Source: Anaeromyxobacter paludicola
GTDB lineage: Bacteria; Myxococcota; Myxococcia; Myxococcales; Anaeromyxobacteraceae
Assembly (NCBI RefSeq): GCF_023169965.1
Contig: NZ_AP025592.1
Coordinates: 992,001-1,056,000 of the forward strand
DNA length: 64,000 nucleotides
Direction of reading: 5' to 3'
Shown: positions 1-64,000 of the stretch, one piece after another
Layout: each line of letters begins with the position of its first letter
Numbering within the stretch: position 1 is the stretch's first letter
Program-made: the position numbers and the translations under genes
Notes under the pieces: generated by a model
Seen by the model: the letters and a program-made list of their open reading frames with translations, nothing else
Database searches by the model: none
What the model was told of the DNA's origin: nothing

Positions 1-520
1 GGGCCTGCCGGCGGACCTCGGGCGAGGGGTCGCCCAGGAGCCCGACCAGGCGGGGGACGTACGACAAGGCGTCCTCGCGCGAGCGGTGCCGCGTCAGCTC
101 CGCCGCCATGGCCCGCGCGTCCGGGTCGGGCGCGCGCAGGTAGCGCGAGAGGTCCACCGGATGGGCGGTGCCGACGGTGCGGTACCGCTCGAGCGACGTC
201 GGGAGCACGAACGTGAAGACCAGGACCATGAGCGCGACCTGCACCATGGCCTTGCCGGCGTGGTAGCGGCCCGCGCTCACGAGCGCGAACCGGTACACCG
301 CGAACCCGACGATGAAGGTGGCGACGAGGGCCGGCGCGAGGACGAGGACCCAGCTGCCGATCGCGCCCTCGCGGACCGCCCGCTCCAGCGAGGGTCCGCC
401 GAAGAGCGCGACGCCGACCGCCGCGAGCAGGATCAGGTAGAGAGGGAGCCGCGCGGCGCGGATGAACGCGAGCAGGGCCCCCCCCTGCTCCCTCGGTTCT
501 GGAGCCATCGCTCGACTCAT
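1..520 (-). CDS. Membrane protein with HEAT-like tail, partial
   Basis: This reading frame runs off the left edge, so only about 173 N-terminal codons are visible. It starts at an ATG at 520, with a second in-frame ATG four codons later. After a short polar N-terminus come two hydrophobic segments, roughly residues 25-40 and 50-72, so it is probably an inner-membrane protein. The part after them is soluble and charged. The last visible residues (PRLVGLLGDPSPEVRR) have the look of a HEAT/PBS-lyase repeat. Function is unknown. It is divergent from the HTH protein starting at 599. Confidence 0.6.
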   Translation of the reverse strand, partial: MSRAMAPEPREQGGALLAFIRAARLPLYLILLAAVGVALFGGPSLERAVREGAIGSWVLVLAPALVATFIVGFAVYRFALVSAGRYHAGKAMVQVALMVLVFTFVLPTSLERYRTVGTAHPVDLSRYLRAPDPDARAMAAELTRHRSREDALSYVPRLVGLLGDPSPEVRRQA

Positions 521-598
521 GCCACGCCGGGACGCCCCCCGCCAATGTTTTCGCGCCGCTTGACTCCGACCGCGCCTTCACGCACGTTCCGCAGCGCC

Positions 599-1993
599 AT
601 GGCAGAGCTGGACGACGAGTTGATCGCGCGGGTGATGGACTGGTGCGCGGAGGCGGGGCGCCCCACCACCGCGGCCGAGGTGCGCGCCGCCCTGTCCCCT
701 CTCGGCTGGGACGATCTGCTCGCCGCCAGGGCTTTGCTCGCCGACCCTCCCCCCGCGCGGCCGCTCGGCCCCCGGGCCCTCGCCGACCTGGCGCGCGGCG
801 CTTCGCCCGCCGCCGCGGTCGAGCGGGAGCTCGCGGGCGGCCCGGTCGCCTCGGAGGCCGCCTCGGTCGCCGAAGCCGGCGCGGACGCGGCGGCCGGCGA
901 GAAGCCCGCCCGGCGTCCGCGCAAGCGGCGCGGCCAGCCCGCCGGCCCGGTCGTCCGGCGAGCGCGGGATCGGCAGTCGACCCCGGCCAGCCCCGCACCG
1001 GGGTTGCCGCTCCTGGACGAGCTCCTGCTGCCCGAGGGGCGCGCCGTGCTCGAGCGGCTCCAGCGCCGGCTCGGGGCGCGCAGGAAGGCGATCACGGCCG
1101 CCCTCGCGGCCGGCTGGCGCCACCCGGACGACGCCCCGCCGGCCGAAGCCGACCTCGAGAAGCTCCTCGCGGCGCACGGGCTCTCCCGCGGCTTCGCCCG
1201 CCGGGAGCGCGAGCTCCTCCTCCACGCCGTCCGCGCCGCGGGCGGGGTCCTCTCCCGCGCCGCCCGGAGCGTCGAGCTCTCTGCGGAGGAGCTGGGCGCG
1301 GCGCTCGCGCGCGCCGGCGCCCTCCCGGAGGCCGAGCGGATCCGCGCCGAGCGCGGGCGCCAGGTGCTGCGGCAGGCCGCCACGCTCTCCGAGCGCGTCC
1401 ACCTGCTGCTGGCCGACGAGGAGCGGCTCGCGGAGCTGGGCGTGCTCCCGGCGGTCCTCTCCGACCTGCGGGCGCGCCTGCCCGAGCACCTCCGGGCGCT
1501 GCGCGCCTCCACCCCGGCCCGGTTCCTGTTGCCGGCGCTCGCGCGCAGCCTCTCCGTCCCGCGCGTCGCCGCCGAGTCGCTGGCGCGCCGCTTCCAGCTC
1601 TCGGTCGGCGAGGCCCGCCCGGCGGGCCCGCGCACCCGCACCGGCGAGGGGCACGAGGTCGATCCCGCGCCGGCGCCCAGGCCGCGGTCGCCACGTCCCG
1701 GCGGCGCTGGCCCGTCCTCGTCCCGGCCCGCCGGCCGCGCCGCTCCGTCCTCGCCCCGCTCCGGCCCCCGGCCGAGCTCGCCCCGCGCCGGCGGCCCCCG
1801 CCCGAGCTCACCTCGCGCCGGCGGCGCCGCGCGCCCGCCCGCCACCCGCTCCGACGCCGCAGCCCCGCGGCGCGGCCCGCCGCGCCCGTCCGGCCCCTCC
1901 GCGCGCCCGGGCGCGCCCGGGACGCGCTCCGGCCCACCCCGCCCCGGCGGAGCCCGCCCCGGCCGCCCGGCGGGCCCGCGCCGCCCGCGCTAG
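599..1993 (+). CDS. Fis-like HTH protein with a long Pro/Arg/Ser-rich tail
   Basis: A 464-residue protein that I cannot assign to a named family. Residues about 207-242 (HAVRAAGGVLSRAARS and what follows) resemble a Fis-type helix-turn-helix, so DNA binding is likely. Residues 105-125 are a basic patch, and roughly the last 110 residues are low-complexity Pro/Arg/Ser/Gly. The open frame continues upstream to about 86, but that part lies over the divergent membrane-protein gene and looks like a shadow, so the ATG at 599 was chosen. A TTGACT hexamer at 560-565 may be a -35 element. It is followed 23 bases later by the FmdB-like gene in the same direction. Confidence 0.65.
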   Translation: MAELDDELIARVMDWCAEAGRPTTAAEVRAALSPLGWDDLLAARALLADPPPARPLGPRALADLARGASPAAAVERELAGGPVASEAASVAEAGADAAAGEKPARRPRKRRGQPAGPVVRRARDRQSTPASPAPGLPLLDELLLPEGRAVLERLQRRLGARRKAITAALAAGWRHPDDAPPAEADLEKLLAAHGLSRGFARRERELLLHAVRAAGGVLSRAARSVELSAEELGAALARAGALPEAERIRAERGRQVLRQAATLSERVHLLLADEERLAELGVLPAVLSDLRARLPEHLRALRASTPARFLLPALARSLSVPRVAAESLARRFQLSVGEARPAGPRTRTGEGHEVDPAPAPRPRSPRPGGAGPSSSRPAGRAAPSSPRSGPRPSSPRAGGPRPSSPRAGGAARPPATRSDAAAPRRGPPRPSGPSARPGAPGTRSGPPRPGGARPGRPAGPRRPR

Positions 1994-2016
1994 AGACTCG
2001 ACGAGGACCCGCGACC

Positions 2017-2235
2017 GTGCCCATCTACGAGTTTCTCTGTGAAGCGTGCGGCAACGTCACCGAGCAGATGCAGAAGGTGACCGACCCGCCGCCCGCGAAG
2101 TGCCCCGAGTGCGGCAGCAAGCGGATGGCGAAGCTCGTGTCCCGCAGCGCCTTCCAGCTCAAGGGCGGCGGCTGGTACAAGGACCTCTACGCGTCGAGCG
2201 CCGGGGCCGACGCGAAGAAGAAGAAGCCGGACTGA
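2017..2235 (+). CDS. FmdB-family zinc ribbon protein
   Basis: A 72-residue protein starting with GTG after the purine-rich sequence gaggacc. The start VPIYEFLCEACGN and the second knuckle KCPECGS give two CxxC pairs, the signature of the FmdB/CxxC-CxxC-SSSS putative regulatory family. These proteins are thought to bind zinc. Their role is largely unknown; some are tied to formamidase or amidase regulation. The C-terminus is lysine-rich. The stop codon directly abuts the stop of the convergent sensor kinase gene. Confidence 0.85.
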   Translation: MPIYEFLCEACGNVTEQMQKVTDPPPAKCPECGSKRMAKLVSRSAFQLKGGGWYKDLYASSAGADAKKKKPD

Positions 2236-3798
2236 TCAGGCCGGCGCGGCGCCGGCCGCCGGCAGGTCCAGGGTGAAGGTCGAGCCCTCCCCGAGCCGGC
2301 TCGCCACCCGCACGGCGCCCCCGTGCGCGGCCGCCACCCGCTTCGCGCTGGCGAGCCCGAGCCCGAGGTGGGTCCCGCTCCCCTTGGTCGAGGAGAAGGC
2401 GTCGAAGAGGCTCGCCAGCCGCTGCGGCGCGATGCCCACCCCGCGGTCGCGCACCTCGAGCAGGGCCCGCCCGCCGTGCACCTCGGCGACGAGCCGCACC
2501 TCGCCCCCGCGCGGGCTCGCCTCGATGGCGTTGGTGACGAGGTTCAGGAGCGCGCGCTCGAGCAGGTGGCGGTCCGCCTCGATCCGCTGCGCCCCGGCCG
2601 CCTCGACCACCACCTGCACGCCCATGTGCTCGGCGTACCCCTCGGCGGTGAGCGCCACGCTCCGGAGCAGCTCGCCGAGCTCGACCGGCCGCAGCTCGAC
2701 CGCGATCCCCTCGCGCGAGAGGTCGGCGAAGTCGTCCACCAGCCCCCGCAGCGCGCCCACCTCGATGCGCAGCAGGTCGCCGAGCCGGGGCAGCACCGCC
2801 GGATCGCCGCGCTCGGCCAGCTTGGCGGCGTGCTGCAGCGCCACCAGCCGGTGGTTCATGTCGTGGGTGACGCCGGTGGCGATCCGGCCGGCGGTGCGCC
2901 ACCGCTCCTCCGCCGCCAGCTCTCCCAGGATCCGGCGCGACTCGCGGGTCCCGATGGCGATCGAGAGCGCCAGGGCGAAGGCCGAGATGCCGGCGAGCAG
3001 CAGGCGCGCGCGCCGCACCGGCCGGAGCGCCTCGCGCGCCGGGCGCTCGACCACCACCGTCCAGCCGAGCCGCTCGATGCGGGCCCAGCCGGCGAGCACG
3101 TCCTCGCCGGCGCCGCCCTCGAACCGCACCGGCGCCGCCGCGGGATCGCGCGCGGCCCGCGCGGCCGCCACCGACTCGGCCACCCGGTGCCCGGTGAGCA
3201 CCGCCCCGCGCAGCGCGCCCAGGCCCGAGGCGATGAGCCGGCCGTCGCGCTCGAACGCGAGGGCCCAGCCCGACTGGCCGACCCGGATCGACTGCACGTA
3301 GCTCCAGAGCTCGAGGAGGTCCACGTGGGCGCAGACCGCGTGCCCCCGCAGCCGGCGCGCCGGCACGCAGGCGTCGAGGGCCGGGCTGAGATCGCTCTCC
3401 AGGTGGAACCCGGACACCTGCTCCACGCCCGCGCGCGCCGCGTCCACCTGGTCGCCCGTGAGCCGGATGGCGGCGAGGTCGGCGGGGTGATCGGGGCCGA
3501 CCAGCAAGACCCGCCGCAGGCTGGGCGCCTCGAGCCGCACCTCCTCGAGCCGCCGCGCGGCGTCCTCCTCGCTGCCGACGGCGCCCGCCACCGCCCGCAG
3601 CGTCTCGAGCACGCCCTCGAGGTGGTCGTCGATCCGCGCCGCGGCCTGGTCGGCGACCGCGCGGAGCTGCTCCTCCACCTCGCGCTCGCCGCTCTGGCGC
3701 AGCACCTCGATGGCGATCCCTCCGAGGAGGAGGATGGGGACGATGCCGGTCACCGCGATCATGCCCGCGAGGCGGGCCGCGGTCACGCCGCGGGTCAT
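2236..3798 (-). CDS. Membrane sensor histidine kinase with Cache-like sensor domain
   Basis: A 520-residue kinase. TM1 is at about 11-32 and TM2 at 265-283. The roughly 230 residues between them form a periplasmic sensor of probable double-Cache type. There is no obvious HAMP domain. The cytoplasmic part carries the phosphoacceptor His312 in GVTHDMNHRL, an N-box (LLNLVTNAIEA), a G1 box (DRGVGI) and a G2 box (GLGLASA), so it should be catalytically competent. Its ATG overlaps the stop of the upstream solute-binding lipoprotein (ATGA, 3795-3798). The two are therefore probably made together and may sense the same ligand. No response regulator is adjacent. Confidence 0.85.
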   Translation of the reverse strand: MTRGVTAARLAGMIAVTGIVPILLLGGIAIEVLRQSGEREVEEQLRAVADQAAARIDDHLEGVLETLRAVAGAVGSEEDAARRLEEVRLEAPSLRRVLLVGPDHPADLAAIRLTGDQVDAARAGVEQVSGFHLESDLSPALDACVPARRLRGHAVCAHVDLLELWSYVQSIRVGQSGWALAFERDGRLIASGLGALRGAVLTGHRVAESVAAARAARDPAAAPVRFEGGAGEDVLAGWARIERLGWTVVVERPAREALRPVRRARLLLAGISAFALALSIAIGTRESRRILGELAAEERWRTAGRIATGVTHDMNHRLVALQHAAKLAERGDPAVLPRLGDLLRIEVGALRGLVDDFADLSREGIAVELRPVELGELLRSVALTAEGYAEHMGVQVVVEAAGAQRIEADRHLLERALLNLVTNAIEASPRGGEVRLVAEVHGGRALLEVRDRGVGIAPQRLASLFDAFSSTKGSGTHLGLGLASAKRVAAAHGGAVRVASRLGEGSTFTLDLPAAGAAPA

Positions 3799-5009
3799 CG
3801 GGTCACCTCCCACTCCGGCAGCCGGCCGAGGACGTCCCAGTCGCCCAGCCTCGGGTTGCGCACGCGCGAGTCCACCGCGGCGAGCCGCCGGCGCCGGCAG
3901 AGCGGGACGAGCGGCGGGTCCTCCGCGATCGCCCGGGCCACCTCGTCCGCGTCGCCGCCGGTGCCCGGGGTGACCCGCGCCGAGGGGCGCGCGCGCCACT
4001 GCCGCAGCGCCGCCTCCTCCGGCCAGACGAGCACGCTCGCGACGAGCAGGTCGAAGCCGCCCTCCGCCTCGACCCGCTCGCCGCCCTCGGCGCGCCGGTA
4101 GGCGCCGCCCCGGCTCCCGAGGGCGCGCCGCAGGGCCAGCCCGGCCAGCGTCCCGGACGGATCGAGGGTGGCGGAGACCACGTCGAGCCGGCGTCCCGGC
4201 GGGAGCGCGCCCCCGCCGCTCGCCAGCGGCGCGCAGCCCTCGTGCGCCGCCGCGGCCAGCTCCCCGCGCGGCAGCCAGGCCGCGAGCGCCCGCCGCTCGG
4301 CCGCCCCGAGCCTCGGCCCGAAGACCACCGCGAGCCCGAGTGGCGACTCGCCGCGGACCAGCTGGAGCCGCCCCACGCCCTCGACCAGCTGGGCCATGCG
4401 GTCGTCGAGCCCGATCATCGCGTCGGCCTCGCCGCGCAGGAGCTGCACGAAGGCGGTGCGCGCGTCGGGGAACGCGAGGAGCCGCACGCGCTCCACCCGC
4501 CCCTGCGCCGGGCGGACCCGCTCGAGCAGGAGCTCGCCGGGGCCGGCGGCGGCGAGCCGGAACGGGCGCGAGCCGATCCACCCGTCCGCGGTGCGGCGCC
4601 CGAGCCCGACGTGGTAGAGGTCGCCCGGCGCCACGGCGCCGCGCCGCGACGAGAGGAACACCTCGTCACCGTCGATCCGCACCTGGAAGCCGGCGGCCCG
4701 GAGGCTCTCGGCGAGGTCGTCGCGGGTGGCGTGCGCGCCATCGGCGAGCCGGACCCCGGGCAGGAGGACGACCCGCAGCCCGTCGCCGGCGCGAGCCCAG
4801 GAGGCGAGCACCTCCGAGGCGTGGCCGGACGGGTCGGGGCGCAGCAGCGGCTCGAAGGCGAGGTCGCGCGCCAGCGCGGCGACCCCCTCGGCCGACGCCG
4901 GCCCGAAGGTCCCGACCACCCCGGGCACGGCGAAGCGCAGCGTGAACGGGGGGGCCGCGGGGGCCGCGCGGCATCCCGCCAGCAGGAGGAGCACGGGCAG
5001 GAGCCGCAC
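3795..5009 (-). CDS. Periplasmic solute-binding lipoprotein (peptide-binding family 5-like)
   Basis: A 404-residue lipoprotein starting at GTG with a ggagga ribosome site 7 bases upstream. The signal peptide ends in the lipobox LLAGC. The mature part has the order seen in oligopeptide/nickel-binding SBP_bac_5 proteins: an early FEPLLRPDPSG segment, then a region like HATRDDLAESLR, then the binding lobes. It is shorter than the usual 500-540 residues. No ABC transporter permease or ATPase gene is nearby. The stop codon overlaps the start of the Cache-type kinase, so I infer a co-sensor role rather than, or in addition to, uptake. Confidence 0.7.
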   Translation of the reverse strand: MRLLPVLLLLAGCRAAPAAPPFTLRFAVPGVVGTFGPASAEGVAALARDLAFEPLLRPDPSGHASEVLASWARAGDGLRVVLLPGVRLADGAHATRDDLAESLRAAGFQVRIDGDEVFLSSRRGAVAPGDLYHVGLGRRTADGWIGSRPFRLAAAGPGELLLERVRPAQGRVERVRLLAFPDARTAFVQLLRGEADAMIGLDDRMAQLVEGVGRLQLVRGESPLGLAVVFGPRLGAAERRALAAWLPRGELAAAAHEGCAPLASGGGALPPGRRLDVVSATLDPSGTLAGLALRRALGSRGGAYRRAEGGERVEAEGGFDLLVASVLVWPEEAALRQWRARPSARVTPGTGGDADEVARAIAEDPPLVPLCRRRRLAAVDSRVRNPRLGDWDVLGRLPEWEVTR

Positions 5010-5028
5010 GCGCGTCCTCCGGGCGGTC

Positions 5029-5400
5029 CTACTTGGGCTTGGGGAGCGGCTTGCCCTTCTCGAAGGCCACGCCCTCGCCGTACTTGGCGACGATGGCCTT
5101 CTTGGTCTTGAGATTGGTCGACTCGATGACGAACTTGGGCACCCGGCGGGCCCGGCGATCCGCCACCCAGCGCGTGATCTCCACGCGGGGGCGCGCGCCG
5201 CGGGACGGCGCCGGCCTGGCGGCCCGGCCGCGGGCGCCGCCGCGGGCCCGGGCGATCCCGTCCTGGAGCTCCTTGTCGAGGCGCTCGGCGGCCATGGTCG
5301 CGACGGCCTTGGCGATGGCCTTGGACGCCCGCTTCACGACGCCCTCCATGGCGGCTCGGACGACGTCGTCGATCGTCTGCTGGGCGGCTTCGCGAGGCAT
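5029..5400 (-). CDS. Small basic conserved-type protein, unknown function
   Basis: A 123-residue protein starting at the ATG at 5400, with aaggag correctly spaced upstream. An upstream-extended frame crosses the tRNA gene and is discarded. The N-terminal half is an amphipathic helix rich in Ala and charged residues (PREAAQQTIDDVVRAAMEG). A central Arg/Ala/Gly-rich linker follows, and the C-terminus is a compact, likely beta-rich segment ending in PKPK. No family is recognised. It lies 19 bases upstream of the solute-binding lipoprotein on the same strand. It could be the first gene of that operon, transcribed from the AT-rich region at 5401-5525. Confidence 0.6.
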   Translation of the reverse strand: MPREAAQQTIDDVVRAAMEGVVKRASKAIAKAVATMAAERLDKELQDGIARARGGARGRAARPAPSRGARPRVEITRWVADRRARRVPKFVIESTNLKTKKAIVAKYGEGVAFEKGKPLPKPK

Positions 5401-5481
5401 GTTCGCTCCTTCACGCGAGGACAACTCTTTTGCGTGGTTAATCTCGATGATTGAGTTGGCATTACCATTGTTCGTTTCGGC

Positions 5482-5511
5482 CTGCAATTTGAAATTATTT
5501 TCTGCTAGGCT
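5482..5511 (+). promoter_or_regulatory. Candidate promoter of tRNA-Leu(CAA)
   Basis: The roughly 90 bases before the tRNA are strikingly AT-rich for this genome. TAGGCT at 5506-5511 matches a -10 element. A weak -35 (CTGCAA, 5482-5487) lies 18 bases upstream. Transcription would begin about 12 bases before the tRNA. Confidence 0.45.
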
Positions 5512-5529
5512 GCGCGCTCCAGCCCGAGC

Positions 5530-5613
5530 GGCCCTCTGGCGGAACGGTAGACGCGCTCGACTCAAAATCGAGTGGGGCAACCCCCCGTCCCGGTTCGAGC
5601 CCGGGGAGGGCCA
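5530..5613 (+). tRNA. tRNA-Leu(CAA)
   Basis: A class II tRNA. The acceptor ggccctc pairs with gagggcc. The anticodon stem ctcga/tcgag carries the loop ctcaaaa with anticodon CAA at 5563-5565. There is a long variable arm (ggggcaacccccc region) and a T-loop TTCGAGC closed by a 5-bp stem. The discriminator base is A, as expected for leucine. The 3' CCA is not encoded. It reads UUG codons, which are rare in this GC-rich genome. Confidence 0.95.
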
Positions 5614-5678
5614 ATTTCACTTGCAGCGGGGCGAGCCGGTTGTGTATCGGTACCGGCCCCAACTCCGGAGAAGGTCGA

Positions 5679-6401
5679 ATGTACAACCTGCTGATCAGCC
5701 TGGCGGTCGGAGTGGTGGTCACGGCCGCGGTGCGGCTCGGCTTCGGCAGCTGGGTCGCCGCCGTCGTCCCCGGGCTCATCACCGCCGTCGCCGCCTACAT
5801 CGTGCTCGCCCGCCGCTCCCAGAAGCAGCTCGAGGCGCTCTTCGAGGGCATGCAGCGCGAGGTGCAGGCGCAGCGCCCCGAGAAGGCGATCGCCCTCCTC
5901 AAGGGCGGCTTCGCGCTCGCCCCCTGGCAGTTCCTGGTCGCCTCGCAGCTCCACTCGCAGATCGGCGTGCTGCTCTACGTCCAGAAGAGCTTCGACGAGG
6001 CGGCGCCGCACCTCGAGAAGAGCTTCTCGCGCCACTGGCTCGCGCAGGCCATGCGGGCCGTCTCGCGCTTCCGCCGGAACGACCTCGCCGGGATGGAGCA
6101 GGTCTTCGAGGAGGCGACCAAGGTCTCCAAGAAGGAGGGCCTGCTCTGGGCGGCCTGGGCCTGGTGCCTCGAGAAGGCCGGCCGGCACGCCGACGCGGTG
6201 AAGGTCATCGGCCGCGGCGTGGCGGCCAATCCCAGCGACGAGAAGCTCAAGTCGGCGCAGCAATCGCTGGCCAACGGGAAGCGGCTCAAGCTCGGGAAGA
6301 CCTACGGGCAGGAGTGGTTCGCGCTCCACCTCGAGGCGCCGCCCACCGTGATGGGGCCGCCGCCGCGCGGCTTCCGGCGGCAGATGTACCAGCGGCACTG
6401 A
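5679..6401 (+). CDS. TPR-type membrane protein, unknown function
   Basis: A 240-residue protein starting at ATG with ggagaagg upstream. Residues about 3-45 form two closely spaced transmembrane helices (YNLLISLAVGVVV and a second at LITAVAAYIVLA). The remainder is alpha-helical with tetratricopeptide-like repeats (KAIALLKGGFALAPW, DEAAPHLEKSFSRHW, GRHADAVKVIGRGVAANP). Such proteins usually scaffold complexes at the membrane. No specific function can be assigned. It ends just before a hairpin separating it from the convergent selenoprotein-like gene. Confidence 0.7.
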   Translation: MYNLLISLAVGVVVTAAVRLGFGSWVAAVVPGLITAVAAYIVLARRSQKQLEALFEGMQREVQAQRPEKAIALLKGGFALAPWQFLVASQLHSQIGVLLYVQKSFDEAAPHLEKSFSRHWLAQAMRAVSRFRRNDLAGMEQVFEEATKVSKKEGLLWAAWAWCLEKAGRHADAVKVIGRGVAANPSDEKLKSAQQSLANGKRLKLGKTYGQEWFALHLEAPPTVMGPPPRGFRRQMYQRH

Positions 6402-6453
6402 GGCCAGCGACCGGCCGCCCCGCCGGCCGCCCTGCCCTCGTCCGTGAGCGTCG

Positions 6454-6472
6454 GGGTCCCCGCCGGGGACCC
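6454..6472. terminator. Intergenic hairpin between convergent genes
   Basis: A perfect 8-bp inverted repeat (gggtcccc / ggggaccc) with a 3-base loop lies between the ends of the TPR gene and the convergent glutaredoxin-like gene. No T-tract follows on either strand, so termination by this element alone is uncertain. Confidence 0.35.
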
Positions 6473-6483
6473 GGTCAGACGTG

Positions 6484-6699
6484 TCAGGTGCCGCCGAAGC
6501 CGAGCGTCACCCGGCCGTCCTCCACGATGAGCGGGACGCGCCGGTCGCCCAGCGAATAGTCGAGGAAGCGCCGCATCGCCTCGGCGTCCTTGCGCACGTC
6601 GTGGTACTCGAACCCGATCCCTCGCTTGCCGAAGTCCACACGGGCGGCGTTGGTGTAGGGTCAGGTGTCCTTACCGAAGATCTCGACCTTGGCGGGCAT
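6484..6699 (-). CDS. Glutaredoxin-like selenoprotein (in-frame UGA at codon 13)
   Basis: From the ATG at 6699 (ggagg ribosome site upstream) the frame reads twelve codons, an in-frame UGA at 6661-6663, then 58 more codons to a second UGA at 6484-6486: 71 residues if the first UGA is read as selenocysteine. The readthrough product is a minimal glutaredoxin fold. It has strand KVEIFG, active site T-U-P-Y-T where glutaredoxins have CPYC, a helix, the cis-proline motif RVPLIVEDG, and the terminal Gly pair of GFGGT. Selenocysteine thus occupies the catalytic position. This fits the short glutaredoxin-like 'Uxx-star' (seleno)protein group I recall. A SECIS-like hairpin follows the UGA. Ordinary annotation would miss or split the gene. 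Confidence 0.85.
6628..6648 (-). promoter_or_regulatory. Candidate bacterial SECIS element
   Basis: In the mRNA, starting 13 bases after the UGA, gccg pairs with cggc. An inner cc/gg pair closes a 5-base loop, cgugu, whose second base is G, 20 bases past the UGA. A G in the first two loop positions, 16-37 bases from the UGA, matches the published bacterial SECIS rule. Folding was done by eye. Confidence 0.55.
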
Positions 6700-6882
6700 C
6701 CGTTCCTCCAGGGATTGGCACATCCCCCGTTCGGCCACCATTGTCGGATCGGGCGTCTCGAGAGGCAAGGACGCCGGCGCCGACTCGCGTGGGGCAGTCC
6801 CACCGCGGCGTCTGGATGCGGCCCTGCGCGCCGCTGTAACGTGGCCTCGGGGTCGCCGCGCCTCGACGCGGCGGGGGGTTCG

Positions 6883-8685
6883 ATGCAGCGAGGCGAGGAA
6901 GGGAGCCGGGGCGACGGCCACCGCGGCGACGGCGACGCCGGCGCGCGGGCCCTGCGCGAGGATCTCGCCCGGAGCCAGGCCGACTGCGCCCAGATGATCG
7001 ACGCCAACCGCCGGCTCCGCGAGGCCGCGGAGCGGCGCGAGGAGATCCTCGCCACCTGCGCGCGCGACCTGCGCGGCCCCGCCGACCAGCTCCTGCTGCA
7101 CGCCCGGGCGCTCCTGCAGGGCGCCGCCGGGCCGCTCGCGCCCCCGCAGGCGGAGGCCATCGAGGCGATCGCGCGGGAGTCCCGGCAGCTGCTCCATCTC
7201 GCCGACGACCTCCTCGCCCTGCGCGCGCTCGACTCCGGCGCCGAGCCGATCGAGCGCGCCCCCGCCGATCTGCGGGAGGTCGCGCAGGGCGCGTGCGCGC
7301 TCGTGGAGCCGCTGGCGCGCGAGCGGGAGGTGCGGCTCGCGCCCGAGCTGCCGGCCCATCCGGTGCCGCTCTCCCTCGACGCCCTGCGGCTGCGGGAGGC
7401 GCTCGGGACCCTGCTCGCCCGCGCCGTCGAGCAGGCCCGCCCCGGGGCGGTCCTCGAGCTCGCCGTGTCGCCCCTCCCGGCGGGCGCGCGGGTCACCCTC
7501 GCGGCCGCGCGGCAGCCCCACGTCACCCCGGCCCCCTCGGGCGCGCGCCGGCCGCAGCGCGCCGGGGAGCCGCCGCCCGCCGGCGCCCCCGTCCGCCTGC
7601 TCGCCCGGATCGGGGGCCTGGGGCTCGCGCTCGCCCGCGCCGTCGTGGAGCTGCACGGCGGGACGCTCGAGGTGGACGGCGATCCCCTCCACCCGGAAGC
7701 GGTCCGGGTGGATCTGCCGGAGGCGCCGCCGCCCGGCCGGGCGCGGCCGCGCGACGGCGAGCGCGCGCGGATCCTGGTGGTCGAGGACGACCCCGACGCC
7801 CGCGCGGCGCTGGAGCTCCTGCTCGAGAGCGGCTACGACGTCGAGAGCGCCGAGGACGGCGAGCAGGGCCTGGCCCGCTGTCGCGCCGACCTGCCGGACC
7901 TCGTCCTCATGGACGTGTTCATGCCGCGCATGGACGGGTTCGCCGCGCTGGCGGCGCTCCGGACCGATCCCCGCACCGCGGAGGTGCCGGTGATCCTGGT
8001 CTCCGGGCGCGGCGACGACCTCACCCGCGCCGGCAGCCTCGACCTCGGCGCGGTGGACTTCCTGCAGAAGCCCTTCTCCGAGCGCGAGCTCAAGGCCCGG
8101 ATCGACCGGACCCTGCGGCTCACCCGGCGGCAGCGGCAGCTGCGCGAGCTGGCGCAGACCGATCCCCTCACCGGGCTGCCCAACCGGCGCGCCTTCCGCA
8201 CCCAGCTGGCCGAGGAGCTGAAGCGGGCCCGCCGCGCCTACGGGCCGGTCTCGTGCGTGATGATCGACATGGACGACCTGAAGCCGGTGAACGACACGCT
8301 CGGCCACGCCGCCGGCGACCGCGCCATCGCCTCGATGGCCGAGGCGATCCGGACCGAGCTGCGCGAGACCGACTTCGGCGCGCGCTACGGCGGCGACGAG
8401 TTCGTGGTCCTCCTCCCCCACACCGGCGCGGCCGAGGCCCGGGTCTTCGCCGAGCGCGTCCGCTCGCGCCTGCTCGCGACGGTGCTCGACCTCGAGGGGC
8501 ACGCGGTCCCGCTGCGGGCCTCCTTCGGCGTGGCCTCGCTGGAGGAGGGCGGCGAGGGCAGCGGCGAGGACCTCGTCCGCCGGGCCGACGCGGCGCTCTA
8601 CCAGGCGAAGCGGACCGGCCGAGGCGGCGTGGCGGTGCACGGGCACCCCTCCCCGCCCGAGGCCGACGTCGCCGCGCCCCACTGA
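6883..8685 (+). CDS. Pseudokinase-receiver-diguanylate cyclase fusion
   Basis: A 600-residue cytoplasmic protein. Residues about 20-285 resemble HisKA plus HATPase_c. However, the His-box reads CARDLRGP, where active kinases have SHDLRxP, so the phosphoacceptor histidine is Arg, and the N-box is degenerate. A receiver domain follows (ILVVEDDPDARAAL; acceptor Asp in LMDVFMPRMDG; KPF lysine). The C-terminal GGDEF domain has an intact GGDEF signature and an RETD inhibitory site exactly five residues before it. It should make cyclic di-GMP under product feedback and be controlled by phosphorylation from another kinase. The start is the ATG at 6883; the upstream part of the frame covers the selenoprotein gene. 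Confidence 0.85.
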   Translation: MQRGEEGSRGDGHRGDGDAGARALREDLARSQADCAQMIDANRRLREAAERREEILATCARDLRGPADQLLLHARALLQGAAGPLAPPQAEAIEAIARESRQLLHLADDLLALRALDSGAEPIERAPADLREVAQGACALVEPLAREREVRLAPELPAHPVPLSLDALRLREALGTLLARAVEQARPGAVLELAVSPLPAGARVTLAAARQPHVTPAPSGARRPQRAGEPPPAGAPVRLLARIGGLGLALARAVVELHGGTLEVDGDPLHPEAVRVDLPEAPPPGRARPRDGERARILVVEDDPDARAALELLLESGYDVESAEDGEQGLARCRADLPDLVLMDVFMPRMDGFAALAALRTDPRTAEVPVILVSGRGDDLTRAGSLDLGAVDFLQKPFSERELKARIDRTLRLTRRQRQLRELAQTDPLTGLPNRRAFRTQLAEELKRARRAYGPVSCVMIDMDDLKPVNDTLGHAAGDRAIASMAEAIRTELRETDFGARYGGDEFVVLLPHTGAAEARVFAERVRSRLLATVLDLEGHAVPLRASFGVASLEEGGEGSGEDLVRRADAALYQAKRTGRGGVAVHGHPSPPEADVAAPH

Positions 8686-8759
8686 GCATCCCGGCGTGGC
8701 CCCGCCCCGGCCGCGGCGCCCTCGGCGACCTGGGAGCCCGGGTCGGTCCGGGGCGTGCC

Positions 8760-10178
8760 TCAGAGCTTCGCGCCCGCCGCGGCCCCGTGGCCGTCGCCCG
8801 GCTCGGAGCCCTCGCCGGCGCGGTCGCGCGCGCTCGCGGCGTAGCGGTTCAGCTTGTTGTAGAGCGTCTTCTCGCTGATCCCGAGCACCTCCGCGGTGCG
8901 GGCCTTGTTGCCCCCGTTCCGCTGCAGCGAGGCGAGGATGTACTCCTTCTCCACGTCGCGCAGCGGGATGCCCACCGGCACGCGGAGCGCCGCCGCCTCG
9001 GGGCGCGAGGGGCGCATGTCCGGCGGGAGGTGCTCCTCGCCGATGAGGTCGTGGTCCACGAGGATCATGGCCCGCTCGACCGTGTTGCGCAGCTCGCGGA
9101 TGTTGCCGGGCCAGGCGTAGCTCTGGAGCGTCTCCATCGCCTGCGCGGACACCCCCTGCACGTGCTTGCCGGTCTCACCGTTGAACTTCTCGATGAAGTG
9201 CTGGACGAGGATGGGGATGTCCTCGCGCCGCTCCCGCAGCGGCGGGAGCACGATGGTGAAGACGTGGAGGCGGAAGTAGAGGTCCTCGCGGAAGCGCCCC
9301 TTGCGGATCTCGTCCTTCAGATCGCGGTTGCTCGCGCAGATGACCCGCACGTCCACCTCGACCTCGGCCTTGCCGCCGAGCCGGCGGAACTTCCGCTCCT
9401 CGAGCACGCGGAGGAACTTGCCCTGCATCTCGAGCGGCAGCTCGCCCACCTCGTCGAGGAAGAGCGTCCCGCCGTGGGCGAGCTCGAAGTTGCCGAGCCG
9501 GCGCTGGTCGGCGCCGGTGAAGGCGCCGCGCTCGTACCCGAACAGCTCGGACTCGATGAGCGTGGCGGGGATGGCGGAGCAGTTGAGGGCCACGAAGGGC
9601 TTGTCCTTGCGCGGCGAGAGGCTGTGGACGGCGCGCGCCAGCACCTCCTTGCCCGTGCCGCTCTCGCCGCCGATGACCACGCTGGCGTTCGAGGGCGACA
9701 CCTTCTTCACGAGCTCGAAGACCCGCTGCATCGCGGGCCCGGAGCCGATCATGTCGGTGCCGGGCGCGAGCGCGGCGAGGCGCCGCCGGAGCAGCTGGAC
9801 CTCGCGCATCGTCTCCTTCTTCTCGAGCGCGCGGTCGAGCACGATGCGGAGCCGGGAGACCTCGAGCGGCTTCTCGATGAACTCGTAGGCCCCTTCCTTG
9901 ATCGCCTGCACCGCCGTCTGGATGGTGCCGCGCCCGGTGAGGAGCACCACCGGGCAGTCGGGCAGCTCGGCCCGCAGCGCGCGCAGCAGCCAGAGCCCAT
10001 CCATGTTGGGCATGACGAGATCGGTGAGGATCACGTCGGGGTGCCACTCGATGGCGCGCCGGAGGGCCTCCGTGCCGTCGGAGGCGGTCTGCACGTCGTA
10101 GCCCCAGCGCTGCGCGAGCTCGGCGAGCGCCTCCCGGCTGTCGTTCTCGTCGTCCACGATGAGGAGCCGGTAGTTCAT
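8760..10178 (-). CDS. NtrC-type sigma54-dependent response regulator
   Basis: A 472-residue regulator. The receiver domain has an acidic pocket (VDDE) and acceptor Asp53 in LTDLVMPNMDG. A AAA+ sigma54-activating domain follows, with Walker A GESGTGKE, the sigma54 contact loop GAFTGAD and Walker B GGTLFLDE. A C-terminal Fis-type HTH (NKARTAEVLGISEKTLYNKL) precedes a Gly/Ala-rich tail. It should activate sigma54 promoters when phosphorylated. Its ATG overlaps the stop of the upstream histidine kinase-like gene by ATGA, defining a two-gene operon. Target genes are not evident from the window. Confidence 0.95.
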   Translation of the reverse strand: MNYRLLIVDDENDSREALAELAQRWGYDVQTASDGTEALRRAIEWHPDVILTDLVMPNMDGLWLLRALRAELPDCPVVLLTGRGTIQTAVQAIKEGAYEFIEKPLEVSRLRIVLDRALEKKETMREVQLLRRRLAALAPGTDMIGSGPAMQRVFELVKKVSPSNASVVIGGESGTGKEVLARAVHSLSPRKDKPFVALNCSAIPATLIESELFGYERGAFTGADQRRLGNFELAHGGTLFLDEVGELPLEMQGKFLRVLEERKFRRLGGKAEVEVDVRVICASNRDLKDEIRKGRFREDLYFRLHVFTIVLPPLRERREDIPILVQHFIEKFNGETGKHVQGVSAQAMETLQSYAWPGNIRELRNTVERAMILVDHDLIGEEHLPPDMRPSRPEAAALRVPVGIPLRDVEKEYILASLQRNGGNKARTAEVLGISEKTLYNKLNRYAASARDRAGEGSEPGDGHGAAAGAKL

Positions 10179-10822
10179 GTGGTCCTCTCACCCAGCAGGC
10201 TGAGCACCCGGGTGGCGACGTCCCCCTCCGCCGTCACCGTGAGCCGGCCCCCGAGCTGCTCCGCGCCGGCGCGAACCGCGTCGAGGAGCCCCGGGAAGCT
10301 CCCGCCGGCGGGCCGCGTCAGCGCCACCCGCACCTCTCCCCCCGCGGCGGAGGCGCTGAGCAGGATCCTGCTCCCCGGCGGGCAGCTCGAGACCGCCTCG
10401 AGCAGCAGCGCCAGCACGAGCCGCGCGCCGGCGGACGGGGCGCAGCGCGCGCGCAGGGGCATGGACGGCGCCTCGCACCGCAGCTCCACGCCGCGGCGGC
10501 GCGCCTCGTGCCCGAAGAGCGTGACGGCGTCGGGCGCGTAGGCCGCCAGGTCGAGCCAGTTTCCCTCCGCGGACGGATCCGCGACCGAGAGGAAGCGCCG
10601 CATCACCTCGTCCACCCGCCCGATCTGCGTCTTCAGGGAGGCGAGGTTCTGGGCGCAGGCCTGCGCCACGCCGTCGCCGCCGCCCGCCACCTTGTCGCCC
10701 AGGAGCGCGAGCTGCAGCGCCATGGCGTTGAGCGGGTTCTTCACGTCGTGTGCGACGCCCCCCGCGAGTCGCGTGAGCGCCTCGACGTGGAGTCCTTCGA
10801 GCGTGGCAGCATCCTCGGCCAT
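10175..10822 (-). CDS. Minimal histidine kinase-like protein with degenerate ATPase domain
   Basis: A 215-residue soluble protein with no membrane segment and no sensor domain. Residues 19-35 are a strong His-box, GGVAHDVKNPLNAM, with His25 as phosphoacceptor, and the two-helix dimerisation hairpin follows. The C-terminal region has the size and position of HATPase_c but lacks recognisable N, G1 and G2 motifs. It may therefore not bind ATP. It could act as a phosphotransfer partner for the NtrC-type regulator that it overlaps by ATGA. It is transcribed divergently from the capA-like gene. Confidence 0.75.
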   Translation of the reverse strand: MAEDAATLEGLHVEALTRLAGGVAHDVKNPLNAMALQLALLGDKVAGGGDGVAQACAQNLASLKTQIGRVDEVMRRFLSVADPSAEGNWLDLAAYAPDAVTLFGHEARRRGVELRCEAPSMPLRARCAPSAGARLVLALLLEAVSSCPPGSRILLSASAAGGEVRVALTRPAGGSFPGLLDAVRAGAEQLGGRLTVTAEGDVATRVLSLLGERTT

Positions 10823-10856
10823 AATGTCTGGTAGGTTTTACCGCGTCCCCTCCGCC

Positions 10857-12296
10857 ATGCACGGTAGAATTTTCACCCCAAAAGGGCAAAACCGCCGCTA
10901 TTCCGCGACCCTGTGCCGGGCAGCGCGCCGGGCGCCCGCCGTGTGGCTCGCCCTGTGCCTCTCCCTCGCCGGGGTCGTCCCGGCCCGGGCCGACTCGCCG
11001 CAGGCCAGCCCGGCCGAGCCCACCGGCGCAGCGCCGCGGGTCGAGCCGGCGGCGCTCCCCGCGCTCCCCCCGGTCCGGCCGCTCCCGCCCGCCGCCCCCG
11101 GCGTGCGGACGACCGCCGAGGCCACCATTGGCGCCGTCGGGGACGTGCTCATGCACGCCGCGGTCAAGGAGACCGCGGCGGCCCACGGCGGCGACTACGG
11201 CTTCCTCTGGGCGCCGGTCGCCGACCTGCTGCGCTCGAACGACCTCACCTTCGCGAACCTCGAGACCCCGGTCGCCCCGCGCACCGGCACCGGCGCCCGC
11301 AGCTTCGTCTTCAACGCGCCGCCGGCCGCGGTCCGAGCCCTGGGCGCGGCCGGGGTGAAGCTCGTGAGCGTGGCCAACAACCACATCTTCGACCAGGGGC
11401 GGGACGGGTTCCTCGAGACGGTGGCCGAGCTCGATCGGCTGGGGATGCCCTTCGTCGGGGCCGGGCCGGCCCCGCACGAGGCCGGGCCGCGCCTCGTCGA
11501 GCTGAACGGCCTCCGGGTGGCCTTCCTCGGCTTCGCGCAGTTCTTCAACCAGTCGGGCAACGACTGCCCGGCGCGCCGCGAGGGGCCGTGCGTGAAGGCC
11601 TCGCTCCTCGACCCCGAGCGCGCCGTCGCCGCGGTGCGCGAGGCCGCCGCCCGGAGCGACGCCGTGGTGGTCTCGATCCACTGGGGCGTGGAGTACACCG
11701 GCCAGCCGCGGGAGGCGGAGGTGGCGCTGGCGCACCGGCTGGCCGACGCCGGCGCGCTCGTGGTCCTCGGCCACCACCCCCACGTGCTGCAGCCGCTCGA
11801 GCTCTACCGGCGCGAGGACGGGCGCGTCGCGGCCATCGCCTACTCGCTCGGGAACTTCGTCTCGAACCAGTCGCGGAACTTCGTGCCCGGCGTGACGCCC
11901 GACGCGGTGGCCGCGCCGCGCGAGGGCGCCCTCCTGCGGGTCCGGCTCGCCCGGCGCGACTACGGCCGCGGGGTGGAGCTGGTGGAGCTCGCCGGCGTGG
12001 ACTACGTGCCGCTCTGGACGGAGAACGACACGGTCGAGCTCGACCGGAAGCGCCACCCGGAGGCCCGCCCCACGATCCGCGTCGTCGCGCTCGACCGCGC
12101 GCTCGCCGAGGTGCGGGCCGAGCTGGCGCGCTTCCCGGAGCCGCTGCCGGCGCCGGAGCGCCCGGCGTGGGTGAAGCTGCGCCGGCGGGAGGCCGCCTAC
12201 GCCGCCCGCCGGGCCGAGATCCTGGCGACGCTCGGGGAGGAGCTGGCCCGCGAGGTGGCCCCGCCGCCCCCCGAGTCGGCCGCGGCTACCCGCTGA
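10857..12296 (+). CDS. CapA-family metallophosphatase-like exported protein
   Basis: About 479 residues. Motifs of the CapA/PgsA poly-gamma-glutamate-type domain appear in order: GDVLMH (about 95-100), NLETPV, VANNHIFDQGRDG, VSIHWGVEY, GHHPHVLQPLE and YSLGNFVSNQ. The conserved Asp, Asn and His residues suggest a calcineurin-like metal site. The N-terminus has a hydrophobic segment ending PARA-DS that fits a Sec signal peptide. It is preceded by an unusually long basic leader, so the start may be misplaced. A possible -10 (TAGAAT) lies just after the chosen ATG. The true substrate is unknown; a role in cell-surface polymer synthesis is the usual inference. The stop overlaps the convergent deaminase gene. 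Confidence 0.8.
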   Translation: MHGRIFTPKGQNRRYSATLCRAARRAPAVWLALCLSLAGVVPARADSPQASPAEPTGAAPRVEPAALPALPPVRPLPPAAPGVRTTAEATIGAVGDVLMHAAVKETAAAHGGDYGFLWAPVADLLRSNDLTFANLETPVAPRTGTGARSFVFNAPPAAVRALGAAGVKLVSVANNHIFDQGRDGFLETVAELDRLGMPFVGAGPAPHEAGPRLVELNGLRVAFLGFAQFFNQSGNDCPARREGPCVKASLLDPERAVAAVREAAARSDAVVVSIHWGVEYTGQPREAEVALAHRLADAGALVVLGHHPHVLQPLELYRREDGRVAAIAYSLGNFVSNQSRNFVPGVTPDAVAAPREGALLRVRLARRDYGRGVELVELAGVDYVPLWTENDTVELDRKRHPEARPTIRVVALDRALAEVRAELARFPEPLPAPERPAWVKLRRREAAYAARRAEILATLGEELAREVAPPPPESAAATR

Positions 12297-12768
12297 CCGG
12301 GCGGGCCCGGCCGGTGTCCTCGGGCTGCAGATCGGGCTTCTCCGGCACCTGGAGCTCGCAGAGCTCGATCCCGAGCTTCTGGGCGTACTCGAAGATCCGG
12401 TGGTCCCGGTAGAACTCGCCGAACACGATCCGCCTGCAGCCGGAGTTGGCGATGAGCTTGAAGCAGGGCCAGCACGGGGAGGCGGTGGTGTAGATGGTGA
12501 ACCCGTCGATCGACGCGCCGTTCTTGGCGGCCTGGATGATGGCGTTCGCCTCGGCGTGCACCGTCGCCACGCAGTGGCCGTCCTCCATCATGTGCCCCAC
12601 CTCGGAGCAGTGCGGCAGGCCGCGGATGGACCCGTTGTAGCCGGTGGAGAGGATGGTGCGATCCCTCACCACCACCGCGCCCACGTGCTTGCGGTCGCAG
12701 GTGGCCCGGGTGGCCACCACCCGCGCGATGTTCATGAAGTACTCGTCCCAGCTGGCGCGTCGATCCAT
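12286..12768 (-). CDS. dCMP deaminase (ComEB-like)
   Basis: A 160-residue cytidine/deoxycytidylate deaminase fold. The catalytic zinc site is TVHAEANAI (His71, Glu73) with SPCWPC (Cys99, Cys102). CDRKHVGAVVVRD and STGYNGSIRGLPHC are typical of the dCMP deaminase/ComEB subgroup rather than of tRNA deaminases. It should convert dCMP to dUMP to feed thymidylate synthesis. The ATG at 12768 is chosen because the family begins about there (DEYFMNIA); the frame stays open upstream over other genes. Its 3' end overlaps the capA-like gene tail-to-tail by 11 bases. Confidence 0.92.
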   Translation of the reverse strand: MDRRASWDEYFMNIARVVATRATCDRKHVGAVVVRDRTILSTGYNGSIRGLPHCSEVGHMMEDGHCVATVHAEANAIIQAAKNGASIDGFTIYTTASPCWPCFKLIANSGCRRIVFGEFYRDHRIFEYAQKLGIELCELQVPEKPDLQPEDTGRARPVSG

Positions 12769-12906
12769 TGCTGCCCTCCGCGAAGGGCGGCATGCTAACC
12801 CGATCCCGGCCCGCGCCCAAGGCGGCGCCGGCGGGAACGCGATCCTTCCACCCCCCTCGCCCGGCGGCGCGGCCGCCCCGGCGTCGCCTTCCGAGGAGCT
12901 CGAGCC

Positions 12907-13473
12907 ATGATCCGTCACCCGCTGGAGCTCGCCGCCCTCCTCCTCGCGGCGCTCGCGGCGCCAGCCCTCGCGACCCCCGAGGACGCGCCGGCCGACGTCG
13001 AGGGGGCCGCCGCCCTCCCCGCGACCGGCGGCGCCGAGCGGGCCGCCGCGCCCGGCGGCGGCGTGCTCACCGTCTCCGGAAAGATCGCCGCCGTGGACCT
13101 CGCCCGCGGCCGGTTCATAGTGGACGCCCCCTCGGGACCGGTGGAGCTCCAGGTGGACCGGAACACCGGCGTCTTCCTCGAGAAGCGGATGGGCACGCTG
13201 CGCAGCCTGTCCGCCGGGCTCCCGGTGCGCGCCTGCTACGCGGATCCCGAGCGCACCGCGTTCTGGGTGGAGGTCCACGCGCGCGGCGTGCAGCCCGGCC
13301 GCGCCGCGCTCGAGGTGAAGCCCCCTCCCTCCGGCCCGGCCACCCCGCCCGCCGCGGAGGACGGCGACGAGGGCGCGGCGCCGCCCGACTCCGGCGCGAC
13401 CCCGCCGTCCGCGGGCGGGCCGGAGCAGCCCGGCCCCGGCCGCACCACGCCGGGACCGAAGAGCGGCGGCTAG
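12907..13473 (+). CDS. Exported protein with small beta-domain and Pro-rich tail
   Basis: A 188-residue protein with a clear Sec signal peptide (residues 1-22, ending PALA-TP). After a variable Ala/Gly linker, residues about 57-120 form a likely beta-domain (VLTVSGKIAAVDLARGRFIVD, then LQVDRNTGVFLE). It is reminiscent of small periplasmic OB-like or DUF5666-type domains. The last 60 residues are Pro/Gly/Ala-rich with no predicted fold. Function is unknown. It converges on the serine protease gene and ends within a shared hairpin. Confidence 0.65.
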   Translation: MIRHPLELAALLLAALAAPALATPEDAPADVEGAAALPATGGAERAAAPGGGVLTVSGKIAAVDLARGRFIVDAPSGPVELQVDRNTGVFLEKRMGTLRSLSAGLPVRACYADPERTAFWVEVHARGVQPGRAALEVKPPPSGPATPPAAEDGDEGAAPPDSGATPPSAGGPEQPGPGRTTPGPKSGG

Positions 13474-13499
13474 CGAGCGCTCCGCTAGGAGCCGCTCGC
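13473..13499. terminator. Hairpin covering two convergent stop codons
   Basis: gcgagcgctcc pairs with ggagccgctcgc around a gcta loop, with one bulge. The hairpin spans the stop codons of both converging genes and could serve as a bidirectional barrier. There is no T-tract. Confidence 0.4.
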
Positions 13500-14351
13500 G
13501 GGCGGCGGCGCCGCGCGCTTCGGCTCGGCGCGGGCCGACGCCTCGGCCGGCCCGCCCGGCAGGAGCAGCTTCGCGAGGCCCCGCTCGGACAGGAAGCGCC
13601 GGATCTTGGCCGCGGGCGCGACGAAGGTCTCGCCCGGCATGGGCACGTCGAAGGCGTACTCGTCCTTCTGGCCGAAGGCGACGCGCGCCGTCCGGTAGCC
13701 CTCGACGAGCCCCACCAGCCGCCCGCTCGGCACCTCGAACACGCCGCCGCCGGAGCTGCCGTAGCCGATGGCGGCGTCGGTCTTGAGCGTGCGCGGGATC
13801 CGGGGCGCGCCGGCGCCCTCGGGGAAGTCGTACTCGACCTGCGACACGATCCCCGCGGCGACCGAGAGCCCCTTCCCGAAGGGCGCGCCGATGACGACGA
13901 GGTCGTCGCCGAGCTCGAGGCCGTCGTCGCCCGCGAGCTCTGCCGTCGCGAGCGCGCCGTCGTCCACCTCGAGCACGGCCAGGTCCACCTCCGGCACCTT
14001 GCCCCGCGCCACCACGCGCGCCTCGAGCGGCTTCGCGCGGCCGGCGGCGAGGACCCGGACCTTCACCGGCTCGCTCCAGGCAGGGGACGGGTCCACCACG
14101 TGGGCGTTGGTGAGGACGTAGGTCTCCCCGCCCTCGCGGGCGAAGGCGATCCCGGAGGCGCTCCGGACCACCTTCCCCGAGGCGCCGACGAGCTGGATGC
14201 GCAGCGCGGCGGGGAAGACCTTCTGGACCGTGGCGGAGCGGGGGTTCCCCCGGCCCTGGGCGGAGGCGAGGTGGGTGCCGGCCGCGGCGAGCGCCAGCGC
14301 GGTCCCCAGACCGGCGGCGATACGGACGAGCTTGGGTCGGAGCGTGGTCAC
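13485..14351 (-). CDS. Exported trypsin-like (S1C) serine protease
   Basis: About 288 residues from a GTG at 14351; a second GTG at 14402 would add 17 residues. The chosen start gives a proper signal peptide (basic TLRPKLVR, hydrophobic core, cleavage near ASA-QG). The catalytic triad is visible: His84 in LTNAHVV, Asp123 in VDLAVLEV and Ser200 in GYGSSGGGVF. There is no PDZ domain, so it resembles a stand-alone trypsin_2 domain rather than full DegP. It is divergent from an Hsp70-like gene, and the two may both serve protein quality control. Confidence 0.8.
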   Translation of the reverse strand: MTTLRPKLVRIAAGLGTALALAAAGTHLASAQGRGNPRSATVQKVFPAALRIQLVGASGKVVRSASGIAFAREGGETYVLTNAHVVDPSPAWSEPVKVRVLAAGRAKPLEARVVARGKVPEVDLAVLEVDDGALATAELAGDDGLELGDDLVVIGAPFGKGLSVAAGIVSQVEYDFPEGAGAPRIPRTLKTDAAIGYGSSGGGVFEVPSGRLVGLVEGYRTARVAFGQKDEYAFDVPMPGETFVAPAAKIRRFLSERGLAKLLLPGGPAEASARAEPKRAAPPPASGS

Positions 14352-14428
14352 GCCACGGACAAGGAATGGGCCCCGCGCGGTATTCCAGCGCCGGACGCTC
14401 ACCGAGGCGGCACCCCGTCGAGGGGGTG

Positions 14429-15994
14429 ATGTCCCGCCCGGGGTCGATGCGGTACGATCCGCCGGTGGACCGCCTCCGGCCGGACACCATCCTCGGGATC
14501 GACCTCGGGACCACCAACTCCTGCGGCGCCGTGGTGATGCCGGGCGGGCAGGTGAAGATCGTCCCGCAGCGGAGCGGGGACGGGATCGTGCCGTCGGTCT
14601 TCGCCATCGACGAGAAGGGGCACGAGCTCGTCGGCCACGAGGCCAAGCGGCAGTGGCAGCTCAACCCGCGCAACACCCTCTACGCGACCAAGCGGCTGAT
14701 CGGCCGCTCGCCGCACGACGAGGTGGTCGCGGGCGTGCAGCGCTCGGTGGCGTTCCGGGTGGTGCCCGGCCCCGGCGAGGAGGTGGCGCTCGCCTGCCAG
14801 GGCCAGCGCTTCCAGGTGCAGGAGGTGAGCGCGCGGATCCTCGCCAAGATCCGCGACGTCGCCTCGGACTTCCTCGGCTTCCGCGTGGCCCGCGCGGTGG
14901 TGACGGTGCCGGCCTACTTCACCGACCGCCAGCGGCAGGCGGTGAAGGCCGCCGGCCGGCTCATCGGGCTCGAGGTGGTGCGGATCATCAACGAGCCCAC
15001 CGCGGCGGCCCTCGCCTACGGCATCGGCCGCCGGCTCCGGGAGCGGGTGCTGGTGTTCGACCTCGGCGGCGGCACGTTCGACGTCTCCATCATCGAGATC
15101 CGCGACCGGGTGTTCGAGGTGAAGGCGACCGGGGGCGACATCTTCCTCGGCGGCCTCGACTTCGACGACGCCATCGTGGGCCAGGTGCTGGAGCGCTTCC
15201 GCGCCGAGCACGGGCTCGACCTCACGCAGGACCCGGTGGCGATGCAGCGGATCCGCGACCTCGCCGAGCGGAGCAAGATCGACCTCTCGAGCCGCAGCGA
15301 GGTGCCCTTCTCGATCCCCTTCGTCACCATGACCGACGACGGGCGGCCGGTCAGCCTGGAGCAGCGGCTCGGCCGGCGCGAGCTCGAGCGGCTCACCTTC
15401 CCGCTCGTCGAGCGCGCGCTCCGGATGGTGGAGCGCGTGATGCGCGACGCCGGCCTCGCCCCCCACGACGTGGACGAGGTCCTGCTCGTCGGCGGCCAGA
15501 CCCGGATGCCGCTCATCCAGCGCATGCTCGGGGACTGGTTCGGGCGCCCGCCGTCGAAGGGCGTCCACCCCGACGAGGCGGTCGCCATCGGGGCGGCGCT
15601 CTACGCCTGGTCGCTCCAGGACGACAGCGATCTCAAGCTGCAGCTCCTCGACGTCATCCCCATGGCGATCGGCATCGAGGCGGCCGGCGGGGCGATGCGG
15701 ACGGTGCTGCCGCGCAACGCGCCGATCCCGAACGCGAAGGCGATCCCCGCGACCAGCTCGCTCGACGGCCAGCGCGAGCTCTCGGTGCGCATCTACCAGG
15801 GCGACCACCCCGAGGCCGTCCGGAACGACCTCCTCGGCGAGTTCACCTTCGGCGGCGTCCGCCCCAGCCCGGCGGGCCAGGTCCGGCTCGAGATCCTGTT
15901 CGAGGTGAGCGTGGAGGGCATCCTCACGGTGAGCGCGCGCGACCTCGACACCGGGAAGCAGATGCGGACCACGGTCCGCGTCACCGAGAGTTGA
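14429..15994 (+). CDS. Hsp70-family protein lacking the C-terminal lid
   Basis: About 521 residues. The nucleotide-binding domain is complete: phosphate-1 motif GIDLGTTNSCGAVV, connect region, and phosphate-2 motif LGGGTFDVSIIEI, followed by LLVGGQTRMPLIQ. The substrate-binding beta-domain is recognisable (SSLDGQRELSVRIYQGD). The protein ends about where DnaK's helical lid would start, so it is roughly 120 residues short. Starts at 14429, 14447 or 14465 are all possible; aggggg precedes the first at short spacing. No GrpE or DnaJ gene is adjacent. It may be a specialised DnaK-like protein with its own partner. Confidence 0.85.
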   Translation: MSRPGSMRYDPPVDRLRPDTILGIDLGTTNSCGAVVMPGGQVKIVPQRSGDGIVPSVFAIDEKGHELVGHEAKRQWQLNPRNTLYATKRLIGRSPHDEVVAGVQRSVAFRVVPGPGEEVALACQGQRFQVQEVSARILAKIRDVASDFLGFRVARAVVTVPAYFTDRQRQAVKAAGRLIGLEVVRIINEPTAAALAYGIGRRLRERVLVFDLGGGTFDVSIIEIRDRVFEVKATGGDIFLGGLDFDDAIVGQVLERFRAEHGLDLTQDPVAMQRIRDLAERSKIDLSSRSEVPFSIPFVTMTDDGRPVSLEQRLGRRELERLTFPLVERALRMVERVMRDAGLAPHDVDEVLLVGGQTRMPLIQRMLGDWFGRPPSKGVHPDEAVAIGAALYAWSLQDDSDLKLQLLDVIPMAIGIEAAGGAMRTVLPRNAPIPNAKAIPATSSLDGQRELSVRIYQGDHPEAVRNDLLGEFTFGGVRPSPAGQVRLEILFEVSVEGILTVSARDLDTGKQMRTTVRVTES

Positions 15995-16083
15995 TGGCGC
16001 GCGGCCTCGACGGGGGGCCTCGAACGGGGAGCCCCCGCCGTCGCGCTTGAAGGACCGGGCGCGACGGAAGAGTCTCCCGCCCC

Positions 16084-16680
16084 ATGAACCTCCTCGCCCC
16101 CTTCGCGAAGCGTCTCGGCCCGGCGTTCCTGGCCGGCCTCCTCCTCCTCCCCGCCGTCGCCGGCGCGCGCGCCCCGGCCGCCACCGGCGGCGACACCACC
16201 CTCGCCCCCGGCGCGATGGCCTGGGGCGTGCTCGGCGCCATCGACATCCCGACGGCCAGCGGGAGCAACGTCGGCCCGCGCCTGATCGGCGAGGGCATGT
16301 ACGGCATCGGCGAGATCGCCCCCAACCTGCGGCTCGACGTCGGCCCCCGGCTCGCCTTCACCTACAACGGCGGCGACGCCAGCCTCTGGACCCTCGACGC
16401 GCTGGGCGTGGGACGCCTGAGCTACGCGCTCGATCCGCGGCTCTCCGTCTACGGCGAGGCCGGGCTCGGCTTCGGCTACTACCACTGGAGCGTGGACGTC
16501 GGGGCCGGATCGGTCTCGGACAGCGGCCTCATGTTCGACCTCCTCATCGCGCCCGGCGTGATCTACGCCCTCGGCCCGAACCTGAACCTCCTCGGCGAGG
16601 TGGGCTTCTGGATCAACGCCAAGAGCGGGCTCGGAACGCACATCGCGATCCCGACCGTCGGCGTCCAGTGGAAGATGTAG
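16084..16680 (+). CDS. Outer-membrane beta-barrel protein
   Basis: A 198-residue protein with a Sec signal peptide (about 1-30, ending AGARA). Alternating hydrophobic/polar strands follow, and the C-terminus is VGVQWKM, typical of small barrels with an aromatic near the end. Repeated motifs include IGEIAPNLRLDVGPRLAFTY and LSVYGEAGLGFGYY. It has a paralogue immediately downstream with the same architecture (YAFGEIAPKLDLDAGGRFSF). It is probably an 8-stranded structural or porin-like protein; no substrate can be inferred. Confidence 0.7.
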   Translation: MNLLAPFAKRLGPAFLAGLLLLPAVAGARAPAATGGDTTLAPGAMAWGVLGAIDIPTASGSNVGPRLIGEGMYGIGEIAPNLRLDVGPRLAFTYNGGDASLWTLDALGVGRLSYALDPRLSVYGEAGLGFGYYHWSVDVGAGSVSDSGLMFDLLIAPGVIYALGPNLNLLGEVGFWINAKSGLGTHIAIPTVGVQWKM

Positions 16681-16686
16681 AAGTCC

Positions 16687-16715
16687 TGCCAGCGCCCCGC
16701 GGTCGTTAGTAGAAT
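16687..16715 (+). promoter_or_regulatory. Candidate promoter for the second barrel gene
   Basis: TAGAAT at 16710-16715 is a good -10 hexamer. TGCCAG lies 17 bases upstream as a weak -35. Transcription would start near 16722, giving a leader of about 57 bases before the TTG start at 16779. Confidence 0.45.
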
Positions 16716-16778
16716 GCTGAGCGAAGCCGACGGCCCGCTCGGGCCGCCCCGTCCATCCTCGTCTGCCTGGAGACCCCC

Positions 16779-17372
16779 TTGCACACGTTCCTGTCTCGCG
16801 CCCTGCGGCTGCCGATCCTCGCCGCCGCCTGCCTCCTCGCTGGACCGGCGTTCGCCGGCGACTACGACCTGCGGGCCACCCCCGACCTCTACGCCGGCTC
16901 CGGCGCTGGCGCCCACCGCGCGGCCGGCTCCGACTACTGGCAGATCGCCCCCCGCCTCGAGCTCGCCATCCCCCTCTCCGACGACGGTCTGAGCTCCGGC
17001 CCGAAGATGGGCGTCGAGGCGCTCTACGCCTTCGGCGAGATCGCCCCCAAGCTCGACCTCGACGCCGGCGGCCGCTTCTCGTTCACCTACGTGGACCCGA
17101 TCTCGATCTTCGAGCTCGTCCCCGAGGCGCGCCTCTCGACGCCCATCGGGCCGAGGCTCAAGCTCTACGGCGAGACCGGGCTCGGGCTGGCGCTGCTCAC
17201 GGGCGGTGGCGACAACAGCCTCGCCGGCGTGCTCCGCTTCGGCTTCGGCGGCACCTACGCGCTCTCGAACAAGGTGAACCTGCTCGTGGAGCCGCTCGGC
17301 TTCAACATCTACCTGAAGAGCGGCTCGCACACGATCATGAACGTGGCGATCGGGCTGCAGTTCAAGAGCTAG
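16779..17372 (+). CDS. Outer-membrane beta-barrel protein, tandem paralogue
   Basis: A 197-residue protein starting at TTG, with ctggaga as the likely ribosome site. The signal peptide ends PAFA-GD. The mature part aligns by eye with the preceding gene: YAFGEIAPKLDLDAGGRFSFTY corresponds to the IGEIAPNLRLDVGPRLAFTY region there. It shares the LKLYGETGLGLAL strand and ends in a beta-strand (AIGLQFKS). This looks like a tandem duplication that has since diverged. A strong terminator follows. Confidence 0.7.
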   Translation: MHTFLSRALRLPILAAACLLAGPAFAGDYDLRATPDLYAGSGAGAHRAAGSDYWQIAPRLELAIPLSDDGLSSGPKMGVEALYAFGEIAPKLDLDAGGRFSFTYVDPISIFELVPEARLSTPIGPRLKLYGETGLGLALLTGGGDNSLAGVLRFGFGGTYALSNKVNLLVEPLGFNIYLKSGSHTIMNVAIGLQFKS

Positions 17373-17394
17373 CGCTTCGTCGCGAGAAGTGAGA

Positions 17395-17438
17395 GAGCGG
17401 CCGCCCGTCCTCGCTGGACGAGCGGCCGCTCCGTTTTC
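17395..17438 (+). terminator. Strong terminator after the barrel genes
   Basis: A long hairpin: gagcggccgc pairs perfectly with gcggccgctc, and an inner cgtcc/ggacg closes a 5-base loop. A short T-run (cgttttcc) follows. It is placed correctly to end transcription of the second barrel gene, and its position between convergent genes means it may also act on the minus strand. Confidence 0.7.
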
Positions 17439-17499
17439 CGGGCGAGGAGGGAGGGCGCCCGGAGACGCCTCTCACCGGGCTGGCCGCCCGGGAGAGGCC

Positions 17500-18801
17500 T
17501 CAGTCGTGACGCGGCGGGGCCGCGTGAGCTCCCCCGCCGTTCGCGTGGCCGCTGCCGCCGCTGCCACCGCCGCGCGGAGCCGAGGCGGCCGGGCCGCCCG
17601 GAGCGCGCGGCGCGGCGAAGCCCGGCCCACCGCCCGGCGCGCGGCTCGCGCCCGCCGAGGGGCCGCGCGGCGCGACGCCCTGGGGCGCCGGGACGGCGCG
17701 CGGCGGGGCGATGGCGGCCGGCCGGTTGCCGTCCCCGCGGGGCGCGATGGTGCCCTGGGGCCGGCCAGGCGCGGGCACCGGCTGCGCCGCGGACGGCGAC
17801 GCGCGGTTCGGCGCGACCTGGCCGGGCGGCTGCGAGGGGCGACCGGTCCAGGGCTGGGCCGGCGCCGGGCGCGCCGGGGCGACCGGCGCGGCGCTCCCCG
17901 GGCGCTGCGGCGCGAAGGAGGAGCCGGGGGCGCCGGGCCGTACCGGCGCCGCGCGCGCCTCCGGACGGTAGACGGGGACGACGCCCGGGCGGGCGACGCC
18001 GGCCATGTGGCCAGGGCTCGCCACCCCGACCAGCCGAGCCGGGGCGATGGCGTGCCCGACCCGCTGCTCGACGAAGCGGTGCCCGGGGCCGCCCCAGGCC
18101 GGCGCGGGCGCGCCGAACTGCGCGCTGCGCGGCGGCGCGGGCCGGGTGGCGTGGAACCAGCGGGGGACGTAGGAGGGCGCGTACGCCGCGCTGTAGACCG
18201 GGTAGCCGGCGAAGCGTCCGCACGGCACGAAGGTCCAGTAGCTGTAGTACGCGGGGTAGTTGGTCACGTAGACCGAGAAGCCCGGGGACAGCGGCGCCCA
18301 GCCGATCGCGTCGGCGCCGAACCGCCAGGTCACCCAGGCCGGCGCCCACTGGTAGCCGGGCACCCAGACCCAGCCGTAGTAGCCGTCATAGGCCCAGCGC
18401 CCGTAGTGGTAGGCGGCCCAGCCCCAGGGCTCCTCCGACTGCCAGAACCAGCCCTCGTTGGTCCACTCCCAGCGGCCGTAGTAGTACGGCCGCCAGCCGG
18501 CGGCGACGCGGAGGGGCCGCCAGACCCGGCCGTACGCCCCCACCGACACCCACTCGCCGTAGGGCGCGAGGCCGTCGTGGAAGGTCTCGAAGCCGATCGA
18601 GGCGCCCGGCGTGGACATGTCCACGTGGACGTCCACCTGCGGGTCGGACGGCGGGGGCGGGGCCTGCGGGTACTCGACCTCGCCCTGGTAGTCGCCGTAC
18701 TCCTCACCCTGCGGGTACGGATACTCGTCGCTCTGGGCCCGTGCCCAGCGGGGGACGGCCAGGGCGGCGAGGGCGGCGACGACGGCCAGATGCCGGAACA
18801 T
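17500..18801 (-). CDS. Secreted DUF6600-like aromatic-rich protein
   Basis: A 433-residue exported protein starting at ATG 18801 with a strong gaggaggt ribosome site. The signal peptide ends RARA-QS. Residues about 85-215 are extremely rich in Trp and Tyr (WRPYYYGRWEWTNEGWFW, YGWVWVPGYQWAPAWVTW, IGWAPLSPG), the pattern of the DUF6600/YXWGQ-type family of unknown function. Roughly the last 200 residues are Pro/Ala/Arg/Gly low-complexity sequence. It is probably an envelope or surface protein. The 5' untranslated region contains a perfect 10-bp inverted repeat. Confidence 0.75.
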   Translation of the reverse strand: MFRHLAVVAALAALAVPRWARAQSDEYPYPQGEEYGDYQGEVEYPQAPPPPSDPQVDVHVDMSTPGASIGFETFHDGLAPYGEWVSVGAYGRVWRPLRVAAGWRPYYYGRWEWTNEGWFWQSEEPWGWAAYHYGRWAYDGYYGWVWVPGYQWAPAWVTWRFGADAIGWAPLSPGFSVYVTNYPAYYSYWTFVPCGRFAGYPVYSAAYAPSYVPRWFHATRPAPPRSAQFGAPAPAWGGPGHRFVEQRVGHAIAPARLVGVASPGHMAGVARPGVVPVYRPEARAAPVRPGAPGSSFAPQRPGSAAPVAPARPAPAQPWTGRPSQPPGQVAPNRASPSAAQPVPAPGRPQGTIAPRGDGNRPAAIAPPRAVPAPQGVAPRGPSAGASRAPGGGPGFAAPRAPGGPAASAPRGGGSGGSGHANGGGAHAAPPRHD

Positions 18802-18814
18802 GATGGACCTCCTC

Positions 18815-18844
18815 GCTTCGGGGACGGCGGAGGCTCCCCGAAGC
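18815..18844. promoter_or_regulatory. Perfect inverted repeat in the leader of the DUF6600-like gene
   Basis: gcttcgggga and tccccgaagc are exact complements separated by 10 bases. They sit immediately upstream of the ribosome site of the minus-strand gene. The element could be an operator or an mRNA hairpin controlling translation. Confidence 0.5.
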
Positions 18845-18891
18845 TTCACACCTGCACTAAAGCAAGCGGGGTGCCGGGTCCAGAAACGCGA

Positions 18892-18914
18892 AAGGCCTGG
18901 GGTTTCCAGGCCTT
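18892..18914 (-). terminator. Terminator-like hairpin after clpX
   Basis: A perfect 9-bp stem (aaggcctgg / ccaggcctt) with a 5-base loop lies 27 bases past the clpX stop codon. Only a weak T-run follows on the minus strand. Confidence 0.5.
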
Positions 18915-18940
18915 CGGGCGTTGCTCGGCGGCACGGTGTG

Positions 18941-20221
<1,281 letters not shown>

Positions 20222-20301
20222 GCGTCCCTCTCGAGGCAAATGTTACATCAACTGTCCCCGGCCACCCAGTCCACGGCCGCGGCGCGTTCGGCTCGGGTCC
20301 G

Positions 20302-20330
20302 AATATAGTGAGCCAACAGACGCGAAGCCC
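20302..20330 (-). promoter_or_regulatory. Candidate clpX promoter
   Basis: On the minus strand TATATT (20302-20307) is a good -10 hexamer in an otherwise GC-rich gap. The -35 region (GGGCTT at 17-base spacing) is poor, so an activator or an alternative sigma factor would be needed. Confidence 0.35.
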
Positions 20331-20348
20331 GCCCCGATTCCGGGTGGG

Positions 20349-20963
20349 TCAACCGTCCACCAGCTCCTCGATGTCCTCCGCCAGGGCCTCCGCCCGTTCG
20401 GCGACCACCTTCGGGACCGCCTCCTCGCCTCGCAGCGCCTGCGCCAGCCGTCGAGCCTGGGCGAGCAGCCGGGCCAGCCGCTCCCCCTCCTCGGGCGGCG
20501 GCGGCTTCGGGGCCGGCCCGAAGCGCTCGGTCAGCTGCCGGTTCACGGCCGCGGCGCTCGGCGCCTCCCAGACCTGATCCCGGAGCTCCTGGTAGCTCTC
20601 GGCCGGCAGGCGGCCGGCCGCCTCGGCGCGCGACAGCACCTCGATCACCTCGAAGGACGGCGGGGGCTTGGGCGGGTTCCGCTCGGTCGCCACCTGCGGC
20701 TCGTGCCGCTCGAGGAAGCCGTAGCTCAGGGTCAGCTTCTCCGCCGTCTGCTTGCGGATGAAGAGCTCCTTGGCGCAGTAGGCGTCGAAGCTCGGATAGC
20801 CCCACTCGCGCCAGAGGGCGTCCCGCTTCACCTGCGTGAGCAGCCGACCGAACTCCACCCAGGCGCTCTTGAAGCGCTGCGCGCCCTCCAGCACCTTGCG
20901 CCGGAGCGAGTCCTCCGGGAGCTCCTCCGCCCGCGCGCCCAGCTTCTCTGCCGTCGATGCCAT
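20349..20963 (-). CDS. Conserved-type protein of unknown function
   Basis: A 204-residue soluble, highly charged protein. The N-terminal 90 residues are helical with a W/F/Y-containing core (SAWVEFGRLLTQVKRDALWR, GYPSFDAYCAKELFIRKQ), faintly like phage-type DNA-binding helices of the DUF3102 kind. A Pro-rich hinge (PPKPPPSFE) follows, then a second helical region likely to form a coiled coil (residues 160-200). I do not recognise a family with confidence. It is divergent from truA. Confidence 0.6.
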   Translation of the reverse strand: MASTAEKLGARAEELPEDSLRRKVLEGAQRFKSAWVEFGRLLTQVKRDALWREWGYPSFDAYCAKELFIRKQTAEKLTLSYGFLERHEPQVATERNPPKPPPSFEVIEVLSRAEAAGRLPAESYQELRDQVWEAPSAAAVNRQLTERFGPAPKPPPPEEGERLARLLAQARRLAQALRGEEAVPKVVAERAEALAEDIEELVDG

Positions 20964-21027
20964 CTTCGGATCTCTTCTCGCTTTTCTCGCTTCCCCGACT
21001 CCGGAAGGGAGGCGAAGCTAGCACGCC

Positions 21028-21825
21028 ATGCAGAACCGCCGCTATGCGCTCCGGATCGCCTACGACGGCGCCGCGTTCCGGGGCTTCCAGCGCCAGCCGG
21101 GGCTCCCCACGGTGCAGGGAGCGCTCGAGGACGCGCTGGCGCAGACCGGCCTGCGCGCGCGGCTCGACATGGCCGCCCGGACCGACGCCGGGGTCCACGC
21201 CCTCGCGCAGGTGGTCACCTTCACCGCCCGCTCGCGGCTCGCGCCGGCCGAGCTGCGCGCCGCCCTCAACGCGCGCACGCCGCCCGGCCTCCTCTGCCTC
21301 GACGCGGTCGAGGTGGCGCCGTCGTTCCACGCGCGCGCCTCGGCGGTGTCGCGCACCTACGTCTACCTGGTGGGGCTGCCGCCGCCCGAGCCGCTCCGGC
21401 CCTACGCCTGGAGCCTCCCGGATCCGCGCAGCTTCCCGGAGGCGCGCGGACCGCTCGACGTCGCGGCGATGCGCGCGGCGCTCTCGCAGGCGGTGGGGGA
21501 GCACGACTTCGCCGGCTTCGCGCGGCCGGGGGAGCAGACCGCGAAGCTCGCCGTGGATCCCGAGGCCACGGTGAGGACCCTGCTCCGGGCCGAGGTGCAC
21601 GAGGCGGGCTTCGGCCCGCTCTACGCCATCGTCCTAGAGGGACAGGGCTTCCTGCGCGCCATGGTGCGCCACCTCGTCGGCACCGCGGTCGCGGTCGGGG
21701 TGGGCGCGGCCCGGCCGGACGTGGTGGGCGAGCTGCTCCGGGCGCGCGAGCGGTACCGGGGAGTGCGGGCCCCGGGCTGGGGGCTCACCCTCGCCCGGGT
21801 CACCTACCCCGCCGAGATCTTCTGA
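21028..21825 (+). CDS. truA: tRNA pseudouridine synthase A
   Basis: A 265-residue enzyme of standard size that isomerises uridines 38-40 in the tRNA anticodon stem. The catalytic aspartate is Asp53 in AARTDAGVHA. Other family landmarks are YDGAAFRGFQRQ, LARV at the C-terminus and GQGFLRAMVRHLVG. The ATG at 21028 is the only start compatible with the conserved N-terminus. The 3' end overlaps a small minus-strand frame (21804-21986). Confidence 0.96.
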   Translation: MQNRRYALRIAYDGAAFRGFQRQPGLPTVQGALEDALAQTGLRARLDMAARTDAGVHALAQVVTFTARSRLAPAELRAALNARTPPGLLCLDAVEVAPSFHARASAVSRTYVYLVGLPPPEPLRPYAWSLPDPRSFPEARGPLDVAAMRAALSQAVGEHDFAGFARPGEQTAKLAVDPEATVRTLLRAEVHEAGFGPLYAIVLEGQGFLRAMVRHLVGTAVAVGVGAARPDVVGELLRARERYRGVRAPGWGLTLARVTYPAEIF

Positions 21826-21986
21826 CGCTCGGAGACGGCGTCGAGCTGCCGCGCCCGGAACAGCTCCTCGAAGAAGGAGAAGACCGGGACGCGGGCCGGC
21901 TCGGAGTGGCCGGCGGTGAAGCGCGCCGGGCGCACCCAGAACGACGTGCCCGAGCCCTCCTCGGGCCGCTCGGGCAGGGGGCTCAA
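21804..21986 (-). CDS. Small protein coupled to the RHH gene, unknown
   Basis: A 60-residue frame starting with TTG inside the stop codon of the ribbon-helix-helix gene (TTGA). It ends 22 bases inside the end of truA on the other strand. The composition is protein-like, with a Phe-rich stretch (VFSFFEELFRARQ), rather than the Arg/Ala/Pro-only composition of shadow frames here. Nothing identifies a fold. The pairing with an RHH regulator invites a toxin-antitoxin or regulator-plus-partner reading, but there is no recognisable toxin motif. Confidence 0.4.
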   Translation of the reverse strand: MSPLPERPEEGSGTSFWVRPARFTAGHSEPARVPVFSFFEELFRARQLDAVSERQKISAG

Positions 21987-22186
21987 TTGCGCTCCTCCGG
22001 GTCGACCTCGATGGCGGCGCCGTACTTCACGAGCAGGTCGGCGACCGCCTCGCGGAGGTAGTCGGACTGGCGGATGCGGGTGGCGCGCGCCAGCTGGCGA
22101 AGCTGGGCGGCGAGCGGCGGGGGAAGGCGGACCAGCATGGGCTCGAGGCGAAGCTGCTGGGGGTCGTGGATTTCCTGGGCGTTCAT
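21983..22186 (-). CDS. Ribbon-helix-helix DNA-binding protein
   Basis: A 67-residue protein starting at ATG 22186 with aggga upstream. It has the CopG/Arc/MetJ layout: a beta-strand (PMLVRLPPPL), helix A (AAQLRQLARATRI), a turn, and helix B (SDYLREAVADLLVKYG). It should dimerise and insert the paired strands into the major groove. Its own promoter contains nested palindromes, so autorepression is likely. It is translationally coupled to a 60-residue frame downstream. Confidence 0.85.
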   Translation of the reverse strand: MNAQEIHDPQQLRLEPMLVRLPPPLAAQLRQLARATRIRQSDYLREAVADLLVKYGAAIEVDPEERN

Positions 22187-22211
22187 GTAGGCTCCCTGCT
22201 CCCGTTGTTCA

Positions 22212-22262
22212 CTTGCACCTACACGCTACCACCTGCCCGGCAGGGGTCAAAAAAAGTGCAAG
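22212..22262 (-). promoter_or_regulatory. Promoter with nested dyad operator for the RHH gene
   Basis: On the minus strand, -35 TTGACC (22245-22250) and -10 TAGCGT (22223-22228) are 16 bases apart. The spacer contains a perfect palindrome with arms cctgcc/ggcagg (22232-22244). A second, outer inverted repeat (cttgcac 22212-22218, gtgcaag 22256-22262) has almost the same centre. Binding of a dimeric RHH protein here would block RNA polymerase. Confidence 0.65.
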
Positions 22263-22317
22263 CGGTCGATGTCGGGGGCCGGACGCGCCGCTCCGGGCGG
22301 CGCGGGAAGCCGGCGGG

Positions 22318-23172
22318 CTACGCGACCACGGGCAGGGACACGCCCGCGAATTCGTTGAGACTTCCGGAGCGGAAGGGCTCGAGGTCGAGCACGGCCCGCT
22401 TGAAGCCGGCGCCCTTCACCGCACCGGCGAGCTCCGCTCGGAGCTCGAAGGCCCGGGCGAGCTCGTCGGCGGCCACCTCGACCCGGCCGATCCCCTCGTG
22501 GTAGCGGACCCGGAAGTTCTTGAGCCCGAGGGCCCTCACGCCGGCCTCCGCCCGCTCCACCTGCGCGAGCCGCTCGGGCGTCACCGCCAGGCCGTACGGC
22601 AGCCGCGAGGCGAGGCAGGCCATCTGCGGCTTGTCCCAGGTGGGCAGGCCGAGCGCCTCGCTCCAGGCGCGCACCTCGTCCTTCGTGAAGCCGGCCTCGG
22701 CGAGGGGCGAGCGGACGCGGTGCTCGGAGGCCGCGACGTGCCCCGGCCGGTGGTCCCGCTTGTCGTCGGCGTTGAAGCCGTCGAGCACGGCCGCGAGACC
22801 GTGCTCGCGCGCCGCGGCGTCGCAGAGCCGGTAGAGCTCGCTCTTGCAGTAGTAGCAGCGGTCCACGGGGTTGGCGGCGTAGCGGGGGTCCTCGGCCTCG
22901 TGGCTCTCGACCTCGAGGTGGCGCACCCCGAGGGTCCGGGCGAGCGCCCTCGCCTCCTCGCGCTCGACCTGGGGGACGCTCGGGGAGTGCGCGGTGAGCG
23001 CGACCGCCCGCTCGCCGAGCACCCGGCGCGCGACCGCCAGCACGAACGACGAGTCCACGCCCGCCGAGAAGGCCACGAGGGCGCTCCCGCAGTCGCGGAT
23101 CGACTGCTCGAGCGCCGCCATCTTCGCGGCCGAGCCGCGCCGGATCCCTTCCATGAGCTGCTGCCGTTCCAT
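22318..23172 (-). CDS. larE: LarE-type ATP-dependent sulfur transferase
   Basis: A 284-residue PP-loop enzyme. The ATP pyrophosphatase loop is FSAGVDSS (35-42). RCYYCKSE (Cys106, Cys109) and MACLASR (Cys186) match the LarE layout. The cysteine in the last motif corresponds to the sacrificial sulfur donor of Lactobacillus LarE, which thiolates the nickel-pincer cofactor precursor. The larB and larC partners are not in the window, so either they lie elsewhere or this is another member of the family. It lies downstream of the APS-kinase-like gene on the same strand, with a gap of 116 bases. Confidence 0.85.
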   Translation of the reverse strand: MERQQLMEGIRRGSAAKMAALEQSIRDCGSALVAFSAGVDSSFVLAVARRVLGERAVALTAHSPSVPQVEREEARALARTLGVRHLEVESHEAEDPRYAANPVDRCYYCKSELYRLCDAAAREHGLAAVLDGFNADDKRDHRPGHVAASEHRVRSPLAEAGFTKDEVRAWSEALGLPTWDKPQMACLASRLPYGLAVTPERLAQVERAEAGVRALGLKNFRVRYHEGIGRVEVAADELARAFELRAELAGAVKGAGFKRAVLDLEPFRSGSLNEFAGVSLPVVA

Positions 23173-23288
23173 GTCTCTCCGCCTTCGCCCCCGCGACTGG
23201 GGCGCACTTCATAGCACGCGAAAGCGGCGCGCGCCGCGCCCCCGGGTCGGGAACGCGGCGCGAGGGAAACCTGCGCGGAGCTCGTGGG

Positions 23289-23987
23289 CTAGCGCTTCGA
23301 CTTGCGCGCCGGCTTGGCGTTTCGCGCCGCCACCTTCCGCGGCGCCTTGCGGGCGGCGGCCTTCGCCGCGAGCTTCTTGCGCGCGCCGTTGCGGGCCGCC
23401 TTCTGCGCCCGCTTCGGCTTGAGGCCGCCGGTGAGCCGCCCGAACTCGGCCGGCCCGATGTACTTCACGTCCACGAGGGCCTGGAAGATCCGGTTGGCCT
23501 CGACCTCGACCCGCTCCTGGTCGGAGCGCACCACGAGGTCCGGGTGGACCGGCGGCTCGTAGGGATCGTCGTAGCCCGGCACGTTCTTGATCTCGCCCGC
23601 CATCGCCTTGCGCAGCCGTCCGGAGCGCTCCTGGAGCGTCGTGAAGTCGCACTCGACGAAGATCTCGACGAAGCGCCGGATCTCGCGCTTGAGCTGCTCG
23701 CGAGGCTCGCGGTGCGGCGAGAGGGAGGCGCAGACCGCCACCGCGCCGTTGCGGGCGAGCAGCTTGGCGACGTAGCCGAGCCGGCGGACCGCCACGTCCC
23801 GGTCGTCCTTGGTGTTGCCGAGCCCGCTCGTGAGGACCTGGGCCGGGTCCTCGCCGTCGAGCAGCTCGGCGGGACGGCCCACCGCGGCGAGCCGCTTCGT
23901 GAGGTAGCTCGCGAGGGTGGTCTTGCCGGCGCCGTTCATGCCGGTGATCCAGATGACGAACCCGCTGCTCTGCGGCTGCGATTCCAT
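23289..23987 (-). CDS. APS-kinase-like protein with histone-like tail
   Basis: 232 residues. Residues 1-185 are an adenylylsulfate-kinase (CysC) domain: P-loop GMNGAGKT (16-23), LDGEDPAQVLTSGLG, the acceptor-Ser loop CASLSPHREPR (86-95), and a lid region ending in GYDDPYEPPVHPD. The last 45 residues are almost only Lys, Ala and Arg, like histone H1/AlgP repeats, which is not part of normal CysC. The enzyme would phosphorylate APS to PAPS; the tail suggests nucleic-acid binding or localisation. The ATG at 23987, with gggaggc upstream, is chosen over a frame extended by 64 residues. Confidence 0.8.
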   Translation of the reverse strand: MESQPQSSGFVIWITGMNGAGKTTLASYLTKRLAAVGRPAELLDGEDPAQVLTSGLGNTKDDRDVAVRRLGYVAKLLARNGAVAVCASLSPHREPREQLKREIRRFVEIFVECDFTTLQERSGRLRKAMAGEIKNVPGYDDPYEPPVHPDLVVRSDQERVEVEANRIFQALVDVKYIGPAEFGRLTGGLKPKRAQKAARNGARKKLAAKAAARKAPRKVAARNAKPARKSKR

Positions 23988-24068
23988 CTTGCCTCCCCGG
24001 ACGGGTCGGGCGCGCGGGGCGGCGGAATGCGGCCCCGGCAGCCTCGGGAAAAAACCTGAATGATTTGC

Positions 24069-24113
24069 AGTATACCCGGCAGATCGCCCGAAAGAAAGAG
24101 AACGATTGCCGGG
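24069..24113 (-). promoter_or_regulatory. Candidate promoter and inverted repeat upstream of the APS-kinase-like gene
   Basis: TATACT (24069-24074, minus strand) is a near-consensus -10. The -35 position is poor. An inverted repeat (cccggca 24075-24081, tgccggg 24107-24113) spans the spacer and the -35 region, as expected for regulator control. The gene-free stretch 23988-24228 is otherwise featureless but relatively AT-rich. Confidence 0.4.
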
Positions 24114-24228
24114 CACTATCCAGCAAAGCCCTGCAATTCCGGCCGGTTCGCGCTTTGGCTTGACTGTCCGTGCAAACACGCCCCGGACGGGGGCGTCCCT
24201 TGGACGGCGCGCGTGGCGACGTCGAGCG

Positions 24229-24918
24229 CTAGAGCGGCCGCGCCGTTCCGCAGGCGCAGCCGGGCTGCCGGACGGTCACCCGAGCCGCCGGATGGCCGCG
24301 GACGAGCTCGATGCGCCGCGCGCGCGGCTCCGGCGTGAGGAACGCGAGCAGCAGCGTGAGCTCGAGGGCGGCCAGGGCGGAGGTGGCGGCGTAGCCGGCG
24401 GGGAGCCCCGTCCGCTCGCTACCGGCCCGGAAGGAGCACTCGAAGCAGGGGCCGCCCACCGGGACCACCGTCACGGTGCCCCCCTCCCCGTCCACCTCGG
24501 CCACCACGTGCGGCAGGCGCGCCTCGAAGCAGGCCTTCGCGGCGGCGCGGGTCGCGTCCGGGGACTCGAGGCAGACGAGCGCGGCGGTCGGCCCGGGACC
24601 CCGGCCCTCGGGCTCGGCGTAGACGAAGCGGTTGGCGGCGTCCACCGCCTCGAGCGCCAGCTCGAGCCGCGGCTTGCCCTCGTCGGCCGGCCCGTAGAGC
24701 CAGCCGGACCGGTCCGCCGGAGACACCGGCGCGGCGTCGTCCACGATGACCGCGCCCACGCCCGACTCCGCCAGGTAGATCAGCGCCGGTCCGGCGAGCG
24801 GGCCGGCGCCGTACACCTTCACCCGGGCCGCGCGGAGCCGCTCCTGCCCCATCTCGCCCACCCCGGGGAGGATGAGCTGCCGTGCGTACCGCGCGATCTC
24901 CGCTTCCGAAAGCGCCAT
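24229..24918 (-). CDS. E1-like (ThiF/MoeB) protein with degenerate adenylation site
   Basis: 229 residues. The N-terminus is canonical for MoeB/ThiF proteins: RYARQLILPGVGEMGQ (10-25), where the second Arg normally reaches the ATP of the partner subunit. The nucleotide loop is altered (GAGPLAG, 37-43). The SNLxRQ motif is replaced by a DRSGWLY segment, and the Asp of the D-x-x-D-N motif is not clear. A C-x-x-C pair (158, 161) and a C-x-C (221, 223) remain, probably binding zinc. It follows the tusA-like gene by 18 bases. I infer a non-catalytic partner of the MoeB-like protein at 25185. Confidence 0.75.
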   Translation of the reverse strand: MALSEAEIARYARQLILPGVGEMGQERLRAARVKVYGAGPLAGPALIYLAESGVGAVIVDDAAPVSPADRSGWLYGPADEGKPRLELALEAVDAANRFVYAEPEGRGPGPTAALVCLESPDATRAAAKACFEARLPHVVAEVDGEGGTVTVVPVGGPCFECSFRAGSERTGLPAGYAATSALAALELTLLLAFLTPEPRARRIELVRGHPAARVTVRQPGCACGTARPL

Positions 24919-24936
24919 CTCTCGCTCCGTGGACGA

Positions 24937-25188
24937 CTAGAACGCCGCCTCTCGCGGCAAGCCCTTCTCCAGCACCACCGCCCACGCGCCCGCCCCCTCG
25001 CCGCTGGCCGGGGCGCGCGACAGCACCCGGTGGCCCTCCTCCTCGGCGGTGCGGGGCACGCTGTCGAGCGGCTCCCCCTCCTGGAGCAGCACCTCCAGCC
25101 GCTCCCCCGGCGCGAGCCGGTCGAGGGCGATCCGCGTCTTCACCCAGGTCATCGGGCAGGCGTAGGCGCGGATGTCGAGCCGGCTCAC
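24937..25188 (-). CDS. TusA-family sulfur carrier
   Basis: An 83-residue protein starting with GTG inside the stop of the MoeB-like gene (GTGA). The start RLDIRAYACPMTWVKTRIAL matches TusA/SirA: a short strand, then the CPxP-type active-site motif (here CPMTW) with the persulfide-carrying Cys, then an amphipathic helix. TusA proteins receive persulfide sulfur from a desulfurase and hand it to tRNA thiolation, molybdopterin or sulfur-oxidation enzymes. Its position between two E1-like genes suggests sulfur delivery coupled to adenylation. Confidence 0.8.
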   Translation of the reverse strand: MSRLDIRAYACPMTWVKTRIALDRLAPGERLEVLLQEGEPLDSVPRTAEEEGHRVLSRAPASGEGAGAWAVVLEKGLPREAAF

Positions 25189-25913
25189 GCCGCGCCCCCG
25201 CTCGGCGCCGGCTCGGCCGCCACCCCGACGCGCCGACCGCCCTCGCAGCCGATGCAGTCCATCCGCTTTCGGACCGGCACGAACCGGGCCCGCGCCGACC
25301 GGGCGTCGTAGACGAGCAGCCGCCCCGCGTAGGCGCCGCGCTCGCCGGAGAGGAGCCGCAGCGCCTCCTGGGCCATGAGCGTGCCGGCGATGCCGGCGAG
25401 CGGCCCCAGCACGCCCGCCTCCGCGCAGCTCGGGACCGAGCCGGGCGGGGGCGCCGCCTCGAACAGGCAGCGCAGGCACCCCGCCACCCCGGGCGCGATG
25501 GTGAAGAGCTGCGCGGTGTAGCGGAGCACGCCGCCGTGGACGAGGAGCCGCCCGGTCGCGACCGCCACGTCGCTCGCGAGGAACTTGGTCGAGAAGTTGT
25601 CCGAGCCGTCCACGATGAGATCGGCGGCGCGCGCGAGCTCCAGGGCGGAGGCGTCGTCGAAGCGGCGATCCACCGCCTCCACCTTCACGCCCGGGTGGAC
25701 GCGCGCCAGCCTTCGCGCCGCCGCCACGACCTTGCGCTCCCCCAGGTCCCGCTCGCCGAAGAGCGGCTGCCGGTTCAGGTTCGAGGTCTCGACGGCGTCG
25801 TCGTCCACCAGCACGAGCCGGCCCACGCCCGCCGCCGCGAGCGTGAGCGCCACCGGCCCACCGAGGCCGCCGGCTCCGACGACGAGGACGCTGCGGCGCG
25901 AGAGGTCGCTCAT
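25185..25913 (-). CDS. MoeB/ThiF-like E1 adenylyltransferase lacking the N-terminal arm
   Basis: 242 residues. It has the nucleotide loop GAGGLG (13-18), the acidic VDDD, the SNLNRQ motif with Arg48, Lys61, and Asp105 in DGSDN: the full adenylation site. Zinc ligands are CLRC (146, 149) and CIGC (220, 223). Cys163 in PSCAEAGVLG is the E1-type catalytic cysteine. Normal MoeB begins about 20-30 residues earlier with an RYxRQ segment. That arm is absent here but present in the companion at 24229. It should adenylate the C-terminal Gly of a ubiquitin-like or sulfur-carrier protein, none of which is encoded in the window. Confidence 0.85.
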   Translation of the reverse strand: MSDLSRRSVLVVGAGGLGGPVALTLAAAGVGRLVLVDDDAVETSNLNRQPLFGERDLGERKVVAAARRLARVHPGVKVEAVDRRFDDASALELARAADLIVDGSDNFSTKFLASDVAVATGRLLVHGGVLRYTAQLFTIAPGVAGCLRCLFEAAPPPGSVPSCAEAGVLGPLAGIAGTLMAQEALRLLSGERGAYAGRLLVYDARSARARFVPVRKRMDCIGCEGGRRVGVAAEPAPSGGAA

Positions 25914-25965
25914 GGGTGCCAGTTGTATGGGAAGTGCGCCCCCGCGGGCAAGGAGGACGCAAAGG

Positions 25966-26847
25966 GTGTATGGGAGCCGCGTGACCTCGCTCCGACGCGC
26001 CCTCTGTCCCGCCGCCCTGCTCGCGGCCGCCTGCGCCCACGCGCCGCCGCCGCCGCTCTCGGATCCGCCGCTGCCGCAGGCCCGCCTCGCGCTCCGGGCG
26101 CCGGAGCGGATCACGGCCCCGCTCGGCCCCACCCGGCTCGCCGTCCGCCTCCGCAACGAGGGGAACCGCTGGGCGCTGCTGGAGGTCGATCCGCACCTGC
26201 TCGCCGTCGAGGGGCGCGACGAGGCCGGCCATCCCCTCCTCTGCCGCGCGCCGAAGCGGGCCCGCGCCCGGGCCCCGCTCGAGCTGCGGCCGGGCGCGAG
26301 CCGCACGCTGGTCGTCCACCTCGAGGATCGCTGCGCGGTGGCGACGCCGGGGAGCTACACGCTCCTCTTCTCGTACCGCGCCCCCGCCGCCGAGGGGCAG
26401 GAGCCCTACGAGGTGGCCCCGGTCGAGGTGAAGCTCACCGTCGCGCCGGCCTCGGCGCCGCCCGCGCCGTCGCCCGCGCCCGCTCCGGCCGCCGGCGGTC
26501 CCGCCGAGGCGGTCCCCTCCCCGGCGGCGCCCGCTGCTCCGGCCACGCCGGCCGCCCCCGCGCCGCGGGCCGACGCCGCTCCGGCGACGCCGGCGCCCCC
26601 GGCATCGCCGCCCGGGGCCGCGGCGCCCGCGCCGGGGCCGGACGGCGTCGCCGCGCGGAACGCCTGCGTCGATCGCGAGCTGGCCCGCCGCGGGCTCAAC
26701 GCCTTCGGCGACCGTCCCGGGACGGTGTACGCCGGCGGCACGCCGCTCTTCGACGAGCGGACCGGCCGCACCGCGGACCGCCACGAGCACGTCCTCTCCC
26801 GGCAGCCGTCGATCGCCGCGGCGTGCCCGGCGAGCCCGGCGCGCTGA
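25966..26847 (+). CDS. Putative lipoprotein with Ala/Pro-rich linker
   Basis: 293 residues from a GTG preceded by aggagg at good spacing; a GTG five codons later is the alternative. A short signal peptide ends at LLAAAC, a weak lipobox. Residues about 35-150 form a beta-sandwich-like region (RLAVRLRNEGNRWALLEVDP, SYTLLFSYRAP). Residues 150-230 are an Ala/Pro repeat linker. The C-terminal 65 residues contain a distinct Cys-containing domain (NACVDRELARRGLNAFGDRP). It is divergent from the E1-like operon. Function is unknown. Confidence 0.65.
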   Translation: MYGSRVTSLRRALCPAALLAAACAHAPPPPLSDPPLPQARLALRAPERITAPLGPTRLAVRLRNEGNRWALLEVDPHLLAVEGRDEAGHPLLCRAPKRARARAPLELRPGASRTLVVHLEDRCAVATPGSYTLLFSYRAPAAEGQEPYEVAPVEVKLTVAPASAPPAPSPAPAPAAGGPAEAVPSPAAPAAPATPAAPAPRADAAPATPAPPASPPGAAAPAPGPDGVAARNACVDRELARRGLNAFGDRPGTVYAGGTPLFDERTGRTADRHEHVLSRQPSIAAACPASPAR

Positions 26848-26868
26848 ACGAGGTCCGGCCGGCGGGCG

Positions 26869-27243
26869 TCAGATCGAGACGACCGCCCCGCCGCGCCCGA
26901 AGCGCCAGAGGGCCGGCAGGCTCTCGATGGCGTCGAGGCCGAGCGCCGCCGCGTCGCCGGAGAGGCCGGCGAGCCGCACCGCGGTGTCGCAGGCGACCAC
27001 CCGCAGCCCGAGGTGCGCGCGGGCCTCGTCGAGCGTCTCGCGGATCGACGGCACGCCGGCCGCGGCCGCCTCGTGGGGCGCGCCCTCGTCGAAGCGGTCG
27101 AGCGCCCAGGCGCGCAGCGCGTCGAAGAAGAGCGCCAGCCGGACGTCGTCGCCGAGCGCCGCCGCCGTGGCCGCGAGCGTCGCGGCCTGGTAGCGGGCCT
27201 CCCAGCCGGTAGACCGGAGCAGGAACAGCGCCGGCGAGGCCAT
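26869..27243 (-). CDS. DsrE/DsrF-like small protein
   Basis: A 124-residue single-domain protein. The N-terminal strand-helix (PALFLLRSTGWEARYQAATLA), LALFFDALRAW and the Cys-containing segment VVACDTAVRLAG fit the DsrE/YchN fold. In that fold a conserved Cys accepts persulfide sulfur in TusBCD- or DsrEFH-type relays. Its ATG overlaps the stop of the PilZ-Hsp70 gene, so the two are co-translated. The start is fixed by that overlap; upstream the frame is only a shadow of the neighbouring gene. Confidence 0.7.
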   Translation of the reverse strand: MASPALFLLRSTGWEARYQAATLAATAAALGDDVRLALFFDALRAWALDRFDEGAPHEAAAAGVPSIRETLDEARAHLGLRVVACDTAVRLAGLSGDAAALGLDAIESLPALWRFGRGGAVVSI

Positions 27244-29480
27244 CAGCGCCTCCCGAAGAGGCGCCCGAAGAGCCCCTTCTTCTCGCCGGCGTCGCGCGCC
27301 GGAGCCGGCGGGCCGCCGCCCTCGCCGGCCCGCTCGAGCGGCCGCGCCCCCTCGGGCGCGCTCTGGGCCTCGGGCAGCTGCAGCTTCTCCCGGAGCGACT
27401 CGGGCGTGTCGAGCGTGGCGAGCTGCGCCGCGGTCACCTGCCCCGTCGCGAGGTTCCGCGCCTCCACCGACAGGATGCCCTCCTGGCCGAGCGAGAACTC
27501 GACCGAGAGCCGCACCTCGCCGCGCGGCGCGGGCGGGAGCCCCTCGAGGCGGACCGTCCCGAGGTACTCGCACTCCGAGGCCTTGGGCGAGTCGCCCTGG
27601 AACACCGCCAGCTCGAGCTCCTCCTGCCCGTCGCGGGTGGTCGCGATCTCGTAGCCCTTGCGCGCCGGCAGCCGGCTGTTGCGCGGCAGCACCGGCGCCA
27701 TCCGCCCGCCGGGCAGCCCGACGCCGATCCCCATCGCGAGCACGTCGATGAGCACCACCGAGTCGATGCGGGTCTCGGAGTCGGCGAGCAGCGCCGCGCC
27801 GATCGCGACCGCCTCGTCGGGGTGGATGCTCTTGTTCGGCTCGCGCCCGAAGGCCTCGCGGACCTTGCGCCAGACGAGCGGCATCCGGCTCTGGCCGCCG
27901 ACGAGCAGCACGTCGTCGAGGTCGTCTGGGCCGAGCCCCCGGGCCGAGAGGACGTCGCGGCAGACCTGGACGGTCCGGTCCACGAGCCGCCCGGTGAGCT
28001 CCTCCAGCTCGGCGCGCGTCACCTCCACCTCGAGGTCCGCCGGCTTCCCGGCCGCGTCCCGCAGGAGGAACGGCACCCGGGCCACCGCCCGCTCCGCCGT
28101 GGAGAGCGCGATCTTGGTCTCCTCGGCCGCGTCCCGCAGCCGCTGCCAGACCACGCGGTCGTCGGGGAGCTGCAGCCCGGTCCGCTCGACGAAGGCGTAG
28201 GCGAGGTGGTCCACGAGCTGGTTGTCGAAGTCCACCCCGCCGAGGAAGGTGTCGCCGCCGGTCGAGACCACCTCGTAGATGTCGCCCTGGATCTCGAGCA
28301 CCGAGGCGTCGAAGGTCCCGCCGCCGAGGTCGTAGATGAGGACCCGCTCGTCGAGCCCGCGGCCGTGGCCGAACGCGAGCGCCGCGGCGGTGGGCTCGTT
28401 CACGATGCGGACGATGTCCAGCCCGGCGAGCTTGCCGGCCTCCCGGACCGCCTGGCGCTGGTGGTCGTTGTAGTAGGCCGGGACGGTGACGATGGCCCGG
28501 TCCACGGTGAAGCCGAGCGCCTCGGTGGCGACGGTGCGGATCTCCTGCAGCACCAGGGCCGAGACCTGCTGGAGGGAGAAGTCGCGCCCGGCGAAGCGGA
28601 CCGCGGCGGCGCCGTCGTGCCCCTCCACGATCTCGTAGCTGAACCGGTCGCGGCAGGCCTGCACCGTGGGGCTCGCGAAGCGGCGGCCGACGAGCCGCTT
28701 CGAGCCGTAGACGGTGTTGCGCGGGTTCACCAGCATCTGCCCCTTCGCGGCGTGCCCCACGAGGAGGCGCCCGTGCTCGTCGTAGGCGGCGATGGAGGGG
28801 ATGGTGCGGTAGCCCTGGCGCGAGGAGAGGACCCGCGCCTTGCCGCCCTGCACGACGGCGACGCAGGAGTTGGTGGTGCCGAGGTCGATGCCCACCACGA
28901 GCGACTTCCGCGCGCTCGCGGCGGCCGCTCCCCGCGCCTCCTCGCCGGACGGGCTGGCGGGCGGCGTGGCCGGAGCGGGCGCGGTGCGCGGGCCAGGCGC
29001 GGCGACCGGCGCGTGCGCGGAAGGTGCCCGGGGCGCGGCGACCGGCGCGGCCGTCGTCGGGGGCGCCGGGGGCCGGGGCGGGGCGGAGGCGGCGGCCGGC
29101 GCGGACGCCGCCGGGCTCCCGGCGGGCGGCGAGCCCGGGAGGTGGGCGGCCACGATCTCCTCGAGCAGCGCCTGGCCGGCCGGATCGATCTCGACGAGCC
29201 GCACGCCCATGCCGGGGTCCCGGGGGGGCTCGCCCGGCGCGGCGGGGGACTGGGTGCGGGTGACGACGCCCTTGGCCCGGATCTGCCGGGCGCCCGCGTC
29301 CACCTCGACGAGCAGCGTCACCGGCGTCCCGACCGGCTTCGGGTCGCGGGTGCGGATGAAGAGCCCCCCCCGCGACAGGTTCACGGCCTGCCGCTCGACG
29401 AGGTCGTCGAGCGTCCCGTAGGAGAGCTTGATGCTGAGGCCTACCGCGACGCGTGGTTCGCGCCGCCTCTCGTCCGCCAT
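27243..29480 (-). CDS. PilZ-Hsp70 fusion protein
   Basis: 745 residues. Residues 1-115 form a PilZ-type domain, with RxxxR (RREPR) near the start and the NLSRGG motif at about 34-39. These are the two cyclic-di-GMP-contacting signatures. An Ala/Pro-rich linker covers about 115-190. The rest is an Hsp70: GIDLGTTNSCVAVV, NEPTAAALAF, YDLGGGTFDASVLEI, LLVGGQSRMPLVW, and a beta-type substrate-binding domain. A short Glu/Gly-rich end (KKGLFGRLFGRR) replaces the normal lid. The architecture suggests a chaperone whose activity or location answers to a second messenger. It is coupled to the DsrE-like gene. Confidence 0.88.
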   Translation of the reverse strand: MADERRREPRVAVGLSIKLSYGTLDDLVERQAVNLSRGGLFIRTRDPKPVGTPVTLLVEVDAGARQIRAKGVVTRTQSPAAPGEPPRDPGMGVRLVEIDPAGQALLEEIVAAHLPGSPPAGSPAASAPAAASAPPRPPAPPTTAAPVAAPRAPSAHAPVAAPGPRTAPAPATPPASPSGEEARGAAAASARKSLVVGIDLGTTNSCVAVVQGGKARVLSSRQGYRTIPSIAAYDEHGRLLVGHAAKGQMLVNPRNTVYGSKRLVGRRFASPTVQACRDRFSYEIVEGHDGAAAVRFAGRDFSLQQVSALVLQEIRTVATEALGFTVDRAIVTVPAYYNDHQRQAVREAGKLAGLDIVRIVNEPTAAALAFGHGRGLDERVLIYDLGGGTFDASVLEIQGDIYEVVSTGGDTFLGGVDFDNQLVDHLAYAFVERTGLQLPDDRVVWQRLRDAAEETKIALSTAERAVARVPFLLRDAAGKPADLEVEVTRAELEELTGRLVDRTVQVCRDVLSARGLGPDDLDDVLLVGGQSRMPLVWRKVREAFGREPNKSIHPDEAVAIGAALLADSETRIDSVVLIDVLAMGIGVGLPGGRMAPVLPRNSRLPARKGYEIATTRDGQEELELAVFQGDSPKASECEYLGTVRLEGLPPAPRGEVRLSVEFSLGQEGILSVEARNLATGQVTAAQLATLDTPESLREKLQLPEAQSAPEGARPLERAGEGGGPPAPARDAGEKKGLFGRLFGRR

Positions 29481-29607
29481 AGGGCGTGCATCTTACCCCC
29501 GTTCTGGGGCCTCGGCCCAAAATCCCCCTTGCCTTCGCCGCTCCGGCGGGGCTTGTCGCACATGACGCCGTCGGAGACTTTTGGACCAGCACCAGAGGGG
29601 AGCCAAC

Positions 29608-30939
29608 ATGGGCCAGGAAGCCGGCAGCACCCGGATGTCGATCGCGCCCGCCAGCGGCAAGCTGGCGGTGCTCCTGCCCGGCCTCGGGGCCGTGGCGACC
29701 ACCCTCATCGGCGGCGTCGAGGCGGTGAAGCGCGGCCTGGCGAAGCCGATCGGGTCCCTGACGCAGATGGGGACGATCCGGCTCGGCAAGCGGACCGAGC
29801 ACCGCTCGCCCCTCATCCGGGAGCTGGTCCCGCTCGCGAGCCTGGAGGACCTCTGCTTCGGGGGCTGGGACGTGTTCCCCGACTCCGCCTTCGACTCGGC
29901 GGCCCACGCCAAGGTGATCGAGCCGGCGCTGCTCGAGCAGGTCCGGGCGCCGCTCGAGGCCATCCGGCCCATGGCGGCGGTCTTCTCCCCCGAGTACGTG
30001 AAGCGGCTCCACGGCACGCACGTGAAGCAGGCCCCGACCAAGCGGGCCCTGGGCGAGGCGCTGCGGGAGGACATCCGCCGCTTCCTGAAGGAGAACGGCT
30101 GCTCCCGCGCCGTGATGGTCTGGTGCGCCTCCACCGAGATCTACATCGAGCGGAGCGCGGTCCACGCGAGCCTCGCCGCGTTCGAGAAGGGGCTCGACGA
30201 GAACGACCCGGCCATCGCCCCCTCGATGATCTACGCCTGGGCCGCGCTGAAGGAGGGCGTGCCGTTCGCGAACGGCGCCCCGAACCTCACCGTGGACGTC
30301 CCGGCCATCGTGGAGCTCGCGCGCAAGCAGCGGCTCCCCATCGCCGGGAAGGACTTCAAGACCGGCCAGACGCTCATGAAGACGGTCATCGCGCCCATGC
30401 TCAAGGCGCGCATGCTCGGGCTCGTCGGCTGGTTCTCGACCAACATCCTCGGGAACCGCGACGGCGAGGTGCTCGACGATCCGGGGAGCTTCAAGACGAA
30501 GGAGGTCTCGAAGCTGTCGGTGCTGGAGCACATCCTGCAGCCGCACCTCTACCCCGACCTCTACGGCCACTTCGACCACAAGGTGAGCATCCACTACTAC
30601 CGGCCGCGCGGCGACAACAAGGAGGGCTGGGACAACATCGACATCGCCGGGTGGCTCGGGTACCCGATGCAGATCAAGGTGAACTTCCTCTGCCGCGACT
30701 CGATCCTGGCCGCTCCGGTGGCGCTCGACCTGGCGCTGTTCATGGACCTCGCGGCGCGCGCGGGCCTCTCCGGCATCCAGGAGTGGCTGTCCTTCTACTT
30801 CAAGAGCCCGATGGTCGCGGAGGGGCTCTACCCGGAGCACGACCTCTTCATCCAGCTCCAGAAGCTCAAGAACACCCTGCGCCACCTCGCCGGCGAGGAG
30901 CTCATCACCCACCTCGGGCTTGATTACTACGAGCACTAG
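29608..30939 (+). CDS. Inositol-1-phosphate synthase-type protein
   Basis: A 443-residue protein starting at ATG 29608 after agagggg. It matches the bacterial/eukaryotic myo-inositol-1-phosphate synthase family: a dinucleotide-binding start (VLLPGLGAVATTLIGG), SMIYAWAALKEGVPFANGAPN, GKDFKTGQTLMKT, GWFSTNILGNRDG, and the catalytic Lys-rich segments near DHKVSIHYYRPRGDN. It would make L-myo-inositol 1-phosphate from glucose 6-phosphate using NAD. It is followed after 15 bases by a ferredoxin gene. The link between the two is unclear. Confidence 0.88.
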   Translation: MGQEAGSTRMSIAPASGKLAVLLPGLGAVATTLIGGVEAVKRGLAKPIGSLTQMGTIRLGKRTEHRSPLIRELVPLASLEDLCFGGWDVFPDSAFDSAAHAKVIEPALLEQVRAPLEAIRPMAAVFSPEYVKRLHGTHVKQAPTKRALGEALREDIRRFLKENGCSRAVMVWCASTEIYIERSAVHASLAAFEKGLDENDPAIAPSMIYAWAALKEGVPFANGAPNLTVDVPAIVELARKQRLPIAGKDFKTGQTLMKTVIAPMLKARMLGLVGWFSTNILGNRDGEVLDDPGSFKTKEVSKLSVLEHILQPHLYPDLYGHFDHKVSIHYYRPRGDNKEGWDNIDIAGWLGYPMQIKVNFLCRDSILAAPVALDLALFMDLAARAGLSGIQEWLSFYFKSPMVAEGLYPEHDLFIQLQKLKNTLRHLAGEELITHLGLDYYEH

Positions 30940-30954
30940 GGACAGGTAGCCCCC

Positions 30955-31284
30955 ATGGCCTACGTCGTCGCGGAGCCCTGCATCAAGTGCAAGTACACGG
31001 ACTGCGTGGAGGTCTGCCCGGTCGACTGCTTCTACGAGGGGCAGAACTTCCTCGTCATCCACCCGGACGAGTGCATCGACTGCGGCGCCTGTGAGCCGGC
31101 CTGCCCCACCAAGGCCATCTTCCCGGAGGAGAGCCTCCCCGAGAAGTGGAAGGAGTACACGGGGCTCAACGCCGATCTCTGCAAGACCTGGCCGAACATC
31201 ACCGAGAAGAAGGACCCGCTGCCCGACGCGGACAAGTTCAAGGACGTCGAGGGCAAGCGCGGCGACCTCGTGATGGAGCCCTAG
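30955..31284 (+). CDS. fdxA: 7Fe-type ferredoxin (FdxA-like)
   Basis: A 109-residue ferredoxin. The cluster motifs are [14 protein letters not shown] and [12 protein letters not shown], with the CP residues exchanged between clusters, giving one [3Fe-4S] and one [4Fe-4S] cluster as in Azotobacter FdI. The C-terminal extension ([20 protein letters not shown]) is typical of FdxA. It starts 15 bases after inositol-phosphate synthase. A hairpin follows. The electron partner is unknown. Confidence 0.93.
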
Positions 31285-31291
31285 CTACCCG

Positions 31292-31324
31292 CCGCGGGCC
31301 CTCCCGCAGCGCGGAGGGCCGCGG
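31292..31324 (+). terminator. GC-rich hairpin after fdxA
   Basis: ccgcgg-g-ccctcc pairs with ggaggg-ccgcgg around an 8-base loop, with one bulged G. There is no T-tract. It is likely a rho-assisted stop or an mRNA-stability element. Confidence 0.4.
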
Positions 31325-31383
31325 GGGCGGCCGGCGCCGGGGCGGGGCCGCGGTGAGCGCCCGCGCCCGTGCCGGGCGAAGGG

Positions 31384-31590
31384 CTAGGCGAGGCCGCCGG
31401 GCGGATGCAGCATGGCGAACTCGCCGTTCACCTCGCCGACCCGCACCGGCGCCAAGCGGTGGCAGGCGAGGCACGCCGACCAGGCGCTGCCCGGGCCCAC
31501 CCGGACCGACAGATCTCCGCCGCACGCGACGCAGGCGTCGGGAAGGCGGAAGTCGCGGGCCTGGCTGCTCGTCTCTACGGTGCGCTCCAT
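31384..31590 (-). CDS. Small zinc-ribbon-like protein
   Basis: A 68-residue protein with two CxxC knuckles, ACVACGGDL (20-23) and SACLACHRL, spaced as in a zinc ribbon. A hydrophobic C-terminus (GEVNGEFAMLHPPG) follows. It is probably a metal-binding protein of unknown role. It is on the opposite strand to its neighbours and well separated from them. Confidence 0.6.
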   Translation of the reverse strand: MERTVETSSQARDFRLPDACVACGGDLSVRVGPGSAWSACLACHRLAPVRVGEVNGEFAMLHPPGGLA

Positions 31591-31652
31591 GCCCCTTACG
31601 TAAGACCGCGGGAGCCGTTGGCAAGCGCGTCACTTTTCTCTGCGCTGCGCGC

Positions 31653-31681
31653 TTGCCACAGCGTCGGGCCTTTGCTAGATA
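31653..31681 (+). promoter_or_regulatory. Promoter of tRNA-Leu(GAG)
   Basis: TTGCCA (31653-31658) and TAGATA (31676-31681) are separated by exactly 17 bases. Transcription would start near 31688, about 11 bases before the tRNA. Confidence 0.7.
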
Positions 31682-31698
31682 AGCCCCCGCTTCGCAAC

Positions 31699-31780
31699 GC
31701 CCAGGTGGTGGAACTGGTAGACACACCATCTTGAGGGGGTGGCGCCGTAAGGCGTGCGAGTTCGAATCTCGCCCTGGGCA
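31699..31780 (+). tRNA. tRNA-Leu(GAG)
   Basis: A class II tRNA. The acceptor gcccagg pairs with cctgggc. The anticodon stem ccatc/ggtgg carries the loop ttgaggg with anticodon GAG at 31733-31735. The variable arm is cgccgtaaggcg, the T-loop is TTCGAAT, and the discriminator is A. CCA is not encoded. It reads CUC/CUU, the former being very common in this genome. Confidence 0.95.
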
Positions 31781-31786
31781 CTCTGA

Positions 31787-31821
31787 GGGATCCGGCTTCG
31801 GCCGGGTCCCTTTTTGTTTTT
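31787..31821 (+). terminator. Rho-independent terminator after tRNA-Leu(GAG)
   Basis: A 10-bp stem (gggatccggc / gccgggtccc, one G-T pair) with a ttcg tetraloop is followed by ttttt-g-tttt. It is a textbook terminator just past the tRNA. Confidence 0.9.
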
Positions 31822-31879
31822 GAAACCGAGGCTCCGGCCGGCGTCGCCTGGGCCCGGGGCCGCGCGCCCCGTCACGACG

Positions 31880-31913
31880 AAAAACGCCCCGCCACCTCGA
31901 GGGTGACGGGGCG
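31880..31913 (-). terminator. Terminator of the gap-pgk-tpiA-secG operon
   Basis: On the minus strand a 12-bp stem with one mismatch (cgccccgtcacc / ggtggcggggcg) is followed by a run of five T residues. It lies 28 bases beyond the secG stop codon. Confidence 0.8.
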
Positions 31914-31940
31914 CGTTCGAAGCGCTCTTCCGCGGGCGCG

Positions 31941-32357
31941 CTACTTCCGAGCCGGCGCGGGCGCGCCAGGGACCACCGGAGCGGGCGCGGAGCCCGCCGG
32001 CTGCTCGGCGCCGGGCGACTGGGGCACCGACGGCACGGCCGGAGCGGCCGCCCCGCCCGACGGCGGCGCGGGGGCGGCCGGCAGCGGCGCCGGGGCCACC
32101 GAGCGGTCCGGCCGGACCACCGAGCTGGTGTGCGAGGCGTGGTAGGCGAGCGTCAGCGACGTGAGCATGAAGATGCCCGCGCAGGCGCTCGTGACCTTGC
32201 CGAGGAACGTCTGGGCGCCGCGGCCGCCGAAGACGGTCTGGGAGCCGCCGCCGCCGAAGGCCGCGCCCATCCCGCCGCCCTTACCGGCCTGGAGCAGGAT
32301 GACGAGGATGAGGACGACGCAGACGAGGACGTGGATGATGGTGACCAGCGTGATCAA
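31941..32357 (-). CDS. secG: Preprotein translocase subunit SecG
   Basis: 138 residues starting with TTG inside the tpiA stop (TTGA), with gaaagg upstream. It has two transmembrane helices (residues 4-23 and about 53-70) separated by the conserved Gly-rich loop [18 protein letters not shown] and [11 protein letters not shown]. After the second helix there is an unusually long Pro/Ala-rich periplasmic tail of about 60 residues. SecG assists SecYE-dependent export. The gene ends the glycolytic operon, an arrangement often seen next to tpiA. Confidence 0.92.
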
Positions 32358-33118
32358 CGGATTGCACCTTTCACGATCTTGGAGAAGTCGTCGGCCTTGA
32401 GGCTGGCGCCACCCACCAGGGCGCCGTCCACGTCGGGCTGCGACATGAGCTCGGCCGCGTTCTCCGGCTTGACGGAGCCACCGTACTGTATCCGGACGGA
32501 GTCCGCCACCCCTCCCGCCAGCTCCCGGAGCAGCCCGCGGATGGCGGCGTGGACCTCCTGCGCCTGGGCGGTGGTGGCGGTCTTGCCCGTCCCGATCGCC
32601 CAGACCGGCTCGTAGGCCACCGTGAGCCGCCCGATCTGCTCCGCCGAGAGCCCGGCGAGCCCGCCGCGGACCTGGCGACCGACCATGGCGAGCGTCTCCC
32701 CGGCCTCCCGCTGCGCGAGCGTCTCGCCGACGCAGACGATGGGCAGGATCCCGGCCGCGAGGAGCGCCTTCACCTTCTTGTTGACCGACTCGTCGGTCTC
32801 CCCGAAGAGCTGGCGCCGCTCGCTGTGGCCGACGAGGCAGTGGCCGCAGCAGACGTCCGCCAGCATCGGCGCCGACACCTCGCCGGTGAAGGCGCCCTGC
32901 TTCTCGAAGTGGACGTCCTGGGCCGCGAGCTCGATGGGGCCGCCGTGGCCGAGCGCGTCGGCCACCGGCTTGAGCGCGGTGAAGGGCGGCGCGACCGCCA
33001 CCTGCACCTCGCCCGCCACCCCGACCAGCGCGGCCTTGAGCTCCTTCACGAGGGCGACCGACTCGGCCACCGTCTTGTGCATCTTCCAGTTGCCGCAGAC
33101 GAACTTCTTGCGCGCCAT
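32354..33118 (-). CDS. tpiA: Triosephosphate isomerase
   Basis: A 254-residue TIM barrel interconverting dihydroxyacetone phosphate and glyceraldehyde 3-phosphate. Catalytic residues are visible: Lys12 in CGNWKMHK, His in VGHSERR, and Glu in [15 protein letters not shown], which also begins the phosphate loop. It starts 4 bases after pgk ends and overlaps the start of secG, so it is the third gene of the gap-pgk-tpiA-secG operon. Confidence 0.97.
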
Positions 33119-33122
33119 GAGG

Positions 33123-34316
<1,194 letters not shown>

Positions 34317-34337
34317 GGCCGTTCCTGGGTCAGGAGA

Positions 34338-35339
34338 TCACTTCGACAGGAACTTCGCCATGTCGACCATGCGGCTCGAGAAGCCCCACTCGTTGTCGTA
34401 CCAGGCGAACACCTTCGCGAAGTTGCCGTCGATGACGAAGGTGTTGGTGGCGTCGAAGATCGAGCTGTGCGGGTTGCCGTTGTAGTCGATGCTGACGGTC
34501 GGGTCCTCGGAGTACTGCAGGATGCCCTTCAGGCTGCCCTCGGCGGCCTTCTTGAACTCGGCGTTGATCTGCTCGGCGGTGGCCGGCTTCTCGAGCTCGA
34601 CGGTGAGATCCACCAGCGACACGTTCGGCGTCGGGACGCGGACGGCGGTGCCGTGGAGCTTGCCCTTGAGCGCCGGGATCACCTCGGCCACGGCCTTGGC
34701 GGCGCCGGTGGTGGACGGGATCATGGAGAGCGCGGCGGCGCGGGCCCGGCGCAGGTCCTTGTGCGGCAGGTCGAGCAGGTTCTGGTCGTTGGTGTAGCTG
34801 TGGACCGTGGTCATGAGGCCGCGCTTGATGCCGAAGCTCTCGAGCAGCACCTTCGCGACCGGCGTCAGGCAGTTGGTGGTGCAGGACGCGTTCGAGATGA
34901 TCCTGTGGCTCGCCTTGTCGATCTTGTCGTGGTTGATGCCGTAGGCGACGGTGATGTCCGGGCCCTTGGCCGGCGCTGAGATGAGGACGCGCTTGCCGCC
35001 CGCCGCGAGGTGCCCCTCGGCCTTCGCCCGCTCCGTGAACAGGCCGGTGCACTCGAGGACGAGGTCGACGCCGTTCTTCTCGTGGGGGAGCTCCGCCGGG
35101 TTCTTGATGGCGGTGACCTGGATCTCCTTCCCGTTCACGACGATGCCGTGCTCGGTGGCCTTCACCTCGGCCTCGAGGACGCCGTGCACCGAGTCGTACT
35201 TGAGCAGGTGGGCGAGGGTCTTCGTGTCCGTCAGGTCGTTGATGGAGACGAAGTCGAGGTCCTTCTCTCCCCGCTCGATGGCGGCTCGCACGATGCAGCG
35301 TCCGATGCGACCGAAGCCGTTGATTGCGATCCGCGCCAT
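34338..35339 (-). CDS. gap: Glyceraldehyde-3-phosphate dehydrogenase
   Basis: A 333-residue type I enzyme. The Rossmann start is INGFGRIGR. Asp35 (VSINDL) favours NAD. The catalytic Cys153 lies in SNASCTTNCL, and GNPHSSIFDA and WYDNEWGFSSRMVD follow. The ATG at 35339 with ggagg upstream is fixed by the conserved N-terminus. It is the first gene of the gap-pgk-tpiA-secG operon, with a near-consensus promoter upstream. Confidence 0.97.
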   Translation of the reverse strand: MARIAINGFGRIGRCIVRAAIERGEKDLDFVSINDLTDTKTLAHLLKYDSVHGVLEAEVKATEHGIVVNGKEIQVTAIKNPAELPHEKNGVDLVLECTGLFTERAKAEGHLAAGGKRVLISAPAKGPDITVAYGINHDKIDKASHRIISNASCTTNCLTPVAKVLLESFGIKRGLMTTVHSYTNDQNLLDLPHKDLRRARAAALSMIPSTTGAAKAVAEVIPALKGKLHGTAVRVPTPNVSLVDLTVELEKPATAEQINAEFKKAAEGSLKGILQYSEDPTVSIDYNGNPHSSIFDATNTFVIDGNFAKVFAWYDNEWGFSSRMVDMAKFLSK

Positions 35340-35394
35340 GATTGCCTCCGGGGAAAGAGTATGTCGGTTCAGGTGGGTGCCGAAAATCGGCGCT

Positions 35395-35423
35395 AACCTA
35401 CTTTCGGCCCCCAGGGGTGTCAA
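35395..35423 (-). promoter_or_regulatory. Promoter of the gap operon
   Basis: Minus-strand TTGACA (35418-35423) and TAGGTT (35395-35400) are exactly 17 bases apart: a consensus -35 and a good -10. A dyad, gccga-aaa-tcggc (35379-35391), lies at the predicted start site. Its left half, gccgaaaat, recurs at 35448-35456 upstream, suggesting operator sites on both sides. Confidence 0.8.
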
Positions 35424-35516
35424 CGGAAACGCTGGGCCGCGGCGGGCGCCGAAAATGCCGCGGCCGGCGCCTTGTTCGGGCACCGGCCGCGACGTGAAAG
35501 GGCGCTGGCGAAGGGC

Positions 35517-35717
35517 TCAGGCCACCCGGGCCTGCTCGACCTCGGCGGTGGCGGCCAGGGCCGCGCTCGCGTGCTTGAGGTCCTGCGTCACGAGGTCGAT
35601 GAGCTCGGTCGAGAGGTTCAGGATCTGGTTCGGCGTGTACCCGTTGCCGCGGAGCTCCTTGAAGAGCGACTTGGCGAGGATCTTCGTTCCCTTGTTGTCG
35701 AGCATCGACGGCACCAT
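35517..35717 (-). CDS. Small helical protein, unknown function
   Basis: A 66-residue protein, ATG at 35717. The sequence is fully helical in character, with an amphipathic N-terminal half (GTKILAKSLFKELRGNGYT) and a second helix (NQILNLSTELIDLVTQDLK). It is neither Arg/Pro-biased nor repetitive, so it looks like a genuine small protein. No family is recognised. The 232 bases between it and the next gene (35718-35949) hold nothing I can identify. Confidence 0.55.
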   Translation of the reverse strand: MVPSMLDNKGTKILAKSLFKELRGNGYTPNQILNLSTELIDLVTQDLKHASAALAATAEVEQARVA

Positions 35718-35949
35718 CGGCTACCCCCGCGAGTGGAGCCCGCGCCACGAGAGCGCCAGGCGGACCTCGGGAGTAGCAACCCGCGCGCCAGCGCCCGCGC
35801 CCGCGCGCGAGGGCGTGATATCGGCCACTTGGCGAGGATGGCGCGGCGCCGAGCCGGCCGGGCGCGAACCCGCGTTCGCAGTCGGCCGGCCCGGACGGGG
35901 AAAAAGCGCGTAATCGCGTTCGCAGCCCACTAGTATCCGCCGGCTCGCC

Positions 35950-37542
35950 ATGCGCTACCGCGTCGTCAACCTGGTCCTCTGGCTCGACGAGCCCGACAGC
36001 CTGCTCCCCCGCCGGGCGGCCGAGAAGCTGGGCGTCCGCTCCGAGCACCTCCGCGACCTCGTCGTGCTCCGGCGGTCGCTCGACGCCCGTAAGAAGGGCC
36101 ACCCCCGCTGGCTGGTGAACGTGGAGGTGACGCTCGAGAGCGCGCTCCCGGGGACGCGTCCCGACGTCACCCCGGCGCCCGCCCCGGAGCCCCCGCCCCC
36201 GCCCGTCCGCGCGCCGGAGCGCCCGCCGCTCATCCTCGGCGCGGGCCCCGCCGGCCTGTTCTGCGCCTGGGCGCTCCTCGAGCGCGGCGTCCGGTCGATC
36301 GTGCTCGACCGCGGCAAGCCGGTCTCGCCGCGCCGCCGCGACGTGGCGAAGCTCATGCGCGGCGGAGAGCTCGACCCCGAGTCCAACATGAACTTCGGCG
36401 AGGGCGGCGCCGGCGCCTACACCGACGGCAAGCTCGGCACCCGCATCCACCACCCGGCCGTCCGCAAGGTGGTGGAGCTCTTCGCCCGCTTCGGGCAGGT
36501 GGAGCGGATCCTCGAGGAGGGCAAGCCACACGTCGGCTCCGACGTGCTGCCGGCGGCGGTCTCCGCCATGCGCGAGGAGCTCGAGCGCGGCGGCTGCGAG
36601 TTCCGCTGGAACGCGCGGGTCACCGACGTGGCGCTGCGCGGGGGGCGCGTCGCCGGCCTCGCGCTCCAGGACGGGACCCTCGTCGAGGGCGACCGGGTGG
36701 TGCTCGCGCCGGGGAACAGCGCCCGCGAGCTGTTCGAGCTCTTCGCCGCGCGCGGCTGGCCCATCGAGGCCAAGCCCTTCGCCGTCGGCTACCGGGTGGA
36801 GCACCCGCAGGCGCTGATCGACCGGATCCAGTACGGCCCGGCGGCGGGGCGCGGAGGGCTGCCGCCGGCCGACTACAAGCTCGCCGACAACCCGCGCGTC
36901 GCCGGCGCCCCCCGAGGCGTCTTCTCCTTCTGCATGTGCCCCGGCGGCGTCGTGGTCCCCACGCCGACCGAGCCGGGGCTGCAGTGCACGAACGGCATGA
37001 GCAACTCCCACCGTTCGTCGCCGCTCGCCAACGCGGGGCTGGTGGTGGCGGTCGCGCCGCAGGACTTCGCGGCCGAGGGGTTCGAGGGGCCGCTCGCCGG
37101 CCTCGCCTGGCAGCGGAAGTGGGAGGCGGCCGCCTACGCGCTCGGCGGCGGCGGCTACCTCGCGCCGGCGCAGCGCGTGACCGACTTCCTCGCGGGCCGC
37201 CTCGGGACGCCCCCGGGCCGGTCCTCCTACCGGCCGGGCCTCGCGCACGCCGACCTGTCGCGGCTCTATCCGGCGCAGCTCCAGGAGGCGCTCAAGCTCG
37301 GGCTGGGCGCCTTCGGCAAGCGGATGCGCGGCTACGTCACGGAGGAGGCGGTGCTCATCGGCGTCGAGACCCGGACGAGCTCGCCCTGCCGGCTGGTGCG
37401 CGACGAGCGCTTCCAGTCGCCGGGGCTCGCGGGGCTCTACCCGGCCGGCGAGGGGGCCGGCTACGCCGGCGGCATCGTCTCCTCGGCGGTGGACGGCCTC
37501 CGCGTGGCCGAGGCGATCTGCGCCGAGCTGCCCGCGGCGTGA
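35950..37542 (+). CDS. FAD-dependent oxidoreductase (COG2509-type)
   Basis: 530 residues. A short N-terminal domain (residues 1-75, YRVVNLVLWLDEPD) precedes a Pro-rich hinge. The FAD-binding GAGPAGLFCAWALLERG lies near residue 97, with the second motif LDRGKPVSPRRRDV following. Family landmarks are SNMNFGEGGAGAYTDGKL, CMCPGGVVVPT, and the C-terminal GLYPAGEGAGYAGGI with SSAVDGLR. The physiological substrate of this widespread flavoprotein family is unknown. It is convergent with the cupin gene. Confidence 0.87.
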   Translation: MRYRVVNLVLWLDEPDSLLPRRAAEKLGVRSEHLRDLVVLRRSLDARKKGHPRWLVNVEVTLESALPGTRPDVTPAPAPEPPPPPVRAPERPPLILGAGPAGLFCAWALLERGVRSIVLDRGKPVSPRRRDVAKLMRGGELDPESNMNFGEGGAGAYTDGKLGTRIHHPAVRKVVELFARFGQVERILEEGKPHVGSDVLPAAVSAMREELERGGCEFRWNARVTDVALRGGRVAGLALQDGTLVEGDRVVLAPGNSARELFELFAARGWPIEAKPFAVGYRVEHPQALIDRIQYGPAAGRGGLPPADYKLADNPRVAGAPRGVFSFCMCPGGVVVPTPTEPGLQCTNGMSNSHRSSPLANAGLVVAVAPQDFAAEGFEGPLAGLAWQRKWEAAAYALGGGGYLAPAQRVTDFLAGRLGTPPGRSSYRPGLAHADLSRLYPAQLQEALKLGLGAFGKRMRGYVTEEAVLIGVETRTSSPCRLVRDERFQSPGLAGLYPAGEGAGYAGGIVSSAVDGLRVAEAICAELPAA

Positions 37543-37560
37543 CCGGCGGGGCCGCGCGGG

Positions 37561-37914
37561 TCAGCGGCCGTAGCGATCCTCGAGCCGGACCACGTCGTCC
37601 ACCTCGGGGGTGGACGCCTCGAGGATGTCGCAGTCGGTGACCGCGACCATGCGGTGCTTCGTGAGCGGCCGGACGCGGTAGCTCTCGCCGGGCGCGAGCC
37701 GGTGCTCCTCGAGCCCCCGCCCCTCGTCGAGCACGAGCGTGAGCTCGCCGCGGAGCAGGTGGATCGTCTCGTCCTTCCGCTCGTGGTACTGCAGCGAGAG
37801 GCTCTCGCCCGCGCGGACGTGCAGGAGCTTCCCCACGTACCGCTCGGTGGCCGCCCACCAGAGCTCGTATCCCCAGGGCTTGTCGACCCGGCGCGGCTGC
37901 TCGAACGTCTTCAT
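37561..37914 (-). CDS. Cupin: mannose-6-phosphate isomerase type II-like
   Basis: 117 residues, a single cupin domain. RVDKPWGYELWW and SLSLQYHERKDETIHLLRG are characteristic of the isomerase domain found at the C-terminus of bifunctional ManC/AlgA. Here it stands alone, without the guanylyltransferase part. Metal-binding His/Glu residues (QYHERKDE and KHRMVAV) are present. It could interconvert mannose 6-phosphate and fructose 6-phosphate. It is the last gene of the argS-SPOR-cupin run. Confidence 0.82.
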   Translation of the reverse strand: MKTFEQPRRVDKPWGYELWWAATERYVGKLLHVRAGESLSLQYHERKDETIHLLRGELTLVLDEGRGLEEHRLAPGESYRVRPLTKHRMVAVTDCDILEASTPEVDDVVRLEDRYGR

Positions 37915-37931
37915 CGCGCCGACATCCTAGC

Positions 37932-38807
37932 TCACCGCGAGGCGGTGACGTACCCCTGCAGCCCGGCCGAGCGCTGGAACCGGGCGGCTTCGGCCCGCGT
38001 GGGGAACACCCCGAGCCGGACGCGGTACCAGCGCCCCTTCCCCTCCACGTCGGACGCGACGATATGGGGGTGGTGCTTCTTGAAGCGGGCGGCGATGTGC
38101 TGCGCGTCCGCGAGGCTGGAGGCGGCGCCCACCTGCACCGAGAAGGCGCCGGCGGGGATGGTCTCGGCGGCGGGCGCCGCGGGCTTCGGCGCGCGGGCCC
38201 GGTCGGCGACGGCGAGTCGCGGCGCCGGCTTCTCGCCGGGGGCGGCCGGCTTCGCGGTCGGGGCGCTCGGCTTCGGCGCCTGCGCCGCCGCGTCGGACGG
38301 GCGCGCCGGACGGGGCGCGGGCTTCTCGGAGGGGGCGGCGGCGAGGGCCGGCGGGGGCTGGACGGCCGCGGGGGCCGGCGCGAGGGCCGGAGCCGGCGCT
38401 GGGGCCGCGTCCGGCTTGCCGCCGTCCCGATCGGCGCCGGCGACGCTGGAGGTGAGCACCGGCCCCTTGGCGGCGGGCGGCGGGAGGGTGGCGACGCGCG
38501 GCGGCTCCGCCGGGGCGGCCGGGGGAGCGGCGAGCGGCTGGTGGAAGGAGAAGTCGGTGGGCGAGGCCGAGGCCTCCTTCACCGGCTCGCCCGGACCGGT
38601 CTCCTCGGCCCGCGCCGGCACGTCGAGCGACGAGAGATCCGGCTGGATCGCCGCGCCGGCCGCGCGCGCGCCGGCCTGCCGGCCCCACGCGACGCCCGCG
38701 CCGAAGGCGAGGCAGAGCGCGAGGAGCGCGCCCGCCCCGAGCCCCGCGAGCCGTTTGCCCTGCGAGGTCAGCAGCGGTGAAGGTTTCCTGATCCGAGTGT
38801 TCGCCAT
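37932..38807 (-). CDS. SPOR-domain membrane protein
   Basis: 291 residues: a short cytoplasmic end (TRIRKPSPLLTSQGKR), one transmembrane helix (about 19-42), and a long Ala/Pro/Lys-rich periplasmic linker. The C-terminal SPOR domain spans about residues 215-291 (AFSVQVGAASSLADAQHIAA, WYRVRLGVFPTRAEAARF). SPOR domains bind denuded peptidoglycan at septa, so it likely localises to division sites. It follows argS with a 48-base gap. Confidence 0.88.
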   Translation of the reverse strand: MANTRIRKPSPLLTSQGKRLAGLGAGALLALCLAFGAGVAWGRQAGARAAGAAIQPDLSSLDVPARAEETGPGEPVKEASASPTDFSFHQPLAAPPAAPAEPPRVATLPPPAAKGPVLTSSVAGADRDGGKPDAAPAPAPALAPAPAAVQPPPALAAAPSEKPAPRPARPSDAAAQAPKPSAPTAKPAAPGEKPAPRLAVADRARAPKPAAPAAETIPAGAFSVQVGAASSLADAQHIAARFKKHHPHIVASDVEGKGRWYRVRLGVFPTRAEAARFQRSAGLQGYVTASR

Positions 38808-38855
38808 GTCCGTCCGCCCGCGGCCCCTCGCCGCGAGGTGCCGTGAGCGGACATT

Positions 38856-40640
38856 CTAGGCGTCCTCGCCGATATCGCGAGTTTCCATCCGCTCGGGCGC
38901 GGCGACGCCCAGGGCGGCGAGCCCGTTCGCGAGCACCTGCTTGAGCGCCTTGCAGAGGTAGAGGCGCCCCGCGGTGGTGGTCGGGTCGGTGCCGATGACC
39001 CGCTCGCCCGTCTTCTTGCCCTGCGTGTAGTAGCTGTGGAAGGCGGCGATGGTCTCCTGCAGCCAGAAGGCGACCCGGTGGGGCTCGTAGGCGAGCGCGG
39101 CGCCGGAGAGGAGGTCCGGGAACGCCACCACCCGCCGCATGAGCTCCTGCTCCTCGGGCGTCGTGAGCCGGCGGACGGCGGCGAGGTCGAAGGACGGCTC
39201 CGGCAGCCCCGCCTCCTTGGCCTTCGCGAGGATGCTCGCGAGGCGCGCGTGGCCGTACTGCACGTAGAAGACCGGGTTGTCGAGCGACTGCCTCTTCGCG
39301 AGCTCGAGATCGAAGTCGAGCTGCGCGTCGGAGCGGCGGGTGAGGAAGAAGAACCGGGTGGCGTCCCGGCCCACCTCCTCCACCACCTCGCGCAGGCTCA
39401 CCACGGTGCCGGCGCGCTTCGACATCTTCACCGCCTCGCCGCCGCGGGTGAGGTTGACCATCTGGATGAGCACGACGTGGAGGTCGTCGCGCTTGGCGCC
39501 GAGCGCCTCGAGCGCGGCGTGGAGCCGCGGCACGTAGCCGGCGTGGTCGGCCCCGAGCACGTCCACGAGGGCGTCGGCCCGCTGTCGCTTGTCCCAGTGG
39601 TACGCGATGTCGGCGCAGAAGTAGGTGGGGGTGCCGTCCGACTTCTTCACCGGGCGGTCCACCTCGTCGCCGTACTGCGAGGAGCGGAAGAGCGTGAGGT
39701 CGTCGGCGACCGAGACGCCCTCCTCGTCCGGCTGCGGCTGCGGGGGCGGCTGCCCCTTCTTCGACTTGGGCGGCGGCAGCTTCCCGACGTAGACGAGGTC
39801 GCGCTCCTCCAGGTGGCGGATGAAGCGGTCCACCGTGCCCGACTGGTAGAGCGCCTTCTCGGACGACCAGCGATCGAACGCGATGTTCACCGCGGCGAGG
39901 TCCCCGCGGATGAGCCCGAGCACGTGGACCACCGCCCGGTCGCGGAAGAGGTCGAGCCACCGCGACTCCGGCGCATCCAGGTACGCGTCCCCGTACTCCT
40001 CCTGCAGCTCCCGGGCGATGTCCACGACGTACTCGCCGGGGTAGCTCTTGGGCGGCATGGTGACCGTGCGCCCGTGCAGCTCCTGGTACCGGAGGTGGAC
40101 CGAGCGCGCCAGCGTCTGGACCTGCGCGCCGTAGTCGTTGACGTAGTACTCGCGGGTCACCTCGTGGCCGCTCCAGGCGAGCAGCCGCGCCACGCCGTCG
40201 CCCACCACCGCGTTGCGCCCGTGGCCGACGTGCATGGGGCCGGTGGGGTTGGCCGAGACGTACTCCACGATGACCTTGCGCCCCTTGCCGACCTCGGTCC
40301 GGCCGAAGGACTCGCCCCGCTCCTCGACCTCGCCGAGGGCGCGGAACCAGACGTCGGGCGCGAGCCGCACGTTGATGAAGCCGGGCCCGGCGATCTCCAG
40401 GGCGGCCAGGTCGCCGTTCGCGTCCCCGGCGCGGACCGCGTCCACGATGGCCTGCGCGAGCTCGCGCGGCGGCTTGCCGGCCGCCTTCGCGAGCACCATG
40501 GCGGCGTTGACGGCGAAGTCCCCGTGGCGCGGGTCGCGCGGAGCGTCCACGGCGAAGGGAGGGGGCGCGGGCCAGCGGCCCTCGGCGGCGCCGCGCGCCA
40601 GGGCGTCGCGGAAGAGCTGGATGACGAGATCGCGGACCAT
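38856..40640 (-). CDS. argS: Arginyl-tRNA synthetase
   Basis: A 594-residue class I synthetase. Residues 1-110 form the Add1 tRNA-binding domain. The HIGH motif is HVGHGRN within NPTGPMHVGHGRNAV. The KMSKR loop is intact (VKMSKRAGTVVS), unlike many ArgRS enzymes that lack the canonical lysine. The C-terminal DALR helical bundle ends the protein. The ATG at 40640 matches the family start (MVRDLVIQLF); an ATG five codons upstream is possible. Confidence 0.96.
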   Translation of the reverse strand: MVRDLVIQLFRDALARGAAEGRWPAPPPFAVDAPRDPRHGDFAVNAAMVLAKAAGKPPRELAQAIVDAVRAGDANGDLAALEIAGPGFINVRLAPDVWFRALGEVEERGESFGRTEVGKGRKVIVEYVSANPTGPMHVGHGRNAVVGDGVARLLAWSGHEVTREYYVNDYGAQVQTLARSVHLRYQELHGRTVTMPPKSYPGEYVVDIARELQEEYGDAYLDAPESRWLDLFRDRAVVHVLGLIRGDLAAVNIAFDRWSSEKALYQSGTVDRFIRHLEERDLVYVGKLPPPKSKKGQPPPQPQPDEEGVSVADDLTLFRSSQYGDEVDRPVKKSDGTPTYFCADIAYHWDKRQRADALVDVLGADHAGYVPRLHAALEALGAKRDDLHVVLIQMVNLTRGGEAVKMSKRAGTVVSLREVVEEVGRDATRFFFLTRRSDAQLDFDLELAKRQSLDNPVFYVQYGHARLASILAKAKEAGLPEPSFDLAAVRRLTTPEEQELMRRVVAFPDLLSGAALAYEPHRVAFWLQETIAAFHSYYTQGKKTGERVIGTDPTTTAGRLYLCKALKQVLANGLAALGVAAPERMETRDIGEDA

Positions 40641-40745
40641 AGGGGCCGACCTCATACCGAGCCGCCGAGGATCCCGCAAGCGGCGGCCGAGGCGGGGCGG
40701 GGGGCGGGCAGCATCCCTCGCGTGGACGAGAGGGCGCCCTCGCGC

Positions 40746-41834
40746 TCAAAACGCATCAAATGCCCCGCAGCGGTCGCAGCGCCAGGCGCGGAGCGGCGTG
40801 GCGGCCCCGCAGGAGCGGCAGCGCAGCGGCTGGGCCCGGCGCAGGAGCGCGGCCCGCATCAGGTCGTGACGGGCGGCGAGCTCGTCGGGGGCCGGCGCCG
40901 CCGCCTCCCGCAGGAGCTCCCGCATGGCGATGGTCACCTCGCCCGTGCCGTCGCGCTCGAGCGCCCCGGCGAGGCACGGGAGCGCCTCCGCCTGCCGGCC
41001 GGCCGCGAGCAGCAGCCGCGCCCGGAGCACCCAGAGCGCCGCGTCCGCCGGGCGCGCCGCGAGCCGGGCCTCGACGAAGGGGAGCGCGGCGGGGCCCGCG
41101 GCGGCGAGCGCCGGCCAGGCGAGGAGCGCGGCCTCGGGGGCGGCGTCCAGCGCCCGGGCCGCGAGCGAGAGCGCCTGCTCCGCCCTCCCCTCCCCCGCCT
41201 CGACCTCGGCGAGCGCGAGCAGGGCGTCGGCCGAGCCCGGTCCGGCCGCCACGGCCTGCTCGGCGTGCGCGCGCGCCGGCGCGCCGCGGGAGAGGGCGCG
41301 CCGCGCGAGCGCCGCCTCGAGGTGCGCCAGGAGCCGGTCCTCCCCGCCCTCGGCGAGGCGCCGCTGCAGCTCGGCCGCGCCGGTGAGATCACCCCGGTCC
41401 ACGAGGACGTCGCGCAGCCCCGCCGCGGCGGCCCCGTCGCCCCGCTCGACGAGCGGACGGAAGGTGGCCTCCGCCTCCTCGAGCATCCCGCCCCGCCGGT
41501 AGTCGGCGGCGAGCTCGCGCTCCACCTCGTCCCGCCGCTCCGGCGCGAGGTCGGCGCGCAGCAGGATGTTCCGGTGCAGCCGGATGGCGCGGGCGAGATC
41601 CCCCTCGCGCCGGAAGAGCGCGCCGAGGGCGAGGTAGGTGTCGTAGGCCTCGGGGGCCGCCAGGCGCGCGGCGTCGGACAGCGCCTCCATGGCGGCGTCC
41701 GGGTTCCCCTCGAGCATGGAGCGCACGCCCTTGAGGTAGGCCTTCGCCTGCTCCCGGCGGCGGCGCAGCTGCTCGCGCACCAGGATGGCCGCGGCCGCGG
41801 CGGCGCAGGCCAGGGCGAGGACGAGCCAGGACAC
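40746..41834 (-). CDS. lapB: LapB/YciM-like TPR protein with zinc ribbon
   Basis: 362 residues from a GTG. It has one N-terminal transmembrane helix (2-18), then a series of TPR repeats, and a C-terminal rubredoxin-like zinc ribbon (CRSCGAATPLRAWRCDRCGA). This is the exact architecture of LapB, which couples FtsH-mediated LpxC turnover to LPS export in Enterobacteria. The closing ribbon lacks the usual aromatic end and finishes FDAF. It lies 2 bases after the HIT gene. Confidence 0.85.
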   Translation of the reverse strand: MSWLVLALACAAAAAAILVREQLRRRREQAKAYLKGVRSMLEGNPDAAMEALSDAARLAAPEAYDTYLALGALFRREGDLARAIRLHRNILLRADLAPERRDEVERELAADYRRGGMLEEAEATFRPLVERGDGAAAAGLRDVLVDRGDLTGAAELQRRLAEGGEDRLLAHLEAALARRALSRGAPARAHAEQAVAAGPGSADALLALAEVEAGEGRAEQALSLAARALDAAPEAALLAWPALAAAGPAALPFVEARLAARPADAALWVLRARLLLAAGRQAEALPCLAGALERDGTGEVTIAMRELLREAAAPAPDELAARHDLMRAALLRRAQPLRCRSCGAATPLRAWRCDRCGAFDAF

Positions 41835-41836
41835 GG

Positions 41837-42331
41837 TCAGGGCTGCTGGAACGCGGCGGAGATCCGCTCCCAGGACTCGTCGAGGTGCTGCACCATCACG
41901 CGGACGTCCGCCAGCACCGGCATGAAGTTGTTGTCGCCGGTCCAGCGCGGCACCACGTGGTAGTGCAGGTGATCGGCGATCCCGGCGCCCGCGGAGCGGC
42001 CCAGGTTCATCCCCACGTTCATGCCCTCCGGCCGGTAGGCGGCGCGCACCGCCACCACCGCCCGGCGCAGCTCCTCGTGGAGCTCCTGGAAGTCCTCGGG
42101 GGCGAGGTCCTCGAGCCGGGCCACGTGGGCGCGCGGGATGACCATCACGTGCCCCGAGTTGTAGGGGAAGCGGTTCAGGATCGAGAAGGCCCGCGCGCTC
42201 CGGTGGACGATGAGGTTCCGCCGGTCGGCCTCGGCGCCCTCCTCCGCCGGGAACTGGCAGAAGATGCAGCCCTCCGGCTTGGGGGCGTCGATGAAGGCCA
42301 TGCGCCAGGGCGCCCAGAGCGGCTTTTCCAT
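41837..42331 (-). CDS. HIT-family nucleotide phosphohydrolase/phosphorylase
   Basis: 164 residues. The histidine triad is HLHYHVVPRW. A zinc site begins with CIFC near residue 22, and NRFPYNSGHVMVIPRAH is the typical preceding block. The N-terminal LWAPWRMAFID is shared with AP4A phosphorylase-like HIT proteins, so dinucleoside polyphosphates are likely substrates. The ATG at 42331 is chosen, as the extended frame lies over sppA. Confidence 0.9.
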   Translation of the reverse strand: MEKPLWAPWRMAFIDAPKPEGCIFCQFPAEEGAEADRRNLIVHRSARAFSILNRFPYNSGHVMVIPRAHVARLEDLAPEDFQELHEELRRAVVAVRAAYRPEGMNVGMNLGRSAGAGIADHLHYHVVPRWTGDNNFMPVLADVRVMVQHLDESWERISAAFQQP

Positions 42332-42351
42332 CTTCACCTCACCTCGCGGCG

Positions 42352-43407
42352 CTAGCGCGCCAGGTAGTAGAGCCCGGGGCCGGCGGCGCCCATGGCGTCC
42401 TTCGCGACCTCGCTGCGCACCGCGTCCGCGACCGAGCGGACCCCGTTGCCGAGCAGCGTGTCGAGCAGCTTCGCCCGGTCCTCCGGCGGGTAGACGAGGT
42501 GCGGCTCGCCCTTGAGCCCCGCCTTGCGCTTCGCCAGGTCCACCGCGTCGTTGAAGTTGCCGAGCGCGTCCACGAGCTTGAGCTGGTGCGCGGTCTCGCC
42601 GGTGAGCACCCGACCGTCGGCGAACTTCTTCACCTCCTCGGGCGGGAGGTGGCGCGACTCGGAGACCGCCGCCACGAACTGCAGGTACACCTGGTCCACG
42701 AGCGACTGCCAGTAGACGCGGTCGTCCGGGTTCATGTCGCGGAACGGGTTGCCCGCGTCCTTGAGCTTGCCGCTCTTGATGGTCTCGACCCGGACGTCGA
42801 ACCGCTCGGCGAGCCCCTTCAGGTTCGGGAACTGGCTGATGACGCCGATGGAGCCGGTGAGCGTGCCGGGCTCGGCCAGGATCACCGGGCAGGCCATCGC
42901 GACGTAGAAGCCGCCGGAGGCCGCCATGTTGCCCATCGAGCAGACCACCGCCTTCTTCCGGGCGACGAGCTTGCGCAGCTCGTCGTAGATCTCCTGCGAC
43001 GGCGCCACCGAGCCGCCCGGCGAGTCGATGCGCACGACCACCGCCCGCATCTCGTCGTCGTCGGCGTAGCGCTTGACGGTCTTGAGCACCTCGTCGGAGT
43101 CCACCGCGCCGCGGCCGCCGCCGATGGTCCCCTTCACCTCGACGATGCCGATGCGCGGGCCGGTCGAGAGGCGCGGCCCCTCGCCGCGCACCGCGCTGTA
43201 GACGAGGAGCGAGAAGGCGACGAAGCCGAGGAGCAGGAACGCGAGCACGCCGAGCGCGAGGCCGAGCCCGGAGCGCTGGCGCGGCGGCGGCCAGGGCCAG
43301 CCCGGCGGCGGCCCCCAGGACGGCGGCGGAGGAGGCGGCGCGCTCCACTGCGGCGCCGCTCCGACCGGCGTGGTGGGGAGCGGCTGGCTCGGGTCGTGCG
43401 GTTCCAT
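42352..43407 (-). CDS. sppA: Signal peptide peptidase SppA (short type)
   Basis: 351 residues. A Pro-rich cytoplasmic N-terminus precedes one transmembrane helix (47-72) and a single S49 peptidase domain, as in Bacillus SppA. The catalytic dyad is Ser164 in MAASGGFYVA and Lys216 in KSGKLKDAGNP. It degrades leftover signal peptides in the membrane. The start is set at ATG 43407; a hairpin separates it from rpsA upstream. Confidence 0.9.
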   Translation of the reverse strand: MEPHDPSQPLPTTPVGAAPQWSAPPPPPPSWGPPPGWPWPPPRQRSGLGLALGVLAFLLLGFVAFSLLVYSAVRGEGPRLSTGPRIGIVEVKGTIGGGRGAVDSDEVLKTVKRYADDDEMRAVVVRIDSPGGSVAPSQEIYDELRKLVARKKAVVCSMGNMAASGGFYVAMACPVILAEPGTLTGSIGVISQFPNLKGLAERFDVRVETIKSGKLKDAGNPFRDMNPDDRVYWQSLVDQVYLQFVAAVSESRHLPPEEVKKFADGRVLTGETAHQLKLVDALGNFNDAVDLAKRKAGLKGEPHLVYPPEDRAKLLDTLLGNGVRSVADAVRSEVAKDAMGAAGPGLYYLAR

Positions 43408-43506
43408 GCGCGGAGAAGAGCACGGAGGCGTGGGCGCCGCAATGGCCAACGGGCGCGCGAATGGGAGGGGTCCCGGCGCGGCGGGGCGGCGCGCGTCACA
43501 AATGCA

Positions 43507-43534
43507 GCGGGCGGCCCCGTGAGGAGCCGCCCGC
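43507..43534 (-). terminator. Hairpin between rpsA and sppA
   Basis: A perfect 9-bp stem (gcgggcggc / gccgcccgc) with a 10-base loop lies 27 bases after the rpsA stop. Only ATTT follows on the minus strand, so termination may be partial. Confidence 0.5.
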
Positions 43535-43560
43535 CGGTGAATCAGGGTGTCGCGGAGGAG

Positions 43561-45270
<1,710 letters not shown>

Positions 45271-45423
45271 TCTGATGGAACCAACCTTTGTCGGCTGACG
45301 CCGGCGCGAGAGGGCCGGCGGAAGCTGCGATGTACCCCTGTTGATTCGACCCACCACCCCGGGGAGCGAGGGCGGCGGCCGCGGCCGGCGGACCCGGCCT
45401 ATTGCCTTTTTCTGAGAGCGCGC

Positions 45424-45452
45424 ACGCTACACGGGCGATTTTCCTGCGTCAA
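45424..45452 (-). promoter_or_regulatory. rpsA promoter
   Basis: Minus-strand TTGACG (45447-45452) and TAGCGT (45424-45429) are exactly 17 bases apart, directly after the ispH stop codon. The predicted leader, 45271-45417, is GC-rich with several complementary segments (for example the gccggc repeats). It could carry S1 autoregulation. Confidence 0.7.
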
Positions 45453-45464
45453 GCGGAGCCCGGG

Positions 45465-46301
45465 TCAGCGCATGTCCCTCAACCTGGCGGCCACCCCCTC
45501 GATGACCCAGTCGGGGGTGGAGGCGCCGGCGCTGAGCCCGACCACCGTACAGCCGGTGAACCAGGAGGGGTCGAGCTCGTCCTCGGTCTCGACGTGCCAG
45601 GTGCGCGGCTGGATCTCCCGGCAGATCTCGGCGAGGTGGCGCGTGTTGGCGCTGTTCTTCCCACCCACCACCACCACCGCGTCCACCTCGCTCGCGAGCG
45701 CGCGGGCGTCCGCCTGCCGCTCGTCGGTGTCGCTGCAGATGGTGTTGACCGCGCGGACCTCCTGGTGCCGGAGGGCCAGGGCGCCGACCGCGCGCTCGAA
45801 GTCTGCCCCGATGCAGGTGGTCTGGGCGATGACCGCCACCCGCTTCGCCTTGAACTCCGGGACCGCGCCCCCGGGCTTCATCACGGTGCAGGGCCCCTCG
45901 GCGAAGGAGACCACGCCCTTCACCTCGGCGTGGTTCGCGTCGCCGACCACGACGAGGTGGTAGCCCTCGCGCGTGAGCCGCTGCGCCATGACCTGCGGGA
46001 ACTTCACGTAGGGGCAGGTCCCGTCCACGACCGAGAGCCCGCGCGCCCTCGCCCGCTCGAGCTCGGTCCGGACGGCGCCGTGGGTGCGGACGACCACCGT
46101 GGCGCCCGGCGCGACCTCCTGGACCTCGGCGACGGTGCCGACCCCCTTCTCGCGCATCCGCGCCACCGCCTGGGGGTTGTGGATGATGGGGCCGAGCGTG
46201 ACCACCGGGCCGGCGGCGCTCGCCGCCACCTCGTCCACCTTGTCCATGGTGCGGCGCACGCCCCAGCAGAAGCCAGCGGTCCGGGCGATCTTCACTTCCA
46301 T
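45465..46301 (-). CDS. ispH: 4-hydroxy-3-methylbut-2-enyl diphosphate reductase
   Basis: 278 residues; the last step of the MEP isoprenoid pathway. The [4Fe-4S] ligands are Cys12 (GFCWGV), GTCPYV and NTICSDTDERQ. The histidines of IIHNPQ and RTHGA and the Glu of the active site are conserved. The family start (MEVKIARTAGFCWG) fixes the ATG at 46301. It lies 45 bases after the unknown 220-residue protein, in the cmk-ispH-rpsA cluster. Confidence 0.97.
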   Translation of the reverse strand: MEVKIARTAGFCWGVRRTMDKVDEVAASAAGPVVTLGPIIHNPQAVARMREKGVGTVAEVQEVAPGATVVVRTHGAVRTELERARARGLSVVDGTCPYVKFPQVMAQRLTREGYHLVVVGDANHAEVKGVVSFAEGPCTVMKPGGAVPEFKAKRVAVIAQTTCIGADFERAVGALALRHQEVRAVNTICSDTDERQADARALASEVDAVVVVGGKNSANTRHLAEICREIQPRTWHVETEDELDPSWFTGCTVVGLSAGASTPDWVIEGVAARLRDMR

Positions 46302-46346
46302 GCGATCGGCGCCTCCTTCGTGCGCGGCGGCCTCGAGCCCCGCCCC

Positions 46347-47009
46347 TCAACTCTTCTCGCCGACGAACTTGTCGCGCTCGTCCCTGAAGAGGACGTTGAA
46401 GGTGGTGAGGGTGCCGTAGCACTTGGTGATGTAGCCCTGCAGCTCGACCTTCTCGCCGTCGGTGAGCTTGGGGTGGGCGTTGAGCTTCTGCTCGAGCACG
46501 CGCAGCCGGTCGCGCAGCATGACCACCTTGTGGAAGAAGGCCTCGATCGGCACCTCCTTCGGCTGCAGCTCGGGGTCGCGCGGCTTCATGAGGAGCGCCC
46601 CGCCCTCCCACTTCGCGGCGAGCGGGATGGGCTGCGTCTCCTCGCGGAGCACCTCCCGGATGGCGGCGGCGAACTCTTCGCGGGTCATGGCGAGGATCTC
46701 CTCGGGCAGGTCGAGCGCCGCGGGGACGGGCGCGAGGTCGAGCGGCGTCACCTCGGCGCCGTGCCGGACGAGCGGCCGGGCGGGCGAGGGGTGGCGCCGC
46801 GTGGGGGGCGGTGGCGGCGGGGCGTGCGGCACCGGGGCCTCGCGCGCCAGGTAGCGCTCGCAGCGGGGCGCGGTGCCGGGGAAGTCGCCGGTGCGGACCT
46901 GCAGGCGGCACGGGCCGATGGGCCCGCGGGCGTCCTCGAGGATGGGGCGCCACAGCCGGCAGCTCCCACACTCACGCGGTCCGTAGCGGTGCTCGGCGGA
47001 CAGGTCCAT
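46347..47009 (-). CDS. Cys-containing protein between cmk and ispH, unknown
   Basis: 220 residues. The N-terminal 55 residues have four cysteines ([21 protein letters not shown]), suggesting a metal site. A Pro-rich linker follows, and the C-terminal 120 residues are helical, with two likely coiled-coil segments ([31 protein letters not shown]) and the conserved-looking end [17 protein letters not shown] know no function. Its constant place in a core operon suggests a role tied to translation or envelope growth. Confidence 0.6.
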
Positions 47010-47023
47010 CGGGGGAGGGCATC

Positions 47024-47734
47024 CTAACGCGGGTCGACACCCTGCGCCACGCGCGCCCGGACCTCTCCCGCCAGCGCCTCCACCACCTCGTCGAGCGAGA
47101 GGGCGGTCGAGTCGAAGACCCGCGCGTCGGCGGCCGGCCGGAGGGGCGCCACGGCGCGCGAGGAGTCGTCGGCGTCGCGCTTCAGCTGGTCGGCGAGCAC
47201 CTGCTCGAAGGGGGTCGTGTCGCCGCGGGCCTGGAGCTCGGCGAAGCGGCGGCGCGCCCGGACCTCGGGCGAGGCGGTGAGGAAGAACTTGGCGTCCGCG
47301 TCGGGGAAGACCACGGTGCCGATGTCGCGTCCCTCGAGCACCGCCCCGGCGTTGCCCGGGGCGGTCGCGAGGCGGCGCTGCAGGTCGAGCAGCGCCGCGC
47401 GCACCACCGGGCGGGCGGAGACCGCGCTCGCCCCGAGCGACATCTCGGGCGTGCGGATGGCGGCGGAGACGTCCTCCTCGCCGAGCAGCACCCGCTGGGC
47501 GCCCTCCCCGCCCGGCGGCGGCGCGAACCGGATGCAGAGCGCCGGCAAGAGCGGCCCCAGCGCGGCGTCGTCGTCGAAGGCGATCGCGGCCCGGCGGGCG
47601 GCGAGCGCCACCGTCCGGTAGATGGCGCCGGTGTCCACCATGGCGAACCCGAGCCGGGCGGCGAGGCGCCGGGAGGTGGTGCTCTTGCCGGCGCCGGCCG
47701 GCCCGTCGATGGCGACGATGAACGGGCGGCTCAC
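47024..47734 (-). CDS. cmk: Cytidylate kinase
   Basis: 236 residues, starting with GTG in the stop of hisC (GTGA). Key motifs are the P-loop [17 protein letters not shown], the CMP-binding [28 protein letters not shown], and the lid [11 protein letters not shown]. It phosphorylates CMP and dCMP. It heads the conserved cmk-ispH-rpsA order. Confidence 0.95.
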
Positions 47735-48822
47735 GTGGCGAGGACCTCGCGGAGGGCGGCGAGGCACTTCTCGTTCTCGGCGTGCAGGCCGACCGTGATC
47801 CGCTGGGCGGTGGGGAACCCGTAGCCGGCCATGGGGCGGGCCACCACGCCGCGGCGGAGCAGCCCCTCGAAGACCTCGCGCGCCCCGTGGCCCGGGAAGT
47901 CCACGAAGAGGAAGTTGGCCTGGCTCGGCAGCACCCGCCCGCCGAGCGCGGCGAGCCGCTCCTCGAGGAAGGGCCGCTCCGAGGCGACGAGCGCCCGGCT
48001 CCGGGCGAGGTGCTCCTCGTCGGCCAGCGCGGCGATCGCCGCCTCCTGCGCCACCAGGCTCGTGTTGAAGGGGGCGCGGAGCCGGTCGAGCCAGCCCACC
48101 ACCTCCGGGCTCGCCACGCCGTAGCCGACGCGCAGGCCGGCGAGGCCGTAGACCTTGGAGAAGGTGCGCAGGGTGACGAGGTTCGGGTGGCGGCGGCGCA
48201 GCGCCAGCGCGTCCGGGAACCCCGGCGCGCTCGCGAACTCCACGTACGCCTCGTCGAGCACCACGAGCACGCTCGCGGGGACGCGCGCCAGGAACCGCTC
48301 CAGCGCCTCGGCGCCGAACCAGGTGCCGGTCGGGTTGTCCGGGTTGGCGAGGAAGATGAGCTTCGTGCGCGGCGAGAGGCGCGCCGCGATGGCGTCGAGG
48401 TCGTAGGCCCGGTCCTTCATCGGGGCCTCGACGCAGGGGCACCCGTGCGCCTGCGCGGCCAGCCGGTAGCAGACGAAGGACTGCGCCGAGGTGAGGACCT
48501 CCTCGCCCGGGCAGATGAAGGTGCGGACCAGCAGCTCGATGATCTCGTTCGAGCCGTGCCCGAGCACCACCTCCTCCGGCGTCACCCCGAGCCGGGCGGC
48601 GAGCGCGCCGCGGAGCGCGAAGGCGCTGCCGTCGGGGTAGAGGTGGACCTTCGCGCAGGCCTCCCGCGCGGCGGCCACGGCGCGGGGGCTCGGGCCGAGC
48701 GCGTTCTCGTTGGACGCGAGCTTGGCCACGTTCGAGATGCCGTACTCCCGCTCCACCTCCTCGATGGGCTTGCCGGGGACGTACGGGGTCAGCGAGGCGA
48801 CGTTCGGAGGGACGAGCGGCAT
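47731..48822 (-). CDS. hisC: Histidinol-phosphate aminotransferase
   Basis: A 363-residue fold-type I PLP enzyme. Substrate and cofactor motifs include [35 protein letters not shown] and the Schiff-base lysine in [17 protein letters not shown]. It converts imidazoleacetol phosphate to histidinol phosphate and may also act on aromatic keto acids. No other his biosynthetic gene is adjacent. It lies between accA and cmk. Confidence 0.92.
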
Positions 48823-48840
48823 GGCCGGTTCTTATACCAG

Positions 48841-49809
48841 CTACCCCTCGGCGGCGTAGACCCCCATCGCCCGGAACTTCTCGTAGCGGTCCCGCACCAG
48901 CTCCTCCGGCGAGAGCTTCGACAGCTCGCCGAGGTGGCGGCGGATGGCGGCGGCCACGTTCCCGGCGGTGACGCCGGCGTCGCGGTGGGCGCCGCCGGCC
49001 GACTCCTCCACGATCTGGTCCACGATCCCGAAGGACTGGAGGTCCTTGGCGGTGAGCTTGAGGGCGTCGGCCGACTTCTCCGCCTTGCTGGCGTCGCGGT
49101 AGAGGATGGAGCTGCAGCTCTCGGGGGAGATGACGTTGTACCAGGCGTACTGCAGCATCAGGATCCGGTTGGCGACGCCGAGGCCGAGGGCGCCGCCGGA
49201 GCCGCCCTCCCCGATCACCACCGAGATCACCGGCACGCCGAGCGAGGCCATGACCTCGAGGTTCACCGCGATCGCCTCGGCCTGCCCGCGCTCCTCGGCG
49301 CCGATGCCGGGGTAGGCGCCCGGGGTGTCGATGAAGGTGATGATGGGGCGGCGGAAGCGGTCGGCGAGGTCGAAGAGCCGCCGGGCCTTCCGGTAGCCCT
49401 CCGGCCGCGGCATGCCGAAGTTCCGCAGCATGTTCTCCTTCGTGCTGCGCCCCTTCTGATGGCCGATGACGAGCACCGGCTCGCCCTCGAAGCGCGCGAA
49501 GCCGGCCACGATGGCGCGGTCGGCGGCGAAGCGCCGGTCGCCCTCGAGCTCCACGAAGTCGGTGAAGAGCGTGGAGACGTAGTCAAGCGTGTAGGGCCGG
49601 TTGGGGTGGCGCGCGAGCTGCACGATCTGCCAGCGCGACAGGTCCCGGAAGATCTCGGCCTGCAGCTTGCGCGACTTCTTCTCGAGCTTGGCGATCTCGT
49701 CGGAGAAGTCGACGGAGGTGCCGGTGGAGAGCTGCTTCAGCTCCGCGATCTTCGCCTCGAGGGCGAGGAGCGGACGCTCGAATTCGAGGGTGTAGACGGT
49801 TCTGGCCAC
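48841..49809 (-). CDS. accA: Acetyl-CoA carboxylase carboxyltransferase subunit alpha
   Basis: A 322-residue subunit of the enzyme making malonyl-CoA. The N-terminal coiled region (LEAKIAELKQLS) is followed by VELEGDRRFAADRAIV, VIGHQKGR, FIDTPGAYPGIGAEERGQ and GEGGSGGALGLGVANR, the oxyanion/biotin region. It starts with GTG at 49809 without a Shine-Dalgarno sequence. A TATAAG box lies only 6 bases upstream of the GTG, so the mRNA may be leaderless. AccD is not nearby. Confidence 0.95.
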   Translation of the reverse strand: MARTVYTLEFERPLLALEAKIAELKQLSTGTSVDFSDEIAKLEKKSRKLQAEIFRDLSRWQIVQLARHPNRPYTLDYVSTLFTDFVELEGDRRFAADRAIVAGFARFEGEPVLVIGHQKGRSTKENMLRNFGMPRPEGYRKARRLFDLADRFRRPIITFIDTPGAYPGIGAEERGQAEAIAVNLEVMASLGVPVISVVIGEGGSGGALGLGVANRILMLQYAWYNVISPESCSSILYRDASKAEKSADALKLTAKDLQSFGIVDQIVEESAGGAHRDAGVTAGNVAAAIRRHLGELSKLSPEELVRDRYEKFRAMGVYAAEG

Positions 49810-49887
49810 GGGCGGCTTATAGCATGCCGCACCGCGCGCCAATCCATCCACGCGGGGCGAAATCGATGACGCCCTGCGGCAAGCCGC

Positions 49888-50820
49888 TCACCGGGGCAGC
49901 GCCGCCGCGACCGCCTCCGCGAGCGGGGCCGGATCCGCCGGCGGCGCGAGCCACTCGAGGCTCGGCTCCTTGCGGAGCCAGATGACCTGCCGCCGCGCGT
50001 ACCGCCGGGTCGCGGCCTGGACCCGGCGGACCGCCTCGTCCACCGCGAGCTCCCCGCGCGCCGCGGCCGCCGCCTCGGCGTAGCCGATGGGGAGCTTGGG
50101 CGGGAGCGCGCCGCCGGCGCGCTCGAGCAGCGCCCGCGCCTCGTCGAGGATCCCGCCCCGGAACATCGCCTCCACCCGCGCGTCGATGCGCCGGTGCAGC
50201 TCCGGCCGCGGGACGTCGAGCGCGAGCAGGCGGGCGGGGTAGCGCGGCTCGGCGAAGCGGTGCGCCGCGAAGATCTCGGTTTGGGTGCGGCCGCTCGCGG
50301 CCATCTCCAGCGCCCGGACCACGCGCACGAGATCGTTCGGCCGGATCCGCGCCGCCGCCTCGGGATCCACCGCCGCGAGCCGCCGGTGCAGCGCGGCCCG
50401 CCCGTCGCGCGCCGCCTCCGCCTCGAGCGCGGCCCGGAGCGCCGGGTCGCGGCCGGGCGCCTCCGCCACGCCGCGGAGCAGCGCGCGCAGGTAGAGCCCG
50501 GTGCCGCCGCAGACGATGGGGAGCCGGCCGCGCGCGGCCACGCCGGCGATGGCCTCGTCGGCGAGCCGGCAGAAGCGGGCCGCGTCCATCCCCTCCCCCG
50601 GCTCGGCCACGTCGAGCAGGTGGTGCCGCGCCCGCGCCCGCTCGGCCGGCGTGGGCTTGGCGGTGCCGACGTCGAGCCCGCGGTAGACCTGCTGCGAGTC
50701 GGCGTTCACCACCTCGCCGCCGAGCCGGACCGCGAGCTCCACCGCGAGCGCGGTCTTGCCCGACGCGGTGGGGCCCGCGACGACGAGGAGGAAGGGGCGG
50801 GGCACGGAAGTCGTCGGCAT
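49888..50820 (-). CDS. miaA: tRNA dimethylallyltransferase
   Basis: A 310-residue enzyme adding the isopentenyl group to A37 of tRNAs reading UNN codons. Motifs are P-loop GPTASGKTALAVELA, NADSQQVYRGLDVGTAKPT, HHLLDV, GGTGLYLRALL and the C-terminal RYARRQVIWLRKE. The ATG at 50820 is preceded in frame by a GTG. A palindromic repeat block separates it from hisS upstream. Confidence 0.95.
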   Translation of the reverse strand: MPTTSVPRPFLLVVAGPTASGKTALAVELAVRLGGEVVNADSQQVYRGLDVGTAKPTPAERARARHHLLDVAEPGEGMDAARFCRLADEAIAGVAARGRLPIVCGGTGLYLRALLRGVAEAPGRDPALRAALEAEAARDGRAALHRRLAAVDPEAAARIRPNDLVRVVRALEMAASGRTQTEIFAAHRFAEPRYPARLLALDVPRPELHRRIDARVEAMFRGGILDEARALLERAGGALPPKLPIGYAEAAAAARGELAVDEAVRRVQAATRRYARRQVIWLRKEPSLEWLAPPADPAPLAEAVAAALPR

Positions 50821-50839
50821 CACGGCGCGGCGGACCGCC

Positions 50840-50922
50840 CCTCCCCCGCCCTCCCCACGCGGTGGGGAGGGAGTGCCCCGACCTCCCTCTCCCGCGCAGC
50901 GGGGGAGGGTCGGGGAGGGGGC
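50840..50922. repeat. Pair of imperfect palindromic repeats between hisS and miaA
   Basis: Two adjacent hairpin-forming units. The first is ccctccccac/gtggggaggg (50849-50871, loop gcg). The second is longer and imperfect (about 50876-50915), with outer arms ccccgacc/ggtcgggg and inner arms ccctctcccgc/gcgggggaggg around gca. The C/T-rich and G/A-rich composition differs from flanking coding DNA. It resembles the dispersed intergenic palindromes (REP-like) seen in many GC-rich genomes. Confidence 0.65.
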
Positions 50923-50941
50923 GCCTTCGGGGCTCGTCGCC

Positions 50942-52186
50942 TCACTCCCGCAGCCGCTCGGCGAGGTCGTCGAGCCGCACCGGGAGCTCCTCGCGCGTGG
51001 CCAGGTCCTTGAGCTTGGCCTCGCCGCTCGCCGCCTCGTTGCCGCCGAGCACGACCGCGTAGCGGGCGCCGACCCGCTCCGCCTGCTTGAACTGGGTCTT
51101 CATCTTGCCGCCGCGGGGATCGAGATCGCAGGCGATCCCGAGCTTGCGCAGCTGGCTCGCGCGCCGGAGCGCCTCCTTCGCCCCCGCCTCGTCGGCGGAG
51201 AGGAAGAAGACCGCCGGCCCCTGCTCCGGCGGGGCGCGGCCGATGGCCTCGAGGATGAGGGCGAGCCGCTCCTGCCCGAGGGCGAAGCCGATGCCCGGCG
51301 TGGGCTGCCCGCCGAGCGTCTCCACGAGCCCGTCGTAGCGGCCGCCGCCGGCCACCGCCGACTGGCTGCCGAGGGCGTCGCTCGCGAACTCGTAGGCGGT
51401 GCGCGTGTAGTAGTCGAGGCCGCGCACGAGGCGAGGGTCGAGCCGGTACGCCACCCCCAGGGCATCGAGGCCGGAGGTGACCGCGCCGAGGTGGTCCTTG
51501 CAGCCCTGGCAGAGCGCGTCGAGGAGGCGCGGCGCGCCCTGGAGCACCGGCTGGCAGCTCTCCACCTTGCAGTCGAGCACGCGCAGCGGGTTGCGCTCGA
51601 TCCGGTCGCGGCAGTCGGCGCAGAGCGCGCCGGCGTGGCCCTGCAGGTAGCCCTTCAGCGAGGCGAGGTAGGCCGGGCGGCAGGCGGCGTCGCCGACGCT
51701 GTTGAGCTTGAGGTCGGTGGTGACGCCGAGCCGGGAGAAGAGGTCGGCGAGGAGCGCGATCTGCTCCACGTCCACCGCCGGCTGCCCGGCGCCGAACGCC
51801 TCGCAGCCGATCTGGTGGAACTGCCGGTAGCGCCCCTTCTGCGGCCGCTCGCGGCGGAACATGGGGCCGATGTAGAACCACTTCTGCAGCCCCTCGACGT
51901 GGCAGCCGTGCTCGATGAAGGCCCGCACCGTGCCGGCGGTGCCCTCGGGCCGCAGGGCGAGCAGCTCCTCGCCCTTGTCCTCGAAGACGTACATCTCCTT
52001 GTTGACGATGTCGGTGGCCTCGCCCACGCCGCGCGCGAAGAGGGCGGCGTGCTCCACCGCCGGCGTGCGGACCTCGCGGTACCCGTAGAGGTGGAACACC
52101 TCGCGCGCGAGCCGCTCCATCTCGTGCCAGCGGCCCACGGCCGCGGGCAGGATGTCGTTCATTCCCTTGACGCCGGTGATCTTCAT
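50942..52186 (-). CDS. hisS: Histidyl-tRNA synthetase
   Basis: A 414-residue class II synthetase. Motif 1 lies around RTPAVEHAALFARG. Motif 2 is FYIGPMFRRERPQKGRYRQFHQIGCE. The histidine-specific motifs are LVRGLDYYTRTAYEF and AVAGGGRYDGL, and motif 3 includes GIGFALGQERL. A C-terminal anticodon-binding domain follows. There is no Shine-Dalgarno sequence; a promoter at 52196-52224 places the start site almost at the ATG. Confidence 0.97.
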   Translation of the reverse strand: MKITGVKGMNDILPAAVGRWHEMERLAREVFHLYGYREVRTPAVEHAALFARGVGEATDIVNKEMYVFEDKGEELLALRPEGTAGTVRAFIEHGCHVEGLQKWFYIGPMFRRERPQKGRYRQFHQIGCEAFGAGQPAVDVEQIALLADLFSRLGVTTDLKLNSVGDAACRPAYLASLKGYLQGHAGALCADCRDRIERNPLRVLDCKVESCQPVLQGAPRLLDALCQGCKDHLGAVTSGLDALGVAYRLDPRLVRGLDYYTRTAYEFASDALGSQSAVAGGGRYDGLVETLGGQPTPGIGFALGQERLALILEAIGRAPPEQGPAVFFLSADEAGAKEALRRASQLRKLGIACDLDPRGGKMKTQFKQAERVGARYAVVLGGNEAASGEAKLKDLATREELPVRLDDLAERLRE

Positions 52187-52195
52187 CGTCCGGCG

Positions 52196-52224
52196 TATGT
52201 AGATGAACCCCGCTCAGGGTGCAA
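52196..52224 (-). promoter_or_regulatory. hisS promoter, probably leaderless mRNA
   Basis: Minus-strand TTGCAC (52219-52224) and TACATA (52196-52201) are exactly 17 bases apart. Only 9 bases separate the -10 from the ATG at 52186, leaving a leader of a few bases at most. Confidence 0.6.
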
Positions 52225-53794
52225 GGGAGCGGCGCCGCCAGAGCGTCCAGGGGCCGGCCGCGGCGAGGACCTCGGCGTGGGCCGGGAGGGCGCGCGCGCC
52301 GCCCTGGAGCGCCCCGCGGGCGAGGAAGAGGTCGTAGCTCGGCCCCATGCGCGCCCAGTCGAAGTCGCCGGGGCGCCACTCGTAGGGGTGCGGCGCCTGC
52401 ATGCCGGGCCGGTAGACCACCGGGAGGGAGGGGAGCCCGGCGAAGCTGAACCCGACGTCCCCGCCGCGGAGCACCTGGTAGTAGCAGCCGGCGTGCAGGA
52501 ACGGCCAGAGCCGGAACCCGCCTCCCGCGCCGGTGTCGAACGGGAGGTACAGGAGCCGGCCACCCGGCGGGGCGGCCTCGAGGACCTCGGCGAGCGGCCC
52601 CACCTCGCGCTGGAAGGCGCGGACGTGCAGGGCCGTGTTGACGCAGGCGGCGAGCCCGACGACGGCGGCCAGGGCGAGCGGGAGGCGCGCCAGCCGGCCC
52701 CGCGGCGCGCGCAGGAAGGCGGGGGCGAGGAGCGCCGCGAAGACGAGGTAGCGCGGCGCGAGGTACCACTGGCCGGCGATCTGGAAGGGCGTGCCGAGGG
52801 CGGCGGCGAGGCAGAGCAGGCAGAGGAGCTCGCCGGGGTGGGCGCGGAGGAAGGCGCGGAAGCCGTTCGGGCGGGCCTCCCCTGCCCGGCCCTCGCCTGC
52901 GCGCGAAGCGACCGCGGGCAGCGAAAGGCCCAGCAGCAGCGCCAGCAGATAGACGCCGAGCAGGGCTCCCCCGAGCGCGAGGTCGGACCCGTCGTCGAAC
53001 GCCCCGAGGAGCCGCTCCGGCGCGCGCCGGAGGAGCTCGAGGGGCGGCTCCCAGACCGCGCCGAGCCCGCCGGCGCCACCGTAGTTTCGCCACTCGGGCG
53101 TGTGCCCGGCGACGCCGGCGCCGTGCGGGCGCAGGAAGGCGTCGAACGCCCAGACCGCGAAGAGAGCGAGCGAGGGCAGGAAGGCGAGCGCGCGGCGCGC
53201 CGACCACCCGAGCCCCCGCCCGTGGACCGCGAAGAGCGCGAGGACGCAGAGCCCGAGCAGGAGGTAGGTCTGGGCGTGGCAGAGGAAGACGACCGCGCTC
53301 GCGGCCCCGGCCGCCGCCCCGGCGCCGCGCCCGGGCCGGGCGTCGCGGAGCAGCCGCACCGCGGCCCCGAGCGCCCAGAGGAAGGCCGGCACCGAGAGGG
53401 CGAAGGTGGTGAACCCGAAGAACAGGTTGGTGTGGAAGGCGAGCGGCACGCCGAGCACCGCCCAGCGGGGGTCCCGGCCCACGGCCTGGAGCAGGCCGGC
53501 CAGGGCGAGCGGCACCGCGACCGCGCAGGCGGCGAGCAGCAGCCGGTTCGCGAGCTCCACCGGGAGGAGCCGCTGCAGCGCGGCCATGGCGGCGTAGTAG
53601 CCCCAGTACGGCGTCACCCGGAGCTCGACCGCGTAGTAGCGGGCGAAGAGCGGATCGCCCGGATGGGCCACCACGCGGGCGATGGCGAGGTGCTGCGGGA
53701 GGTCGAGCAGCGGGAGGAAGCGCCCGGCGAAGAACGGGGCGGCGACGGCGCAGAGGAGCAGCGCGGCGGCGGCCCGCTCCAGCCGCGACGTCAT
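52214..53794 (-). CDS. Polytopic membrane protein, possibly glycosyltransferase-like
   Basis: 526 residues with about ten transmembrane helices covering residues 8-420. A luminal/periplasmic C-terminal domain of about 110 residues follows ([41 protein letters not shown]). The early [16 protein letters not shown] segment with an acidic residue after the first helix resembles the first loop of GT-C glycosyltransferases, but I cannot confirm this. It overlaps the end of psd by ATGA and may act on lipids or envelope glycans. Confidence 0.65.
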
Positions 53795-54645
53795 GGCGCC
53801 GGCGGTCCGCCGATGGGCTGCCCGACGCGGACCTTCACGCCGGCGACGAGCTGCGGCGAGAGCGCGGCGCGCCCCTGCTCCAGCACCAGGATGACGGTCG
53901 AGCCCATCTCGAACGCCCCGAGCTCGGCCCCCTTCACGGCCGGGAGCGGCGGGGCGTAGTCGCGGGAGATCGGCCGCGCGCCGCGCAGGTTCGAGACGGG
54001 CACCGCCGGATCGTAGTAGGCGCGGACGCGCCCCACCACCGTGGCCCCGACCGCCACCACGGCGCAGCCGCCGAGCGGCGTCTCGAGGACGGTCACGAGC
54101 CGCTCGTTGACGGTGAAGAGCCCCGGCACGGTCCGGACCGAGGCGGGGTTCACCGGCCAGAGCCGGCCCGGGACGTAGCGGTAGCCGCTCACGGCGCCGC
54201 CCAGCGGGAAGTGGATCCGGTGGTAGTCGCGAGGCGAGAGGTAGAGGGTCACGTAGGCGCCCCCCTCGAACCGCTCGCCGAGGGCGGCGTCGCCGAGGAG
54301 GTCGCCGAGCCGGTAGTCGATCCCCTTCGCCTGCACCATCCGCCCCGCCTCGGCGCGCCCCGACTCCGAGACGGTCCCGTCCACCGGCGAGACGAGCACC
54401 GTCTCGCCCGCGGCGATGGGGCGCAGCCCGGGCTTGAGCGGCCGCGCGAAGAACTCGCCGAAGGTCTCGTAGCACTCGAGCCCGGCGCACTCGGTCAGGT
54501 CGAGGCCGTAGCGGGTGGCGAAGGCGCGCATGGCGGCCTCGCGGACCGGGCGCGGCGCGCGCAGCCGGGTGGCGGCGCCGACGAGGCGGGAGAGCGTGTT
54601 CTTGGGGAGGAGCCGCAGCGCGGCGACGAAGGCGCGGTCGTTCAT
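53791..54645 (-). CDS. psd: Phosphatidylserine decarboxylase proenzyme
   Basis: 284 residues, the Gram-negative membrane-associated type. [10 protein letters not shown] and the [10 protein letters not shown] histidine motif are present. The self-cleavage site GST occurs as EMGSTVILV near residue 255, where the Ser becomes the pyruvoyl group. It makes phosphatidylethanolamine from phosphatidylserine. It is translationally coupled to the polytopic membrane protein downstream. Confidence 0.93.
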
Positions 54646-54733
54646 GGGGCGGCCGGAGTGTAGCAGGGGAGGCGGGGGCTCCGCCCGCGACATTCGGTTG
54701 ACCGTCGCCCCCCGGGCGAGGCAGGAGAAGAGG

Positions 54734-55255
54734 ATGCGCCTCGGGCTGGTCTCGGACACCCACGATCTCGTGGACGGCCACCTCCACCGGCTGTTCGCCG
54801 GCTGCGAGCGCATCCTGCACGGCGGCGACGTCGCCGACGAGGACGTGCTGCAGGAGCTCTCGCTCCTCGCGCCGGTGGTGGCGGTGCGCGGGAACAACGA
54901 CGCCGGCCGCTGGGCCGACGCGCTCCCCGAGCTCCGCGTCGTCGAGGTGGGCGCGCTCCGGGCCCTCCTGGTCCACCAGCTCCCCTCCCCCGACCGGCCG
55001 GATCCGGCGGTCGTGCGCGCCATCGCCCGGGAGCACGCCGACCTCGTCCTCTTCGGCCACTCCCACCGGCCGCTGGTGACCCGCGCCGGCGGCGTGCTCT
55101 TCGTGAACCCCGGCAGCGCCGGCCCGCGCCGCTTCAGCCTCCCGCGCACCGCCGGCCTGCTCGACGTCGAGGGGCGCCGCGCCCGGATCTCGCTCTTCGA
55201 GCTCTCCGGGGAGGCGCCCGTCCCCTTCGGCCGGCCGCTCGAGGCAGAGCTGTAG
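54734..55255 (+). CDS. YfcE-type metallophosphoesterase
   Basis: A 173-residue calcineurin-like phosphoesterase. Metal-binding motifs appear in order: SDTHD, HGGDVAD, VRGNNDA, LVHQL (here replacing the usual GH) and FGHSHRP. The small size and motif spacing match the YfcE/MJ0936 phosphodiesterases. The ATG at 54734, with aggagaagagg upstream, replaces a longer shadow frame. It is divergent from psd. Confidence 0.9.
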
Positions 55256-55332
55256 GGCCCGCCCGCAGGCCGCGCCGCGGGAAGAAGACCGCGCCCCGGG
55301 CCGTTGCTCCGGGGACGCGCGCGGCGCCCGCT

Positions 55333-55361
55333 TTGGCGCCTTGCCGCCCGCTTGCTACACT
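55333..55361 (+). promoter_or_regulatory. Promoter of the glutamine amidotransferase, leaderless
   Basis: TTGGCG (55333-55338) and TACACT (55356-55361) are exactly 17 bases apart. The ATG follows the -10 after only 10 bases, and no Shine-Dalgarno sequence is present. Confidence 0.6.
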
Positions 55362-55371
55362 GACCCCCGCG

Positions 55372-56166
55372 ATGTGCCGCCTCTTCGCCCAGCGCTCCCT
55401 GCTCCCCGCCCGCGCGGTCGAGCCCCTCTGCCGCACCGAGAACGCGCTGCGGTTCCAGTCCCACAAGCACCCTCACGGCTGGGGCATCGCCTGGTACGGC
55501 CCCCAGGGCATCCGGCTGCGCAAGGGCGTGCTCCCGGCGCACGAGGACGACGCCTTCCTGGCGGCCGCCCGTCTGGCCCGCTCCCCGGTGATCCTGGCGC
55601 ACGTGCGCGACGCGAGCGTGGGCGAGGTGGCGCCCGAGAACACGCACCCGTTCGTCAACGGGCGCTGGACCTTCTGCCACAACGGCACCGTGGCCCGTTA
55701 CCGCCGGTCGGCGGCGGTGCGCCGGGCCATCGAGGCGGAGATCGACGTCGACCTGCGGCCGCAGCTGCGGGGCGAGACCGACAGCGAGCGCTGCTTCTAC
55801 CTCTTCCTCTCCCGGCTGCTGGCGCGCCGGCGCCCGGCGGGCGGCTACGGCCTCGCGGACCTCCGGGCGGCGCTGCTCGCGACGAGCGCGCTCGTCCGCC
55901 GCATCGCCGACCGGGGCGCGGAGGCCGAGAGCTCGCTCAACTTCGTCGTCACCGACGGCCGGCTGCTCGCCGCCTGCCGCTGGCGTCGCCCGCTCTGGGT
56001 GCACCAGCCGGACGGGGCCGGCGGGCTCTTCCGGGTCGCGAGCGAGCGGGTCGGGGCCGGGCCCTGGGCCGAGATCCCGGAGGGCGGCTTCGTGGGGGTG
56101 GACGCGCGGCTGCGCGTCTCGGCCGGCGCGCTCGATGCGAAGCCGGGCCGGACGGCGGCGGCCTAG
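55372..56166 (+). CDS. Class II glutamine amidotransferase (YafJ/EgtC-like)
   Basis: 264 residues. The N-terminal nucleophile is Cys2 (MCRLFA), exposed after removal of Met. [21 protein letters not shown] and [17 protein letters not shown] are the glutaminase-site motifs. There is no second catalytic domain, so it resembles YafJ or the ergothioneine hydrolase EgtC. No ergothioneine genes are adjacent, so the substrate is open. The mRNA appears leaderless. The 3' end overlaps tsaE tail-to-tail. Confidence 0.88.
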
Positions 56167-56675
56167 CGGACCGCCCCGCGCGGCGCCGGCGCGAGCAGGG
56201 CCCGCGCCAGGGCGGCGTGGCGCGCCCCCGTGCCGCGCACCTCGAGGTGGCGCACCGACGGCCGCGCCGGGTCGTGCGCCAGCCGGAGCTCGAGCCGCTC
56301 CGCCGGGAGCGCCCCCGGGATGCGGTCGGCCCACTCCACCAGGGTGGCGCCGGGGCCGCCCACGAGGTCGAAGAACCCGGTGGCGTGCAGCTCGTCCTCG
56401 TCGGCGACGCGGTAGAGGTCGGCGTGGAAGACCGGCAGCCGCCCCCGGTACTGCGCCACGATGGCGAAGGTGGGGCTCGCCACCTCCTGCGCCGGCACCT
56501 GGGCCCCCTCGCAGGCGCCGCGGATGAGCTGCGTCTTGCCGGCGCCGAGCTCGCCCACGAGCGCCACCACGTCGCCGGGCTCGAGCAGCTCGCCGAGCCG
56601 CACGCCGAGCTTGCGGGTCGCCCCGGCCGACCGCGTGGTCCTTCGGGCCTCGAAGACCTGCGCGGGCCCGCTCAT
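56163..56675 (-). CDS. tsaE: tRNA t6A biosynthesis ATPase TsaE
   Basis: 170 residues. Walker A is [13 protein letters not shown], followed by the VASPTFAIV switch and FHADLYRV. TsaE drives turnover of the TsaBD complex forming t6A37 in tRNAs reading ANN codons. The start overlaps the nnr stop by ATGA. The C-terminal 30 residues are an Ala/Arg-rich extension. Confidence 0.93.
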
Positions 56676-58204
56676 CGCTCCCACTCCACCCAGACCTCCC
56701 CGAGCGCGTGCGCCAGGTCCGAGGCGAGGAGGCCGCGCTCGCCGAGCCGCCGCGCCGCGAGGTCGCCGGCGCGGCCGTGCGCCCAGGCCGCGGCCCGGGC
56801 CGCGTCGAAGGGGGCGATGCCGCCCGCGAGCAGCGCGCCCGTGAGCCCGGCGAGCACGTCCCCGGTGCCGCCGGTCGCCATGCCGGGGTTGCCGGTGGGG
56901 ATCACCCACGGCACCTCGCCGGGCGCGGCCACCACCGTGCGCGCCCCCTTGAGCACCACGGTGCAGCCGAGCGCCTCGGCCGAGGCGACCGCGGTCGCGA
57001 CCCGGTCTCGCTGCACGTCGGCGATGCTCTGGCGCAGGAGCCGCGCCAGCTCGCCCGGGTGCGGCGTCAGGACCGCGCTCGGCGGCAGCGGCCCCACGGC
57101 GCCAGGCGCGTCGGCGAGGGCGTTCAGGGCGTCGGCGTCGAGCACCGCCGGCTTGCCGCTCCGGGCGAGGAGCTCGCGCAGGAGCGGGCCGGTGGCGGGG
57201 CCGCGCGGGATCCCGGGCCCGGCGACGAGCGCGTCCACCGCCATGGCCGCCTCGAGGAGCGGCGCGAGGTCGCGCTCGCCGAGCGGGCCCTCGCCCGGCA
57301 GCGCGAGGCTCATCGCCTCCGGCAGCCCGCCGAGCGCGAGGGGCAGCACCTCCGGACGGGAGGCGAGCCAGGCGAGCCCGACCCCTCCGCGCAGCGCGCC
57401 CAGCAGGCAGAGGTGGGCCGCGCCGGTCTTGCCCGCGGAGCCGGCCACCGCGAGCAGCCGGCCGGCGTCGCCCTTGTGGGCGTCGCGCTCGCGCCGGGGG
57501 ACGAGGGCGCGAGCCTCCCGGGCCCCGAGCAGCGCCAGCCGGGCGGGGACGCGCGCCAGCGCCGCGGGCGGCAGGCCGATGTCGGCGACGGTCACCTCGC
57601 CCGCCAGCTCGGCGCCGGGGAAGAAGACCAGGCCGCGCTTCATGAGGCCGAAGGTGACGGTCCGATCGGCGCGTACGCACGCCCCCGGCGCGTCGCCGGT
57701 GTCGGCGGCGAGGCCGGAGGGGACGTCCACGGCGAGCACGCGCGCGCCCGCCTCGCGCAGCCTCCCGGCGGCCGCGATCCCCTCCGCCAGCGCCCCCTCC
57801 GGCGGCCGCGAGAGGCCGGTCCCGAAGATGGCGTCCACCACCACGTCGCCCGCGCCCGCCTCGGCGCGCCCGAGCGCCGGCGCGTCGCGCGGCGCGAGCC
57901 CCTTCGCGAGCGCCTCCTCGCGCATGGCCCGCGCGTCCGGGCCGAGCTTCTCGACCGGGGCGAGCGCGTAGAGCTCCACGGCGCGACCGGCGGCGGACAG
58001 GAGCCGCGCGGCGACGTACCCGTCCCCCCCGTTGTTCCCCGCCCCGCAGAGCACCAGGAACCGGCCGCCCGGACCGGCCAGCGCGAGCGCGGCCTCGGCC
58101 ACGGCCCGGCCGGCCCGCTCCATCAGCGCCAGCCCGGGCACGCCGAGCTCGTCGATGGCGGTCCGGTCGATGGCCCGCATCTCCTCGCCGGTCGCGAGCC
58201 TCAT
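56672..58204 (-). CDS. nnr: Bifunctional NAD(P)H-hydrate epimerase/dehydratase
   Basis: 510 residues. The N-terminal epimerase domain (YjeF_N) has [16 protein letters not shown]. The C-terminal ADP-dependent dehydratase domain has [42 protein letters not shown] and [15 protein letters not shown]. Together they repair hydrated NADH/NADPH. Start and stop overlap neighbours by ATGA (acpS upstream, tsaE downstream), giving a tight acpS-nnr-tsaE unit. Confidence 0.95.
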
Positions 58205-58590
58205 CGCCCCTCCCCCTCGAGCACCACCGAGGCCGCGGCGGTGCCGGCGTCGTGCGTGAGCGCGAGGTGCACCCGGCGCACCCCGAGCGCCGACGCCGCG
58301 CGCTCCGCCGCGCCGCGCAGCGCCACCTCCGGGCGGCCCCCGGGGCGCGTCACCTCCACGTCGGTGAAGCGGAGGCCCGCCGGGGCGGAGAGCGCCTTCA
58401 TCACGGCCTCCTTGGCGGCGAACCGGGCCGCGTAGCTCGCCGCCCGCCCCGCGCCGCGCGCCTCGCAGTAGCGCCGCTCCCCCTCGGTGAAGCAGCGGGC
58501 GAGGAAGCGCGCCGCGAGCTCCGGGCGACCGCCCAGGATCCGCTCGACGCGGGAGATCTCCACGAGGTCGATGCCGAGCCCCAGGATCAC
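58201..58590 (-). CDS. acpS: Holo-[acyl-carrier-protein] synthase
   Basis: 129 residues, starting with GTG (ggagg 8 bases upstream). GLGIDLVEISRVERI carries the Mg-binding Asp8. FAAKEAVMKAL holds the second acidic ligand and catalytic Lys. It transfers 4'-phosphopantetheine to acyl carrier protein. It overlaps nnr by ATGA and follows pdxJ closely. Confidence 0.95.
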   Translation of the reverse strand: MILGLGIDLVEISRVERILGGRPELAARFLARCFTEGERRYCEARGAGRAASYAARFAAKEAVMKALSAPAGLRFTDVEVTRPGGRPEVALRGAAERAASALGVRRVHLALTHDAGTAAASVVLEGEGR

Positions 58591-58616
58591 CGAGTCCGCC
58601 TCCGCGAGTCCTCGCG

Positions 58617-59351
58617 CTACCGGCCGGCCGCCCCGAGCGCCAGCAGGTCCTTCATCTCCCGCACCGCCCGCTCGAGCCCGACCAGCACCGCCTGGGCCAC
58701 GATGGCGTGGCCGATGTTGAGCTCGGTGATCTCGGGGATGGCGGCCACCGGCAGCACGTTCCGATAGTGGAGGCCGTGCCCGGCGGCGACCCGGAGCTTC
58801 CGCTCGGCGGCGGCGCGGGCGGCCGTCACGATCCGGTGCAGCTCCTGATCGCGGGCGGGCCCCTCGGGCGCGTCGCAGTACCGGCCGGTGTGGATCTCGA
58901 CCGCGTCGGCGCCGGCCGCCCGGGCCGCGTCCACCTGGGCCAGGTCCGGATCGACGAAGAGCGAGACCTCGATGCCGGCCTCCCGCAGCGCGCCCACGGC
59001 CGCGCGCACCTCGTCGAGCCGGCCGGCGACGTCGAGCCCGCCCTCGGTGGTGAGCTCCTGCCGCCGCTCCGGGACCAGGGTCGCCACGTCGGGGCGCAGC
59101 CGCCGGGCGAGCTCGACCATGGGGGCGACCGCGGCCATCTCGAGGTTGAGCCGGCTCGCCACCGTGCGCCGGAGCACCTCCACGTCGCGGTCCTGCACGT
59201 GGCGCCGATCCTCGCGGAGGTGGACCGTGATCTGGTCGGCCCCGGCCAGCTCGGCGAGGAGCGCCGCCGCGACCGGATCCGGGTACGCGGCGCGGCGCGC
59301 CTGGCGCAGCGTGGCCACGTGATCGACGTTGACTCCGAGGCGTGCGGGCAT
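58617..59351 (-). CDS. pdxJ: Pyridoxine 5'-phosphate synthase
   Basis: A 244-residue TIM barrel condensing 1-deoxyxylulose 5-phosphate with 3-amino-2-oxopropyl phosphate. Motifs are [37 protein letters not shown]-like [14 protein letters not shown], and [12 protein letters not shown]. The pdxJ-acpS adjacency is widely conserved. Confidence 0.97.
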
Positions 59352-59378
59352 GCGGCGGAATCTACCGCAAGGGCGCGC

Positions 59379-60845
<1,467 letters not shown>

Positions 60846-60879
60846 CGTCTCTCGAAGATGGGGGTTGTGGAGCGGCCGT

Positions 60880-61251
60880 TCAAGGGTGCCCCCGGAGGAG
60901 CTCCACCGAGCCCTGCGCCGGGTGGATCGACTCGACGTGGACCCCGGCGGGGAGGTGCAGCGAGTCGGCGCGCACGTACCAGCTGGTGGGGCCGGGGCCG
61001 GTGCGCGAGAGGTCGATGAGGACCGGGCCGAGCTCGGCCGCGTCGAGCGAGCGGAGCCGGGCCCACGGCCCGTTGAGGGAGACCTTGAGCTCCGCCGGGA
61101 GCGGGTCGGCGGTGGACATGCCCCGCGGGAGCCGGGCCTCGAGCGGGACCCAGAAGGCGTAGGAGACGCGCCGCTCGCCGCGCACGACGAGGAGCAGCGC
61201 GGCCGCCATGACGAGCGAGAGCAGCCGGAGCCGCAGGTCAGATCGCGGCAC
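60880..61251 (-). CDS. YbbR-domain membrane protein
   Basis: A 123-residue protein starting with GTG, overlapping the end of cdaA by 14 bases. It has one N-terminal transmembrane helix (about 9-24). A single YbbR-like domain follows ([49 protein letters not shown]). YbbR proteins, such as CdaR, bind and regulate the diadenylate cyclase CdaA. Canonical CdaR has several repeats, so this is a minimal version. Confidence 0.85.
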
Positions 61252-62098
61252 GGGGCTCCTTCCGGCGGGGGCCGCTCCGCGGGGCGGCGGCGGGGCGGGA
61301 CGGGCCGTCCTCCACCAGCAGCGCCAGCAGCCGCTCGCGCAGGGCGTGCTCGTCGAGCCGGCGCGTGAGCTGGCCGTCCACGGCCAGCGAGATCTCGCCC
61401 CGCTCCTCCGAGACCACCACCACCGCCGCGTCCACCTCCTCGGCGAGGCCCAGCGCCGCGCGGTGGCGCGTGCCGAGCTCGGGGGCGGCCTCGCGCTGCG
61501 TGAGCGGCAGCAGGCAGCGGGCCGCGACGATGCGGCCGCGCTGGATCACCACCGCGCCGTCGTGGAGCGGCCCCCCGTTGTGGAAGATGCTGCCGAGGAG
61601 CTCGGGGGTGAGCGCCGAGTCGAGCCGCACGCCGGTGTCCATCACGTCGTAGAGGTCGGCGAGCCGCTCGAACACGATGAGCGCGCCCACCTTGCGCCGC
61701 GAGAAGTCCACCGACGCGCGGACCACCGCCTCCACCGCGCCGACCTGCGCGGCCCGGTCGCCCGGCTGGAGCCAGGAGAGGATGCCGCGGCCGCCCAGGT
61801 GGGCGAGGCCGCGCCGGATGTCGGCCTGGAAGAGCACGATCACGCCGAACATGAAGGAGTAGGTGAGGAAGTGCCCGAGCAGCCAGTTGAGCGTCACCAG
61901 CCCGGCGAGCTGCGACGCGAGGTACGCGACCCCCAGCACCGAGAGCCCGACGAGGACGTTGAGCGCCTTCGTCCCGCGGATGAGCAGGAGCATCCGGTAG
62001 AACAGGTAGCTCACCACGCCGGTGTCCACGACCGCGAGGCCGAGGTCGCGCCAGCGGGTGCCGGGGCCGAGGAGGTAGTCGAGGGCTTCGGTGGTCAT
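61238..62098 (-). CDS. cdaA: Diadenylate cyclase CdaA
   Basis: 286 residues. Three transmembrane helices lie in the first 95 residues. The DAC domain has the DGA motif (PLHDGAVVI) and the RHR motif ([10 protein letters not shown]). It forms cyclic di-AMP from two ATP. The cdaA-ybbR-glmM order is the classic Firmicute arrangement linking c-di-AMP to cell-wall and potassium homeostasis, here in a Gram-negative. The C-terminus is an Arg/Pro-rich tail. Confidence 0.95.
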
Positions 62099-62117
62099 CG
62101 GCAGGCGCGCCCGCAGT

Positions 62118-62971
62118 CTATCGCGCGTCCGGGGATTGGGAAGCGTCGCGGATGGCGGCGGCCACCTGGGCCGCCTGGCGCGCCTCGGCGACGTCGTGGA
62201 CCCGCACGAGCTCCGCGCCGGCGAGCACGGCCGCCGCGACCGCGGCCAGGGTCCCCGGGAGGCGGGCCTCCACCGGAGCGCCGGTGACGTGCCCGATGAA
62301 GCTCTTGCGGGACGGCCCGACGAGGAGCGCGCAGCCCTCGATGCGGAGCCGGGGCAGCTCGCGCAGCAGCAGGAGGTTGTGCGCGGCCGTCTTCGCGAAG
62401 CCGAGGCCGGGGTCGAGGATCACCCGCTCGCGCGGGATCCCGGCCGCGAGCGCGCGGGCGAGGACCGCCTCGAGCTCGGCGCGGACCTCGGTCACCACGT
62501 CGCCGTAGACGGCGCGAGACTGCATGTCGGCGGGCGTGCCGCGCATGTGCATGGCCACCACCGGCGCCCCCGCCTCGGCGACGGCGCGCGCCATCGCCGG
62601 GTCGGCGAGCCCCTGGATGTCGTTCACGAGGTGGGCGCCGGCCGCGAGGGCGGCCCGGGCCACCTCCGCCTTCCAGGTGTCCACCGAGATCGGGAGCGGG
62701 TAGCCCCCGCGCGCGAGCCGCTCCACCACCGGGACCACGCGGTCGATCTCCTCCTGCGCCGAGACCGCCGGCGCGCCCGGCCGGGTGGACTCGCCGCCGA
62801 CGTCGAGCAGGTCGGCACCGTCGGCGCGGAGCCGCTCCGCCCACGCGAGCGCCCGCTCGACGCCGGCGTGCCGCCCGCCGTCCGAGAAGGAGTCGGGCGT
62901 CACGTTGAGGACGCCCATGACGAAGGGCCCCGGACCGGCGAAGGTCCGGGGCCCGATCGCGACGGGGAGCA

Positions 62972-62972
<1 letters not shown>
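62118..62972 (-). CDS. folP: Dihydropteroate synthase
   Basis: 284 residues starting with GTG, sharing one base with the ftsH stop (TAGTG). Motifs are MGVLNVTPDSFSDGGRH, LLDVGGESTRPGA, HLVNDIQGL, VILDPGLGFAKT and LVGPSRKSFIG. It joins p-aminobenzoate to the pterin; it is the sulfonamide target. The ftsH-folP adjacency is common. Confidence 0.95.

Positions 62973-64000
<1,028 letters not shown>

Follow-up and report, generated by a model that had tools for sequence, protein, structure and literature searches.

A probable two-selenocysteine glutaredoxin-like protein of UXX-star family 1 in Anaeromyxobacter paludicola

The window, a stretch of 64,000 nucleotides from the Anaeromyxobacter paludicola contig NZ_AP025592.1, carries on its minus strand a short gene that, with a probability we place at about 0.93, encodes a 74-residue glutaredoxin-like protein of UXX-star family 1 with two selenocysteine (Sec) residues, both specified by UGA codons that would be decoded with the help of hairpins. 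The original prediction had described a single-Sec protein of 71 residues. All of the elements from which it was built (ATG at 6699, a GGAGG site, UGA as codon 13 and 58 open codons thereafter) are present in the sequence, and Sec at position 13 is supported by relatives and by the decoding machinery, but a second Sec was missed: the UGA at 6486–6484, which had been taken for the stop, is most likely a second Sec codon, with the gene reaching 6475. New here are the corrected 3′ end, a candidate SECIS element in the 3′ UTR, and the finding that Sec13 is exchangeable whereas Sec72 is fixed. The features are as follows, with positions counted in the window.

5640–6401, plus strand: convergent neighbour, TPR protein (Pfam TPR_14, 1.3e-10; synteny)
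6454–6472, minus strand: candidate SECIS 2, stem of 8 bp GGGUCCCC/GGGGACCC, loop GGC (shuffles, relatives, no T-run)
6475–6699, minus strand: complete UXX-star family 1 gene, 74 codons (Sec13, Sec72) plus stop (NF041114, two in-frame TGA inside the match)
6475–6477, minus strand: true stop codon UGA (by comparison with the relatives)
6481–8685, plus strand: divergent neighbour, histidine kinase/response regulator/GGDEF protein (Pfam GGDEF, Response_reg, HisKA)
6484–6486, minus strand: UGA codon 72, read as Sec72 (pattern TGA-x-(V/I)-stop in 60 relatives; Cys in a Thermus homologue)
6628–6648, minus strand: candidate in-frame SECIS 1, GCCG-CC-CGUGU-GG-ACUU-CGGC (comparative motif; weak in the window alone)
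6661–6663, minus strand: UGA codon 13, read as Sec13, the catalytic N-terminal position (codon comparison of 60 relatives, and tree)
6699–6697, minus strand: start codon ATG (seen in the sequence)
6705–6709, minus strand: ribosome-binding site GGAGG, 5 nt upstream of the ATG (seen in the sequence)

Gene product and family assignment

The last codons of the gene, TGA CAC GTC TGA at 6486–6475, read as Sec72-His-Val-stop, and the full readthrough product is MPAKVEIFGKDT-U-PYTNAARVDFGKRGIGFEYHDVRKDAEAMRRFLDYSLGDRRVPLIVEDGRVTLGFGGT-U-HV. With TGA read through the frame spans 899 codons, so an open frame is in itself little proof, and the gene is judged real because of its homology to PF00462 and NF041114. 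The Pfam glutaredoxin model PF00462 matches residues 5–63 (37.1 bits, 3.6e-9), and codons 14–71, downstream of UGA13, are glutaredoxin-like. The glutaredoxin C-terminal part that had been described, with VP and GFGG, is thus present, as is the TUPYT site. Against NF041114 (curated cut-off 72 bits), the 71-residue product scores 97.2 bits (4.9e-28) and the 74-residue product 106.1 bits over model positions 1–70 of 70, a gain of 9 bits, and in a genome-wide search with this profile the match extends to model position 70 across two TGA codons. The model NF041212 matches with 86.8 bits (cut-off 66).

Judged by sequence similarity, the protein is a member of an already catalogued family, NF041114 “UXX-star selenoprotein family 1”, a name that we read as a description of the C terminus, i.e., Sec, two residues, stop. 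The family is entered in a 2026 review as “Distant Grx-like protein 1”, with two Sec and a UxxT site (PMC13188914). The likeness comprises the whole-length match, Sec in UxxT, and the Sec-x-x-stop C terminus, and there is no difference of any weight, residue 73 being His here and Gly in most relatives. The expected omission of the gene by automatic annotation is only partly borne out, since an NCBI model exists for the family. Nevertheless, a standard gene list could show nothing at this position or a stub of 12 codons, where the genome in fact gains a probable two-Sec protein, and a C-terminal Sec can pass for a stop even when the first Sec has already been recognised.

The parent group is NF041212, the Uxx-star glutaredoxin-like (seleno)protein subfamily, which is broader and includes Cys forms such as the one in Thermus; that member carries Cys in both positions and runs beyond two residues after the second Cys. 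With the classical dithiol glutaredoxins (Escherichia coli Grx3; the selenoprotein Grx with UxxC), the protein shares the thioredoxin fold, the VP cis-proline, and an active site after strand 1. Unlike in these, the hallmark CPYC dithiol site is absent and the site is instead UPYT (U13-P-Y-T16), where Thr replaces the second Cys; furthermore, the C-terminal helix is missing after GFGG, and there is an additional C-terminal Sec.

Candidate SECIS elements

For comparison, 60 relatives including the window gene were collected by protein similarity across genome contigs and by whole-genome searches that covered the class and the phylum, together with the phylum to which genome G199 belongs. Codon 13 is TGA in 44 of these, across several phyla, and a Cys codon (TGC or TGT) in the remaining 16; the search for homologues with U or C at this position, proposed as a check of the original prediction, thus gave a positive answer. 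A bacterial selenoprotein is expected to have a SECIS hairpin after each Sec UGA, with the loop 16–37 nt away and a G at one of its first two positions. The best hairpin of each gene was chosen as the stem, and shuffled sequences were handled by the identical choice.

The hairpin that had been noted some 20 bases past UGA13 does have G in the second position of its loop motif, CGUGU, at about 18–20 nt from the UGA, but in the window alone it is no better than chance, with 28.9% of shuffles matching its score and a folding z of +0.36. The support for SECIS 1 is comparative. The string GCCCGTG, which places CGU(G) in the small loop, occurs in 39 of the 44 Sec13 genes and in 0 of the 16 Cys13 genes (p = 1.4e-10, uncorrected for relatedness), and elsewhere in these genes CGT is a minority Arg codon (17/208). 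RNAalifold on 15 family sequences returned a consensus stem of only 5 pairs with a covariation term near zero, a weak consensus that is explained by loop lengths varying between sequences, which puts the stems out of register. Two Cys13 genes (L038 and L040) retain CGT at Arg20, preceded by GCG instead of GCC, and the sequence after their codon 13 looks like a half-decayed SECIS.

The second hairpin, GGGUCCCC-GGC-GGGGACCC, lies wholly in the 3′ UTR; its stem starts 2 nt past the true stop, its loop lies 19 nt after UGA72, and its score is matched by 0.55% of shuffles. A G-loop hairpin after codon 72 scores at least 15 in 90% of the relatives, versus 5.7% of shuffles and 7% at a control position 60 nt downstream. 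The commonest loops are GGUC and GGUCC, with GGU, CGU or GG in most relatives, and the loop starts 14–21 nt past UGA72 in 56 of the 60 genes. Stable GC hairpins often follow genes in GC-rich genomes, and the stem here begins just past the stop codon, as would be expected if the hairpin were an intrinsic terminator or an unrelated 3′-end structure. However, no terminator-like site with a T-run was found in 6350–7100, on which ground an intrinsic terminator was rejected, and the combination of this loop distance with GGU, CGU or GG loops is rare in the random and downstream controls, so that an origin of this kind appears unlikely. The hairpin is best read as a 3′-UTR SECIS that would serve Sec72. 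Its spacing and loop fit the bacterial SECIS model of the 2026 review, except for the location beyond the stop, as the SECIS elements of bacteria are situated within coding regions according to that review (PMC13188914).

Codons 13 and 72 among the relatives

Codon 72 is TGA in all 60 relatives, also in those with Cys13, and never TAA or TAG. It is followed in every case by one variable residue, Val (56) or Ile (4), and a stop; this stop, three codons past UGA72, is TGA in 46, TAG in 12 and TAA in 2. The third bases of the Val codon and the final stops vary as in coding sequence. Since an ordinary stop would have no need to be TGA every time, nor to be trailed every time by another stop three codons on, UGA72 does not behave as one. 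These results bear on the 71-residue product, in which UGA13 would encode Sec and UGA72 would end the protein. UGA is a normal stop in the genetic code, and one that precedes such a short tail is easily mistaken for the end, but the pattern in the 60 relatives, the higher NF041114 score and complete model coverage of the 74-residue product, the Cys at position 72 in a Thermus homologue, and the G-loop hairpin downstream of UGA72 all count against it. We have therefore rejected the shorter product, and consider it very improbable.

The homologue in question, WP_014511322.1 from a Thermus thermophilus plasmid, has Cys at both positions 13 and 72, which indicates that Cys/Sec exchange occurs at position 72 too, although this is a single homologue, from the broader subfamily. 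Its gene (L121:2998-3258, plasmid pTHTHE1601) is located among the hydrogenase maturation genes hypD, hypE and hypF, and adjoins a SIS-domain gene and a PIG-L deacetylase gene; the hyp setting may give a clue to what the broader family does. A protein from Zixibacteria (L019:765-986) has a classical CPYC site together with a C-terminal UGA-x-Ile-stop, and C-terminal Sec would thus occur beside a dithiol site as well.

When the 60 proteins were placed on a tree with the Sec/Cys columns masked, parsimony required 9 Sec/Cys changes at position 13, 5 of which are forced by well-supported branches; the tree is based on only 72 columns, and many of its forks are unresolved. Cys13 genes surround one gene with Sec13 (L048). 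The closest Sec/Cys pair in the set (L012 and L014, from different MAGs) consists of near-identical proteins with Cys and Sec, respectively, as residue 13. Comparison of the relatives shows that the predicted Sec72 is conserved more strongly than Sec13. We regard it as probable that Sec72, by way of a SECIS wholly in the 3′ UTR, is an obligatory residue of the family, and that Sec13 at the glutaredoxin position is freely exchanged for Cys, with at least five forced changes. If so, one short mRNA would harbour two SECIS elements that are selected differently, in that a change to Cys13 entails loss of the first and the second is always kept. The family would then offer natural contrasts for Sec decoding, with Sec13 and Cys13 orthologues beside a constant Sec72 that has its SECIS past the stop.

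In a single genome, a glutaredoxin pseudogene disrupted by UGA would look alike, with TGA replacing the catalytic Cys codon, and so would an error in sequencing. Here, TGA is found at the same codon in 44 relatives from several phyla, and gene order around the locus is conserved in the family. Sequence conservation continues past UGA13 to the protein end, contrary to the stop of conservation at the UGA that had been named as grounds for abandoning the selenoprotein. A pseudogene or sequencing error was rejected on account of the shared UGA13, and we give it scarcely any weight.

Selenocysteine machinery, fold and locus

The machinery that had been proposed as a further check is present in the 4.59-Mb genome, a single contig: tRNA-Sec (75 bits, anticodon TCA), selA (514 bits), selB (320 bits, pieces joined), and selD (391 bits), the product of which is itself a selenoprotein with Sec in SHGAGUACK. 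If UGA had become a sense codon throughout the genome, the in-frame UGAs would be explained equally well, but this is rejected as a negligible prospect given this dedicated Sec system and the use of UGA as the true stop of the gene itself. Within the taxonomic family, selA is above its cut-off in 24 of 24 genomes. Among the distant genomes, selB exceeds its own cut-off in 8 of 11, and the other 3, for which completeness is not given, count against the two-Sec reading. Three genomes of the family (G016, G034 and G035, 98–100% complete) and the genus g4 have selA, with no UXX-star 1 gene found at the search threshold, which suggests that the gene has been lost repeatedly within the taxonomic family.

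AlphaFold2, applied to 52 family members, gives a mean pLDDT of 92.8, and the nearest folds in the PDB are glutaredoxins and related redoxins. Invariant columns are 13, 56 (the cis-Pro) and 72, with U read as C in the 52 rows, which include one dithiol form that keeps C13. T16, in the place of the second active-site Cys, is near-invariant (at least 90% conserved). Two Sec codons and a predicted glutaredoxin fold are shown by comparison. We propose that SelB and Sec-tRNA(UCA) decode UGA13 with the aid of the short hairpin within the coding sequence, and UGA72 with that of the strong hairpin just past the true stop. The product would be a minimal glutaredoxin fold devoid of the second active-site Cys, ending with Sec72-His-Val directly after GFGG. 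Sec13, or Cys13, is the likely attacking residue, and the near-invariant Sec72 could serve as its partner, in a resolving or co-binding role. The pair could form a diselenide or selenenylsulfide in thiol-disulfide or peroxide chemistry, or alternatively bind a soft metal jointly; metal binding has been suggested, without proof, for the UXX-star family (PMC13188914).

Next to the selenoprotein gene, the TPR gene recurs in 8 contigs of the family and the kinase gene recurs in 6, with Cys13 contigs among them. As these neighbours are shared also by Cys13 contigs, the Sec/Cys exchange has taken place at orthologous loci. At its longest, from a GTG at 6481, the plus-strand reading frame of the kinase/GGDEF gene runs antisense across the entire selenoprotein gene. 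Because of this overlap, the real start of the kinase gene is probably at 6883 or later, and a gene caller that chose the GTG at 6481 would conceal the selenoprotein gene.
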